Source of the DNA: Cercospora beticola
Lineage: Eukaryota > Ascomycota > Dothideomycetes > Mycosphaerellales > Mycosphaerellaceae
Length of the DNA stretch: 64,000 nt
NCBI RefSeq assembly: GCF_033473495.1
Contig: NC_088940.1
Coordinates: forward strand, 930,001-994,000
Direction: 5' to 3'
In this document: positions 1 through 64,000 of the stretch, piece by piece
Layout: each line of letters opens with the position of its first letter
Numbering within the stretch: the first letter of the stretch is position 1
Notes under the pieces: generated by a model
Database searches by the model: none
The model's input: only the letters and a program-made list of their open reading frames with translations
What the model was told of the DNA's origin: nothing
Program-made: the position numbers and the translations under genes

Positions 1-368
1 TTGTGACACACATATAAGTCGCGTCCGGTATAAGCCAAGAGCTGCCGGTAGATTGCTGCGAACCTTTTCAGCAGGCGCCGAGTCGTGTCCGTGGTGTCGT
101 GTAGCAGCATTCTTGATGAGTGCATCGTCATGTGGTCGCACCGGACGAGCTTGTCACATATACGTCTTCCGTGGTTGCGCGTCAGTTCATCCTGGCGCGA
201 GTCTGATTGATGAAAGAGGAAAGTGTGAAGTGTCGAGGACAACAACCACCAACCAGCGGATGCGCCTGCCAAGCCTCGGAGCGTGCCGTCCGCAGCTTCC
301 CATCTGGAGTGAGCATCATCACCAGCTCCATCCATGCTGTCGGGTTTCATTAATGTCGACATTCGCGG
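1..368. other. Upstream region of the first gene, nothing firm
   Basis: This is presumably the promoter and 5' leader of the DUF1992 gene that starts at 369. An open frame runs through positions 53-529, but it has no recognisable domain, has a Cys/Ser/Arg-rich random composition and overlaps the real gene in another frame. I see no RNA gene or repeat here. Confidence 0.4.
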
Positions 369-2083
369 ATGCCACGAAGCTGTATGATCAATCGCGCATC
401 TTGGCCCGTTCGCGCTCGTTACTTGCGAGTGCGCGTGCGTGCACCAGCATGGCACTTGCGACACAGCTCCAATGCACGTTCGCCACCCGCGCCTCAAGGT
501 GGCGAACATGCCTCCAGCAGAAATACTGAGCATGGAGAAGAGAGCAAAGGTGCGATGACCCGGAAGCTGGAGCAACTTAGCGAAGAGTCCTTGACGACAG
601 GCGGACGAAGTGCTCGAAAGTCTGTCGAGGAAATGGGCGGAGCTTCGAGCTTCAGTGAGGATTTGCGTCAGCAGCTCGAAGGCAAGATTGCTGCTGCTGA
701 CTTCCGCAACGATTACGCTGGCGCCATATCGCAAGCAAATTTGCCAGCAAGCGCTCCTAAGCATGTACGTGAGAGCGCGGCTGCTGAGCCATGGACCGGG
801 ACGGAGAGCATTGCAGATGCCAGCCTACGGATGCTCAATGATAGCACTCGGTCTATGCCACGCGGTGGTGGCCCTCCACGACAAGTTGATACGGGCCGAT
901 CGAAGACCAAGTACAGTGATGGCGTACGTATTGCGAACGCTCGAGAAAAGGCGAACAAATATTCGAAAGACGACATGAACGGAATGACCGATGAGGAGCG
1001 CGAGAAGTTCCGTCAAGAAGTTCAGGCCCGCTTTTTACCCGGCGCTCGTCAGGTCGCCGCTTCAGTCCAGGGCATAGTCTCATTGGCAAACCAGAGAATT
1101 GAAGACGCGATCGCTCGAGGTCAATTCAAGAATATTCCTCGTGGTCAGAAGATAGAACGCGACCATAACGCTAGCTCACCGTTCATTGACACCACCACGT
1201 ATTTGATGAACAAGATGATCAAGAAGCAAGACATCGTGCCTCCCTGGATTGAGAAACAGCAGGAAGTCATAGCGACAGCCAATACATTTCGAAAGCGTCT
1301 GCGCTCAGACTGGCGGCGACATGTGTGCCGAGTTATTACTAGCCGTGGCGGTAGTCTTGAATCACATGTGAAGCTGGCTGAAGAATACGCATTCGCCGAA
1401 AGTCTCGAGAATCCATCGAAAGAGCAGATTGAAAAGATGAACGCCATCGACAGCCAGGGTCACCTGTCCCAAATCACCATCGCTGGAGAGCTCAAACCAG
1501 GAAATTCGGACGATGCGACGCAAATGGATGAAGAAATCAAATTGCTCGAGCAGACATTCAACGACGATGGCACTTTGAAGTCAACCGAGGAACAGGTCAA
1601 AATTCGTACACAGCACACTATGCTGTCCCAAGCGCCACCACCAGATGCACCGCGAAGACCTACTGGTAAGCCTCCCGATAACATGTGTGCGTTTGAAAAA
1701 CTAATCACCTTCCAGTTGCGCCCTTTCGAGACCCTCAATGGGAGAAGACCGAGTTGTCCTACCACAAGTTGGCAATCAAGCAGCTCAACGAGCTGACTCG
1801 ATCCTACAACCTCATGGCACCCAATCTCGCGAAAAAGCCCTATTTCTCACTGGAGCGAGAACTGCGTAACTGTTTCGCCGATGTAGCGCCTCAGGTCGCT
1901 GCCGCAATTCATGCCAGGGCGACAGCGCCTAAAGTCAAGGGCATAGAAGTGATCGGTCACAGACCTGGCTCAGTGCTCGACAAATTTGCAATGGACGGTG
2001 CTGGCCACGTGTACGATGAGCGGAAACCTCAATACGGTTTCAAAGAATTCTGGAGAGACCTCTTCGCACCCAACAAAAGCTAA
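369..2083 (+). CDS. DUF1992 / DNAJC28-like mitochondrial protein
   Basis: Two exons, 369-1665 and 1716-2083, give 554 residues. The 50-base intron has donor GTAAGC, a CTAAT branch near 1701 and acceptor CCAG; splicing restores the frame through the codon bridging to APFRDPQWEKTELSYHKLAI. Residues about 238-300 carry the DUF1992 signature: NQRIEDAIARGQF, a PRG loop and PPWIEKQQEV. This is the conserved C-terminal domain of DnaJ homolog subfamily C member 28. No J domain is seen, as is usual for fungal members. The first ~45 residues are Arg-rich with no acidic residues, which looks like a mitochondrial targeting sequence. The molecular role of the family is poorly defined; human DNAJC28 is mostly linked to Golgi or mitochondrial function. 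The start at 369 is the first in-frame ATG before the conserved part; an upstream exon cannot be excluded. Confidence 0.85.
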
Positions 2084-3458
2084 CCCAGATCCGGCTTTTT
2101 CCAACGAGAGAATTTTGAGTCCTTACTGTGTATCATTGAGAATAACGATAAAGGATAAAAAGCTCAACCAGCAAGATTTGTGCGCGCAGTTTTGTTGCAG
2201 AGGAAACATCCAAGTTTTTTCGGCGTCCCAGTCCCATCATACTGGTTCCCAGTCTCGACCTGGTTCAGTTCTCATCCAAGTGCAAGCGTTCCTGAGCACT
2301 GTCCCCGGAACACGTGCGACGGATTTCCCTGTTCAACCAGATCTCATGCTGGTGCGACGGGACATTTTTCCTTGCTGATCAATCCGACAATGTTGCCGCT
2401 GGCTTCATCACGTCTCGGCACATCAATAATGCCTGAACACTGTCAGCGCGCAAGCCGCGGTTCCGTCCGGGCTTCGCGACTCTCATTTGTACGTCGACCA
2501 TTGATTGACATCAATGCGTATCCCCGTCCGGTGCCTTTCTCGCAACGATTTGTCACAGCAATGGTCCACGGCCATACGATAACAGGAGGTAAAGTTGCAG
2601 TAGATCGGTCCTGCAAGATGAAAGTCAATCACGACACACCTGTAGTGTAGCAACACCCGGATCCGGCAAACGCGTTCTATACCCTATATGCAAGCTTTTA
2701 GACTTTCCGGCAGAGACAGACTGGTGCGGGCGGGCGTGGTTGATGATCTTCGTGGTGGAACTAAGGAAAATGCGAACCAGTTGGCTGCAAGCCTGCAGCT
2801 GTCGGTCGGACGCTAATTCTCAAGCCTTCTGCCAATTATGCCCACGATTGGTACCCGACGTGTTCGAGCTAAGCAGCCAGGCACGAAAACTTACACGTGA
2901 AAAGATGGTTCTGGAGTCGGATCTTGGATAGAGAGTAGAAATGATTAACTGATTAAAGTTTACTTAGTTTTGTTGGCGAAGACCGGCTTTTTTCGGAGAA
3001 TGTCTCCAATCTTATCGTCATCTACAACGTCCCCAGGACGTGCAATACTTTGTCTCCTCTACAACATCGGTGTCGCAATTCCCCTGCTGCGTCCGAAGCT
3101 CACACTGCAGCGGTGGTGCTCCGACGCTATCTGTGCTTGTCCGCAAACCAGCAAGATCTTGTACTCCTGGGACTTGGAAAGCTTGTCCTGCAAGGAATCG
3201 GTCCGGCTGGAAGAGAAGTGGAAGCAGACCGACCGAGCCAGAAAGGGAGATCGAAGCGGAGTGGCTTAGTCACAAGGAGAAAATCGAAGCGGAGCCAGCT
3301 CGCTTGATTTGGTGATGGCCAGAAGTCTGTCCGTCGCCCCTGTGCCCGCTGTGCGTGTGAACGACCCCAAGTCCCCCACTCATCGTTGCTGAGAGATCTT
3401 CGGGGCGCTTGATGTGTGCGTGACAGAAAATGGTATCGTCAGCGGCGAGTAAGTGTCG
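2084..3458. other. Gene-free stretch between convergent genes
   Basis: This 1.4 kb lies between the 3' end of the DUF1992 gene and the 3' end of the minus-strand orphan gene. Short open frames occur on both strands, three of them overlapping at 2970-3315, but none shows a domain, a consistent splice pattern or a plausible start. I see no tRNA-like B box or transposon feature. Confidence 0.4.
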
Positions 3459-4146
3459 TCATCGGAAGCACCACTGGTTGCGAACGGGATCCCAATAATA
3501 ACTCTGTCGGTGGGCGGCTGACGCTGACGCTGCTAAATCGCTGTTAGTCGTGACGAAGCATGTACATGCGGTGGGAGCGAACATACGATGTTGTGAGGAA
3601 GAGCCGCCTCGATGACCCGACGTCACAGCGGCTATACTAGGATTCGGTTGTGGAGGACGTTCCGGGCTGGGGGAGATGTGCCGTCTATTTCGATTGCGAC
3701 TGTCCCGATATCGAAAGACATGCCACAACATCCAACGTATTACCCAATTTTCCTCTTCAACTCGATCGGTGTCGCGGCCGAGATCGTAGACTACTCGGGT
3801 TTCCGGGCGAGCTAGACGATATATTCGTAAGATTTCGCGGTGCGTGACGGTTTCGCTGATTTGGGCATTGCTATATGGTGGTTCCACGTTTGTGTTGCCT
3901 CTGAGGGAAGGAACGAGGACGTCCTGGGATTCGGTCATGCGTCGGCGGCCTTCGACGGCTTCTTCCTGGAGGTGAGGTCAGTAGTTGCTCAAGGTGTGAT
4001 ATATTGGCAAATGTAAGCAGCACACGACATACCTTCATCATTGCATATACTCGTCGGTGGAATTCATTTCGTTCGTCGAGGCCGAGACGCTCAAAAAATC
4101 GGGCTTTGGATTCGCTTTGGGCCAGAGCCGGTCGTGGAGGGGCCAT
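3459..4146 (-). CDS. Three-exon orphan protein of 188 residues
   Basis: The family is not recognised. Exons on the minus strand are 4146-4033, 3965-3587 and 3532-3459. Intron 1 (3966-4032, 67 bases) has donor GTATGT, branch TACTGAC and acceptor CCAG. Intron 2 (3533-3586, 54 bases) has donor GTATGT, branch ACTAAC and acceptor TTAG. Both are textbook fungal introns, and they are the main evidence that this is a real gene. The protein starts MAPPRPALAQSESKARFF, is rich in Arg and charged residues in its middle (a basic run after RYRDSRN), and ends SYYWDPVRNQWCFR. No signal peptide or membrane segment is visible. Intron 2 is a multiple of three and contains no in-frame stop, so retention would insert 18 residues. 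It may be lineage-restricted. An alternative acceptor 3 bases on is possible. Confidence 0.6.
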
Positions 4147-7100
4147 GGAGACAGACGTGGGAGGAAGGTGAGGTGTATGGCTCTCGACAACGGCGCACTA
4201 TGGTTCGTCACCAGGCTCAAAGGGATCGGAGCTAAGCATCAGAGGGAATGGGAGGGCATTTTGTGTTATATGACAGGCGGCATCGCGTTGCAGCCCAATC
4301 GTTCTGCTATTCCAGTAAATTGCGGAACTCTGTGACGGGGGACGCACTTAACTTTGGAAGCTATAATACTCCCTAGCAGTCCACCCCAGCATTGTGGGCG
4401 GTAGGTGCAGGAGTCAGGCAGTTTGTCGCCTAGCGTAGGCCTGCAGGGCCGTTGCCGCAGACATGCTCCTGCTAGGAGGTCGGGCTGACGCATGGCTGCG
4501 ACTGAGTGCATCGACTGCTGCAACGGAAAGTCAACTGCACGCCGCTGTCCGCGCGCTGGTTGCAGCCAGCAGACGGGCATGGAGCTGGCTGAAAAGGACC
4601 AATGCAACAACCGCGTCGCCGAGCCGAGCCTTGCCTTTCTTTCTCATCAGTCCTCCCCTTCCCTACCCATTGACGCTGCGCTGCGCTACTGCAGCTCGGT
4701 GGTCGGAGGGCAGCGTCGGGCAGGGGAAGCTGGGTGTGCTGCGTGTGCGTGGCCGTGATGCTGAAGGCCTCTGTGATGCGCGTGTGGAGTGGAGCCCGCC
4801 CTCCATCCGCACGTCGCACCGTTGCACCACGACGCCGCCGCCGCCGCCGCCGCTTCTTCACGCCCGCGCGACGAATAATGGAAGGCGCCAGCAGCCAGCG
4901 AATAACGGGTTGCGAGACTTCTCGCCGCCCTCCACCACGTCTCGGGATTGGATCAGTGGCCCTTGCAGAAGGCAAAAATCCCATCAGAGCTCATGCTAGT
5001 TTGCGGCTGCATATCTGCGCTCGGTAAGTTTACTGCGATCCCACATGCACCACTGTACCTCTGGGCGCGCCAGGTGCTACTCGAGCTCCCACAACGAGCG
5101 CGCGACGGCGACGACACCGCCCGCGTCTGCCAATATGGCGAGATCCGTCGTGGGCGCCGCGGCGACTCAGCGCGCGTGGTTGATTATTCGCCTGCGACTT
5201 GGGCCTCCTCGCGTACAGTAGCTTTTCCACCTGACTTGCATGCGCGAACCGACACTCGGCTGCTGGAGCCGTGACGAGCGAAGATCAGCTGGAGATTCAA
5301 CCATGTTTCAGGAACTGACTCTCCGCGCGTCGCCGCACCGCGACATGACATATGCCACCCCGTGCGAGCTGCCCAGACGCGCCCAACTGCTCCGTATGTA
5401 TCATCGTCCGCCCGCTCGGCCCTCCTCGAAGCTCTGTTGCCGACAAACCTCGAACTGTTGAAGCACCGGGATCTCGTCCAGCATTGTCGTCGCCGCCTTC
5501 GCAGCTGACCGCCCGTTTCCCATGCCTCTGGTCCGGGAGTCGCGCAGAGTGTGCGTCCGCAGGCTGCAGCCGTAGCTCGCCGGGAGCTGGTCGTCCCAAA
5601 CGCCATTGCCGGGATGCAACTCTAAATTGTGGGCCGCCTGCTCTGTCACGACGCCGCCGCTGTGGCTGATCCATCCACATCCACAAGACACATCCATGCC
5701 CTGCTCACCACCAGCCAAACAAGCACCCGCACAGCTGCAGCAATCCATTGAAGTTCCCATGGTCGCACCTCCACGTCCCACGCACGTGGAAGCCGGTGCA
5801 CCTACGCCGTCGCACACGTCGTGCCGTCCACGCCGCGGTGCCACAGCAGACGAGCGACGCACGAGAACGGTTGGGTTGCGCCAGATGCGCAACAAGAAAA
5901 CCACGTCTCCGGAGAGCGCTGCAAGAGAAGTCATGTCTGGATACGGACAGGGTATCAGCATTGCGGAAGCTAACTCACCGCAACTACTGACGCCTGGTGG
6001 CACCGCACCGCGACAGTGTAGTCCTCGCAACGCGATTTCCTGATAGGACATGGGCGCATTCGTGTAGGCACTCCGCGACTCATGGCCGCGCTGAGCTTGG
6101 AAGCTGCGGCAAGCATGCAATGACGTGCGGCAAGTCAAAGCAAACCCCGTCAAGAACAAGGTCTGGGCCAGCACACTCTCACATTCAAAACTGCAGAGCT
6201 GGACTCCAAATTTCGCGGATGCGTTCACACCTCCCTTGTCGCCGACTGCTGTTCCTGCAAGGTCTGCGAGCGTACTCTTGTACAACATGGTCTGCCCGAG
6301 TCACACGATGAGCAAGTACCAGGTCACATCTGGACGATATCAGCATGTCGCATGCGACTCCCTCGACTCCACTGCCGAACACAGTCGTGAGCACCCGGAT
6401 GGGCGTGCAGGCCTGCACTTTTTCCAGCCGAACGGTTGAACGCCCAACAGAATCCACTCTGCCACAACGAATGCCCCTCGCATGTTTGCAATTGCAACAG
6501 CGAGTCGCACATCGCCATCTACGTTGCATTCATTGGTGTCGGTGTTGTGTCGCTACCGTTCCGTTCAGTCGGATTACTGTACACCGAAAGGACGCGAGCT
6601 ATACCGATTGGGCATAATCCTGGCGAATCGTATTGCTGGTGCCGTGCGCATTTGGATAACATACTGGTCCGTGGGATTTTGAGTAACTTGCGCGTGCAAT
6701 TTGGCAATTCGATCTCATTGAAGTGGAGTTCATATGAGGAATTTGTCATTCACGGTGATTTGTTCGCAGGCTGGACGTGCTCTTCCGCCTGACATTCATG
6801 TCGTTGGATGAAATGCTACTGAGGCTACCTGAGCAGACAAGGGTGACTGCAAGACGGCAATGGCGAGCTGTTGTGCGAGAAGTGGGATGATTTCCGGAGC
6901 GGACAGCCGCTTCATGGCCGTACTTACCCTCTGCACGCCAGCAGAACTCTAGTTGCCCCAAGGACCGAGACTGTATACCGGATTCGTGTACGAGATGCGT
7001 TCCAGTTTCGTCGATAGTACCACGACGTACTACAACCCTGCCTCACGACTTGTTCCTATCCTGGTCAATTCAATTTGGCTATACGATATCGGTCGGTTCA

Positions 7101-7710
7101 ACTCTCAGCGGAGCCGGAAGTATTCACTCGAGGTGTACTTTGCAAGCGCCATAACCAGAATTGACTTCCTGACTTGCATCATGGGCGAAGCTACTCTGGC
7201 CTGCAGGGACCTGTGTCTCGGTGTACTGCTCCGAGGCTCACTTCCTCAAAAGTTTTTCTGACTGCCGGTTCAACCGCTTGACTTCATCTGCGCCTTCGGA
7301 CCGAAGGGCTTCATGCCCATCGTATGAGAGCAGTAAAATCACTGTCCAGTTGATCTGGCCTACTCACCGGCTGCTTGATGTGACGCCTATGCCCGTTTGA
7401 CCTGTCATCAAATGTCGAAGTGTTGACAGCGCATTTTTGCATGTTGCCGAAATTGTGCGTTGGGGGAAGGTACGGACACCGCGACACTTGCCTTGGAACG
7501 GCATCACATCTCTCGCAGCCACGTGAGGCGGGCGCTTTGAGCGAGGAAGGCAATACCGCTTTGCAAACAACGAAACACAGTAGGTGGGATTTGAGGCGAG
7601 ACTTCCTCCACGTTATCCACGAGGTTGGTTTCCGGCATTGCATTCCATTCGCTTATACCCGGCCCATCCATGAACTACAGTTGCATGCCTACGCCTGTAT
7701 CTGCGTGATA
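4147..7710. other. Long gene-free block, GC-rich with a trinucleotide repeat
   Basis: This is the longest stretch without a supportable gene. Open frames of 100-295 codons exist on both strands (for example 5401-6288 minus and 4463-4999 plus), but they overlap one another, are rich in Cys/Arg/Ala/Pro and show no domain. A GCC-type run lies at about 4831-4853. A splice-donor-like GGTAAGT occurs near 5024. The block separates divergent transcription units (3459-4146 minus and 7711-9106 plus), so it could be a large shared regulatory region, hold an unannotated non-coding transcript, or carry a decayed gene. The sequence alone does not decide. Confidence 0.4.
4831..4853. repeat. (GCC)n microsatellite
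   Basis: About seven uninterrupted trinucleotide units follow a CACCAC/GACGCC lead-in within the GC-rich gene-free block. It is a simple-sequence tract with no coding context I trust. Confidence 0.8.
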
Positions 7711-9106
7711 ATGGATTCAACAGGGCAGACAGAGTTACTCTTGACATCTGCACCACAACCTACCGCGGTAACTTTGTCGCGCACCCCAGAACTCTTGCAA
7801 ACTTGTTACCGGAACTTGGCTCATTGGCCAAGCTTCATTCATGACCTAGGCTGACTTGATATGGTTGTAGCAGGGTCGATACAAAACGAACATCGCGACT
7901 CGAGCTACATTGGGCTCATCGGACCCAACACCTAGCGATCATAGCTCTGTTTTTGACGCTGAAACTATTCAAAGTGGCGAACAGACTTCAAATGAGTATT
8001 CGCTCACAGACCGCAGTGCAGGCACCAGGCTCTGCACCATCACCGAACGCAACAGCATTCGGACACTGAAAACACTGCCGTCCGTTCGAACATTTCAAGG
8101 ACGAATCGCAACCGTGGATCGGGAACAGATCCTCCAGGACCTCGCTGAGACTGGGAATGTGCCACGTAGGCGGTGCTTTTCTGTCGACGATATTGTGAAG
8201 AGGGTTGTTGGGAGTTCTGTGGATCTGCCTGAAGTGCCCGAGAAGGCACGGCCACCGCAAGAACCTCCTTACCGCAGGCGAACACCCCCAGGCGTGCCCA
8301 GATGGCCAGGCGAGATCGATTATGCCTCTGATACGCATGAGCGGCGGCATTGGAGTGCCTACCTTACGAGTCTTCGATGGCTGCTGCCGGATGCCGCTCG
8401 ACCAAGGTCTCTCGGAAGACGATATTGGAGGCCGCCAGTAAGCGGGCATTCGACGCATCGCTTTGCTCAATTGTCCTCGCATCCCTTCGTGGCTGCTCCA
8501 GATATGAATGCATTGAGTCCCGCGGGGCGAGCACTGACATCCGTCGGGGAGTACAATATTCCAGTCACGCCGGGCAGAGTTGCGGCCAAGGCAGCCCAGC
8601 GTTCGGCCGCGTTGCCCACCAATGTCAGATCTAATGCTCGAGCACATCAGTCAACCAGGCTCACCATGTCGTTGTACCCGAGAAATCACATCGAGCAGCC
8701 AACGCGACGTGAGATCTTGAATATTTGCAAGCGCAAATTCGCACGAGTCCAAGTGACGCGAGGCATCCTTTCACCTCGACCGGTCAGCCATCATGCTCAG
8801 ACTGCCTTCTCACTCGATGGATCCGAACCATACTTTCAACCCCGCCTTGTGCCGTTGCGCCCCAGGAACAACCAAAGTGACACGGCTACAGGATCACCGT
8901 TGACAAGAACCAACGCAATAGCACGAACAAGGTCACTTCCTCAACTACGAGAACCTCGCCCAATGCCGACCCTTCATCGGACACCAGCAGACAGCACAGC
9001 GGCCGCACATGAAGTAGCTTCAAACCATCCCAGGCCCGTTCTGGCACATGCACACACCACTCCTGCCCAAATGCCACTCAGTGCCGATCCCGGCTGTCGC
9101 GCCTAG
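7711..9106 (+). CDS. Unknown protein with a Pro/Arg-rich body, two exons
   Basis: Exon 1 is 7711-7767 (19 codons, starting MDSTGQTELL). A 103-base intron follows (donor GTAACT, branch CTGAC, acceptor TTGTAG), then exon 2 at 7871-9106, giving 430 residues. The start was chosen because the frame of exon 2 is closed by a stop lying exactly at the acceptor (7868-7870), and the only upstream ATG that splices in phase is at 7711. The protein has a Ser/Thr-rich acidic N-terminus, a segment near residue 130 with RTPPGVPRWPGE followed by an aromatic-rich stretch (RHWSAYLTSLRWL), and a basic Pro/Arg-rich C-terminus. No catalytic motif, signal peptide or membrane helix is visible. The PPGxPRWPGE type of motif resembles low-complexity hypothetical proteins of Dothideomycetes, but I assign no function. 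Confidence 0.65.
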
Positions 9107-9582
9107 TTGGTGCATCAACGGAATCTGCGTGGCACGTGGCATCACCGCATAAGCAGGACCAAGTGCTGGAAATGCGCGGTAAAGTCGAAATTCAGCGACG
9201 CCCGATCAGACTAGAAGGTTGAATGGGCAAGACTCAAAGAAGCGCTGCAGTACACGTGCCTTTGTCGCTACAAAGGATACGACGACGAAGAAGATCCAGG
9301 CGGACAGCGTCCGAGCCAGGTTCAAGGTAAAAGGGCCAGGAGGAGGGAGCGCAGAAGGGTCTCTGCTGCTGCGAGGTCCAATTTGGCAGCGATGCGCCGT
9401 GAATGAGTCTCGGAGAGAAGCCCGGAATCGATGAAAAGATTAGTGATAGCTTGATGATGTTGTTGGGTGCGTTTGGATTGTCATCACATCCTTCTCTGAT
9501 CTTTTTCTTGACCTGCATACAGCCTACAGAAAAATTCAATGCTAGCATATGCGGAATTCTGTTGAGGATTCCCTCCTTGTTT

Positions 9583-9834
9583 CTACCGTTGGCCCATACT
9601 CCTTCTCACATTGACAACAACCCTCAATATCCCATGATCCCAAAACCGAGCCTCCTCGGCTCCCTTTCCCTCATTCATCAAGGATAAAGCCGCATCGACG
9701 ATGTACTGCATGTAATTCCTGCATGCCTTCAAAGTAGCCTGATCCCAGTACTCTGGCCCGAGTCCCCTCTTCCGACCATGGAGGATCAACAAGCAGCAAT
9801 TGCATTGCGTGCTGTCCACGCTCGGTCGGCTCAT
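9583..9834 (-). CDS. Doubtful small open frame, 83 codons
   Basis: The frame starts with ATG at 9834. Its middle has a coding-like composition (GPEYWDQATLKACRNYMQYI, then LMNEGKGAEEARFWDHG), with helix-forming periodicity and few rare residues. It has no recognised domain and no intron that I can support, and it is short. It could be an exon of an unresolved gene, a remnant, or chance. Confidence 0.2.
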   Translation of the reverse strand: MSRPSVDSTQCNCCLLILHGRKRGLGPEYWDQATLKACRNYMQYIVDAALSLMNEGKGAEEARFWDHGILRVVVNVRRSMGQR

Positions 9835-10239
9835 TTTACCCCAGAGAGAGAATCAGTGCCGCAGTTGGCAGGAGGGACATAAACCCTTCTCAAAAAGTGC
9901 CTCATCTGAAAAGATGCGATTACCGCTTTTGGCGAATCGCGCGCTTCCGCGAATGCAACTTGCACTGCAGTTTTCCGTTCCGCAGGGTTGTTGGAATGAT
10001 GGTTGGAATCTGTCAGTGTTTCAGCAGGCGAAGCGCGCCAAGTTCAGATTGAATGTTGATCGTGATGACAGGCAGGTTTACGAAATGAGAGGCGACGTAC
10101 CTATGCAGGTACACGTAAATGGAGCTGGCTGGGGACGTCAATGACCACGATGCTTCATGCCCGTTGAGCCGCAAAAGGGCAACACACAGGTCGAGTGTGC
10201 TTCGGATTTGCCTCGTATGCTGCTGGCACGTCAAGCCCT

Positions 10240-10860
10240 GCTTCCTCGCAATCGATTCTCTGATTAAAACACCATAAATAGTACCATATGCCGTCGGCTT
10301 TTGCTCTTAACTGATTTTCTGGTTATCCTGCTTTTTCTGTTTCCTAGAATCAGCAGGGTATAAAGCTGATTATGGAGCTTGTCTGCGTATTAGCGTCTCA
10401 ACTCCTCTGGGTTTCCTAAAGCAGTATTCCTGCCTGCAGATAGGCGAGTTTTAGCGAATAATCAGAAAACCAGCCTCTGCGCTGATTTTCTGCTTATTTC
10501 GACTGTGTTTTTAAGAACCTCGATGCCTAAGCGTCGAGAGGGGATAGGAAAACAGCCTATCGCTATCTATACAGCTGCCTCTATACCCTAGGTACGCTAT
10601 CTCGGCAGGACAGAGGTATCGTAAAACTGCCTCTCGAGAGACAGAGAGGAAGAGGCAAAAACCAAAAGCGGCGGCAGGCTGCGTATTTGTGTTCTTCGAA
10701 GGCGCTAAGTACTGCAGTCCACTTATTCTCAAACTGATTTTTACCAGGGCAATATGCACGTCTCGACTCCACTAATCGATTGCGAGGAAGCAGGGCCTCA
10801 AAGAGAGAGCACCTGTCAGTCTCACTGGGATAGCACCAGCTCCTGAGCATCCATTACACG
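10240..10860. repeat. AT-rich tract, possible decayed mobile element
   Basis: Copies of a CTGATTTTCTGxTTAT motif lie at 10311-10326 (plus), 10457-10474 (minus orientation) and 10481-10499 (plus). A frame beginning ATGCCTAAGCG near 10524 reads as a basic protein broken by stops and frameshifts. It has weak resemblance to the N-terminal helix-turn-helix part of pogo-type transposases (Arg-rich start, later an Arg/Lys run). No target-site duplication or complete terminal repeat was identified. The relic interpretation is inference. Confidence 0.3.
10455..10501. repeat. Imperfect palindrome, about 20 bp arms
   Basis: The left arm 10455-10474 and right arm 10481-10501 are near reverse complements, with about three differences and a 6-base spacer. 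They could fold as a hairpin in DNA or RNA. The motif in the arms also recurs at 10311. It may be the nested terminal repeat of a miniature element. Confidence 0.55.
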
Positions 10861-11044
10861 GGAGCCAGAAAAGTTGCCAGGAACGGTGAGAAACTGCACC
10901 ACAGCTGATCATCCAATTGGGTACATCGTCCCTTTTCATATGCTATGCGACCTATCAATTCGGTGAAGCCGCGCAGACACCACCCTGAGCAAATCATGTG
11001 TTGGTCAGCAGAGGCAGTCTTATCCCCAGATCCAATGCCGTCTG

Positions 11045-14000
11045 CTAGACGACAACGCCCATAGCAGCCTGATATCTCTCAAAAAGACCCGTGCCGTTGC
11101 TGTCCGTGTGCACGTCCACAGTCTTAGCAATCTCTTCAACACCCACTTCGCTTGCCTCTTCAGCAAGAATGCGGCCCATCTCTATCATCGAGACCCTCTC
11201 TTCCAATGTGAGCTTTCGATCCGCATTGTTCATCGCCTCCAAGCCCGACCTCAGTCTCCGCATAATCGATTTGCCTCCATGTGAGTTTTTCCGCCCAAGG
11301 TTCATGGTGACGACCGATGCGAAATCGCTGTACACTGCGCCTCCCGACTCCCAGCCTTGTACACCACTGCCATGTTCTGGGAAACGGCGAAGAACGTCGA
11401 CGAGTTCGTCGTAGTCTTCCTCGATCACTGCCGCTGGACCGATGGATGAGATCAGCACGTCGTGAGCCTCATCAAACAGGCCGGCAATCAGGAGATAACG
11501 AGCTTGCACGGCGGGATTCTTGAGTTCTGCTTTGGCGTGTAGAGCTTTTGCTTTAAACAGCAAGTTCTCCGGAATCTTGAGATATGTTGTGAGCTGATCG
11601 AACACGTTGTTCTCGGTCATTTCATCGCCAGTTGAAGGATCAGGAATTTTGCCACCGTTGCGCATGATGACCTCCTTGACCATGGACTCTCTCTTGCTGG
11701 CATCGGTGAGGTGAAGTAGCACCCAGATCGCGGTGACGAATTTGTTGGCGTATTCGAGCTCAGCGGCAAAATCGCGAGTGATTCTGTCAAGGATCGCATG
11801 ATCGATGTAGTCGGCTCGACCTTTTGCGTAGAGGATGATGGCAAGCTGCCACGCCAGTCGAGAGTCTGCAGGTGAGCCTGAGACCGTGTGGGGATCGAAG
11901 AGAGACGCAAGATCTGCAGGGTAGGCACGTGTGGTGGAGAAGAGGCGAAACAGTCCGAACAGAGTGTCCTCCCGGCCAGCGACCGAAGTCTCGGATGCGC
12001 CCTGATCGGTCCAGAAGGGCGTCGGGAGAGTCAGTTCGCGGCCGTTGTCAACATCATGGGCGTATGCTTTCACGACTTGTTCCAGCGTGTCGTGGCCTCC
12101 AAAGAAAAGGCGCAAGGCAAAGCTCTGGGTCCAGTTAAGCTCGAAGCGCTCAGAGATGCTGAGTTCTTTCACCCGATCCTCCTTGGCACCATTCTTGCCG
12201 GCCACGGTGCAGACTTCTCCTGCCAGAATTGAGTACAAGGTCCTGACAGCATCGGACATCTCGCTCCAGTCATTACGATTCCTCCAGATCTCAATTTGCT
12301 TCTTGATAAGGTCTCGGCTGTTTTCCGATCCAGGGAGTTGGGCAATCAACGCAGCCAGTCGGAAATTTCTGCCCTTGGCCAAAACTTCGGACGCAGCAGT
12401 ATGGTCGCCGCGAGTCAACAGATAGAGTGCTTTCTCCTCTGCCGATTTAGCTGCTGCGGCACTTTCGGTGCTGGTGGCTTCAACGATGCCCGCCCAAAAC
12501 TCTTGCACCGCGTCTTTGCGCAGTCTGGGCTCGAATGTAAGGATCTGCTCGTCTGACATTCCATTCACAAGGTGTCCCGCACTGGTACGGATCGACTCAA
12601 ACAAGAGAGCTGAGAGACGCCAGACAACCGACTCCACGTCTGACGATTTTTCCGCAAGTTGTGCAAAATCCACGTGTACCGAGTCAGGCCGGGCAACAGG
12701 GAAGCCGTCGACGAGCTCAGTGATCGTCAGCTGCTTTTGCAGTGACAGTGTTTCCATATTGAGGTCGGCATTTGGCGCGAATCGAGCGAAGCGTATCTCT
12801 GTTCGTTCGCCGACCAGGGAACGCATTGCGGGTTCAAGCGGCCCACCGACCTCGGGGGCGGAGCCTGGGACAGCGTAGATGAGCGTGCCATTGTTGGCAA
12901 AATGGGGTTTCATACTGTCGTGGAAGGCGGCATCGTTTTCATCGAGTTCGTGGCCGGCGGAGTGGCGAGGTTTCTTCGGGTAAGGGTTCTATTGAACAAA
13001 TTTTCAGCTACCTACTATACAACACATGATAGACGATCACAGCAACCTTGTGCCGAGAACGCAGCGAGGTGGGACGCCGAAGGGGAATGACGTGCTCGCG
13101 AATGTTCCAAAGTGCAGGGGTGTGGAAGTCGTGAGTTTTGGGGAAGGGGATTAGTGTTTGGGATCGATCATACCTCAAAACCCTTGACACCAGTCGCACC
13201 TCTTGTAGTCGTCTTCTCCTGCGCCCAGAGCGAGTTCATAAGATCCATGCTCGTCTTGAACGCCTGACTCTTGCCAAGGTCCTGCTTGCCTCCAAGTACG
13301 TTGCTGAAGCCAGTCTTCTTCGCACTCTTCTGAGCAAGGTAACTTTGACCAAGTGCACTCTGTCCAAGCATACTTCGCTTGAATGGACTATCTGCAAAGT
13401 CGTGTCCATCGTCGCGCAGCAGATTGCGCTGCACATCCTTTAACGCCTGTCGGTCGCGCTTGCGGGGGCTCATTGTTCGTTGAAGGTGCTCTTCCCACGT
13501 ATCGTTGGCGAACTTGTCTGGACTGGCGAACGTCCGCGTAATGGGCGCTGTCGGCTTCAAGATCGATCGCAGCAGCTTAGGCTCTTCGGCATTGAAAGAT
13601 CCTGGGAGCTGTTGTTCGGGCTCGGAATCCAACTCGGCCTGCGCATTTTCAGCAAAGTCGTCTGCGCCAGCAGTGTCAAGAGCCATACTGGAACTGTAGC
13701 GCTCAATCGCGGCAGGTGAAGGCGCCTGCACGGCACCACCTTGTGCCGCGAACAGATCTTCGTCCACGTCCTGTTCACCCAAGCCTCCTGACATATTGAA
13801 GTCATGCATGTTTCCCGCCGCATTTCTCTCGTCATAGTCATAGCTCATGTGCCTGCTAGCCTCTTCTTCGAACCCGCCGGGAATATGAGAGCTCCGCATG
13901 CTGGACTTCGATCGGTTCAATTTGAACTCAAATGTGTCGTCAACTTCCCCATTGTTGCCCGACTCGAAGCTTTGCAGCGTGTCGTCCTGCGAGTCGCGCG

Positions 14001-17000
14001 GCAATGTGGCTGGCGGATCGCTCAGCGCGCTAGAATCTTGCTGCACATCTTCCATGGCCTCGGTATCCTCGTCTTCGTCATCGTCCAGTCCATAGGTGGT
14101 GAAGTGATCAACGTCGAAGATCCAGGTGCCTGTGTCAGCATCGTAGTTCACGAATTTGGTGCCCTCCACGTTACGGAATCGCTTAACGTGCTTCTCGTAT
14201 GCTGGTCCAGATTTCGCCAATACGGCTTTCTTTCCTCCATGACTGCGCGGCCAAGAGTTCTCGAGATAGATTCTGCTGGGCACATTCAGTGCCTGGCCGC
14301 GCGCAGGCTTCTCGGATTCTTTGGGGTACACCGTCGCGGATCGGACCTTCAAACGCACAATGGCCTTTGGATCATCACCTTCCTGTTCGTCGATGTCATT
14401 TGGATCGAACAGTTTGTCCAGGTCAACATTGGTAAGATCGATTCCTTTGCCGTTATTTCGAAACTCGATCTTGCCGATGCCCTCCCTCCCAACTGTGAAG
14501 GTCTTCAGCTTAGAAAGCTGGGTTCGGGACATGTTTTTCAGATCCTTGATACGCGGTTCAGTGAAGTAGTCACCGATGTGGATTCCCTGAAGAGGCGTCT
14601 TCTCTGTTGGTCTCTTGGTCGAAGGAGCAGACGCAGGACGATGGGGTTCGGTGTCCTCTGGGATGTCTGTAAGCGACTTTGCGCCATTGACCTGCTCCAT
14701 CTCCGGTGCACTGTTCGTCTTGGCCTGCGATCGCGTTACACGAGGCGACTCCTCGTCGTCTTCGGTCTCAGTGCGCACAAGTGCGTTGCCAGCATTAGGA
14801 GTGACTTCAGTCTGTCTTGCACCCGTAGCAGCTGAGTTGTCGAAGCTGACCTTCTTCGCCAATCCCGGACTCTGCTGATCTCCAACGGACTCTATTCGCT
14901 GGAGATTGCTACTTGTCGGTGGAGAGAAGAGGTCAGTGCGCAAGTTGCGGTCGATGGTGAGTTTACGCATGCTGCCAGAGTTGAGGTAGCGGCTAGAGGC
15001 ACTGCCAGGTGCCGGACGGAGTAGACTGTCTCCTTCTCGAGAAGGTGTATCGCCACGAAGGTTATTCATGGACATACTCTTCGCGAGTCTGCTTGTCAGT
15101 GCACTGCCCAGACTGCCAGTCGGCTTCAGCAGACTACTGGCCTGCGGCGTGAGGTTGACGGAGTATGCGGAGCCTGGAGTACCGTACGTCGAGTAAGAGA
15201 AGCCGTAGCCCCCGGTGCGGCCCATTGTGCTTGCCCTGGGCGTGTACATAGGGGAGTTAAGCCGGCTGCTGGACAAAAGACTTGGAGTCTTGGCCGGTGT
15301 TGGACGTGCGCCTGTCAGCGGAGTGGCCAATGGCCCGACAGGGGCGGAAGACTGTCCCAGTGAACTGAACAATTGATCGTTGCCGTACGGGGAGAGAGTC
15401 AAGCTCGCATGGAGCTGATTCTGTTGGTTGGGGTTCGCGCTTTGGCCGAGGCTCCCGAACAGCGAGTTGTTGTTGGCGTTGCTCTGCTGGTTCGTAGAGC
15501 CGAAGAGACTACTGCCCCCAGTGGCCTGCTGGTTGTTGTTGTTCGCCATACCACCTCCGAAAAGACTGTTTCCGGAGTTGTTATTCCCTCCTCCAAAGAG
15601 ACTGCCAGCTGGCTTGTTGTTGTTATTGCCAAACAGCGAGTTGCCTCCTGCATTGTTGTTGTTTGAGGCACCAAATAAGCCACCTCCAGCGTTGTTTGTG
15701 CTCGTGTTGTTGCCAAAAAGACCACCGCCAGCAGTATTGTTTGCTGGTGTGCTTCCGAACAGGCCACCTGTAGCTGGCTTGTTCTGGTTGTTGTTGCCGA
15801 ACAGGCCGCCGCTTGTGTTGTTGTTGGTGTTGGACGATCCGAACAAGCCACCAGACTGCTGCTGCTGGTTGTTGTTGTTTGCGCCAAAAAGTCCACCGCC
15901 AGTGCCGGTGGCAGCGGTATTACTACCGAAAAGACCCCCAGCAGCGGGCTTTGCTTGATTGTTATTGCCGAAGAGGCCGCCAGTATTAGTGCTGCCGCCG
16001 AAGGGATTGCTGCTCTGTTGCTGCTGCTGGTTGTTGTTGTTGCTTCCAAAGAGGCCACCACCAGTATTGGTATTGGTATTAGTGTTGCTGCCAAACAAGC
16101 CTCCACCCGTGGTGGTGTTGGTGGTGGATCCAAACCCGCCAGTATTGGTGGCAGTCTGTCCGAACCCACCAAACGCCGGCTTTGCCGCAGCGGTATTGTT
16201 CGCGCCAAACAGGCCGCCGGCGCTGGAAGTGTTGTTAGCGCCAAATCCAGTGGTAGTCGATGTGTTGTTGTTGTTGGCGCCAAATAGACCGCCACCAGAG
16301 GTGTTGTTGTTCGTGCTGCCGAATCCACCAGTTGGGGCAGTTGTGGTGCTCCCAAAAAGCCCACCCGCAGGCTTATTCTGGGATCCAAAGAGTCCTCCTG
16401 CCGTATTGCTGGCACCGAAGCTTGTGTTGGCCGTACTGTTATTGTTGTTGTTCGCACCGAATCCACCGAATCCGGTCGAAGCGTTGTTGGCAGTCGAGGT
16501 ATTGCCGCCAAACAGTGAAGATCCGCTAGTCTGCGCAGTATTGTTGTTGCCCCCGAACAAGCTGCCACCAAAGCCAGTGCTTGTGCCAAAGCTGCCTGCT
16601 TGGCCGTTGCTGTTGCCGTACCGCCTTCCTTGTAGATAGTCCTCGACCCTCAGTTCTTCGAAGCTCTTGTTCTGGTAAGGCTGCTGGAAAGTGATCGATT
16701 GGAAGTGCGAAGTCTGACTTGTGGCTGTATCTTTCTCTTGGAAAGCTTGGAATGGTGTGCCGGCAGTTCCGTTGTTGGTTTGTGCAGTAGTTGTGCTCGC
16801 ACCAAAACCACCAAATCCACCTGTGCTGTTGTTCGTCGCACCAAAGCCCCCTGAGCCTGATGCCGCGCCGCCAAAAGCCGAGGTCGTGTTGTTGTTATTT
16901 GCACCAAAGCCGGTGCTCGCGGTGTTGTTATTACCTCCGAATATAGAGCCAGTATTGGTCGAGCCGAAGCCACCTGCTGGTTTGTTGGCTCCAAATAGAC

Positions 17001-17457
17001 CTATAATCCTGTTAGTCTCCGGGGTCTTCGCAGCTCGCTGGCAGCGATTCTGCAGGCCTCGAGTCGTCGTTTGTTCAAGGATCTTCTTACCTCCGCCAGA
17101 GCTGTTGTTAGCCCCAAATCCAGTGCTGGCAGTGTTGGTAGCGCCAAAGCCAGTGCCTCCACTGCCAAAGCCTCCGCCGGTGCTCGTGTTGTTACCAAAC
17201 AAGCCGCCGCCTGAGGTGTTGGTATTTGTACTGCCGAAGCCTGTAGTCGGGGACTTAGCATTCGCCGCCGTTTTAGTATCTTGAGACTGCAACCCACCTC
17301 CACCACTTCCGAAACCACCAGCAGTAGCTGTGTTGGCGCCAAAAAGACCGCCTGAGGATGTGGTCTGTGTCGAGCCAAAACCGCCTGTGTTCGTGCTACC
17401 AAAGCCACCTCCGCCGCCGAAGGTGGAACTGGTGTTGCCAAAGCCACCGAAAGACAT
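11045..17457 (-). CDS. NUP145: Nup98-Nup96 fusion nucleoporin precursor
   Basis: A single gene encodes the nuclear-pore precursor that cleaves itself into a Nup98-type FG protein and a Nup96/Nup145C scaffold protein. Exons (minus) are 17457-17091, 17000-13174 and 12988-11045, giving 2045 residues. Intron 1 (17001-17090) has GTAAGA, ACTAAC and ATAG. Intron 2 (12989-13173) has GTATGA and AATAG and joins GVKGFE to NPYPKKPRHSAGHELDENDA, the normal Nup96 start. Features: GLFG/FG repeats with Asn spacers over the first ~700 residues; a Gle2-binding (GLEBS) segment around FQQPYQNKSFEELRVEDYLQ; an autoproteolytic domain at about residues 926-1089 beginning GIHIGDYFTEP; cleavage motif DHF|TTYGL with F1089 before the scissile bond (H1088, T1090); then a helical Nup96 domain that builds the Y complex. 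The intron 2 acceptor is less certain than the rest. Confidence 0.93.
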
Positions 17458-18588
17458 GGCCGCGGTCTCGTGGCAACTCAGACGATCTGGTAAATGCGCT
17501 CGCGCGCGGCAGCCGTGGTTCGAGGCGCTCTATGCGAGGGTCGAGTGGCTGGGGAAACGAGGATGAATCTGGCGGTGCGTTTGAAGTTAGTCGAGGACGG
17601 GCGAGTCGAGCAACGGGCGATCGAAGTCTGCCGCTGTTGCGCAATTGTCGCTGCTGACAATGGCAAATTCGATGGCACGGAGGGACGCTGAGAGGCGCGG
17701 GTTTTTCGTGATGGTGCGGCGTACCTGATGCGAATGTCGAGCGGAGAATTAATCGTCACGCGCCATGCGACGGAGGGAACAAATGTCAATGAGAGGCGGC
17801 GCCGAAATGGCAGGTGCTGGACAGAGAAGAGCGCGACTGTGGTGGTGTGCAGGAGCAGCAGAGGTAACGCGCGCTGTCTTCTCTCAGCCAAGAGGAAGCT
17901 TGGGACCCACTCGCGCTTTGCCGAAAGTGTGTTGCACAGACAGACTTCACTTGATGCACGAGACACACAACCATTCACACCAAACATGCACGTGAAATTT
18001 CAGAGAGGGACGCTGCAAGGTACTGGGCTTGGTCGAGGTCGAAATATTGGAGGCAGTGGTAGAGCTGCATCGCACAGCGAACAGGAACGGTCTACATATA
18101 TTCTGGTGTTAGGCAGACAGTCAGGCAGCAATGAGACAGCTGCCTAGCTGCCTGCTGGGACGGCGCAAGCACACAAGCAGTAGCAGAGACACCGCTTGTC
18201 GCATGCACTTCTCCCACAAATGATTCACATGGTGAGCCGCGTCTATGTGCGAGATCTAACGCAGTCACCGACAACACGATCCACGCATCAGGACTGTACA
18301 ATCCGCAGTTCTCGCGCCAAGAATCGAGAGTCGAGTGACGACGTGATTCCGAGCGCGCGGGAGCGAGCCGTTCTGGTCTCTTGTGCCCTTGCCACGACGT
18401 ACATGTACTTGCTGCTGTCTCACGGCCTCTTCTCCCAACACTCTTTCATCACTACCCTCCTCCCCGTGCCTTGCGCACGCATAGCGTTTCCGCTTCCTTT
18501 TGGCATCTTTGCGTCGTTATTGTCTACTGTTTGCTGTGATTCTGGTTTCACCACCGTGTTCAGGCGGCGATCCGCCGGAGCAGTCACC
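17458..18588. other. Divergent promoter region NUP145 / YME1
   Basis: These 1.1 kb separate two head-to-head genes. The YME1 reading frame stays open upstream to 18196, but that part lacks similarity to i-AAA proteases and is pyrimidine-rich near its end (TCCTCCCC, CTTCCTTTTGG), which looks like a 5' leader. No separate gene is supportable. Confidence 0.5.
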
Positions 18589-20913
18589 ATGGCCTTTCAA
18601 TCTACCCCGATGCGTCTCCACCACATGGCCACCTCCGCCCGCACGACGCCCTCCATCATGGCGGCCGCGCTGAGATCGCCAGCGGGTCGTAATGCGGCGG
18701 CGCGATCGCAGAGGACAATGTCGTCCAGCAACCGCACCGGTCAACTCATACCCTCCTCTGTCTCCCGATCCCTCTTCACGGCCTCGAGATATCGACCAGC
18801 GACCTCTCACACCGTCTCAACGACCAGCTTTGTTGGCTTCAACCAGCAGCGCACCTTGTTTGGCAGCAGCTGGGGCTCGCAGACGAGTCAGAACCATCTT
18901 GCACATTTGGAGCAGATGGCTAACAGTCAACCCAATTCCGCTGCTGCTCAGAATGCTTTCTATCAGGCTCTTCTCCGTGCCAACATGCCAGAAATCCTCG
19001 TCGAACGTCATAATACTGGAAGATATGCTTCGAATGCAGCAACAGAAGTCGCGTACAACAAGGCATTGCAAACATTGGGCGCAGCTTCGGTTGGACAAGG
19101 CGGTGTTGCGGGCGCGTTCGGCGCGCATTCGGCAAATGGACAGAATGGCACTACAAGCAGTGAACAATTGCAGGCGGTTGGACAGGCTGTGTCTGCGAAG
19201 TTCAAGGGAGGAAATGCTTCACTCTCGATGAAAGGATCTGGAGGACGAGCTGAGCCGCTCTATGTCGTCGTAGACGAAAGCCTCGGCAGCCAGATCTTCA
19301 AATGGGTCAAGTTCTTGCTGGTCTTCGGGTTCGTCGCGTACTGCTCTCTGGTCTTCTTCACGCTCGTTGTCGAAGCGACGGGTGTACTCAAGAAAGTTGG
19401 CGGAGCAAGGGACACGCAAGCTAAGCCAGAGCTACAGAAGACTCGTTTCGACGATGTTCATGGCTGTGAAGAGGCAAAGGAAGAGCTGCAAGAGCTGGTC
19501 GAATTCTTGAAGGCCCCCGAATCATTCGCTACCCTCGGTGGTAAACTGCCAAAGGGTGTTTTACTCGTTGGTCCCCCCGGTACCGGAAAGACGCTCCTGG
19601 CTCGCGCTGTGGCAGGGGAGGCTCAAGTTCCCTTCTTCTACATGTCTGGATCCGAATTCGATGAGGTCTACGTCGGTGTTGGTGCTAAGCGTGTTCGTGA
19701 CCTCTTCACTGCCGCTCGGTCAAAAAGCCCTGCCATCATCTTCATCGATGAGCTTGATGCGATAGGCAGTAAGCGTCATGAGCGTGATGCCGCTTACGCT
19801 AAGCAAACCCTCAACCAGCTTCTGACTGAACTGGATGGATTTGATCAGACTTCTGGCGTGATCATTATTGGCGCAACCAATTTCCCTCAATCCCTCGATA
19901 AGGCCCTTACTCGCCCTGGACGCTTCGATCGAAACGTTGTTGTTCCTCTGCCAGACGTGCGTGGTCGAATCGCCATCCTCAAGCATCACTTGAAGAATAT
20001 CAAGACTGACGGATCTGTCGATCCGGCCGAAGTTGCAAGAGGATGTCCTGGCTTTTCTGGCGCTGAACTTGAGAATGTTGTGAATCAGGCCGCTGTTCGC
20101 GCTTCTAAGCTGAAACAGTCTAAGGTGAGCATTGCAGATCTTGTCTGGGCCAAGGACAAAATTCTCATGGGTGCGGAACGTCGCTCTGCCGTTATTCAAG
20201 AAAAGGACAAGCTCATGACCGCATACCACGAGGGTGGGCACGCACTGGTTTGTATGCTCACGCAAGCTGCCGTTCCGCTCTACAAAGCCACGATCATGCC
20301 ACGTGGCAATGCTCTTGGTGTCACGTTCATGTTGCCAGAGTTGGACAAGGTCAGCGAATCGAAGAAGGACTTGCTCGCTCGAATCGATGTCGCCATGGGA
20401 GGGAAGGTTGCAGAAGAGATCATCTATGGTCCCGAAAATGTAACGACTGGTGCATCGAGCGACATCACCGGAGCCACCAACATCGCGAAACACATGGTCA
20501 TGCGCGCTGGCATGAGCGAGGTTCTGGGCAACGTAGACCTCACCGAAGACTACGCAGAGCTGTCAAGCGAGACGAAACAGCAGATCGAGCATGAAGTGCG
20601 GCGCATCGTCGAGGAAGGCCGACAGCGTGCCCACAAGCTTTTGACGGAAAACCGAGAAGGTCTCGATCGTTTAGCCAAGGCATTGCTGGAGTACGAGACG
20701 CTTGATCGAGATGAAATTGAAAGGGTAGTCCGAGGCGAGAAGCTTACGGGAAAGATCAAGGTCGAATTCAATACGCCAGTGAAGTCTCCGGAAGGCAAAG
20801 GCACGACACCGGACATTGGACTCGGGCCTATACATCCTCCCGCGCCGGAAGGTGGCGAGGGAGGGCTAGGCGCGCCCCCTGTTGTCGGCGGTGGCGGTGC
20901 TGGGAGACCCTAG
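18589..20913 (+). CDS. YME1: Mitochondrial i-AAA protease (FtsH family)
   Basis: This is an ATP-dependent zinc metalloprotease of the mitochondrial inner membrane facing the intermembrane space. It degrades misfolded or unassembled membrane and small TIM proteins. The 774-residue product starts at 18589, where CACCATGG gives a good start context; the frame is open for 131 more codons upstream, but those look like leader. Order of features: Arg/Ser-rich mitochondrial presequence; a segment from about residue 60 with the YME1-type N-terminal domain; one membrane helix at about 235-265 ([18 protein letters not shown]); Walker A GPPGTGKT at about 328; Walker B IIFIDE at about 383; the second-region-of-homology arginines in RPGRFDR; zinc motif HEGGH with the first His at about 547. 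One membrane helix separates it from the two-helix m-AAA proteases. No intron. The C-terminus is Gly/Pro-rich. Confidence 0.95.
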
Positions 20914-21663
20914 TATGAAGGGTGAAGAATCATTGATGGTATCCAAATGGTGAAGGAACAAAAAGACTCAGTCAAGCGATGTTATCGCCTAGGACCACGT
21001 GAGCAGTATCGCTGCTTACAGGGCATGCCGCTGCCGATCGCTCCGCCACGCACGTTCAGCAATCACCAGTGTGATCAATATGTGCGACGGGCATGCCGAA
21101 ACTCTCATTGAAGCGCGAGAACAGCTGCTCTCTTGAGATCGAATCATTAGGTGGCACAGCGACAGCGAGGAAGCAAGCGAGCATTTGTACATTTAGTCTT
21201 ACGAATGAAACCAACTATGTTTACTTTGTGCAGTCATTCTCTTACCCACTGCAGCTTGAGTATGTATGCACATGACAACGCTTCTTTATGAATAGCAATC
21301 CGACGCCGCTCATGGAATCGCCGGTCCGTAGCGGACGGCTTGGAGGCCCCGTGATCACATGCGAACTACCGACCAGTCGGTCGCTATTCCTTCATCTGCA
21401 AGGTAGGCGTCACCTCAGTCTTACGTTTACTTATTCCTTTCATCAATTTGATTTCCGGATATTCGATAACGAACAGAACGAGGCAAACGTGCAGAGCGTT
21501 CTGAGCAAGTGAAGCCGATCGTCGTCAGAGACCACTTTCAGAGATACCGAGGCACGATTTCTAGGCTGGACCGACATACACTTCAACTGAAGCTCTTGCA
21601 CATTTCTCACACCCTGCCTCTTTCTCCGAAACTACCACACGAGGAAAATAAGGATCACCAAAA
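20914..21663. other. Intergenic, YME1 3' end to SDR promoter
   Basis: The first part is the 3' flank of YME1. The last ~100 bases before 21664 are A/C-rich and lead into a CCAAAAATG start context typical of a fungal 5' leader. No gene is supported. Confidence 0.45.
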
Positions 21664-22455
21664 ATGCACGTCAAAGGCCGTACATTCATCATCACAGGCG
21701 GCGCATCCGGCCTCGGTCTCGCCACCGCAGAAGACCTGACAAAACATGGCGCCAACGTAGCAATCCTCGACATGAACCCCGAATCCGGCAACACCGTCGT
21801 CCAGAAACTAGGACAAAAGCTCGCAAAATTCTTCGAAGTGGATGTCACAGATTCGGATTCTCTTAAATCAGCCATCGACGGCGCAGCAGATTGGGCCAAA
21901 TCTTCTGGTAAACCTCTCGGAGGACTGGTTCCTGCTGCGGGCGTTGGACTCCCTGGGAAGCTTCTCGATAAGGACTTGAATCCGATTGAGATGAGCAAGA
22001 TTGATTTCGTGATTGATATCAATCTGCGAGGAGTGTTGAATACGATTCGATTGACGCTTCCGCATTTGGCGAGGAACGAACCTTTGGCTCAGGATGGTGA
22101 GAGGGGTGTGATTGTGATGGTCTCTTCGTCTTCGGCTTTTGAGGGCCAAGTCGGACAGTTGTCGTATGCTGCTACGAAGGGAGCGATCCGCAGTATGACG
22201 CTGGTTTTGGCGAGAGATTTGGCTGGGAATGGAATTCGGGCACTTTCGATCGCGCCGTCCTTGTTTGAGACGAATATGTCGAAGCAGCTTCCGGACAAGG
22301 TGCAGACTGCGCTGAAGAGGCAGGCCGAGTATCCTAAGAGATTGGGTAAGGCTGAGGAGTTTGCCATGTTTGTCCGGCAGTGCATTGAGAACTCGTACAT
22401 GAATGGCGAGTGTTATCGATTGGATGCGGCGACGAGGATGAGCGCTAGAATGTAA
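21664..22455 (+). CDS. Short-chain dehydrogenase, HSD10-like
   Basis: A 263-residue classical SDR without introns. The cofactor motif TGGASGLG lies at residues 11-18, an acidic residue after the second strand (AILDMN) favours NAD(H), a PAAG motif stands in place of the usual NAAG, the catalytic Ser is in VMVSSSSAF (~155) and YAATK gives Tyr168 and Lys172. Overall length, the GxRxLSIAPSLFET region and the C-terminal GECYRLDAATRM resemble 3-hydroxyacyl-CoA dehydrogenase type 2 (17-beta-HSD type 10), which acts in mitochondrial or peroxisomal beta-oxidation of branched chains. There is no clear targeting signal. Substrate is inferred from family resemblance only. It converges with UTP11, 234 bases away. 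Confidence 0.88.
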   Translation: MHVKGRTFIITGGASGLGLATAEDLTKHGANVAILDMNPESGNTVVQKLGQKLAKFFEVDVTDSDSLKSAIDGAADWAKSSGKPLGGLVPAAGVGLPGKLLDKDLNPIEMSKIDFVIDINLRGVLNTIRLTLPHLARNEPLAQDGERGVIVMVSSSSAFEGQVGQLSYAATKGAIRSMTLVLARDLAGNGIRALSIAPSLFETNMSKQLPDKVQTALKRQAEYPKRLGKAEEFAMFVRQCIENSYMNGECYRLDAATRMSARM

Positions 22456-22689
22456 TTGTAACTGGAAGACATGGTCAAAGTTCCTTTGCGCCATATGTAA
22501 ATCAGGCCAACAGTATGAGCAATAGGTTTTCAGTAGTCTTCTACGCGATCAAACTCAACGACATCATCGAGCACCCGAGGATGGCGACCTGAGTAAATTT
22601 CCATTCTTTGGACAGCTCAAGCCTGCATGGCAGAAGTTGCGCTTTATTGACTGTGTCTGGGTATCTCATGACAGCAAAACAATCTTTCT

Positions 22690-23469
22690 CTATCGCTTGC
22701 GTTGCCGCACCTTGAATTTTGTGCCGCTCTTGTTCACACCTCCAGCTGTGCCGTTCATCTTGGCACGTTGTTGCTCTACACCATCAAGAGCCGCACTCAG
22801 CTTCTCCTCCTGTTCTTCAAGCGCTTCGAGCCTTTTCCGATTGACTTCTATCGCATGTCTCTTCCGCCGCCGTAGTCTCTTCTCTTCCGGCGTGAGTTTC
22901 TCCTCCGCTTCGCTGACTGCATCGTCCTCTTCTCCGTCGCTGTCGAAACCGTCCAGATCCATGTCTATGTCGTCCGCGTCCACTTGCTGGCCACCAACTG
23001 GTCTTGCCGTCGCATTCTCGTCCTCATCATCACCAAACACAATTCGTCCATTACTAGGCTGCGCTGCGACACCAGTCTCAGCCAGCACCAGCTCCTCCTG
23101 TACCCTCTTCTTCTGATTCCTTGTCCTTTGCAGCTGTGTCCTCAGATATCCTGCGTCTTGAGTTTTCATCAACCGCACGACATCCACATCCATCGCTCCC
23201 ACTGCGCCTCCATTGTTCGCCTCTCCTCTTTTACTGATCCGAATCCCTCCTTTCGACGCGTTATTCACCATAGAAAAGTAAAACTCATCCTCGTTGCGTT
23301 CGGCAGCTTTGCTCTGCAATGCTTTGATCTTTTTCGTCTTGGTCTTGTGGTCTGCGGCGCGCAATTTGTAGTCTTTGCGCTTCTCAAGGAGACCCCATTT
23401 TGCTCGCTCGGTGGGTTGTGCGCGCTCGCGATGGTTTCGTCGCTGAACTGCGTTGCGTAATGAGGACAT
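22690..23469 (-). CDS. UTP11: U3 snoRNP / SSU processome protein Utp11
   Basis: The 259-residue product is a component of the small-subunit processome that processes 18S rRNA precursor in the nucleolus. The N-terminus MSSLRNAVQRRNHRERAQP, then a KWGLLEKRKDYKLRA block, EDEFYFSMVNN, and a LMKTQDAGYLRTQ segment are hallmark Utp11 sequences. The centre has an acidic run (DDIDMDLDGFDSDGEEDD), followed by a Lys/Arg-rich coiled coil and a basic tail KFKVRQRKR. The start is set at 23469 and not at the more upstream in-frame ATG (23562), because family proteins begin at this Met-Ser-Ser. It lies head to head with CSL4, with only 179 bases between the start codons; both products act on RNA in the nucleus, so shared control is plausible. 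Confidence 0.95.
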   Translation of the reverse strand: MSSLRNAVQRRNHRERAQPTERAKWGLLEKRKDYKLRAADHKTKTKKIKALQSKAAERNEDEFYFSMVNNASKGGIRISKRGEANNGGAVGAMDVDVVRLMKTQDAGYLRTQLQRTRNQKKRVQEELVLAETGVAAQPSNGRIVFGDDEDENATARPVGGQQVDADDIDMDLDGFDSDGEEDDAVSEAEEKLTPEEKRLRRRKRHAIEVNRKRLEALEEQEEKLSAALDGVEQQRAKMNGTAGGVNKSGTKFKVRQRKR

Positions 23470-23648
23470 TGTGGCGTTGTGTGGTGAGATTGTAATGTAC
23501 AGAGAAAGAGAGGTCCGACTTTTGAGAAATCTAGAGTAGGAATTAAGGTTTGGGTCGTGCATGCTAAATCCGAGCGCTTATCGCCGGAGATTCAGAAGTT
23601 TGACCTCATGTCCAGAATTCAAACTCGACATCAACATAACAAAACATC
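23470..23648. promoter_or_regulatory. Bidirectional promoter UTP11 / CSL4
   Basis: 179 bases separate the two opposing start codons, so both core promoters and leaders must sit here. No canonical TATA box stands out. The co-location of two nucleolar/nuclear RNA-processing genes suggests co-expression. Confidence 0.6.
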
Positions 23649-24215
23649 ATGGCATCAAATCTAGTGCTACCAGGCACAGCACTTGGTGCAACTGAGCAGA
23701 ATGGCATTGGAACTGGAACACATATTCACGGTCAAGATCTATGCGCTTCGATTGCTGGACCTGTAAACTCTTCTAAATCAACAAAACCACCAACGACGTC
23801 CGTCCGGCGCACAACAGGCTCCCTTCTTCCAGAGGTCGGAAGTGTGATTCTTGGTAGAATCACACGAACAAATGCTCGACAAGCGAATGTTGCGATTCTT
23901 GCCCTCGGCGGCAATGGAGAACACAACGTCTCCTCTGATCCTTTCCCAGCGCTGATTAGACAACAAGACATCCGAGCCACGGAAATTGACAAAGTCAAAG
24001 TCGCAGAGAGCTTTCGAGTTGGTGATATTGTGCGAGCTGTGGTCATAAGCCTTGGCGATGAGAGAAGTTACTATTTGAGCACGGCGAGGAATGAGTTTGG
24101 TGTCGTGTTGGCAACCAGCGAATGGGGTAATGCGATGTATCCCGTGTCGTGGAGGGAGTTCGAGGATCCGGAGGTGGGTGTCAGAGAGGTACGAAAAGTG
24201 GCCAAGCCTGTCTGA
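23649..24215 (+). CDS. CSL4: RNA exosome cap subunit Csl4
   Basis: The 188-residue single-exon product is an S1-domain cap protein of the nine-subunit RNA exosome core, in nucleus and cytoplasm, helping to thread RNA into Rrp44/Rrp6. The N-terminal motif LVLPGTALG matches the Csl4 N-terminal domain. An S1 fold follows from PEVGSVILGRITRTNARQAN through RVGDIVRAVVISLGD. The C-terminal domain retains RSYYLSTARNEFGVVLATS, the conserved Csl4 strand, before ending shortly after WREFEDPEVG. It is somewhat shorter than the yeast protein, as is common in filamentous fungi. It converges on the CLR2-like gene, 119 bases away. Confidence 0.93.
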   Translation: MASNLVLPGTALGATEQNGIGTGTHIHGQDLCASIAGPVNSSKSTKPPTTSVRRTTGSLLPEVGSVILGRITRTNARQANVAILALGGNGEHNVSSDPFPALIRQQDIRATEIDKVKVAESFRVGDIVRAVVISLGDERSYYLSTARNEFGVVLATSEWGNAMYPVSWREFEDPEVGVREVRKVAKPV

Positions 24216-24334
24216 AGCAGCTGTTGTGTATTGCTTGAGGACATGCCGAATGCGGAGGGAATTTTGAGCGGATACGCGTCGTCGGGTGGTTTTCTGCGAG
24301 ATTCGATTGCTCGGTGCCTGGAGAGTGACTTCCT

Positions 24335-25234
24335 TCAAGACAAAGCTCGCAGCATCGCCTCTCTCGCAGCTTCGATGCAGTGCAACACCATTGGAGCCAG
24401 TTTCTCGTACTCCGACCAATTTGCCATGCATGCCTGATATGCGGTCTCGATCTGCTCCTCTGATGCGTCTCTCGCCAGACCCAAGAACTCCCACGGCTCA
24501 TCTTTCCCTTGACCCTCCTTGGCACACCGTATGCATCTATTGAGAAGCTGTCGACCGATCGGCCGCTCGTCCTCAAGTATCTCTTTCGCCCGCGACAGGG
24601 CTATCAGTGATCGATGACCGTATGAGGTTGGGTCGTCCGATTCGATGTCCACGAAGAGGAACCTGTTCGTGTACGCTTGGTTGATCTGATCGCTGGTGGC
24701 ATTGAGTCCTAGGCCAAGGATCGAGTACGGCGTGGTCTTGTCAAGCTTGCTGAAATCAATATTCATGACTGCTGCGTTGTTTTCTTGCTCGACTTCGGGC
24801 GCAGCTGTAAATGTCCTGCCACCACAAAGCACGCAAGGACAACCATTGCTATGGCCAAATTCTAGCCAGTGCTGGAAGTGTGTCAAAGCTTTTGGCAAAG
24901 AATCGAATCGTTTGCCAGAGGGGTGGCCATAAAGATCTAGATACCGTTAGAAGCCTCCTCGACACAAAGGACATGGACTCGAGAACTTACAACGATCAAC
25001 GTGTCGTCTTCCGTCCGGGTACTGTCGAGTCCTCTCCCAGCCGGAGTAGCCAATGGGCAGCTGGTTCAGCTTGAAAGTGGTATCTTCTCGAGTCCCTCCA
25101 GCATGTTTGAACCACAACATAGCAAGATGGTGTCGGTAATGATTGTCATCTCTGTGCAGAGACTGATTCGTCGGCAGAACATGGACACCGTCGCTGGCCC
25201 CCCAAACCGGGACAATTACTTCGGACCCAGACAT
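24335..25234 (-). CDS. CLR2-type N-terminal domain protein with J-like segments
   Basis: Exons are 25234-24991 and 24936-24335, giving 281 residues. The 54-base intron (24937-24990) has donor GTAAGT, branch CTAAC and acceptor CTAG. Splicing creates HVDRYLYGHPSGKRFDS, which is the signature of the fungal cryptic-loci-regulator 2 N-terminal family, followed by a C-x-C-x2-C cluster (GCPCVLCGG). S. pombe Clr2 belongs to the SHREC silencing complex; similar small proteins in filamentous fungi are uncharacterised. C-terminal to this are two segments with J-domain-like spacing: TPYSILGLGLNATSDQINQAY and, after a cysteine-containing linker, EPWEFLGLARDASEEQIETAY. Both lack the HPD motif, so Hsp70 stimulation is unlikely. 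The function is unknown; chromatin association is inference from the first domain. Confidence 0.78.
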
Positions 25235-26267
25235 GATGAGTGTTGCCGTACTGCACGAGGTCTACCTTATCGTTTAGTTGTCGAAGCACTTTGTCGAAGC
25301 AGTGGGAATGTTGTCGGTCAAGCGAAGGTACAGCTGCACGAGAATATACCATCCTCGAGAAGGAAAGTGAATGCCTCGAACAGGTGAATGGCGGGCATGA
25401 TTGGTATAGAATTTCACAAAGCACATGAAAAATAGTGAATATATAGAAAATAGGTGAATAATGAGCATGTTCAGTGTAGAAATTCATAACACATCTGAAG
25501 GTCTCAAGCATGTGAAAATGATGGGTTCTGAGCAGGCATGGACATCGAATGCAAACATGGCTTCTTCCCAAACTAGATAACTGTGGTGCTACGTTTGCTG
25601 GGAAGGCCTGGGTCAAGGAAGGTTACAGAATGTCTGAGACCCACAGTTTGCACTTGTCGTGCTTCGGAATCGTTCAAGTAGCTGCTTTCTAGAGTCTTCG
25701 TGCATCTACAACATTTTCCATATGACCCTGTCGCCTGGCGTATGTCCTGACCACTGTCTCGAGCCGGGCTCTTCTTCGATAGATGAGCAAATGTTGGCCT
25801 GACAACTAGTTGCAAAATATCTTCACGGAGGCAGTGCTCAGGACGCGCCGTCCAAGTCCATGCGACACACGCTATGAGTTTAGGGCAGCTTGATAAGGAG
25901 CACACCCCATCTGAGTACACGAACGTGATGGAAAAGGAAGAAGACAGTGAACATTTCATCGTATGACATTCAGCTCGTACAATACTACAAGTACAAATTC
26001 CGATGCTAAGAGCCATACATATCATCATGAGCTCCTTAAGGGGTATCGTCAGTAACACCACGCCATTGCACCGCAGCGCAGTCAACGTGAAAGCATCGGT
26101 GTAATGGCATCGGAAAGAGCAGCGCACGGCAGCGTGGCCACGTCTCTAGTGGGGTCGTAAGGAAGAGGAGTAGTGCAGTGAAGCACTCCCCTCCATCAGC
26201 GCGCCATAGCCATCATTGGTGGAGCCATGCGTTGCATGGGCTTGCCCTGGTAGACAGAGTGGCCTTT
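25235..26267. other. Intergenic with a diverged tandem duplication
   Basis: This spans the promoter of the CLR2-like gene and the 3' untranslated region of PAB1. An open frame at 25573-26127 (minus) lies immediately downstream of PAB1 and has no domain. A local AT-rich stretch around 25380-25510 holds two diverged copies of a ~48-base unit. Confidence 0.45.
25382..25499. repeat. Two diverged direct repeats, ~70 bp period
   Basis: Unit 1 at 25382-25430 and unit 2 at 25452-25499 share AGGTGAAT, then GGCATGA/AGCATGT, GTATAGAA/GTGTAGAA, TTCA and ACATGAA/ACATCTGAA. Differences are scattered and many are transitions, which suggests an old local duplication. Confidence 0.5.
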
Positions 26268-28547
26268 CTAAGCCTTCTCCTCGCCAGCTGGCTCAGCGTT
26301 CTCCACGCCGTTGGCCTGGCCTGCCTCCTCGCCTTGCTGCTGGGCGTGGGTCTTGAGGTACTCATCGTAGACGTTGAGAGCCTCCTGGACCTTCTCGCGG
26401 AGAGCGTCGTCGTTGGTGGTCAGACCAAGGAGCTCCTCGTTGTCCATCTCGAGAAGCATACCGGTGATCTTGCCGGCAAGCTCTGGCTGCTGAGCCTGAA
26501 TCTTGGGGTACAGAGCCTCACCCAGCATCTGCTTCTGCTGGGCTGGTGGTGCTTGCTGGAGGGTGGCAATGTCGAGGCCTGGTGCACCAGGACCACGGTT
26601 TTGAGCACGGCCGCGCTGCTCTTGCTGGCCGCCCATTGGACCTCCACGCTGAGATGGACCGCCGCGGCCGAAGCCTTGACCGGCTGGCATCTGTGGTGGC
26701 ATACCGGGCATTCCAGGCATCATTGGCATGCCAGGCATTGGGCCGCCACGACCACGACCGCCCATAGCAGCCTGTTGAGCAGCCTGCATGAGCTGAGCGT
26801 ATGCAGCTGGGTTGCCGTAGCCTTGCGGAAGACCAGCCATCTGAGGAGGGAAGCCGTATGGCATCTGAGGCATCTGTGGAATGGCACCCGGGCCTCCACG
26901 ACCACCTTGCTGAGGCATACCTGGGAAGCCGCCACGACCGCCCTGCTGAGGCATGCCCTGTGGGAATGGCATCTGGCCACGACCGCCGCCTGGGAGCATC
27001 ATGGGCTGGCCGTTTGGTCCGAGGACGAACTGTGGCTGCATGAATGCTTGTGGTGGAATGCCACCGGCGGTGGCCTGTTGCTGCATGCGGACCTGGTTGC
27101 GAGCTTGGATACTAGCCTCAAGCTGGCTCTTGCGGACCTCCTTACGCTGCGCCAGAGCCACATAAAGCGGCTTGCCGTGGATCATCTTCTGGTTCAGCTC
27201 AGTGACAGCCTTGGTAGCCTCGTCAGGGTTGGAGAAGCAGACGAAGCCGAAGCCCTTGCTCTTGCCAAGCACCTTCTTCTCGCCACCAATAGTAACAGTG
27301 TCGAGCTTCTTGGTGATCTCCTCGGTGCCATCCTCCTTCTTGTCACCCTCCTCCTCGTCCTTCTTCTCCTCGCTGCTCTCGCCTTCCTCCTTCTTCTTCT
27401 CGTCGGCATTCTCGACCTGGTCGGCTGGAGTGGTGTCGCGCATGACCTTGGCAGAAGTGATGGATCCGTACGACTCGAAGATCTTGCGGAGTTCCTCGTC
27501 ATCGATGTCATCGGCCAAGTTCTTGACGTACAGGTTGACGCCCATGTACTTGGCGCTCTTCTCCTGGCGCTGAGCCTCGTACTGCTTGCGCAGCTCCTCC
27601 TCGCGCTCGTGCTTCTTTTGCGCACGACCAACGTACAGCTTCTGGGTCTTGAAATCGCTGTCGTTCAGCTCTTCGACAGCCTTAGCAGCGTCCTCGTGAC
27701 GGATGTAGTTCACGAAACCGAAACCGCGGACCTTGCCCTCTTGGTCACGAGCCAACGAAGCAGAGGTGATCTCGCCGTACTTCTCGAACAACTCGCGGAA
27801 CTCGTCGTCGGTAGTCTCAGTGTCGATGTTCTTGACGTAAATGTTGGTGAAGTTGGCCTTCATCTCCTCGAACTTGCTCATGCGGTCCTTCTTCGGGATG
27901 TGGTGGCCGACGAAGACCTTCTTCTCGTTCAGCAACATGCCGTTGACGCTCTTGATCGCAGCGTTGGCGGCCTCAGCGGTCTCGTAGTGCACGAATCCGT
28001 AGCCGCGCGAGTTGCCCTGCTCGTCCTGAGCGACCTTGCAGGAGAGGATGTTGCCGAAAGCGGCGAAGGTATCGTGGAGGGCCTTGTTGTCGATAGCGGC
28101 ATCCAAGTTCTTGATGAAAATGTTGCCGTGGCCGGTCTTGCGCAGAGCTGGGTCGCGCTGGGACCACATGATGCGGCATGGCTTGCCCTTGATCAGGGTG
28201 TAGTTCAGCTCCTCAAGCGCGCGCTCGCCATCAGCTCCGCTGTTGTAGTTGACATAGGCATATCCGAGTGAGCGGCGGGTGACGGCATCGCGGCAGACAC
28301 GGATGGAGGCGACCTGACCGATGGAGGAGAACAGCTCGAAGAGCATGGCCTCGGTGACTGATGGGTCGAGCTCGCCCACGTAGAGCGAGGCGGAGTTCGG
28401 GTTGGCGGTTGGCGCGGCGGAGGATGGAGTCGCTTCGTTCTCGCCGGCGGCAGGCACTGCGGTGTTGACCTGAGTGCCGTTGGCGGCATCGGCTGGCGGG
28501 CTCGCGACCTGGCCAGCAGGCGAAGTCGAGTTCTGGACGTCAGACAT
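26268..28547 (-). CDS. PAB1: Poly(A)-binding protein
   Basis: The 759-residue protein binds mRNA poly(A) tails, promotes translation by contacting eIF4G, and controls deadenylation. It has four RRM domains: RRM1 from about residue 52 ([11 protein letters not shown]), RRM2 from ~140 ([11 protein letters not shown]), RRM3 from ~233 ([11 protein letters not shown]) and RRM4 from ~336 ([11 protein letters not shown]). RRM4 is split by a ~50-residue Lys/Glu-rich insertion, as in other filamentous ascomycetes. A Pro/Gly/Met-rich linker follows, then a C-terminal MLLE (PABC) domain at about 657-732 with [15 protein letters not shown]. The coding part has no intron. The leader appears to contain one: donor GTACGT at 28709, branch CTGAC and acceptor CCGCAG at 28570. 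Strong codon bias leaves a long open frame on the opposite strand, which is an artefact. Confidence 0.97.
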
Positions 28548-29350
28548 GGCGGGCAGGACTGGCGATCTGCTGCGGGGTCAGAATGCGCAATGTAGAGCGG
28601 TGACGCGCGAGGACGTGGTTGTGGTGTAGAGGTGGGAGGAAGCAGTATTGTTCTCGACTCTATTGCCAGCGCAACAAAGAAAAATGGAAGCGAGCGGAAG
28701 AGGACGTACGATGGTTCTCGGCCGGGAGTCGACGGTGGGAGAATAGTGCGTGGTAAATGTACTCGGAGCGGTCAAGCGACTGGACGAGCGCGGTCCTGAA
28801 GAAGAGAATTCGCGGTCAGCCAAATTTCGTTGTTGCTGTGGCCTCGCGCACGCGCGAGCGATAAGCGTCGAAGCAAGCGGTGCGAGTGCGTACAGTTTTT
28901 GCCGACTGGGTGAGAGCCGGGACGGATTTTCTGGATTTTCTGATTTTTTTGGTCCTGATATCCGAGCGAAGAGTGCAGCGAAGATGCACACGGAGGGAGG
29001 TGTGCTGGAGTTGGGTGAGGGATGAAGAAGAGGAAGAAGCTGTGGCCGCGAATTCTCGGTCTCCTAGAAAAGTTCCTGCCAAAACCACACTTGGCGACCG
29101 CGCCGGAAGCGTCAACCGGCGGGCCGCGTCTCGCTTGTGAAAGCATAATGGACCGCACGAGACACGACGCACCCTGAGGCCACCCAAGCCCGTTGCGCTG
29201 TCGTCACTGGGCCACGAGGCCACCAGCAAACAGGTCCTCGGCAATCTACAAACATGCAGTCTCGGTCATGGTCAAGCGAGTCTGCTGCAAACTGCCTTCC
29301 TCGAATTGACAGACAGCAACAACGCTAACAAGACAGCAACTACCCGCACC
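28548..29350. other. Divergent promoter PAB1 / 86-residue gene
   Basis: This carries the PAB1 5' leader with its probable 140-base leader intron (28570-28709) and the start region of the small gene at 29351. Pyrimidine-rich tracts are present on the PAB1 sense strand. No additional gene is supported. Confidence 0.5.
28570..28709 (-). other. Probable 5' leader intron of PAB1
   Basis: On the minus strand the segment begins GTACGT and ends CATTCTGACCCCGCAG, with the CTGAC branch close to the acceptor, and it sits 22 bases upstream of the PAB1 start codon. It lies entirely in the untranslated leader, so frame gives no check. Leader introns are common in highly expressed fungal genes. Confidence 0.55.
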
Positions 29351-29722
29351 ATGGTCGACAGCAACAACGGAGTGACGGGAGCAGTGACGACTGTGACCGG
29401 CACGGTAAGCCATCCCACATGGCGGAACTCAGGGTTCTGACTCCCCTCATCGCCAGGTCGGAACCGTTGTCGGTGGTGTCAGTCGAACCGGTACGCGGTA
29501 GAGTCGAGCATATCCTCCGCAGCGGCCTCCAACTGATTCCGATGCACAGTCGGCGGCGTGGTCGGTGCTCTCGGGCGGGGCGTTGGCGACACAATCAATA
29601 ACACCACAGGGACCAAAGCCGTTGGCGATGGTTTGCAAGGCATCACAAACGGTGTTGAAGATGGTGCGGCAAAAATTGCCAAAGGCGTCGAAGACGGCAG
29701 CAAGGGCAAGAAAGTGTTTTGA
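29351..29722 (+). CDS. Small Gly/Val-rich protein in three exons
   Basis: Exons 29351-29404, 29457-29490 (34 bases) and 29550-29722 give 86 residues. Intron 1 (52 bases) is GTAAGC to CCAG. Intron 2 (59 bases) is GTACGC, CTGAT and ACAG. Each exon is too short to be noticed alone, and reading-frame continuity is exact. The protein begins MVDSNNGVTGAVTTVTGTVG, has a repeating VG/GGV pattern, then TVGGVVGALGRGVGDTIN, GDGLQGITNGVEDGAAKIAK and a basic end KGKKVF. The ~11-residue amphipathic periodicity resembles LEA-like or lipid-surface proteins. Comparable short Gly-rich proteins with several introns occur across Pezizomycotina without known function. No signal peptide is seen. The function is not assigned. 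Confidence 0.75.
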
Positions 29723-29972
29723 TTTGCTCTCTGGTCACATGGCGGCTCTTCCTCATTTGTCAAGCTTGGTTGGGTCTATGCCCTCCCACTTGGTACCAGG
29801 AGTAGGACAATGTTGTTGCGGATGAGATATTCCGTTGTTAATATGCACACTATAGAATGAAATCCCCTTGTAACCGCGCAAAGTGCTCAGACAGCCACGC
29901 CTGAAACTCTCTCGTACATGGCGGCAAATGATGAATAATCGCTTGAACGCGTCTCACAAGAAACTCTCAGCA

Positions 29973-32900
29973 TCACTCGTGGAGTTCATCGTCCAGTCCA
30001 CCGGTGTCCTCCAGATACATCGTCACCCTCTCCTTCACTTCCTTGAGCACGTCTCCGATGGCTTCTTGCCACTGTCTCTCGACCTCGCCGACCTTGTCCT
30101 TCAAGTCTCGTGTGAGATAGTCTTCTGCTTCCCGTCTAGCTTGGAGCAACTCTGCTCGTACATCACTGTCGCTTGATCCTTCTGCGCCGCGTTCAATCTC
30201 CAGTAGGCGTAACCTCGATTTAGTTGTACCAGTGCGTACCTCGTGAAGAAGACACAGCAGATTCGTTTGACTCTCGATGAATTGATACGCGCTCTTCTCC
30301 GCGTGGCAAAGCAGACTCAACAGGTACTGCAATGGGTGCTGATGGTATGATGGGTTCTCTTCATATTCCTGGGGTGGAATCTGTACTTCAAATGATGACA
30401 TTTGCATCGGAATGTGCTGGATGACCTCGAGCAAGCCAGGTGCAATGTCCCAAAACGACGAGAGTTGGTCCTCAACGCCTCTAGAGACATTGCTCTCGAG
30501 GATCGATTGCAGTTCTTCGAATCGTTTCAAGGACTCCTTGGCGAAGGCCGTCTGTCGTTCCACGCTGTCCTTCTTGAAAAACGACGTCGCTTCATCAATT
30601 TTTGGCTGGGCTTTCGAAATCCGGTAAGGCGTGAGGATCACCTCGGAATATTTGTCGCTTCGCATTGCATGCAAATCGAACATCTCTTTGTGCAGCAGCT
30701 CTCTCGCCTCAAACATCCACTTCAGCAGCGTGAGCTTCTCCAGGCGCTCGGGATGCTGATCTCCTTCTTCGAGTGCACGATTGGGATCCGCAGAATGATG
30801 TCCGCTTTCAAGGTCTGCTCGCAGCTGGCGAATGCTGTCGTTGGCTCTTTGAAGTCGGTCAGTAAGCAATGTGTTTAGCGGATGCGACACGCTGTTCTCG
30901 AAGACCTCGAAGTTCGAACGCGCTGTGGCCTTGCCACGCTCAGCTTCTTCTACATCGAAATCAGCCTCACGTTTTGCCGCATCTGCGAACGACATAGTCC
31001 CTTCGGCAATTTTGGACTGAATTCCTGCTCGAAGGCTACCACGTCGCTTCTTTGCTGATTCCTGCTGCTCGCGAGTAAGCGCAAAGTCTTGATCGAGATA
31101 ACTGTCCTTGATCTTTTGTATCTCGCTGTGGTCTGACAGAACGCGGTGCTCCGTGCGCAAGTCCTGAAGAAGCGGGTGATTGTTGTTGACAGCTGGATGA
31201 TGACGAGGGAATGGAGGCGGTAGCGTCACAAGTCGAGAAACGTCCAGTACGAGCATGCCAGGCGTGGAGATCCTGCGCTCTTGCGTGCGGTGAGGCGTCT
31301 GGATTGGCGTCTCGAGCTCTGCCTCGTGCCAACCCACTTTCTCAGGTGGATATTCGTTTGGCCCATAACCATACGCAGGTCTGCTGGACTCGGCAACCGA
31401 TGCTTCCGGGGTGGCTTCACCACTGGCTTGAAGAGTTGCTGGGTCAACGCCCATGTACTTTGTCTCTCGACGCGTTTTCTCCATCCGGTCAGGTCGACCT
31501 ATCGAGCCAGCACCAGATTGTGTGCCTTCCCACCACCTGCTAGCGGTACGGCCTCGCGAATCATTCTCATCAGGCGCAGTGCTGACGGCCATGCTAGGTA
31601 TTGGTGACAGAGATGGCTTGAAGGAATCTGCCCATTGTCGTGCTTCGGTGCGCTCGAATCCTTCGCCAAAGTCTCCTACTGAGCCTACATCAGTCGCGGG
31701 AGTAAAGTCTCCCATAGATGACGCCGAACTAGGCATGCCATGAGCCGAATTCGGTACGCTATCCGATGCCCAAGCAGGAAGGCTAGGATCGATCGAGGAC
31801 ATCGAAGTGCTTGGGGTTACAGCTCTGCGCCCGCCTTTGGAGTTGTAAGAACGCCACATGTCTCTCGTCAGATCAAGAATGTCGCCGGCCATCGCGTTGT
31901 ATGCTGCGCTGTAGCGGTCCCGTCTTACTCGTGATTCGTGGACGATGAACGAAGCAAAGAGCTCGAGACGCTCTTCATCAGAGGTCGCTGCCGCTTCCTT
32001 CTCCACAAACGCGCGATGTCGGTCGATGGCTTGCAACCCAAATGCGTCCAGCTTCATTGGGGCCTTCGTCGATCCTGCGGAAGGAGGTCTTGCAGGGCTC
32101 AGAGGTGCAGGCATGCCTTCCTCGTTTGGTGTATGCAACAGATGAGAGATAGGCCGATCGCTCGCTGCACTACCTAACGGTCTTACGTGTTTCGAAGACG
32201 CAGCTGGCTGCTTGCCAACAGCAGGTGTATACGGAGGGGTGAGGACAGTACTGGCAAGCTTGGACGCAGAATGTGGCGTACGTGTGGACTGCCCTTGGGC
32301 TGAAGGTGAATCACCATGACCTGACGCTGTTCGCATATGTCCGCGACGTCTGCTGATAGAACCCTCTTCCGTGGCGAAAATGAGATTCGCAGGCCTGGAA
32401 TTCTCATCACCAGCTCCCAGGGCTGCACGACTCTGAGACCTGCGCTCCCTGATGCCCTGAGTACTAGTATCGCGCTGAGCTGGCCTGCGAGACAACGAGT
32501 TTTCTCGCTGTGTTCCAGTATCTATGCGCAGTGGCTGGACTTCAGGTGCTACCGACATGTGCTGTTGCGGCATAGGCGGCTCAGGCTCAGTGCTGCGTTC
32601 GTCACGGTCGACCCAATCGGCTGGTGTGGGTGGTACAGGGCCGAGACTTGGTGCAGCCATGGCGCGTCTTTGTCTTGGTGCTTCAGACGCTCGCTCTGGT
32701 GCTGGACTGCTAGACCCGGAACCCCCAATTGAACGATTCAAGCTTTGTGAACGCATTCCTGGGGGAGGCGCGCCAGCTGGAGGGCCAGGTAGAGCCATTC
32801 CGGGTTGCCAGTGGTTGTCCGGTGATGCACGACCAACAGAGGTGGATGAGGACGCGATAGCTGAGCCACCCATGTAGACGTGACCTGTGCTTGCTGCTCT

Positions 32901-33809
32901 TCTGGCCGCTGGCGGTCTTGCATCGACAATGGCCGATGCGTGAACCGGCGCGTTTTGCTGTACTGGGTGGGGGTCTACAGCCGGTTGCTTTCCTCTAAAC
33001 CCAGGCAGGCTCATGAGTGCCCTTTGGCCAAGCCCAGAAGCTGATCGCTCGCGATGCCTCGATGATTGCTGCGATGGTGGAGGGGGAAAGCTGGCTTGAG
33101 CAGCTACTTGAGGCGAATTTGAAAGGGCGCGATCTGTCATTGGCGAACCAGTAAAGGCGTTGGGTTCTACGACTTGTGAAGTGATCATAGCACGCGAGCC
33201 ATGATCCGGCGTAGAGGTTGGTGACGGGGAATACGGTGGTGGCGGCGATGGCATAGCAGCTGGGATTCAGAGTATTAGCTTGTCGCCGCCTGAAGTCACC
33301 AGCATACCACATTTCCATGCCGTTTCATCGCGCTCTATACTTCGTATGAGCACACGGTTCGACCTACCTTCCATTCCGGTAATGTTCGTGGTGCTCATGG
33401 GCATCGCGCCATGGCGCTGCTGAAAGACCATCTGCGAGCCTGACACCTGCCCTCGATTCCTCCATTGCTGTGGGTTGTAAGGCTCCATGCTCGGACTACG
33501 AGGCGGCGCGCCTGGTGTTGAAGGAGTCAGGCCACCATGGATTTGATTATTGAGGCCACTGGGTGTCCTCGGAGTATTATAAGCAAAGTGCGGCGATAAG
33601 TGGTTCGCAGAAGCAGGCGTCGAGGCCTGAGACGCAGTTCCACCCTGGGATCCCAAGAACTGCGTGGTTATTGATGGCACATAGGGACTCCTCTGGCCGT
33701 GTGTACGACCTGGTACGACTCCAGAAGACGCGGGCGGGCTGGGAAAAGGTCCAGCGCTACCTGGAGTGCCGCCGGGCGGGCCTGGAGGAGGAGGGTACTC
33801 ATACTGCAT
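29973..33809 (-). CDS. Large Pro/Ser-rich protein with helical C-terminus
   Basis: Exons 33809-33368 and 33259-29973 give 1242 residues. The 108-base intron (33260-33367; donor GTAGGT, acceptor CCCAG) has an in-frame stop, and splicing joins TNITGMEA to AMPSPPPPYSPSPTS. About the first 650 residues are disordered: Pro/Ser/Gln-rich, with many SP/TP sites and Arg-Ser patches. From the segment LDVSRLVTLPPPFPRHHPAV onward the protein becomes ordered and helical, with long charged helices (LTREQQESAKKRRGSLRAGI; RLEKLTLLKWMFEARELLH) and a conserved-looking block FEVQIPPQEYEENPSYHQHP. It ends in a coiled coil. I do not recognise the family. The composition suits a phosphorylated cytoplasmic scaffold, but that is inference. 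No membrane segment or catalytic motif is seen. Confidence 0.85.
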
Positions 33810-34502
33810 CGCTCGAGCTCACGAGCGAGCGTATACCAGGTGGATCTTGAAACTAGCGGCAGTAGCGAGCTGTAGTCGGTGACCAAACGCGCAGTGCCGG
33901 GAGGCCTCAGCGAGTAGGCGAGCGCGTAGGCATAGGCAGTACAACTGCACGGATCTGGCTATGTCCTTTGGCGCATGAGCATTGCGTGACAAAGAGGGTG
34001 GCTGCACATTCAGTGCTGATCTGAGGTCGAGAAACATAGTCGGCCAGAGGTCGATGGCAGATGCCATTGGCCAAGGAGGACAAGCCTCGTCTCATCCCCG
34101 CCAGGGTGCAAGAATAGCACACAAGTGTACGCTTGGAGCATATCTTCGTCGTCTCATTGGTATCGTCTTGTACCAACGTGAGTGCGGCTGCATGGAAGCG
34201 CGCCAATGGAGAGCACAGGAGGTGCGAGGGCGCTTAGGAAGGTTTCTGCAGCCGGTGCTCGGAACTTGTCACGGCCTTGGCGACTGCGTTGGTGACTGCT
34301 ACAACGGGAGCAACAAACACATATGCAGTGAGAAAAGCTCGGCAGAGTGAGAGTTGCAGTCTCAAGCTTATGAAATCAGGCCTATATACAGACGATGTGG
34401 ATGCAAGCTCGCAGGCTCTCCTCACTGACCACCGCTGGAAGATGTGTCACAGCAGCAGCCTTCCGTGTCTATACCAGAGATACGCTTCAAGTCCTCCCGT
34501 AG
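33810..34502. other. Upstream region of the 1242-residue gene
   Basis: This holds the promoter of the minus-strand gene starting at 33809 and the 3' flank of the dehydrogenase ending at 34503. Open frames around 33907-34206 and 33982-34350 on opposite strands overlap one another and show no domain. Confidence 0.4.
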
Positions 34503-35634
34503 CTACAACGAGCCTTGGACGTCCACCAGGATCTTCACATGCTTATCCTTCTCGTTGATGAGGGCCAGGTATCCATCCTTGACCAGCTTGTCCATCAAGA
34601 TCTTGCTGGTGATCATACTGCTCGGTTTCAGCTTGCCTTCACCCAGGGAATCGATTACGCCCTGGAAATCTTTTGCTTGGTAGCCGAGGACTGCTTTGTA
34701 GTTGGCTTCGCGGAACACCAACCAATTCGGGTTGAATGGCACTTCCTTCTCCCAGATGGCCACATTGATCACAGTTCCTCGCGACCTGACAGCCTTGCAA
34801 GCTGTTTCCAAGGACTTGGGCACTCCGGCACAATCAAAGACAAGATCTGGACCATTCAGGCCTCCACAGATCTCCAAGCAAGTGCTCTCGATATCCACCT
34901 TCGTCGGATCCAAGACATGATGTGCTCCAAACTCTTTCGCAAAGTCCTGTCTCTTCTTTGCAACTTCGGCACAAATCACTGTCTTCGCTCCTCTTGCCAA
35001 AAGGACTTGCACGACAGCAAGTCCGATTGGACCTCCTCCAAAGACCAAACAATTCGGCTCTTTCATATCTGCAATGGGGGAAGCGTCTACAGCATGCCAC
35101 GCGACTGCGAGAGGCTCCACCAATGCTCCTATATCAAGGTCGACGTTTGATGGGAGTGGGAAGATGGCCTCCTGTGGGACGACCACAAACTCACTCATAC
35201 CACCACCGCCTCCCGAAAGTCCAACAAACCCACCATTGGGACAAGCATTCTCGGCCTGGACTTTGCATGCACCACAATGTCCGCAATAGATCGTCGGCTG
35301 CACAGCGACTTTGTCTCCAGCCTTGACCTTTGTAACACCCTTGCCAACTTCGGAGACGACGCCTGAGAATTCGTGGCCGATCGTGATAGGTATGCTCTCC
35401 TTCGTTACTGGATGTGGTGAGGTAGGTGAGAAGCTATGACTCAGTCAGCTCGCGATGGCCTCGATCCGTGCATTGATACACTTACTTCGGCCCTCCCAGA
35501 TATTCATGAAGATCTGTGCCACAGATTCCAACGTAAGCTGGCGCAACTTTGACTTGCCCCTCACCACATTCCGGCACATCTATGTCGTCCTTGATCTGAA
35601 TGTCTTCCTTGCCATAATATCTTGCTGCTTTCAT
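34503..35634 (-). CDS. Zinc alcohol dehydrogenase, butanediol/sorbitol type
   Basis: Exons 35634-35486 and 35433-34503 give 359 residues. The 52-base intron (donor GTAAGT, branch CTGAC, acceptor ATAG) rejoins EYLGGPN to FSPTSPHPVTK. It is a medium-chain NAD(P)-dependent dehydrogenase. Catalytic zinc ligands are Cys38 (GICGTDLHEY), His70 and Glu71 (GHEFSG). The structural zinc lobe is complete (Cys100, 103, 106, 114). Glu in VEPLAVAWHAV and the Rossmann turn VFGGGPIGLAVV are present. GTDLHEYL with the Gly-rich NGGFVGLSGGGGGMSEF favours the (R,R)-butanediol dehydrogenase-like branch; sorbitol or other polyols are possible. The start at 35634 (MKAARYYG) matches family N-termini and is preferred over an in-frame upstream ATG. 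It is divergent from the aldo-keto reductase. Confidence 0.9.
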
Positions 35635-36355
35635 ATTGGCGATCTTCCGTCCTATTTGTAAATGCAAAAGAGACAGTATTCGGGAGCACAGAAAAGCAAA
35701 TGTGAGGTGTGAAGGGAAGAGAAGAGCTATATGAACCAGAATACGCTTGCCTTGCTGACCGAGTCACGCATCAGTGCAGCAATCGACCTACCGTTCGACC
35801 TTTGGCCCGAGACGAAGCTCACGAGTTCGTTTTCTCAAGTCAGGAGCATCATCCGGTGAGGGGCTCTGCGGCTTCCGGACGCGCGGGGTAGGTGAACGAC
35901 TCTAAGGTTCTGTTGGTGACGATCACCAGATCGCAGACAATTGCCGTGATTGCAGCAGGAAGCTGCGAAAGAGATCTGTTGGTTTGAATGTCGAGGAAGG
36001 CTTGCGAGACGCATCTATAAGTTGTGTCCATGTGGAGACCATCACAGTGCACCGGGAAGGCGCTAGTAAACATGCGGACTTAACGGAATTAGGGGACAAA
36101 GCCCTGTCGTCCTATCCTGAACCTCATCGTGTAGTCAATGCTGAGGACTGTGCAAGTGCTTGAGACAGCGAGTCCCTAGTATTTCTTCGTTGCACAGGCT
36201 TCATGACAATTTCGTCATTGGTGACGGATTTTCGCCCTTATCTCCAGAAGCCGAAACACGCTTGGATCTACTTAAAGCACCGAAGGTTCACGGCCATTTC
36301 CTCGCTGGTTTACAGAAGAACTTGACCTCTCAGCATCAAACGCTAGCAACACAAA
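35635..36355. promoter_or_regulatory. Divergent promoter of two oxidoreductase genes
   Basis: 720 bases lie between the start codons of the zinc dehydrogenase (minus) and the aldo-keto reductase (plus). Both products reduce or oxidise alcohols/carbonyls, so shared control is plausible but not shown. No operator motif was identified. Confidence 0.4.
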
Positions 36356-37450
36356 ATGTCGAGCGAAGCCACTTTCCCAAGGATCAAGTATCAGAATTTA
36401 GGAAGCAGCGGCCTCAAGGTGTCGAAGGTAATCCTTGGCTGTATGTCCTATGGCTCACCGAAATGGCAAGAATGGGTATTAGACGAGGAGAAGTAAATCG
36501 AGGAACTCCCGGCAGACGACACAAAGCTGATGAAAACCAGGTCGCTACCACTGCTCAAGCATGCTTACGACTGCGGCATCAATACCTGGGACACTGCCGA
36601 CGTCTACAGCAATGGTGTATCCGAGGAGATCGTTGGCAAAGCTCTCAAGGAATACAACATCCCTCGACCCAAAGTGGTCATGCTCTCAAAGTGCTTCATG
36701 CGATCGACGGGTGACGGGACCCAGCCACCGATCGCTGCTGGTCTCGAGAATGATGGCGAGAACGTGAATCTGGTCGGCCTATCTCGCAAGCATATCTTCG
36801 ATGCAGTTGAGGCAAGTGTCAAGCGGTTAGGCACATACATCGATGTACTTCAGATCCACCGCCTGGACCGGGCTACGCCAAAGAAGGAGATTATGCGGGC
36901 TCTTAATGATGTGATTGAAAAAGGATGGGTTAGGTACATCGGTGCTTCCACGATGTGGTGCTGGGAGTTCCAGGAGCTTCAATGGATCGCAAAGACAAAT
37001 GGCTGGCATGAGTTCATCTCCATGCAAAACTACAACAACCTCATCTATCGTGAAGAAGAGCGCGAGATGATACCATACTGTCGTGCCACGGGTGTCGGCA
37101 CAATACCTTGGTCACCTGTCGCTCGAGGAGCACTGTGCAGACCATGGGGCGAGCGTACCACGATCCGCGAAAAGACTGACGCCGCCTTAAAGAGGCTGGT
37201 GCGAAACACCGAGGACGAAGTGGACAAGACGATCATTGACCGCGTTGAGGAGGTGGCGAAGAAACACGGCGTGTCTATGACCTGCATTGCCACATCTTGG
37301 TCCATCAAGCAAGGCCATTGTCCAATCATCGGCCTCAACAGTAAAGAGAGAATTGAGGAAGCAGTCAAGAACTCGGAGTTCCAGCTGAGCGATGAGGACG
37401 CAAAGTATCTAGAAGAGCCATACAGGCCCAAGGCGGTTATTGGGCTTTGA
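36356..37450 (+). CDS. Aldo-keto reductase, aryl-alcohol/versiconal-type
   Basis: Exons 36356-36492 and 36541-37450 give 348 residues. The 48-base intron (GTAAAT, CTGAT, CCAG) contains a stop and is a multiple of three. Splicing produces QEWVLDEEKSLPLLKHAYDC, matching the family. The catalytic tetrad is visible: Asp63 and Tyr68 (NTWDTADVYSNG), Lys96 (VMLSKCF) and His152 (LQIHRLD). The NADPH site shows RTTIREKTDAALKRLV and CPIIGLNSKERIEEAV. Length and motifs agree with the AKR group containing fungal aryl-alcohol dehydrogenases and versiconal hemiacetal acetate reductase-like enzymes. No biosynthetic cluster surrounds it except the neighbouring dehydrogenase, so the substrate is open. Confidence 0.92.
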
Positions 37451-37669
37451 GGAGGCGGTGTGGGGCGCCTGCCGTAGAAGTGAATGGACATGTTCGAGAT
37501 TGCACGCGTAACTGCCATAGCTACGCGTGAATGTGAAGGAAGTCGCGAACCTCAACGCGCTTCTGCCTGCCCGCTTTCAAACAAGCCTTATGTCCTCGAA
37601 CCTTGCTCTTCTACACCATCGACATCCTCTCTACACAGACCCACTTACCACGCGATTGCAACAGCTGCA

Positions 37670-38671
37670 ATGCCAACCAGCCGCGTCGAAGTGGCATGGG
37701 CGGTGCCAGTCAACATCGAGCAGCTCGGTCCGCACCTCGATGCTTACACAAGCCTGCAGCCCGCGTTCAGGATGTTGCATCTCTGCAACCGCTTCGGCAC
37801 CGGCTCAGAAGCATTCGTTACTAAGCTACCAATGGAGCTCGTTCAGCACATTGAAGAATACATCTTCAAAGACAAACAGGAGGAGCTGATTCCGGACTGG
37901 TCACGAGATTTTCGCTGCTGGCAAAATTTGTGCGAGCCAGTCGATCACTTGACGGAGGCGGCAATCCTGGAGCTATACAACGACCTTCATGAGGACTTCG
38001 AAGAGGACTTCGAAGAATGCCCTTGCGGAGGCGGCTGCCACTCGCGCGAAGAGGTGACGAAGGTGACGAAGGATGTGCGCGACTTCGTGGCAGGATTGAT
38101 CGAAGAGGATGATTGGTGTCCATGGGGCTCCGAGCACCGACGTCGTATTCAGTCATGGCATAAACGGGTCGGAAGTCCAACGGAAGCGAGTCGAGGACAT
38201 TTTGACGCATTGTCGACCGTGCTCAAAAAGCAATTCGGACTTGAGGCGTGGGTATCTCACGTGCAGGAGTCGCGCGTGCTACCGTGGGTAGTACATATGG
38301 AGGAGAATGTTGCCTATACGACCAAAGCGTACCTTCGACTGCCGCAAGCTGCATCGGTACAGCACAACTTCGAGCTTCATATGGTAGATGGGCCATGGGA
38401 CAACCGACGCGTACCAACCGAAGCTGGTTTCGCGACCGAGCTTTCGTTTCCTCCACCACTTTCCAACAAAGATGCTGGACGCTTCATTCGTGCGCTCAAA
38501 GCACTGGACATTGCAGTTCCTCCAACACAGAAAGTGTCAGATCCGACGCAAGACACGGAGATCGTGCCACGAGACACCGATGCAGGTGATACCAACGACG
38601 CTGGAATGAATTCGGAGGTCAAGCCTAAGCTGACGTTGCTCATCCGCAACGATGACGATGAAGAGTGGTGA
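37670..38671 (+). CDS. F-box-like protein of an expanded fungal family
   Basis: A 333-residue single-exon gene. The start is placed at 37670 (MPTSRVEV); an open frame runs 62 codons further upstream, but that part looks untranslated. Residues ~20-60 contain FRMLHLCNRFGTGSEAF, then FVTKLPMELVQHIEEYIF, an F-box-like helix pattern (LPxELxxxIxxYIF), followed by FRCWQNLCEPVDHLTEAAI. An acidic stretch and a CPCGGGC cluster follow. The rest lacks a known fold and ends in a Thr/Asp-rich tail with LTLLIRNDDDEEW. Paralogues with the same LPxELVQHIE and CEPxDHLT layout are, as I recall, numerous in Mycosphaerellaceae-type genomes. A role in SCF ubiquitin ligases is an inference; Skp1 binding is not shown. 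Confidence 0.75.
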   Translation: MPTSRVEVAWAVPVNIEQLGPHLDAYTSLQPAFRMLHLCNRFGTGSEAFVTKLPMELVQHIEEYIFKDKQEELIPDWSRDFRCWQNLCEPVDHLTEAAILELYNDLHEDFEEDFEECPCGGGCHSREEVTKVTKDVRDFVAGLIEEDDWCPWGSEHRRRIQSWHKRVGSPTEASRGHFDALSTVLKKQFGLEAWVSHVQESRVLPWVVHMEENVAYTTKAYLRLPQAASVQHNFELHMVDGPWDNRRVPTEAGFATELSFPPPLSNKDAGRFIRALKALDIAVPPTQKVSDPTQDTEIVPRDTDAGDTNDAGMNSEVKPKLTLLIRNDDDEEW

Positions 38672-39121
38672 GGCAGGAAACGGGGGAGTGGGAGACCTTG
38701 TCCTGTAATCGCGAGAGTTCACTATCAGGACCATCGGTCATCCCCAGTCATTGGTAATCGCGGCATGGCGACACCCGCAGTCCACATGTGAGCTGGAAAG
38801 TGGTACATGGCTGGTTCGTTGTTCAGCGCGGTGGTCTGCAGTACTCATGGGCATGCTTCTCCGTAATTCGAAAAGGCGTCGCTTTGGTAGCTTTGTAAAC
38901 AGATGAACACCGCTTTCCCAGCTCGAATGCATTCCGCTCCCTCATGAATCGGTGTCAGATTGTGTTCCTTGTGACATGGCTGTTGTTTGGCTGACTTATT
39001 CGCATCCTAATTCGAGTGACTTTCAGGCGAGTGCAGAGTCCAACGATTCAACCTGAGATCTCTGGCGCGCTTAGTTTTCCAGAAGACCGTTCGAGAACCG
39101 CTCTCGCTGCTTGTTAACTCT
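38672..39121. other. Intergenic between convergent genes
   Basis: 450 bases separate the ends of the F-box-like gene and NCS6. Only short frames without domains occur. This probably holds two 3' untranslated regions. Confidence 0.45.
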
Positions 39122-40411
39122 TTAGCCTTCGGCGCCTGAAACTTCGATTTCCGTTCGCGGTCGAGCCTTGTTCAGCCCTTCGAGCAGCACACAAGCTTTG
39201 CAAATGGCCTGCGAGGATAGATATCCGCACCTCTCGCACTGGCCAAGCTTCTGTTTCGGAGGTGCGCCATCGCGACCTTTCCGCGCTCCCTTCTTCTCCT
39301 GCTTCGTCCGGATTGGTACGGTCTGTAGACCAGGCTTGTCTCCGTTGGCAGGCATCCTGACCTCCACTTCTGTACCATTCTCCACGGCCTCTTCATCTTG
39401 TCTCAACTTCTTTTCCATTTCAGCCATCTCTCCGCCGCTCGATTTGCCATTGGCTGATCCACAGCCCCCATCCGCCTCATCTTCTGCACCCTTCGCCTCA
39501 GCATTCTCCCCATTGCCGCAAGCTCCTCCGCAATTATCCTTCGCGTCTGGCACGAGCTTGGCCATATCGATCCCGCTCCTCACGACGTCGAGTATACTCT
39601 CCGGCCTGATCCTCTCCAAGTTCTTGATCAATGTTCTTGCACTGCCCCTAAATGCCTCTGGGCTGTATATGCACTCCGTGCTGAAGTAATCCAGCTTCTT
39701 ATGGTGTGCGTACAGCACGATCTCCTTTTCGTAGGCATACATCAACGGCTTACTCCTCTTGACGTTCGTGAAATTCACCTTTCCATCCTCGCTTTTCGTG
39801 GCGTTCGCAGAGGGTGTACTTGTAATGATACTCGTGGCTCTACTCAATCGAGGAAAATCACCTCGCAGGAGGTTCATGAGAACCGTCTCCGCAACATCAT
39901 CTGCGTTATGTCCTGTCACGACATGACCCACGCCTAGCATTGCAGCGCCTCGATCAAGGGCTTGTCGTCGGAATACACCGCAGTATGTGCAATTGCCCTT
40001 CTTTCCAATCTGCGCTACGACTTGGTCCATCGACCAGCCATACAGCTCTTGATAACTCACAATCTTGAGCGGAAGATCATACTGCTGGGCATGTCTCTTG
40101 ACAGCCTCTAAACTATGATCTCGGTATCCTGTAATCCCTTCATCGATACTAAGAAGCACGAGATCGAGTTGCCAATTGTGGCGATCATTGAGCGTTTTCA
40201 AGACCGAAGCCAGAACAGTGCTGTCCTTGCCACCAGAAGCACCGATTGCGACTTTCTCGCCTGGCACGAACAGTTTCGACGACGTGACGGTCTCGGCCAC
40301 TTCGGCCTCGAAAATTGCTGTGAAGCAGGGCGCACAGATTCGAGCGTGGTTCTTCGGTCGGAGGATTTGTGCGCGTGCATCTTTGCAGATCTCGCACGTG
40401 GAGGGGGGCAT
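39122..40411 (-). CDS. NCS6: Cytoplasmic tRNA 2-thiolation protein 1 (Ncs6/Ctu1)
   Basis: The 429-residue single-exon protein, with Ncs2/Ctu2 and the Urm1 sulfur relay, thiolates wobble U34 of tRNA-Lys, -Glu and -Gln in the cytosol. N-terminal zinc cysteines C6, C9, C26 and C29 are present. The ATP-pyrophosphatase P-loop SGGKDS is at 59-64, after KVAIGA. Further family landmarks are [57 protein letters not shown] and the C-terminal zinc cysteines [18 protein letters not shown] ~110-residue low-complexity insertion (Gly/Glu/Lys-rich) precedes the last zinc motif, as in other filamentous fungi. It is head to head with VPS60. Confidence 0.96.
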
Positions 40412-40789
40412 GCTATCGGTCGTCTGGGCGTCAGCGCATCGATACAGAATGTAACGAGCGTATGACTGCCAAGTTCAGCGAAGAAATAATGTTGACGATG
40501 AGGCGGGCAGCGTGAGTCGGATCGTGGGACGGCCGTCGGATATTGATGCAGCTTTGATTGGACATTTGACGGGCTGGAGGGGCTGCACCGAGAGCGGCAT
40601 TTGCAGTGAGCTTGGGCCGTCGATCATCGTCATGTGCAGCGTTCAGAGGTCGCAGGCATCACCTTTGCTGTTGCACAATCACCTTTGAAGCACTATCACT
40701 TCGCAAGCAGCCCACACGTCTCTATCACCCCTTGACCGAATCTTCACCCATTTCTCGCGCGAATTCAGGCCGTTGACAGCTCCTCCGTC
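40412..40789. promoter_or_regulatory. Divergent promoter NCS6 / VPS60
   Basis: 378 bases lie between the two start codons. No TATA box or named binding motif stands out. Confidence 0.45.
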
Positions 40790-41474
40790 ATGAACCGACT
40801 CTTTGGGGCGAAGAACACAGCCCCCAAACCATCTCTCAACGATGCCATAGGAAAGGTAGGCTGCACTGCGTACTGCTCGCGAAGAATATCCTGACGTGGA
40901 CCAGGTCGACACACGGATCGAGTCTATCGATGTCAAACTGGCCCGACTGAACGCTGAACTCGGCACCTATCAAAAGCGACTAAGCACGATGCGCGATGGC
41001 CCCGGCAAGAACGCGATCAAACAGAAGGCGATCAAGATTCTCCAGCAACGTAAGATGTACGAGTCACAAAAGGATCAGTTGCAACAGCAGAGTTGGAACA
41101 TGGAACAGGCCGGAATGATGCAGGACAATCTGAAGAATACCATGGCCACGGTGGATGCGATGAAGACAACGCAGAAGGAGCTCAAGAAGCAATATGGCAA
41201 GATCAATATTGACAAGATCGAGAAGTTGCAAGACGAGATGGCAGATCTCATGGATATGGGAAATGACATTCAGGAGAGTATCAGCCGGAGCTACGACGTG
41301 CCGGAGGATGTGGACGAGGCCGAGCTGGACGCGGAATTAGAGGCTCTCGGGGAAGATGTGGAATTCGGAGAGACGTACGGCGAGAGCGAGATGCCAGGTT
41401 TCTTGACCGAGAGTGCACCGCCCACTTTCATCGATGAGGCGCCGGAGCAAAAGGAAAAGCAAGCGGCCACATGA
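40790..41474 (+). CDS. VPS60: ESCRT-III-like protein Vps60/CHMP5
   Basis: Exons 40790-40855 and 40905-41474 give 211 residues. The 49-base intron (donor GTAGGC, branch CTGAC, acceptor CCAG) comes right after MNRLFGAKNTAPKPSLNDAI-GK, which is the Vps60 N-terminus. The rest is a Snf7-fold helical protein: basic helices 1-2 (VDTRIESIDVKLARLNAEL), conserved LQQQSWNMEQAGMMQDNLKN, then an acidic C-terminal part (DVPEDVDEAELDAELEALGE). It ends with PTFIDEAPEQ, the Vta1-interaction type tail. It acts on endosomes in multivesicular-body sorting by stimulating Vps4 through Vta1. Confidence 0.94.
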
Positions 41475-42876
41475 GCTTGATAGAATGCTGGACAAAGACG
41501 CGAATCGCGACACTGGCCTCTCACCTTCTGCAACGCGATTCGTTATAGAGGTCGTACCTCTGCCGATCAAATGTCTGGCTGGCATCTGCCGCTGTGCTCC
41601 TGCTAGTCGCAAAAGCTCATTGATTCGGGACCCGGACAGACTTTACCTTGAGCTCATCAGAACAACATCTGGCCGAAAAACGATCAGGATTCTGTCGTCA
41701 TTGCTTGCGGCGTGAGAGACTGCAAGGCCTTGCCTCACTCTTGATCCGCAGCTGGAACTTGAGGCCAAGACGTGGCGCCAAATCATGAATACCAGAAGCT
41801 TCTGATATCGTGGCACAGTCTCTGCGCAAGGCTGCCTGCATAGCGGCGTAGGCCCGCCTGAAATATCCGTGGCACCAAATAAAAGTCGGTCGGATATGCC
41901 GAGCTGTTTAGCTTACGCCGCCAGTCTCTTTCGCATGCGTATCGGACGGGAAGCGGCAGCTTCTTTGCACACGTGTCAGACAGATCATGTAGATCAAGTT
42001 GTGCATTAGAGGCAAGGGTGGACCTGCTTGGGAGCACTCAAGTCAACATGTACCGCTTGCATGATCGCCCTGACTAGATCGAGCATTCGCACTATCTGAG
42101 TTCAAGGTCCTTTCCGCTACCCCATGATGCAAAAGCCTCACGACGGCCTGACATGGTTTTGCGTAAGAATCTCACAGCGCGGCGAGAACAAGCACGAAAA
42201 GCACATCATTTGCAGCCACCGAGTTCATAAGCACGGCAGGATCCATCTCAGCCTTATGGCGCACATGCGCATCTATCTTTACATGCGCACATGAGAACTG
42301 CATGTGGCGTGTGGGGCAGTGTATTCGCGGATCCTTCTATCGCTAGGAGGAGGTAGTCTCCGCCTCCACCAACTTCAGCTTCAGCTTACTACGCCTGCTG
42401 CGGAAAAACAAACAATAAGCGAATTAGTAGCGCGCCCGCTTTCCTTCCCGCAGGCAGAGGCAGTGTCACCATTCTGACAACCAAAAATGGTCATGGTGGA
42501 GCTACAGCACGATCACACCACCTCTTGACGTAGACTTTCTGTTGCAGTCGCAGTATTCGGCTGACACGAGCTCTCTGCTTGGCGATAGCCAGCTGTGCAC
42601 GCACGAACCCCTCTCTATACCACCTTTTGCGGAAATAGGTCGATGGCTGAAGGCCGAAGGATGCGAAGTCACTATCCTTGTGGGAGCATAGCCTTGCTGG
42701 GTATTGGGAGGCACAGAATCAAATGAAAAGTTGACAGTATATAGCAAACGACAATTTCCAAGATCTGAAGACTCCATCAACACATCTATCACAAGCATCC
42801 ACAACACAGCAACCATTTCCTTACAGTCAAATCTGTCGCTTCTCTCAACTCAAACATCATAGTAATATACAACAAG
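41475..42876. other. Long upstream region of the secreted repeat gene
   Basis: 1.4 kb without a supportable gene. A short direct duplication of ACATGCGCA lies at about 42263-42292. The final 150 bases look like a core promoter and A/C-rich leader. Long promoters are common for fungal secreted-protein genes. Confidence 0.45.
42738..42745 (+). promoter_or_regulatory. TATA-box-like element
   Basis: The sequence GTATATAG occurs about 135 bases upstream of the start codon of the repeat protein, followed by an A/C-rich leader. The position fits a TATA box of an inducible fungal gene. This is motif evidence only. Confidence 0.4.
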
Positions 42877-43725
42877 ATGCAGTACGCACTCACCTTCCTC
42901 GCCCTTGCGGCTGCCACCACATTCGCTCTCCCTACAGCAAAGCCTGCCGATGATGGCTCTTGGTACCCAGGCAAATATGAAGGCGGCAACACTGGCCTTG
43001 ACGACGGCAAGTGGGCTCCTGGCAAGTACAAAGGACCTGGCACCGGCTTCGACGACGGCAAATATCACCCATCAAAGCGCAACGATGATGGCAGCTGGTC
43101 GCCTGGCAAATATGAAGGCGGTAACACTGGCTTCGATGATGGAAAATGGTACCCAGGCAAATACGAAGGTGCGGGAACTGGTTTCGACGACGGAAAATAT
43201 CACCCAAAGCGAGCCGATGATGGTTCGTGGTATCCTGGCAAGTACGAAGGCGCTGGCACTCCGTATGATGATGGCAAATGGTATCCGGGCAAGTACCCTT
43301 CAAAGCGAAACGATGATGGTTCGTGGGCGCCGGGTAAATATGAAGGCGCTGGAACTCCATACGATGACGGAAAATGGTACCCGGGCAAGTACCCCTCCAA
43401 GCGTAATGACGACGGCTCCTGGGCACCAGGGAAGTACGAGGGTGAAGGTATTCCATACGACGATGGCAAATGGTACGAAGGAAAATACCCTGCCAAGCGC
43501 AACGATGATGGCTCTTGGGCTCCAGGAAAGTACGAAGGTGCAGGAACTCCCTACGACGATGGTAAATGGTACGAGGTCAAGTACCCTTCTAAGCGCAACG
43601 ACGACGGTTCTTGGGCTCCAGGAAAATATGAGGGAGCTGGTACTGGTTTCGACGATGGCAAGTGGGCGCCAGGAAAACATGAGGGCGCTGGTACTGGCTT
43701 CGATGATGGGAAGTACCACGGCTAA
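42877..43725 (+). CDS. Secreted Kex2-repeat protein (DDG[SK]W units)
   Basis: A 282-residue single-exon protein with a signal peptide (MQYALTFLALAAATTFA, cleavage near residue 17-20). The entire mature part is repeats. I count 17 units starting DDG[SK][WY], about 16 residues each, of the type DDGSWAPGKYEGAGTPY and DDGKWYPGKYP. They are grouped into seven blocks separated by six Lys-Arg dipeptides, the cleavage signal of the Golgi protease Kex2. Blocks 1, 2 and 7 hold three units and end GKYH(P); blocks 3-6 hold two units and end KYPSKR. No cysteine is present in the mature part. The layout is that of Kex2-processed repeat proteins, the class that includes pheromone, repellent-type and cyclic RiPP precursors. 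Products would be ~30- to 42-residue Trp/Tyr/Gly/Asp-rich peptides. No UstYa-type oxidase gene is nearby, so cyclisation is not supported here. Confidence 0.85.
   Translation: MQYALTFLALAAATTFALPTAKPADDGSWYPGKYEGGNTGLDDGKWAPGKYKGPGTGFDDGKYHPSKRNDDGSWSPGKYEGGNTGFDDGKWYPGKYEGAGTGFDDGKYHPKRADDGSWYPGKYEGAGTPYDDGKWYPGKYPSKRNDDGSWAPGKYEGAGTPYDDGKWYPGKYPSKRNDDGSWAPGKYEGEGIPYDDGKWYEGKYPAKRNDDGSWAPGKYEGAGTPYDDGKWYEVKYPSKRNDDGSWAPGKYEGAGTGFDDGKWAPGKHEGAGTGFDDGKYHG
42949..43722 (+). repeat. Coding tandem repeat, ~96 bp higher-order unit
   Basis: The region encodes 17 copies of a ~16-codon unit. In the centre, two-unit blocks repeat every 96 bases (32 codons). Synonymous differences between copies are numerous, while the amino acids DDG, W, PGKY and KR are kept, which points to selection on the peptide and not to recent DNA expansion. 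Confidence 0.85.
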
Positions 43726-44040
43726 GTTGTGAGTTTGCGGATGATTTAAAGGCGTCTTCGGTCTGGGTAATCAAAACTGGGATAGATTGGGTCGGTGGGG
43801 GATAGCTTCATGACAGTAACGGCAGCCACGACTTGAGAACATGTTTCTTGGGTCGTATAATGAGTACTATGCTGTACAGAATCTAATCTTGTCAATACAA
43901 AGTGCAAAGGAGCGAATCATGCTTGATTTTGTGCATTCTGATGCGTGAAATGTGCTGAGTTCAGAGCAGTTCTCCCGAGATTTCTCGCCTCCTCATCATT
44001 AACTTCGCTCGCCTTCACTCTGCTCCTCGAATAAAGCTTC
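43726..44040. other. Intergenic between two convergent secreted-protein genes
   Basis: 315 bases carrying the 3' flanks of the repeat protein and the small secreted protein. No gene is supported. Confidence 0.45.
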
Positions 44041-44541
44041 TTAACATGAGTCCAGGGAGTCGCAAGGGTTCTTGAGGGCCTCCGGCTTGAGCAGTCTGAA
44101 CAGATCATATTGCGCGCAGAACTCCCGAGACTTGAAGAACTTTCCATCTACGCTGCCAACACGGAAGTTGAAGTAGAACTCGTCTGGGTTCGGGTCTCCA
44201 GAGCCTTGCTGAAGGCCCGCAGCTTCTGGGTTCGAGTACTTGTAGATGACGTCCAGGAAGCGAGTGTTGTCCTTGTTGAGGAAGACGTCGAAGACAGTGT
44301 CGCTTGTGGCGTTGTCGGCGCGAGCGCAAGGAACACTCCAGTATCCGTCGCTCTCTTGGTCGAGGTTCTGTCCTTGGCAGATGATATCTTCTGGGTTGGT
44401 AGCGTTGTTGTTGTTGGCGTCGTCCCAGCTGTAGACAGAGAGCTTGGTGTCTGTGAGGGTGGCATTGAAGTACAAGCAGGCGTTGGCGCCAGCGAAGAAA
44501 GTGCTGGCCACCGCCAGGAGAGTTGCAGAGGCGGAACGCAT
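44041..44541 (-). CDS. Small secreted protein, six cysteines
   Basis: A 166-residue single-exon protein. It starts with a clear signal peptide (MRSASATLLAVASTFFAGANA). The mature part begins CLYFNATLTDTKLSVYSWDD and has six cysteines (about residues 22, 55, 71, 142, 159 and 166), an even number consistent with three disulfides, plus Asn-X-Ser/Thr glycosylation sites (NAT, NAT, NATS). It contains PDEFYFNFRVGSVDGKFF. The family is not recognised. Size, secretion and cysteine content are those of fungal small secreted or effector-like proteins, but no host role can be claimed from sequence. It converges with the Kex2-repeat gene, so the two form a small secretory island. Confidence 0.78.
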   Translation of the reverse strand: MRSASATLLAVASTFFAGANACLYFNATLTDTKLSVYSWDDANNNNATNPEDIICQGQNLDQESDGYWSVPCARADNATSDTVFDVFLNKDNTRFLDVIYKYSNPEAAGLQQGSGDPNPDEFYFNFRVGSVDGKFFKSREFCAQYDLFRLLKPEALKNPCDSLDSC

Positions 44542-45692
44542 TGTTGCTGTGGTTCGTGCGCGAGATTGCTGTTCTGGCCTGGTCGTGGTATACCGTAAGT
44601 AAGACGAAGAGTTTGAGCGAAAGTTTTGAGTTTGTGCTTTGTAAATGTATAGTAGAATAGCAGAACACAGCCTCCTCTGACGTGCAGGAAGAACGGCTTC
44701 TGTCGGTTTCGAAACACGTATTTAATCTTCTGCTTGTAGGGACGATCTGACATAACCTGGTTACCGTGCTCTCCGTACAAGGGATATGCTTCGCCCGGAA
44801 TTGGCGCAGGCAGGGGGTCATTTCTTAGAGCACCACGCCGCCGCGAACGATCGCTGTCATTCGACCATCGACGTTCGTGCACATGCTCTTGTCCAAAAGG
44901 CTCTTCTGCGGAAGTCGGTATGGCCGAAGGTATAAAGAGACGAAGCCATGCTTTGCACCGATCATGGTCGTGTATGCTGTCGAACGATACCGCAGTAGTA
45001 AGTTTCGTTATGCTATTGCATACTCATCACTATCAAACCAGTACGCGCCCAAACCGTGGACTTTTTTGTGAGAGCTCGAGAAAGTGAGTGTAGTCCGACG
45101 GGCCTCTTGGCGGAAGGTGGTTGATATCGCCGCCGGGAGTCATGGAGCTTTTCAGTCTAGATTGGGGCGCAATGGAGGTCGTCGCTGCTGCGGCTGGCAT
45201 CCACCTTGGTGAAAGACTTACGAACATCCCGCCATCCACGCGGCCGTGAACATTCGTGATCGTCCTTGGCGCTAGGGATGGTAAGGTTCTTGATCAGTCA
45301 ATGTTGCTTTACTTGGAATCTGTCCAGGTGCTGACTGAAACTGCCGACCAGGTTGTTGCCATCGCGGCTGATTGGACGGGCAACAGTACACCCGCCAGGC
45401 ATCAACTCAGGCCAACACCAATGCATGACTTCTGACGAGAGGGCTCTGTGAAGCGATACCACTTCCCCGTTGTTCGATGTGTTGATGAATAGCAAAGAGG
45501 AGCAAGAACGACGCCAAGCTTGCCAGCTTTGCAGCTCAGCAGCCCTCCGCAACCTCTGGCCAAGCGGGCCTTTTTCGGCCGGCCAGCTGCACGCCCTACA
45601 CGATACACGGGCAAGCTACATGTATATAGCTCGAGATTTGCTTCCAGCCATATTGTAACCTCATCCAAGACCTGATCGTATCAAGCCTCACC
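44542..45692. other. Intergenic, divergent secreted gene / RidA gene
   Basis: 1.15 kb containing two promoters. Short frames on both strands lack domains. No RNA gene was recognised. Confidence 0.45.
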
Positions 45693-46222
45693 ATGTCCGC
45701 AAACAAGAAAGTCATCCTCACCGAAAACGCTCCCCCGCCACTTCCTGGCGTCCTGAGCCAAGCAATCGTCGCCAATGGCACAGTCTACTGCTCTGGTTCA
45801 GTAGCCGTGGACCCAGCCACCGGCAAGCTTATCGAAGGCTCTGTGGCAGACCGTACCCACCAGTGTATCAAGAATTTGACAGCAGTTTTGGAAGCCGCAG
45901 GGACGAATATCGAGAACGTGGTGAAAGTCAATGTCTTCCTCGATGACATGGCGAACTTCTCCGCCATGAATGAGGTTAGTGATCAGCCGTCAGTCTACGT
46001 GATAAGCGAATTTTGATGTAGTCTCCAGGTTTACAAGCAATATTGGGGCGAGAACAAGCCTTGCCGAACATGTGTGGCAGCGAAACAGCTTCCACTGGGC
46101 ACGGATGTGGAGATTGAATGTATTGCAGTGCTGCCGTAAGTATGTGGTGTCGTTCATCTGCTATGGAAAGTAGCTTTGAGCTCGAACTGACCCATTGTTA
46201 CAGAGGAAACTCGAAGCTATAA
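45693..46222 (+). CDS. RidA/YjgF family enamine deaminase
   Basis: Three exons, 45693-45974, 46029-46135 and 46204-46222, give 135 residues. Intron 1 (54 bases) is GTTAGT to TCCAG. Intron 2 (68 bases) is GTAAGT, CTGAC and ACAG. The last exon is only 19 bases (ends GNSKL-stop). Family motifs: GVLSQAIVANGTVYCSGSVA, the conserved NLTAVLEAAGTNIENVVKVN, VFLDDMANFSAMNE followed after splicing by VYKQYWG, and the active-site Arg in KPCRTCVAAKQLPLGTDVEI, then ECIAVLPGN. These proteins hydrolyse reactive enamine/imine intermediates from PLP enzymes, in cytosol or mitochondria (yeast Hmf1/Mmf1). No mitochondrial presequence is evident, so a cytosolic form is more likely. Confidence 0.94.
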
Positions 46223-46355
46223 AAATGTCTGCCCATAAATGCCATTCATGCCGTAGACTCAATAAAAGTGAAAAATCAGTATCGTCCAGACATGAACACA
46301 TTTTCATCCAGATTTTCCCATCGACGCCGCGCTATGTTAACAAAACAAAACAGAA

Positions 46356-49300
46356 TCAGGAGTGATATGTGGTCGGTGGAGGATGTTTCGCAGGGTCGTT
46401 GTAGTATATCATCCCACTCGACAAATGTCTGCTTTTGGAACGTTTGTGTATATGAGGCTTCCAAGACTTCGAGTTTGACTTTGACGGAGTATTCCCAGAT
46501 GAAGAGGAGGGTCTGCCAGACGAGCTGCTTGGTCTAGAGCTCACTGGCGAGATCTTGTCCTTGATCTTGCGTAAGATGCTAGGAGACTTTTCTTGAAGGG
46601 AAACGATCCTTCGGTCAGCGTATGCAGCTTGTTGTGATTCTGCCACGGAAGGCTCATAGCCCAGCGAGTGGTTGATCCTGGAATCGGCTCTGCTCTGAGG
46701 TCTGCCTCGTGGGGTGCGCGGAATGTTTGGTTCGGGAGAGGCGTCCGAGACAACTCTTGGCGGAGCGAAGAAGTCAGCGGCCTCCTTGGTGCGCATCAGG
46801 AAATGTTGAGGCACGGGAGGGTGCTTGTTCGAGCCGCGTCGAGCTTTCATCGGCTGTGAAGTCGCTTCTGGAGAATCCCTACTGCCAGGGAAGAATTCTC
46901 GTGGCCTTGAACTCGATCGAGGGAGAGATTGCTCGGTACGAGGACTACTCGTGCGTTCACGCGTTCTTGGCCTCGCCCGGTCGACTTCCAAATCTTTGAA
47001 CGGCAGATGGGGCGAACTCTGACTTTGCATGCTCGCATGACCACTGAGGATTGGCACATCGTCGCTCTTTCTGGCTGCACGTGGCGCGCCAATATTGCTC
47101 TTACGCTCGGCAAACAGCTGTTCGGACTTGTTCGTGATGTCTCCGTATGCAGCTTCGAATTTCGATGGATCCATAGAAAGATCTCCTTCCAGCCGTGACC
47201 TAGTATTCAAGAGTACGGAAACGCGCCGATCGTAGTCTCGCGTGATGTTCTGGAACTCCTCAGCGTGCTTCAGAGCTATTTGAGATTTGCGTTTTGTGAT
47301 GCGTTTGTTGTAATCGTCGACCAGCTTTTGTTCAGCTGTACGAAGCGCGACAGCAGTATCCATAGGCAGGCTGGTCAGCATTGCCGAGCGTTCGGCCGGG
47401 TCTTGAAAGTCTGCGCCGTATTTCGCAATAAGTTTCTTGCGGTCTTTCACGAACTGAGCGTGCTGTTCGGAGCTGATGATTTGCTCCATTGTGTCCTTGT
47501 CCTTCGCGAGAGCTGCGACTTTGGCGTTGTAATCTGCCTGCAGTTCGTCTTTGGCTCGTTGAAGTCCACTAACATGCTCATCGATCTTACGTGCGAACAA
47601 GGCCTCGTTGGCGCTGATCACACTGCCAAGCTCCGACAACTCTGCTCGGGCATTATCGAGATAGTCTTCGAAAGAACGCGATTGCCATGCTGCCTCAACG
47701 TCCGCGCGAGCTTGTCTGACGCCTGGACTTAAAGGTGTCATGGGCCTTGACGAGCTCGTGTTGCGGCGTGCGGCTTTGATCGGCGTGAATGAAGCCATGT
47801 CTGCTTTGGGCTCGACGGGCATGTCCTCAGTCTGCACCAAGGCGTTTGAAGAGCTTCGTGAACTTTCTCTCGGCCTAGAACGTTGTTGCAGGAGCATCTC
47901 CAGCTCCTTGACCAGAAATTCATTCTGCCGTGAAACTTCGTTCTTTTCCTCCTGCCTTTTCTTGAGCATTGCTTGCATGGTCGAACGTTCTTCTTCAAGC
48001 GTGTTGACTTGTGCAACCAATTCCGCAACTTCTTCGCGAATCGCGACTGACGCTCGAGGCGTGGCAGACCCCCCAGAGTGCTTACGCTGCAATTCACGCA
48101 GCGATGACTGGACCTGCTCTAGTTGCGTAGTCAGATCGTCCTTCTCGCTGACAAGAGCTGCGATCTGTGCCTCGTTGCCAGATTTGGCGTCTGCAATGCG
48201 CTTATCAGCAGTCACGAGCTGTTGACGGAGAGCAGCAAGAGATCGCTCGGCCTCAGCCTGGCCAGTCATGGTAGCATCAAGTCTGGCCTGCAAAGCCTCG
48301 ACTTCAGCTTTGTATGCTGCTTCTCGAGACGCTCCCTCAGTCTCTCGCTGCAGACGCGTACGTGCTTCAAAATCGGCGAAACTAGCACGATGTTGCTCCG
48401 TGAGGCGTGCCATTTCTGTTCGCTGAGCTTCCAAGGTGCGAGCGCGCTCCTGTGTCAGAGCATCTTCGTGCGAGGCGAGAAGTGAATTACGGTCGCGTTC
48501 AGCGGCTTCCTTCGCCTCGTTCAACGCCAGCTCCAGATCCTTACGGTGAACACGCTCCAACTCCTGAAGCTGTGTTCCTGACGCCTTCTCAGCTGCTTGA
48601 CGAATATGTGACATTGCGTCTTGGTGACGCTTTTTGAGATTCCGGACTTCAGCCTGACTGCCAGACCGCGCCTTTTGGACTGCAGTTTCAAGAGCGGTCT
48701 TGTGTTGCTCCTCAGCAGCTGCAGCCTGCTCGTCAGCCTCACGGCGAGCGTCAGCGATTGCTTTTGATATTGCGTCGGCATGTAGTTGGTCTAACTCCTT
48801 AAGCTTTGAAGCAGCGGATGCATCGTTGTTGGAAAGCAGCTCCGTCAAAGACTGTGCGTGTTCAGCCTGCAGTTCCTTCAATTTGTTGGCCCACGTGCTG
48901 TCGTGCTCTGCAATAGCTCTGGTGTGGCTGGTCTTTGCTTCATCAAGCTGCACCTTGAGCGTCGCCTGCAGTTCATCAACAGACTTGCGGTGCATATTTC
49001 TCGTAGCATCGAGTTCTCCCTCAAGTGCAAGTCTGACACTCGCAAGCGCTTGTTCGTGCTCACTCCGAAGTCGTTCAAGCTCGTGCTGTGCCTCTGAAAG
49101 TGCTTTGTCGTGCTCGAATTTCATCGTCGTGATTTCAACTTGGGCCTTTGCTGCTGCTTCTGCCAATCTTGCCTCGAGTGTTGATCCGCCTTCAGCTCTC
49201 GCAATCGCCAGTGCTTTCATGTTGTCGTGACGCATCCTCTCGATGTCGTCTGCCGCAGCCTTCTTGCTCGCCTCAAATTCCTGCTCACGCTTACTCTGTC

Positions 49301-52300
49301 GTTCTGTAAGGGTTAAACGCAGATCGTCCAATCGTTGTTGATGCTGGCTGGCCAGTATCTTGAGCTGCTGATCATGTCCAGTTTGCAATTGGTGAAGAGC
49401 CTCTCTGTGCATGGACTCTGCAGCTGCCTGCGCCTGACTGTGCTCACTACGAAGGTCCTCCAATTGTGACTCGCCTTTTTGACGCGTCTCTGCCAGCTCG
49501 GCATGATGGTCCATTTCGCGATCACGGTCCGATTTGTTTGATCGTTCATGCAGTCTAGCCAATTCTTCCTCGTGTTCCTGAGTAAGCTTTGTAATCGCAG
49601 CTTTGTGGTCACGTTCCACAGATTCCTGCGTCGCGGTCTTGATGGCATCGATGTGCGCGGAATGTTCAGACTTGATCGTCCCAATCGCTTCACTGTGCTC
49701 CGCCTGAAGTTGAACTAGTTTTGCATCGTGGGCAGCGACTGTCTGCTGATGCCGGGCGGCCTCATCACTCAGACTAGCGTTGATAGCTTCCAGTTCAGCG
49801 CTGTGCTTGGTTTTCAAGTCCTCGAGGAGAGCATCATGGGCTGCTTGTGCCTTGCCTACGCGCGACAATGCGTCTTCGACTTCTTGGCGCAATTGGTCCT
49901 TCTCCGTTGCACTCTTTGTTTGGAGATCCTCGATTTCGGCAGCCCATTTGAGTCGAGCCTGCTGCAGTTCTTCAGCGTGGGCATCACGAATCTGTTGTGT
50001 CAATTTCTCGTGTTCGGCAACCAGGTCACGTTTCACGCCCTCGCCGTGCTCACGACTTGCATTGATGGCCGACAAGTGCTCGGACCTCAGCCGGCTAAGA
50101 TCTTCCTCCAGATCGCGCACGATCTTGTCCTTAGCGTGCTGATGTGCATGGTGCTGGGCCTCAAGCCTGGTCAGTTCATCGCCATGCTCCGCACGCGCTT
50201 TCGCCAGGGCTTCTTCGTGAGCGCGAGCAAGCTCTTCCTTCAGATCGTTCACGTCTCTCTCCTTAGCTTGCTGTTGAGCGTGATGCTGAGCTCTCAGGGC
50301 CTGAAGTTCTTTGCTGTATTCCGCGCGTAGTTCCGCCAGGGCTCCTTCATGGGTCGCAGCAGTACCTGTCGAGTGAGACGTTGCCTCCTCGAGTTTTCCC
50401 CGCAATTTTGCTTCTGCCTCCTCGTGCCTGGCCCGTGCTTCCTGTCGGTCCTGCTCGTGTTCAGCGACTAAGTCCGCCAGCGCCTTGCCATGCTCCGTGG
50501 TCTTGCACTCGAGTGCGGCTACGTGCACGTCTTTTAGACTTGCTATTGTCCTCTGGTGGTCTTCCTCGAGCTTTGATACTTTCTGTTCCGCTGCGGTCGA
50601 AGCAGCACTAGTTGCCTCAGTATGCTTCGCCACCAGCTGTCGTACTTCGGCCTCATGTTCAGATTTGATCGAGATCAAAGTCTGCTCGTGAGCTGTCTGT
50701 TTCTCTTGCAGTTGTCGTTGCAATTCAGAAATTTGTTGCTGGGTCCTCGTCCTTTCTTGCTGCATCGTCTCAGCATGCGAGGCCTCGGTATCAGTGAGAC
50801 GTTTCCGACTGGCTTGTTCGATCTCGCCTTTTTGCTGCTGTAAGACTTCGAGCGCATTACGCAAGGACGATGCCTCCTCCAGCGAATCATCACGTTTCTT
50901 GCGTAGTTCTTCTAAGCTATTCTTGACCTCGTCCAACCCAGCGCTTTTGGTTCTAAGCTGTTCGGCGTGAGCAGCTCTGGCACCTTTCAGCTCCACCTGA
51001 GCTTCTTTCTGCGCTGATTCGCGTTCGGTGCGCAGGCTAGTGAGGAGGTTCTGGGCATGTTCTTTGCGAAGCTGATCCATTTGATTCGAATACTCATCCT
51101 TGAGCTCTGCACTCTCGTAAGCGTGCTGATCTTCACTTTCCTTGAGTCTGGCAGCCCCTTCGTTACGGACGCGCTCGAGTTCCACCTCATGCGTGGCTCT
51201 GAGCTCGTCAGCGGTCTTCGTGGCCTCTTTGTACTTGAGACCAAGGTCGACAGCATGTTTTGTGGCCGTTTCGTGCTTGGTCTCGACTGCGCTCAGTTTC
51301 TGTTCTAGGTCCATGTTCAGCTTTTCTCGTTGGGCCAATTCAGCAGTCAGACTGTTGCAGCGACCGTGGGCGTCTTGGAGCTTCTCCTGCAAAGCCTTCT
51401 CAGCGTCACTACGCTCAGCAGTGAACTTCTCCAGGTATGCAGCAGCGTCTTTGTTCTCGCGTTCCAGCTTTGATAGCTTCGCGCTAGTGTCCCGAAGTGA
51501 AGCCTCGACATCCGACTTGAGTGCGTGCAGTCGTAAGATCTCCTCCTGAGCAGACTTGTGCGCAACATCTGTGCTTCGCTTCTCGGTTCGGAGATCGTCA
51601 AAGGCCTTTGACTTCTCCTGCAAAGAGCGCGCACCATCCTCAATCTTTGCATTCAGCTCTTCAACCCATTTCCGAGTTGCTTCCAGCTCGTTGTTGAGCG
51701 AAGTCTTCTCCTTCGTCGCTCGTGTTAGCTGCGCTTTCGTATCTCCAAGCTCACCCTTGAGCCTCTCCTTCTCGCGAACAACATCAGCTTCCAGTTTGCC
51801 CGTCTCAGTGGCCAGTTTCTCTAGCTCGGATTTCAAAAGATCCCGCTCCTCTACAAGATGATTTGTTCGAGCCTTCGCAATCTCCTTCTCCTCAGTCAAG
51901 CGATCCAATCGCTCTTCTGCGCTCTGCAAGACATGGTCGCGGTTGTCTCTCTCTTGTTTCAGCTCCTGCTCCAATTTCGCTTTTTCCGTCTGTAGTCTGT
52001 TTCGCTCGTCATTGAGTAAACGCTCCAGTCGGTCCTTGTCTCTTTGAAAGGTCTCTTCCAAATGCGCTTTCTCCAAATGCAAGGCGTCTCTTTGCCCTGT
52101 CAACAGATCCACGCGCTCTTCAGCGTTCTCCAGAAGGCTTTCGAACCTCTCCCTTTGGATCTCCAGGGCTTCATTCGCCTTCTCTAGCTCTTCGTCGCGC
52201 TCGTCGAGCACGCTTTCAACCTCACTCTCACTCTCAGTCCCAGGATCAATCTGGCTCGCCCTCCTGACCAGCGCATGCTCCTGTTCCTTCGCCTTCTCTG

Positions 52301-52622
52301 CAGCTTGTTGCTGTTCATACTTAATTCTCCTCTTCAGAGCATCGAGCTCGTGGAATATGTGCTCCTTCACCACAGGCTCCTGTTTCTTGTTCCTGAATAC
52401 CACAGCGGTTATGCTACCAGATATCTGCTGTCGGTTGCTTTCGGCACGCGTAATCAACCTCTTTATGTGCTCAATCTCTTGACTGATACTCCTCGGTCCT
52501 CCCACCACCGTTGAATGCGATGACTCTGGTCGCTCGGTAGAATCGCTCCATGCTCGCGAGGGCGGCCGAGAACTAACGTGAAAGGAGCCACTGGCTGAGC
52601 GCAAGATGCCAGAATCGTTCAT
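46356..52622 (-). CDS. Giant coiled-coil protein, 2088 residues
   Basis: One uninterrupted frame starting at 52622 (MNDSGILRSASGSFHVSS). A short Ser-rich head with a conserved-looking segment ISQEIEHIKRLITRAESNRQ is followed by ~1500 residues of heptad-rich coiled coil (Glu/Lys/Ala/Leu/Arg/His). Much of it repeats REH/SEH-x3-L patterns, including a 44-residue internal duplication encoded at about 50069-50332. After the rod lies a region with PMTPLSPGVRQARADVEAAW, a shorter coil (YNKRITKRKSQIALKHAEEF), then a disordered Ser/Arg/Pro tail with RERTSSPRTEQSLPRSSSRP. No motor, kinase or membrane domain is seen. The build suits a cytoskeletal, spindle-pole or septal tether, but the family is not recognised and the role is inference. 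Its end lies 133 bases from the RidA gene. Confidence 0.88.
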   Translation of the reverse strand: MNDSGILRSASGSFHVSSRPPSRAWSDSTERPESSHSTVVGGPRSISQEIEHIKRLITRAESNRQQISGSITAVVFRNKKQEPVVKEHIFHELDALKRRIKYEQQQAAEKAKEQEHALVRRASQIDPGTESESEVESVLDERDEELEKANEALEIQRERFESLLENAEERVDLLTGQRDALHLEKAHLEETFQRDKDRLERLLNDERNRLQTEKAKLEQELKQERDNRDHVLQSAEERLDRLTEEKEIAKARTNHLVEERDLLKSELEKLATETGKLEADVVREKERLKGELGDTKAQLTRATKEKTSLNNELEATRKWVEELNAKIEDGARSLQEKSKAFDDLRTEKRSTDVAHKSAQEEILRLHALKSDVEASLRDTSAKLSKLERENKDAAAYLEKFTAERSDAEKALQEKLQDAHGRCNSLTAELAQREKLNMDLEQKLSAVETKHETATKHAVDLGLKYKEATKTADELRATHEVELERVRNEGAARLKESEDQHAYESAELKDEYSNQMDQLRKEHAQNLLTSLRTERESAQKEAQVELKGARAAHAEQLRTKSAGLDEVKNSLEELRKKRDDSLEEASSLRNALEVLQQQKGEIEQASRKRLTDTEASHAETMQQERTRTQQQISELQRQLQEKQTAHEQTLISIKSEHEAEVRQLVAKHTEATSAASTAAEQKVSKLEEDHQRTIASLKDVHVAALECKTTEHGKALADLVAEHEQDRQEARARHEEAEAKLRGKLEEATSHSTGTAATHEGALAELRAEYSKELQALRAQHHAQQQAKERDVNDLKEELARAHEEALAKARAEHGDELTRLEAQHHAHQHAKDKIVRDLEEDLSRLRSEHLSAINASREHGEGVKRDLVAEHEKLTQQIRDAHAEELQQARLKWAAEIEDLQTKSATEKDQLRQEVEDALSRVGKAQAAHDALLEDLKTKHSAELEAINASLSDEAARHQQTVAAHDAKLVQLQAEHSEAIGTIKSEHSAHIDAIKTATQESVERDHKAAITKLTQEHEEELARLHERSNKSDRDREMDHHAELAETRQKGESQLEDLRSEHSQAQAAAESMHREALHQLQTGHDQQLKILASQHQQRLDDLRLTLTERQSKREQEFEASKKAAADDIERMRHDNMKALAIARAEGGSTLEARLAEAAAKAQVEITTMKFEHDKALSEAQHELERLRSEHEQALASVRLALEGELDATRNMHRKSVDELQATLKVQLDEAKTSHTRAIAEHDSTWANKLKELQAEHAQSLTELLSNNDASAASKLKELDQLHADAISKAIADARREADEQAAAAEEQHKTALETAVQKARSGSQAEVRNLKKRHQDAMSHIRQAAEKASGTQLQELERVHRKDLELALNEAKEAAERDRNSLLASHEDALTQERARTLEAQRTEMARLTEQHRASFADFEARTRLQRETEGASREAAYKAEVEALQARLDATMTGQAEAERSLAALRQQLVTADKRIADAKSGNEAQIAALVSEKDDLTTQLEQVQSSLRELQRKHSGGSATPRASVAIREEVAELVAQVNTLEEERSTMQAMLKKRQEEKNEVSRQNEFLVKELEMLLQQRSRPRESSRSSSNALVQTEDMPVEPKADMASFTPIKAARRNTSSSRPMTPLSPGVRQARADVEAAWQSRSFEDYLDNARAELSELGSVISANEALFARKIDEHVSGLQRAKDELQADYNAKVAALAKDKDTMEQIISSEQHAQFVKDRKKLIAKYGADFQDPAERSAMLTSLPMDTAVALRTAEQKLVDDYNKRITKRKSQIALKHAEEFQNITRDYDRRVSVLLNTRSRLEGDLSMDPSKFEAAYGDITNKSEQLFAERKSNIGAPRAARKSDDVPILSGHASMQSQSSPHLPFKDLEVDRARPRTRERTSSPRTEQSLPRSSSRPREFFPGSRDSPEATSQPMKARRGSNKHPPVPQHFLMRTKEAADFFAPPRVVSDASPEPNIPRTPRGRPQSRADSRINHSLGYEPSVAESQQAAYADRRIVSLQEKSPSILRKIKDKISPVSSRPSSSSGRPSSSSGNTPSKSNSKSWKPHIHKRSKSRHLSSGMIYYNDPAKHPPPTTYHS
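50069..50332 (-). repeat. 132 bp in-frame duplication in the coiled coil
   Basis: Two adjacent 44-codon units can be aligned at both base and protein level. Each has RAEx2xEL, AQHHA(Q/H)QxAK, a D-L-(K/E)-E-(E/D)-L stretch and a helical end. Base identity is moderate, so the duplication is old and the heptad phase is preserved. Confidence 0.6.
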
Positions 52623-54025
52623 CGTTCCAGTGCTTGACAGACTATGACCAAGCTGGTGATCTTGCCATCGTGGGTCGGCAATGCTACGCCTTGGGCGTCT
52701 ATTTCGGAAGAATGCCTGTTCGCGCGGATGGCGGTCTGTATGGATTACAAGTACTTTCTAGCCCAAGAGGACAAGCCAATGCAGAACTGTCCAGCCCAAT
52801 GCAGGATCCAAGCTAGTGAGTATGCAGAGTGACTACACGTCGGTTCATGCCGAGTCAGTTACGAAAGCATATCGCACTGTCCAATAGACAAATGAGAATA
52901 GGGAGTGAAATGTGAAGAAGCTCGAAAATTGTGAAATGGGGTACTACCGGCTCTCAAGTGAGCAATCTATGACTATGACATGTTGAAGGTTGATGCAGGC
53001 ATGTTCGTGGTGAGGCTGGGTAGCTGATGGCTCTCTCCACTGCTGGCCCGAGACTGGGTCTCGGCGCGGTGCGTACCTCCGACCTGACCTTGCCTGGCCG
53101 TCTTCACCCGGCATATCGACATTGTGTGCTGTCACTGCACGCGCCGTCATTGAGTAAACTTGCGTTCAGCTGGCCGAACGACAACGCAAGCATTGCCCAC
53201 CAACCCTTGCCTTGCTTCGGTCCAATCTTGGCTTGAACTGAACAAGTTTGCCAGCAGCAGGCTAACTAGTCGCTTTCAAGCAAGGGCAAGATGACGGTGC
53301 TGCGCCCTCTACGCAACTGAGTTGGATCGAACTGGTTTGGCTCTGGTAAAGCGCAAGTATGGCTCACAGCGATCGATCATTTACATGAGACGCAGTGGGA
53401 GAGTTCGACCCATCTGCTTTAAAACAGTGATTTGGATGCACGAAGAGTACAATCTCAGAAGGTACAGTGTCGGTGTCTTGATACGAGATGAGCCAGTACG
53501 GGAGCAATGATTCTTGCGTACCGAGCGTCTTCGTGACTATGTGAATGCTTACTGCATCGACTTTGTGCTCCAAGCCTGTTTCGCCGCCTGCCTCAGTGGC
53601 TGCCTCCTAGCATCAGACTCGAGAACAGACTCGTTCACGAGCTCGCTTTATGTAGGCACGCCGATGTATCTGCAGCATTGACAACAGACCTGTTCCGTTC
53701 TGCAATGTGCATCGAGACGCTGAAATATCGGTCCCGCCAATCTGTAATGCTTGCCAGCCGTTCCGATGTTCGCAATATCCGCGAAAAGTGAAGCATTGAA
53801 AGTGGCGGCTGTGGTGCGCATTGCCAGTACATGGTGATGCTCAGATCTCTTTCGTAGAGACACCACACCACCAGCCTGTCCCTTCCGAATGCTGGTCATC
53901 GTGAAATGATATCCACCCGCGTGCACTATGGCGACATGACCTGTGCGCCGTCCCAATGCTGCGGGTACCATGACCCCAATAAAAGTACATCCCTCTGACT
54001 CCATCGTCCGTGCTCTTGTCCGAGG
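52623..54025. other. Gene-free stretch upstream of the coiled-coil gene
   Basis: 1.4 kb covering the coiled-coil gene promoter and the 3' flank of the gene ending at 54026. A 118-codon frame on the minus strand (53648-54004) begins 22 bases beyond the end of that gene and has no domain; I do not call it. Confidence 0.4.
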
Positions 54026-54802
54026 CTATGAGTTGATGGCAGAGAAGCCACCTCCTCCACGGGTAGCCTCAACTTCTGCGGATCTATCTCCGTTCTCTTG
54101 TGCGTCCTTCACTCCCTCCGCTGTCTCTCCTCCTGCCTCGCCGTTCGCCTGGCTAGTGCCACTAGGTATGCCAGTAGGGGGTGGCCCATATGGGGAGCCG
54201 TGGGGAAGGGCAGGCGCGGAGCCTTGACTGGGCAGCGTGCGTGCAGGAGCGGGGTCTACGTATGCGAATCGTCCATCTTCCAACATTGCGTTAGCATGGA
54301 CCAATTGTCCATTGGGCCCTTGCACTAAAGGCGTTGGCGCAGACGATTGGGGTTCAGTTGACATACCGGCACCTGGCGGTGCGTACTGCACGTGTTGGAA
54401 CGTGTTTGATGGTGCCGCCGCACCTTGCCCATGTGAGCTCGATTGTTGTCGCCGTCTCTTGTCACGATATGGCCTGTCTGGAGGCGGAGTCTGCATCCCC
54501 TCATCACCACTACCATCGCTGCCGTCAATGTTCGGTTCTGCGCGCTTTCGAAGCTCGTCTAGCAAGAATGCTCTCTCTAGGCGCATCTTCATGATGGATC
54601 GGTCTAGTCGCATTCGTCTGATTTTGAGGTCATCGTTCGCAGATTCGACTTCGTTGAGGCGGCGTTTCAACTGAATGCATTTGCGGTAGTAGGCTTTCTC
54701 GACACTTGGCGCAAGTGGTGTGCCTGGCGGCGGTTCTGCAGCACGTCAGTCGGCGTGTCTGTCGCGTACGCGAAGCTGATACACTGTACCTCCTGCAGGC
54801 AT
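54026..54802 (-). CDS. Coiled-coil/Pro-rich nuclear-type protein with 13-base first exon
   Basis: Exon 1 is 54802-54790 (13 bases, coding MPAG plus one base). The 54-base intron (54736-54789) has donor GTACAG, branch CTGAC and acceptor GCAG; exon 2 is 54735-54026. The product has 240 residues and starts MPAGEPPPGTPLAPSVEKAY. Residues ~18-65 form a charged helix (YYRKCIQLKRRLNEVESAND, then LKIRRMRLDRSIMKMRLERA), followed by DELRKRAEPN, an acidic/Gly patch, a basic RDKRRRQQ motif and a Pro/Gly/Ala-rich disordered tail. The YxRKCxxLKRRLxEVExxND pattern resembles the N-terminal coil of fungal INO80-associated HMG-type subunits, but no HMG box is present, so this link is weak. Nuclear location is suggested by the basic cluster. 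Confidence 0.72.
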
Positions 54803-55299
54803 GGTGGGCTGTCACTGTAGCTCTGAGTGTGGTGTGTGATGTTTGGATGTGCGTTTTGGTGATGATATGGGTGTGTGCGGTGCGCGAAGGTGTAGGTGAT
54901 TATGTTGCGTCGGCATGTGATGGAGGATCGTAGGTCCCCTGCCTAGCGCGTGTGGTATAGACCCACATCAGCTCCACTTCCCACCTTCGCACGTGCCATA
55001 GCAAACGCGATCTTTACACGTCATCATCTCACAACGCGCTTCCGCACGCCGACCATCTGGCACCGTACGATAGCTCATGGCTAGGATCGTCGCGGGCAAT
55101 GCCTTTGACGCGTGGCTAATTTCACAGCATGATGCTCAACCCCCAGAATGGGGATGAGCACAAAGCCAAAACCGCAAGAAGCTGTCAATAAGCTGTCAAT
55201 AAGTTGCACGAATCAAAATGTTCAAGTGTCTTCAACAAACAGAGTGCATCGAGGCAAAGCCGCAGGAATTGAGACACCTATACCCTGACGGAGCTGAAA
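54803..55299. other. Divergent intergenic region
   Basis: 497 bases between opposing starts. It contains a short direct repeat, AAGCTGTCAAT twice in tandem at about 55179-55201. No gene is supported. Confidence 0.45.
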
Positions 55300-55890
55300 A
55301 TGCAAGAACTTTACGCAACCATCGAAGAGACGGCTCTGGGCTTCGTCGCCTCTGTCGGGAACGAGACCCGCGATCAATATCTGGCAGCTGAATTCGAAGC
55401 AACCTATGCACCCTTGCAAGACGAGATACCGCACGATATTCCGATTGGAGAGCTGGACAACCCGACCTATACGCACTACTTCAGCTCTCATCTCGACAGA
55501 CTATCCATCGAAGCCGACAAACGCCTCTTGGACAGTGTCATCGACCCCAAAAAGCGCAAAGCTTGGCTGTGGTATCAGCTGGAACTTGAGAATGCCGAAC
55601 AGCTCTTGGGTGCTCCATTCGAGAAAGTTGTGATGGAAGTCATCTGGATGATCGAATTCACTGAGGATGGGAAGAAGATTGTTCGATGCAAGCAATATCT
55701 CGATACTGTGGCGTGCGATACGTTCTTCCCGGAACAAGCGCGTGCTGTAGAAGCTGCCCAGGAAAGCTTTCCAGCAACGGACTCGGATGCCGATGAGGCT
55801 GCCCACATTCAAGTGACCTCACTCACTACAACTGAAGATGAGGACGCTGCCAACGACTTTCTGCAGGGACTGACAGTTTCGCGGAGTTGA
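55300..55890 (+). CDS. NTF2-like fold protein, hypothetical
   Basis: A 196-residue single-exon protein. The N-terminal ~135 residues have the layout of small NTF2-like/SnoaL-like proteins of fungi: a first helix (IEETALGFVASVGNETRDQY), LAAEFEATYAPLQDEIPHDI, a central helix pair, then strands with EKVVMEVIWMIEFTEDGKKI and VRCKQYLDTV, the closing strand typical of that fold (WxxxFTEDGKKI, followed by a Tyr/Phe-Leu-Asp). The C-terminal 50 residues are acidic and disordered. No catalytic residue set can be assigned. It is not clearly part of any cluster; it lies 356 bases upstream of the kinase gene on the same strand. Confidence 0.72.
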   Translation: MQELYATIEETALGFVASVGNETRDQYLAAEFEATYAPLQDEIPHDIPIGELDNPTYTHYFSSHLDRLSIEADKRLLDSVIDPKKRKAWLWYQLELENAEQLLGAPFEKVVMEVIWMIEFTEDGKKIVRCKQYLDTVACDTFFPEQARAVEAAQESFPATDSDADEAAHIQVTSLTTTEDEDAANDFLQGLTVSRS

Positions 55891-56246
55891 TCTCACCTCG
55901 TGGAAGGTTGATCATGTCCGCTGTCTTGCCGATTTGTCTTGCACTTCGTACTGCATGCTTCAGGCAGGGCCACCGATTCGTAGTTAAACAGTCGATTGCG
56001 GAGATGTGTTTCAATTCTTGGCAAGAATCGATACGGGAAACAGTATTCATTCAATTCCTTTCATTCTTGCACGAATTGTCGTTCTTGGTTACGCTTTTGT
56101 GCTTATGAATGTACCCGGCCGGATCTGGACATCACAAAGAACAAAGCCTTTGAACTGATAGATCCCTGTTTCGATGAACTCGCGGTACTCGAATATGTGC
56201 ACAATATCACAAGTTCACGAATACGACATTGCCCTAGGCCATAGCC
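55891..56246. other. Intergenic upstream of the kinase gene
   Basis: 356 bases; probable 3' end of the NTF2-like gene and promoter of the kinase. It is locally AT-rich with no feature I can name. Confidence 0.4.
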
Positions 56247-57869
56247 ATGTCGCAACACGCAGAATTCGATGCGTTCCGAGAACACCTTAAGTGGGCGCTA
56301 GAAACTGTCGATGGACACAACCTGCATTCCTATAGGCACGAAGCAGAGCAACGATGGGAGCAGTCAATCACTCCAGAAGACCGCACCCGCTTCGCAGAGT
56401 TGGCCAAGCAGGCGGAAGACGCCTTGGCCTATACTCTAGATGCTGATTCAATCTTATTGAATATGGAAGAAGATGGAGACTGGGAGGATGGGAAATGGCC
56501 AAACATGCTGACTTGGCCTGTTGTCGCCCTACACGACGAGCAAGTCAACGAGCTTCAGGCTTACATGCGGGTGCAAGAGAGCTATATGTTTTGCTTGCAG
56601 ACAGTCAGTCGAATTTTCTCCGAGCTTACGTATGGATACGTCAAATACAAGTTGGACCACATCTTCAAACGCCTCTGGGATGATCTCGCAACATATAACG
56701 ACTATCTCGAGCTTTGGAATCCGCGCTTGCAAAGGCTCAAGGACTACTGCGGCAGTCCGGAATTTGTCGCTCGCATGGCGCCCTCTAGCGTAAAAAAGAC
56801 CACCTCCCTCTTCGTCGAGGCAGACGAGGGGAAGATCTGGACACAAGCAATAAACATTGCACCAAACAAGGGGAATAAACTGTCTCTATGGGTAGCATAC
56901 AATCAAGCCGGACGCCTGGTGGACCGATACGTTCTCAAGCGTGATGTGGAAGAACCTGAAAAATACAACAACAAGAGACATTGGATACAGAACGACGATG
57001 GCATTCCCGTACCAAATGAGTTTTGGCTACAGAACAAGTGTTGGGAAAAAGATCAAGGCAGCTTCGTCCGAATTCGTCAATGTAGCTGGAAACCCTTCGT
57101 ATGCGAGTACAAGATTTCATACTGTCCCTTCGGCGACCTCATGGACCTACAGAACCAATTCGAATGGTCAGATCCAGTGCCAGAGCCCATACTCTGGTAC
57201 ATATTCGAAAAACTCGCTCAACAATGCGTAGCAATGGAAGATTCGTATGGCGATCCCAATGAGAAACAGATCGTACATCGCGATATCAAACCAGAAAACA
57301 TATTCCTCGATCTTCCCAATCCGAACTATTTCCCAGCATACCCGGAAGCAAAATTAGCAGACTTTGGACTCGCAATCGAGACTTCTCAATACGACGACAC
57401 GAATCCACATACCATGCAACACACCGGTACACCACCTTTCTTGGCCCCTGAGCAGAAAATAAACATCAAAGGCCGCGGACCACTTGGTCAAGTCCAACCC
57501 GAGAAAATCCTATCGCACACGAACGTGTGGGCCATGGGCTTGGTGATGCTGGAATTTGTTAATGAAACTCCTATAGGTGATCAAAAGCAATACATGGGTG
57601 GGCGCGCAAGCTACTATGCCCCGGATCGGACGGCCAGAGCAAGATACTCGCCGAAACTGTTGCGACTTATTTCACAGTGTTTAGATTTCTGGCCAGTGGG
57701 GCGAATTCCAGCAAGAGGGCTGCTTGCACGAATAGTGGCTGACAGGCAAAGGGCTCCTAACGGGGTCGGGACTTATTGTCAAGCTGCGGCGAATGGGCAG
57801 CAGGTGGAGGGGAGATCGCAAGAATGGAGAAAGGGGCGAGAACGTTACAAGTTGATGATGGCCAATTGA
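56247..57869 (+). CDS. Atypical Ser/Thr protein kinase
   Basis: A 540-residue single-exon protein. The first ~185 residues are a helical N-terminal region with no named domain (HAEFDAFREHLKWALETVDG, many Trp and acidic residues). The kinase-like domain follows: an ATP lysine candidate in RYVLKRDV, catalytic loop HRDIKPENIFLD with Asp346, Lys348 and Asn351, ADFGLA with Asp372, and FLAPEQ in place of APE, then HTNVWAMGLVMLEF. A normal glycine-rich loop (GxGxxG) is not visible ahead of the lysine, and the helix-F Asp of SDVW is replaced by Asn (TNVW). The catalytic core residues are kept, so activity is possible. The type resembles the orphan, often lineage-expanded kinases of filamentous ascomycetes. 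The substrate is unknown. It converges on the monooxygenase 79 bases downstream. Confidence 0.82.
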   Translation: MSQHAEFDAFREHLKWALETVDGHNLHSYRHEAEQRWEQSITPEDRTRFAELAKQAEDALAYTLDADSILLNMEEDGDWEDGKWPNMLTWPVVALHDEQVNELQAYMRVQESYMFCLQTVSRIFSELTYGYVKYKLDHIFKRLWDDLATYNDYLELWNPRLQRLKDYCGSPEFVARMAPSSVKKTTSLFVEADEGKIWTQAINIAPNKGNKLSLWVAYNQAGRLVDRYVLKRDVEEPEKYNNKRHWIQNDDGIPVPNEFWLQNKCWEKDQGSFVRIRQCSWKPFVCEYKISYCPFGDLMDLQNQFEWSDPVPEPILWYIFEKLAQQCVAMEDSYGDPNEKQIVHRDIKPENIFLDLPNPNYFPAYPEAKLADFGLAIETSQYDDTNPHTMQHTGTPPFLAPEQKINIKGRGPLGQVQPEKILSHTNVWAMGLVMLEFVNETPIGDQKQYMGGRASYYAPDRTARARYSPKLLRLISQCLDFWPVGRIPARGLLARIVADRQRAPNGVGTYCQAAANGQQVEGRSQEWRKGRERYKLMMAN

Positions 57870-57948
57870 ATGGAAGTCAACCACTGGGGAGATTGTATGT
57901 TCGATATGGAATAAGAATTCACTTCAGATGCTGTATAAAGCGCATTCA

Positions 57949-59950
57949 TCATGCAGACTTGTCTTCGAAATACTTCAGATCGAGACCTTCCATCTTGCCA
58001 TCGGCTCGCCAATCTTCCAAAATCTTCAGAAATGCCGGTGAGCCACCACCGTAACTTGCATTGCGAGCCCCTGTTTTGCTTGGTGTGCCCTCGTTGTTGT
58101 AGTAGCCGGGCGTGCATTCCTGCAAGAAACTTGCTCTCAGAAGTGCAAGCTTCTCAATAGTCGCAACCCACTGATCCTCGGCCTCGCGTGTCGGCTCCAC
58201 TGTTCGAGCGTTCTTCTTCATAGCTTCTGAAACTACGTACGCGAGGTGTGTCGCCTGCTCTCCAGTGACATGGACGAAGTTCGGAGTTAGAGCAGCTTGT
58301 ACAATTGATACGAAGAAGCAATTTGGGAATCCTCGGGTCGTCCAACCGTGAAGGGTTGATGCGCCAGTAGACCAGCAGTCTGTGATTGTTTGACCGTCTC
58401 GGCCATAGATCTCCATGTTGGTCCTGTGACTCCAGTCTGTGGCCAGTTCGAACCCTGTAGCGTAGATGATGCAGTCAATCTCGACTTCTTTACCATTGGC
58501 CACGATACCCTTCTCCGTGATGCGCTCAATTCCCAGGCCCTTGGTGTCGATCAGGTGAACGTTGTCCTGGTTAAATGCTTGTAGATATTCATCATGGAAG
58601 CATGGGCGTTTGCAAAGCTGATTGTACCAGGGTTTCAGGCTTTCGGCGGTCTCCTTGTTCGTCACCACCGAGTCTGCACGCGCTCGCACCTCGTTCATCT
58701 TCTCGAAGTCGGCCAGTTGACGCTCTGCCGCTGCTTTCTCCGGGTCCGTGATGTCCGCAGCTCGTCTTGCGAGAAGTTTGTGTAGGATGTCAGTCCATCC
58801 ATCTTGAACGTGATCTTCTTCCACCACACCGCCGTTGACGATGATGTTGAAGTTGTCCATACGCTCCTTCTGCCAGCCGGGCTTCAGACTAGCGGCCCAA
58901 TTTGGGTCTGTTGGGCGGTTGCCTCGGACATCGATCGAAGAAGGAGTGCGCTGGAAGACATAAAGCTCCTTGGCATATTTGGCCACATTGGGCACAATTT
59001 GAACTGCTGTAGCGCCTGTGCCAATTACTGCAACTCGCTTGTCGCCGAGCTTGTGCAGGTCTCCAGAATTATCACCACCTGTGTAGTTGTAATCCCAACG
59101 AGAAGAATGGAAGCTATGACCTTTGTAGTCTTCGATGCCCTTCACGCCAGGCAACTTGGGACGGTGCAGTGGGCCTGCAGCAGGAATAACAAAACGCGCT
59201 CGGATGTCATCACCACGGCTTGTCTTGACTGACCATGTTGCCGAGTCCTCGTTCCAGTGTAGTTCATGTACTTCTGTTTGGAAAAGTGTGCGTTCGTATA
59301 GCCCGTACTTCCGGCCGATCATCTCAGAATGTTTGAGAAGTTCTTTAGCTCGAGCGTACTTTTCTGTTGGCATATAGCCGAGCTCTTCGAGGAGCGGCAT
59401 GTAGATGTACGATTCAATGTCGCATTGTGCTCCAGGATACCCTGCCGCTACGTTAGTAATCTTACAAAATTCCCCAGGTTATGAGGAGTGCTTACGATTC
59501 CAGTACCAAGTGCCTCCAAAATCGCCAGCTTTTTCGATGAGACGAATGTTAGAGACACCTGCTTCGATCAAGCGCACTGCAACAAGCTGTGCGCCATACC
59601 CTCCGCCTATGATCACCACGTCGTCGACCTCAGTGATTGGATCTCGTTCGAAGGGCTGACTCCATGGGTCCTTGAGGTAGTCTGAGAACTGGCCTTTCTC
59701 TTCAATAAGACGGTATTGATCGATACCGCCACCGTGTTGAAGGCGTTTGTCGCGTTCCGCTATGTACTTTTCTTTCAAAGCAACCGGATCGAAGGGCGGA
59801 GGAGCTGGCTCGACTTTGTCAAAGTCTGCTTGAAGATTACTACACACAGGTCAATAAGCACATTCCAAATCACAGCAACGTTGAGACATACACTTGATTC
59901 GGCTGGGGGCCAAGAATGTCAACTTTGTCTAGCACTTCTGCTGTTGCCAT
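57949..59950 (-). CDS. Baeyer-Villiger-type flavin monooxygenase
   Basis: Exons 59950-59892, 59839-59496 and 59441-57949 give 631 residues. Intron 1 (52 bases) is GTATGT, TTGAC and GTAG. Intron 2 (54 bases) is GTAAGC, ACTAAC and GCAG and creates [20 protein letters not shown]. FAD-binding motif VVIIGGGYGAQ lies at roughly residue 92, the second Rossmann motif VAVIGTGATAVQIV follows later, and between them is the class I BVMO fingerprint YKGHSFHSSRWDY (Tyr replaces the usual leading Phe). [15 protein letters not shown] is also characteristic of cyclohexanone- and phenylacetone-type enzymes. The ~80-residue N-terminal extension is as in many fungal BVMOs. It uses NADPH and O2 to insert oxygen next to a ketone. 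The substrate is unknown and no clear biosynthetic cluster adjoins it. Confidence 0.92.
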
Positions 59951-60946
59951 GGTGGAAGGATTTAAATGCCGCAGTATCGATCTTATTCGGTCCAAGACCA
60001 TGTGCTAGTAGTATGTGGGGCGTCCTCGCTGTCCTGGGCTGGGCGTTGAGGGCGAAAAGGGAGAGAATGGGGTGCACAACTGGGTGATTGACTTGACAAT
60101 CAGAAGGAATAGATTCAAATCGAAGAAGCTGCTCACATCGTCTAGTGTGCGTGCACAAGTTGGGTTTTATGTTTGAAGGATGCTCGTATCAGGGCGCCGA
60201 GGCAGAGCTGGACTCAGACACCCCACCTGATGCAGCTGCGGCGAACGAGTGCGCGCAACGCGTGCAAGTGTAATAACGAATGCTTGCCATCCATGCTGCG
60301 AGCTATCCGGAGTGGCCGCTAAGTACGTTAACCAACGCGTCTGATTCGCGACATATTCGACTGAGTCGCACATTCTATGATGTCTCGCTCGTGGCTGAAT
60401 TGTGCCGGCTCAATGTGGTGTTGCCTGGCCACTTCTGTTGTGCAATGCGGAGTGCTGCCACCCGCGTCGTGTCAATTCAAGCGACTCGCTCCGCACATTC
60501 TGCGATATGCATCGTCTGGTCTGATCCTCCGCTTTGTGAAGCTGCACGTGAGAGACGATGCTGTCGATGCCGTCGGTACTGCCCTCCGAAAGACTTGACC
60601 TCGTGCACGGAGTTGTGCACCGATTTACCGCTTCAGGAAGTCGCTACCCCAGCGGTCGAGGTCGACGATAAGCATGCGTGTTAGCATTATCATTTCGTCG
60701 CATCATACAGGGCATGGAGTGCGATGGTTGATGAGTGAACAGCGAATGGCAGGGTCGTGGGAAGTTTTGGTACAAGGAGCAGGGCAAACAGCCTGAGGCA
60801 TCAAAGTCAGATCACGTGCACGGCATGAAACGCATCATCCGCCAGGCTACACCTAGCCTGCTTGCACGTCGCCTCAACACCACCACCATCTCCCATCCAC
60901 CTCATCCCATCGTCTCGTCCGCAGCCCACGGAGGAGATCAGCAGCC
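59951..60946. other. Divergent region BVMO / VPH1
   Basis: 1 kb containing both promoters. The last ~70 bases before 60947 are C/A-rich (ACCACCACCATC, CCATCCACCTCATCC), the look of a highly expressed fungal leader. Other short frames show no domain. Confidence 0.45.
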
Positions 60947-63584
60947 ATGGCGGGCAAGAAGGAATCCCTCTTCCGGTCGCAGGAGATGACCCTGACGCAG
61001 CTCTACGTGGCCAACGAGATCGGGCGCGAGGTTGTCTCTGCTCTCGGAGAGCTGGGCGTGATGCAGTTCCGCGATGTACGAGAGTGAAGAATGCATGACA
61101 AACTCACCTACTGACTATGAGCAGTTGAACCCCGAAACAACTGCCTTCCAGCGTACCTTTACACAGGAGATTCGCCGACTGGACAATGTCGAACGCCAGC
61201 TCAACTACTTCCGCTCGCAGATCGAGAAGAACAGCATTGAGATGCGTTCCATCTACGAATTCAGCAACACCTTTGCTGCACCCTCTGCCTCGGAGATCGA
61301 CGAGCTGGCAGACCGCAGCCAGAGCTTGGAACAGCGCATTCAGAGCTTGAACGAGAGCTACGAGACCTTGAAAAAGCGCGAGACCGAGCTCACAGAGTGG
61401 CGATGGGTACTGCGAGAGGCTGGCGGCTTCTTTGATCGTGCCCGTGGCCAGACTGAGGAGATCCGCCAGTCTATCGACTCGTCAGACGATGCGCCACTTC
61501 TGCGGGATGTTGAGAACGCCAACGGAAATGCCGAAGGTGGACAACAGAGCTTCAGTGTGATGAACATTGGCTTCGTTGCTGGAGTCATCCCTCGCGAGCG
61601 GATGGGTGCCTTTGAACGTATCCTTTGGCGCACGCTGCGTGGCAATCTTTATATGAACCAGTCCGAAATCCCAGACGCTATTCTCGACCCAGAGAAGAAT
61701 GAGGAGGTGCACAAGAATGTCTTTGTCATATTCGCGCATGGAAAGGAAATCATTGCGAAGATCAGGAAAATCTCGGAGAGCTTGGGCGCGGACATTTACA
61801 ATGTGGACGAGAACAGCGAATTGCGCCGTGACCAGATCCACGAGGTGAACAGCCGACTGCAGGATTTGAGTAATGTTCTTGGAAACACCAAAAGGACTCT
61901 GGATGCCGAGATCACCCAAATCGGACGCTCTCTCGCTGCATGGATGATTGTGATCAAGAAAGAAAAGAGCGTCTACCAGACGCTGAACACCTTTTCCTAC
62001 GACCCGGCACGCAAGACTTTGGTCGCAGAAGCATGGGCGCCAACTTGCAATCTCGGACTGATCAAGTCAACACTGCAAGATGTTAACGATCGCGCCGGCC
62101 TCACCGTGCCGACCATCGTCAACCAGATCAAGACTTCGAAGACACCGCCAACTTACAACAAGACAAACAAGTTCACCCTCGGATTCCAAACGATTATCGA
62201 TGCCTATGGTACCGCAAAGTACACTGAGGTCAACCCAGGCCTGCCGACCATTGTTACCTTCCCGTTCCTGTTCGCCGTCATGTTTGGTGATTTTGGACAC
62301 GGAGCCATCATGACTCTTGCCGCCGCCGCCATGATCTACTTCGAGAAACCACTGCAGCGTGGCAAGCAAGACGAGCTTTTCGGCATGGCTTTCTACGGTC
62401 GTTATATCATGCTCATGATGGGCATATTTTCTATGTATACCGGATTGATCTACTGCGATGCTTTCTCCAAGGAAATTCCATTATTCAAAAGTATGTGGGA
62501 ATGGGACTTCCCGGACAACTACAACTCCACGAAAGGAGGAACCGTGAGAGCGCATCGCGTGGAAGGCTACACATATCCGTTCGGCATGGATTGGAGATGG
62601 CATGACACCGACAACGACCTGCTGTTCAGCAACAGCTACAAGATGAAGCTGTCCATCATCATGGGTTGGGCCCACATGACCTACTCTCTGTGCCTTTCAT
62701 ACATCAACGCACGGCATTTTAAGACTCCTATCGACATCTGGGGCAACTTCATTCCTGGCATGGTTTTCTTCCAAGGCATTTTCGGGTACCTCGTCCTGAC
62801 AATCATCTGGAAGTGGGCAACAGATTGGTACGCCATCGGCCAACAACCACCTAACTTGTTGAACATGCTCATCTACATGTTCTTGTCACCGGGCAAAGTT
62901 GAAGAGCCCCTGTACTCTGGACAAGGAGGAGTGCAGATTGTCTTGGTTCTTCTTGCTGTGGCCATGGTGCCGATAATGTTGTTCTTGAAGCCCTTCTACC
63001 TCAGATGGGAGCACAACAAGGCACGCGCTCAAGGCTACCGTGGCATTGGGGAGACTACCACCATCAGTGCTTTGGACGACGAAGATGAGTCTGGCCACGC
63101 AAACGGAGACGCCGGTCGTCCCAGCTTCGCAGAGAGCGACCTCGATGGTGCAGTCATCACTCAGGACATCGGCCACGGTGAAGATCATGAAGAATTTGAA
63201 TTCAGCGAAGTCATGATTCATCAGGTCATCCACACCATCGAGTTCTGCCTGAACTGCGTTTCTCACACAGCTTCCTATCTTCGTCTCTGGGCCTTGTCAC
63301 TGGCACATCAGCAGCTGTCCATCGTGCTGTGGACCATGACTCTCAAGAATGCATTCGGGTTTACAGGCGCAGTCGGCATCATGGTCATCTTTGTTGCCTT
63401 TGTCTTCTGGTTTGCCCTCACAATTGCAGTGTTGGTTGTCATGGAGGGAACGAGTGCCATGTTGCATTCGCTCCGCTTGCATTGGGTCGAGGCCATGAGC
63501 AAGCACTTCATCGGCGAGGGTGTCGCGTTTGAGCCTTTCAGTTTCAAGGCGATGCTAGACGAAGAGCTGACAGAGTTGAAGTAG
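60947..63584 (+). CDS. VPH1: V-ATPase V0 subunit a
   Basis: Exons 60947-61075 and 61125-63584 give 862 residues. The 49-base intron (GTACGA, CTGAC, GCAG) joins LGVMQFRD to [20 protein letters not shown], a landmark of this family. The protein forms the membrane stator and proton half-channels of the vacuolar/endosomal proton pump. The N-terminal ~400 residues are the cytosolic coiled-coil arm; the C-terminal half carries about eight membrane segments beginning near [20 protein letters not shown]. The essential membrane arginine is visible in [19 protein letters not shown] (about Arg763, equivalent to yeast Arg735). The C-terminal [20 protein letters not shown] is highly conserved. Filamentous fungi normally have this single a-subunit isoform. 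The start is fixed by [16 protein letters not shown], the standard N-terminus. Confidence 0.97.
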
Positions 63585-64000
63585 AGCAATGTTAGCTAGC
63601 TGTAGATCTACCTTGTACAAACATCAATCACCACCTGTCCATTCACTTTTCGCTCAAGCATACAGAGTACTGCTTTCCTGCGAGCATAGACCATCTCGGA
63701 ACAATGCCGCTGCTAGTGCTGCACAGCTGCCATCCGCGCCACGAGCCAGACCCCTGAATAGATCTATATTCGCCGAACCTTAAGACCGCCGAACCTTGTT
63801 ACTAACACAGACAGCTCAACACCGGCCTGAGATCTTTCTCGATCTCCCGAGCGCGCAAACATGGCACCACACAACCGATGACCAGCAAGCAGATCGAGCA
63901 TGAAGCGCGGCGCGGCGGCGTAGACGGATACAGCATGACTCGATTCCGCCACAGGCCTTTCATGCGAAAATAAGCACACCGGCAAGCACAGACTGGCGAC
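63585..64000. other. 3' flank of VPH1 to window end
   Basis: 416 bases. Short frames on both strands without domains. The next gene is outside the window. Confidence 0.45.

What the first reader, a model, noticed from the sequence alone, without database searches (positions are those of the whole stretch)
42877..43725. Kex2-cut secreted repeat precursor with 17 Trp/Tyr-rich units
A signal peptide is followed only by repeats: 17 DDG[SK][WY] units in seven blocks separated by six Lys-Arg sites. The block order is symmetrical: three-unit blocks at both ends, four two-unit blocks in the middle. The lack of cysteine and strict retention of DDG, W, PGKY and KR despite many synonymous changes imply selection for released peptides. 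Known biology: fungal Kex2-processed repeat proteins include pheromones, repellents and dikaritin RiPP precursors. No nearby UstYa-type oxidase was seen, so this may be a distinct secreted-peptide or surface-coat system.
Basis: partly seen in the sequence, partly recalled or inferred. Interest (0 to 1): 0.8.

Follow-up and report, generated by a model that had tools for sequence, protein, structure and literature searches.

The report
Trp/Tyr repeat peptide precursor, enzyme-tag module
A fungal gene encodes 17 near-identical tryptophan/tyrosine-rich units in seven blocks separated by Lys-Arg sites, so its protein is predicted to be secreted and likely cut into seven small peptides; the same two- or three-unit module also sits on proteins of two phospholipid-degrading enzyme families, which suggests that it would work as a binding tag as well as a free peptide.

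Summary
ORF 42877-43725 (+) is a 282-aa protein without an intron: a hydrophobic leader, then 17 DDGx[W/Y] units in seven blocks separated by six Lys-Arg sites, no Cys. The block order is 3-3-2-2-2-2-3, not symmetrical, and PGKY is not strictly kept (11 of 14 W units). Synonymous change between copies is near saturation while protein change is small. Thirty-nine relatives were found, mostly ascomycete where named. Across them, units inside a block are 17 residues apart with no dibasic site between (81 of 82), while other spacings mostly hold one (45 of 60). Apart from a signal peptide judged by eye, it meets the published working definition of a KEX2-processed repeat protein (KEP). One kexin gene was found; no UstYa match lies within 311 kb. 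New here: the same module is fused, with no Kex2 site after it, to a GDPD-family enzyme in this genome and in Cercospora kikuchii, and to a lysophospholipase-family protein of unnamed source. I read it as a portable binding module, released as free peptides and also kept as an enzyme tag. Processing, ligand and function are untested.

The parts
42877..43725 (+). Whole coding sequence of the repeat precursor (282 aa plus stop), no intron
42877..42927 (+). Predicted signal peptide MQYALTFLALAAATTFA (by eye; cut expected after residue 17)
   Evidence: translation; no predictor available
42928..43080 (+). Block 1: LPTAKPA leader plus three units (SW, KW, KY), ends KR at 43075-43080
43081..43212 (+). 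Block 2: three units, ends KR at 43207-43212
43213..43308 (+). Block 3: two units, ends KR at 43303-43308
43309..43404 (+). Block 4: two units, ends KR at 43399-43404
43405..43500 (+). Block 5: two units, ends KR at 43495-43500
43501..43596 (+). Block 6: two units, ends KR at 43591-43596
43597..43722 (+). Block 7: three units, ends GKYHG at the stop codon
   Evidence: similar C-terminal ends in P0003, P0004, P0010, P0014

Best explanation
This gene encodes a predicted secreted repeat precursor of the KEX2-processed type, whose 17 DDGx[W/Y] units, in seven blocks with a fixed 17-residue internal period, are likely cut apart at six Lys-Arg sites into seven linear peptides that likely act as small extracellular binding modules. 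Expected route (inferred): the signal peptide is removed, kexin cuts after each KR in the Golgi, a Kex1-type carboxypeptidase trims the KR, and peptides of about 30 residues (two units, four blocks) and about 42-49 residues (three units, three blocks) leave the cell. The same module is placed (shown) right after a KR at the N-terminus of a GDPD-family protein, with a Gly-rich linker and no further dibasic site, and at the C-terminus of a lysophospholipase-family protein. There it would stay attached, so its most economical role is to hold something: a cell-surface, wall or phospholipid ligand through its Trp/Tyr/Asp-rich face (inferred). The free peptides would then coat or compete for the same ligand.
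For: Architecture and codon-level constraint. Homologues with the same leader-block-dibasic plan in Verticillium, Fusarium, Fulvia fulva (Mycosphaerellaceae, as is Cercospora; six units, two KR boundaries) and Pyronema. Fixed 17-residue spacing: of 82 unit pairs at 17 residues, 81 have no dibasic in between; of 60 at other spacings, 45 do. A dibasic lies within 6 residues upstream of 38 of 49 block-first units away from the N-terminus and of 0 of 82 inner units. Between the units, residues not used for selection are kept: K78, Y75, E76, G78, T73 of 82. One P-domain match in the genome, in an ORF with an S8 protease domain, i.e. a kexin. Fusions: GDPD in this genome (L003, module and catalytic start in one ORF) and C. 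kikuchii P0013 (94% identical over 1-473), PLA2_B in P0014. Three Fusarium relatives are reduced to one intact two-unit block after KR (P0027, P0028, P0032), so a single module can be kept alone.
Against: No peptide, cleavage or binding data. Neither the whole precursor (mean pLDDT 45, 13 sequences) nor one block (49, 7 sequences) gives a confident fold, which fits linear peptides better than a folded binding domain, though the alignments are shallow. 15 of 60 other spacings lack a dibasic (10 of these in the weak member P0012), and 11 of 49 block-first units lack one upstream. The enzyme fusions rest on two orthologous GDPD genes and one unnamed partial protein; a search with the GDPD module region found no further fusion (2 hits among 19 candidates). 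The proteins are related, so the spacing counts are not independent events.
Confidence: 0.45

Rival explanations
1. An ordinary KEP: the peptides are signals or interaction peptides (towards the fungus itself, plants or microbes) and the enzyme fusions are incidental domain shuffling with no shared function.
For: KEP criteria met apart from an untested signal peptide; characterised KEPs act mostly in biotic interactions according to PMC9769878 (discussion read); Fusarium relatives keep a single canonical block after KR.
Against: The same 17-residue-period module occurs on two different lipid-enzyme families and is placed so that it would remain attached, which a receptor ligand would not need.
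Confidence: 0.3
2. A Tyr/Lys-rich multivalent surface adhesive or coat that works mostly uncut; the KR sites only allow later shedding.
For: 17 aromatic units here, 28 Tyr and 32 Lys, very hydrophilic; dibasic sites are missing at several boundaries in relatives.
Against: Relatives with one or two blocks exist, so high multivalency is not required; all six Arg sit in KR at block ends, and KR is kept at 2 of 2 boundaries in Fulvia P0021 and 3 of 3 in Verticillium P0001.
Confidence: 0.15
3. A dikaritin-type RiPP precursor: Tyr/Trp side chains are cross-linked by a UstYa-family oxidase encoded elsewhere.
For: Repeat plus KR plan and conserved Tyr; the genome holds many UstYa-family stretches (63 matches).
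Against: Nearest UstYa match on the same contig is 311 kb away; the seven neighbours with a Pfam match show no such family; 30-49-residue blocks are far longer than the known short cyclic cores (recalled).
Confidence: 0.06

Closest known systems
KEX2-processed repeat proteins (KEPs; Le Marquer 2019 PMC6339444, Umemura 2020 PMC7329392, Vogt 2022 PMC9769878)
   Same: Leader, at least three near-identical blocks, KR between blocks, repeats over most of the protein
   Different: Each block is itself built of two or three units with a fixed 17-residue period; the core is not among the conserved cores named in the text of PMC6339444 section 10; the module also tags enzymes.
GH128 protein 365456 of Coprinopsis cinerea (PMC9769878, passages read)
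   Same: A KEX2-cut peptide and an enzyme domain in one secreted protein
   Different: There the peptide is flanked by KEX2 sites and was detected as a free peptide; here no dibasic follows the module, so it would stay on the enzyme
Ustilago repellent Rep1 peptides (recalled; cited in PMC9769878)
   Same: Kex2-cut repeat precursor, surface role possible
   Different: Repellent peptides form surface-active amyloid-like fibrils (title of a cited paper); this mature protein is very hydrophilic, GRAVY -1.6
Bacterial choline-binding / cell-wall-binding repeats (recalled)
   Same: Short Gly/Trp/Tyr repeats of about 20 residues used as non-catalytic enzyme tags
   Different: Resemblance by eye only; no Pfam, NCBIfam or PDB sequence match for the window protein

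Membership tests
KEP | N-terminal signal peptide | tested here: inconclusive
   Hydrophobic leader ending TFA-LP seen in the translation; no predictor run
KEP | At least three repeats with KR, RR or KK between them | tested here: met
   Seven blocks, six KR; criterion as in PMC6339444 methods passages
KEP | Repeats cover at least 15% of the protein | tested here: met
   Blocks make up nearly all of residues 18-282; criterion
KEP | A kexin protease in the genome | tested here: met
   One P_proprotein match, in an ORF that also has Peptidase_S8
KEP | Peptides actually released | not testable with these tools
   Needs mass spectrometry
Dikaritin RiPP (UstYa-linked) | UstYa/DUF3328 gene close to the precursor | tested here: not met
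   63 UstYa matches in the genome, none in the window; nearest on this contig at C6:1284726, 311 kb away
Ascomycete alpha pheromone | Ste13 signature (XA/XP) after the KEX2 site | tested here: not met
   Residues after the six KR are ND, AD, ND, ND, ND, ND; Ste13 preference as in PMC6339444
Known repeat or binding domain (Pfam, NCBIfam, PDB) | Match to a described family | tested here: not met
   0 families for the window protein in Pfam-A and NCBIfam at E up to 1, 0 PDB sequences at E up to 10

The most novel reading that the evidence does not exclude
The 17-residue-period DDG-W module is an undescribed fungal binding module dealt out in two forms, as free Kex2-released peptides and as permanent tags on enzymes that act in sequence on phospholipids (lysophospholipase, then glycerophosphodiesterase). 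Its aromatic/acidic face would bind phospholipid head groups or the hyphal wall, so the free peptides steer or compete with the tagged enzymes during phosphate and choline scavenging.
Probability: 0.22. Interest if true: 0.75.

Novelty: new variant of a known kind. Interest (0 to 1): 0.5.

Why it matters
KEPs are widespread in fungi and their functions are largely unknown (abstract of PMC9769878). A peptide module that is also fused, uncut, to enzymes of known families gives a rare handle: the tagged enzyme hints where and on what the free peptide may act, so the function of a KEP becomes testable by simple binding and localisation assays. It would also add a cysteine-free, apparently linear module to the fungal non-catalytic enzyme tags.

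Tried and rejected
Rejected: (a) low-complexity artefact or wrong frame: other frames are also open over long stretches because the repeat length is a multiple of three, but only the annotated frame combines third-position change with the highest amino-acid identity. (b) Symmetrical block order. (c) A UstYa cluster near the gene. (d) More copies in the genome: the strict pattern gave 14 hits, 12 in this ORF and 2 in the GDPD, control 0. A shorter GKYEG pattern gave 16 hits (control 4): 8 here, 1 in the GDPD and 7 elsewhere; none of those 7 shows a DDG unit in the 70 residues translated round the match. More diverged units could be missed. (e) A stable fold: two predictions, both low confidence, so no fold search was run. 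(f) Motif in print: text searches for PGKYEG, DDGKW, DDGSW, GKYEG, YDDGKW and others gave 9 and 3 papers whose titles and abstract starts look unrelated (only listings seen). (g), a search with the GDPD module region, found only P0001 and P0013 among 19 candidates, so the spread of the fusion is not known. (h) Paper searches: listings only; the three KEP papers came.

Papers, what was seen: PMC6339444 passages and section 10; PMC7329392 passages and part 1 of 2 of section 6; PMC9769878 outline and abstract, passages and discussion. No supplement was read.

Counts: searches used all 39 proteins returned plus the window protein; none was dropped. The searches scored only the 7,990 and 7,993 candidates sharing most words, so the family is a lower bound. 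P0012 (Boletus, 29% identity) and P0038 (Blastocladiella, partial) are weak members and may not be true homologues (P0038 may be contamination). P0001, P0008, P0009, P0011, P0036 and P0039 look like faulty gene models in part (by eye). The structure alignment A2 held 13 sequences (window plus 12 of the 16 hits); the search alignment A1 held 10, five of them trimmed. The ten neighbour ORFs are a choice from the ORFs; the 2,133-residue frame at 46359-52757 among others was not scanned.

Full report
What is there. The window lies at C6:930001-994000 of a 36.07-Mb, ten-contig genome. A GDPD gene elsewhere in it is 94% identical to that of Cercospora kikuchii, so the host is probably a Cercospora species (inference). 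ORF 42877-43725 encodes 282 aa without an intron. After a hydrophobic leader come almost only repeats: 17 DDGx[W/Y] units, 14 with W and 3 with Y, in seven blocks of 3,3,2,2,2,2,3 units divided by six KR sites. All six Arg of the protein lie in these KR pairs. None of 20,000 shuffles gave six KR, and no more than three units arose in any of 2,000.

Selection. The four two-unit blocks differ at 16-27 of 93 bases but at 1-5 of 31 residues, with dN 0.035-0.117 and dS 1.7-2.1 in three pairs and not computable in three. Of 460 differences in the 26-codon cores, 298 are at third positions, and the annotated frame keeps 82% identity against 35-72% in the other five. Three Arg codons are used in the six KR sites. 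So the protein sequence, KR included, is kept while the DNA drifts.

Relatives. Three searches gave 16, 2 and 38 hits, 39 different proteins in all; searches scored only a capped list of candidates. Where named, they lie in Dothideomycetes (Fulvia fulva, Cercospora), Sordariomycetes (Verticillium, Fusarium, Sarocladium, Apiospora) and Pezizomycetes (Pyronema), with weak members in Boletus and Blastocladiella (lineages of five species checked; the rest from general knowledge). Fulvia fulva, in the same family as Cercospora kikuchii, has a 113-aa version with six units in three blocks and two KR boundaries. Several Fusarium versions have decayed units but keep an intact two-unit block at the end, mostly just after a dibasic site (P0007 is an exception).

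Rule of the family. Over all 40 sequences, unit pairs 17 residues apart hold no dibasic site in 81 of 82 cases; pairs at any other distance do in 45 of 60, and 10 of the 15 exceptions come from the weak member P0012. A dibasic site lies within six residues upstream of 38 of 49 block-first units away from the N-terminus and of 0 of 82 inner units. The 11 without one are in P0003, P0004 and P0005 (two each), P0007, P0009, P0011, P0014 and P0033; some of these are inner units whose predecessor the pattern missed. P0011 has a run of units with no dibasic site between them and P0014 has none at all. The sequences are related, so these counts are not independent.

Enzyme fusions. In this genome the only other place found with the module is C3:618082-618207. 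It is the N-terminus of a GDPD-family protein: leader, KR, two units, Gly-rich linker, then the catalytic domain, whose start (ISHRGA) is in the same open frame. The C. kikuchii orthologue P0013 has PF03009 at 127-410 and only one dibasic site, the one before the module. P0014, a partial protein from an unnamed source, has PF01735 (lysophospholipase) at 25-210 and then a three-unit module at its end, with no KR, RR or KK at all. So the module is placed where it would remain on the enzyme. A search with the GDPD module region showed no further fusion.

Processing machinery and surroundings. The genome has one P-domain match, in an ORF of at least 760 aa with subtilase and P-domains, i.e. a kexin. 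UstYa matches are many (63) but the nearest on this contig is 311 kb away. Of ten neighbouring ORFs scanned (a choice), seven match Pfam families: alcohol dehydrogenase, aldo-keto reductase, PP-loop, Snf7, INO80F, kinase and flavin monooxygenase families; three have no match. They do not look like a biosynthetic cluster (inference). No Pfam, NCBIfam or PDB sequence match was found for the protein, and AlphaFold2 gives no confident fold for the whole (mean pLDDT 45) or one block (49), on shallow alignments.

Interpretation. By the working definition in the methods passages of PMC6339444 this is a KEP, the signal peptide being judged by eye. The cores named there as conserved across species (section 10 read) do not include this one; supplements were not read. 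Vogt 2022 (discussion and passages read) describes a secreted GH128 protein with a peptide between KEX2 sites, detected as a free peptide. Here the site lies only before the module, so the enzyme would keep it. The simplest single role for a module that is both released and kept on two lipid-enzyme families is binding. Shown: the architecture, its constraint, the spacing rule and the fusions. Inferred: secretion, cleavage, trimming, binding, and any link to phospholipids.

Noticed in passing
window 44041-44541 (-): Convergent neighbour: 166-aa ORF with a hydrophobic leader and several Cys, no Pfam match; looks like a small secreted protein.
   Followed up: partly
L003:4020-5498 (G000 C3): GDPD-family gene with the two-unit module at its N-terminus and, by eye, an intron near 4472-4530; probably the second member of the system in this genome.
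   Followed up: yes
P0039: Unit-like stretch followed by KR and a Cys-rich region (CVPGTGFQVCSNGFRGCC); no Pfam match. Perhaps a third kind of fusion, or a faulty gene model.
   Followed up: partly
P0036, Apiospora: Middle of the protein looks like the repeat read in a wrong frame; probably a gene-model or frameshift error.
   Followed up: no
P0006-P0008, P0017-P0020, P0022, P0023, P0025-P0028, P0032 (Fusarium; P0026 unnamed source): Earlier units more or less decayed, the last two-unit pair kept, and a Cys gained in its linker (GDCT); a possible change of product in this lineage (by eye).
   Followed up: no
P0038, Blastocladiella britannica: A unit pair with 17 spacing in a partial protein of an early-diverging fungus; homology, transfer or contamination not resolved.
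   Followed up: no
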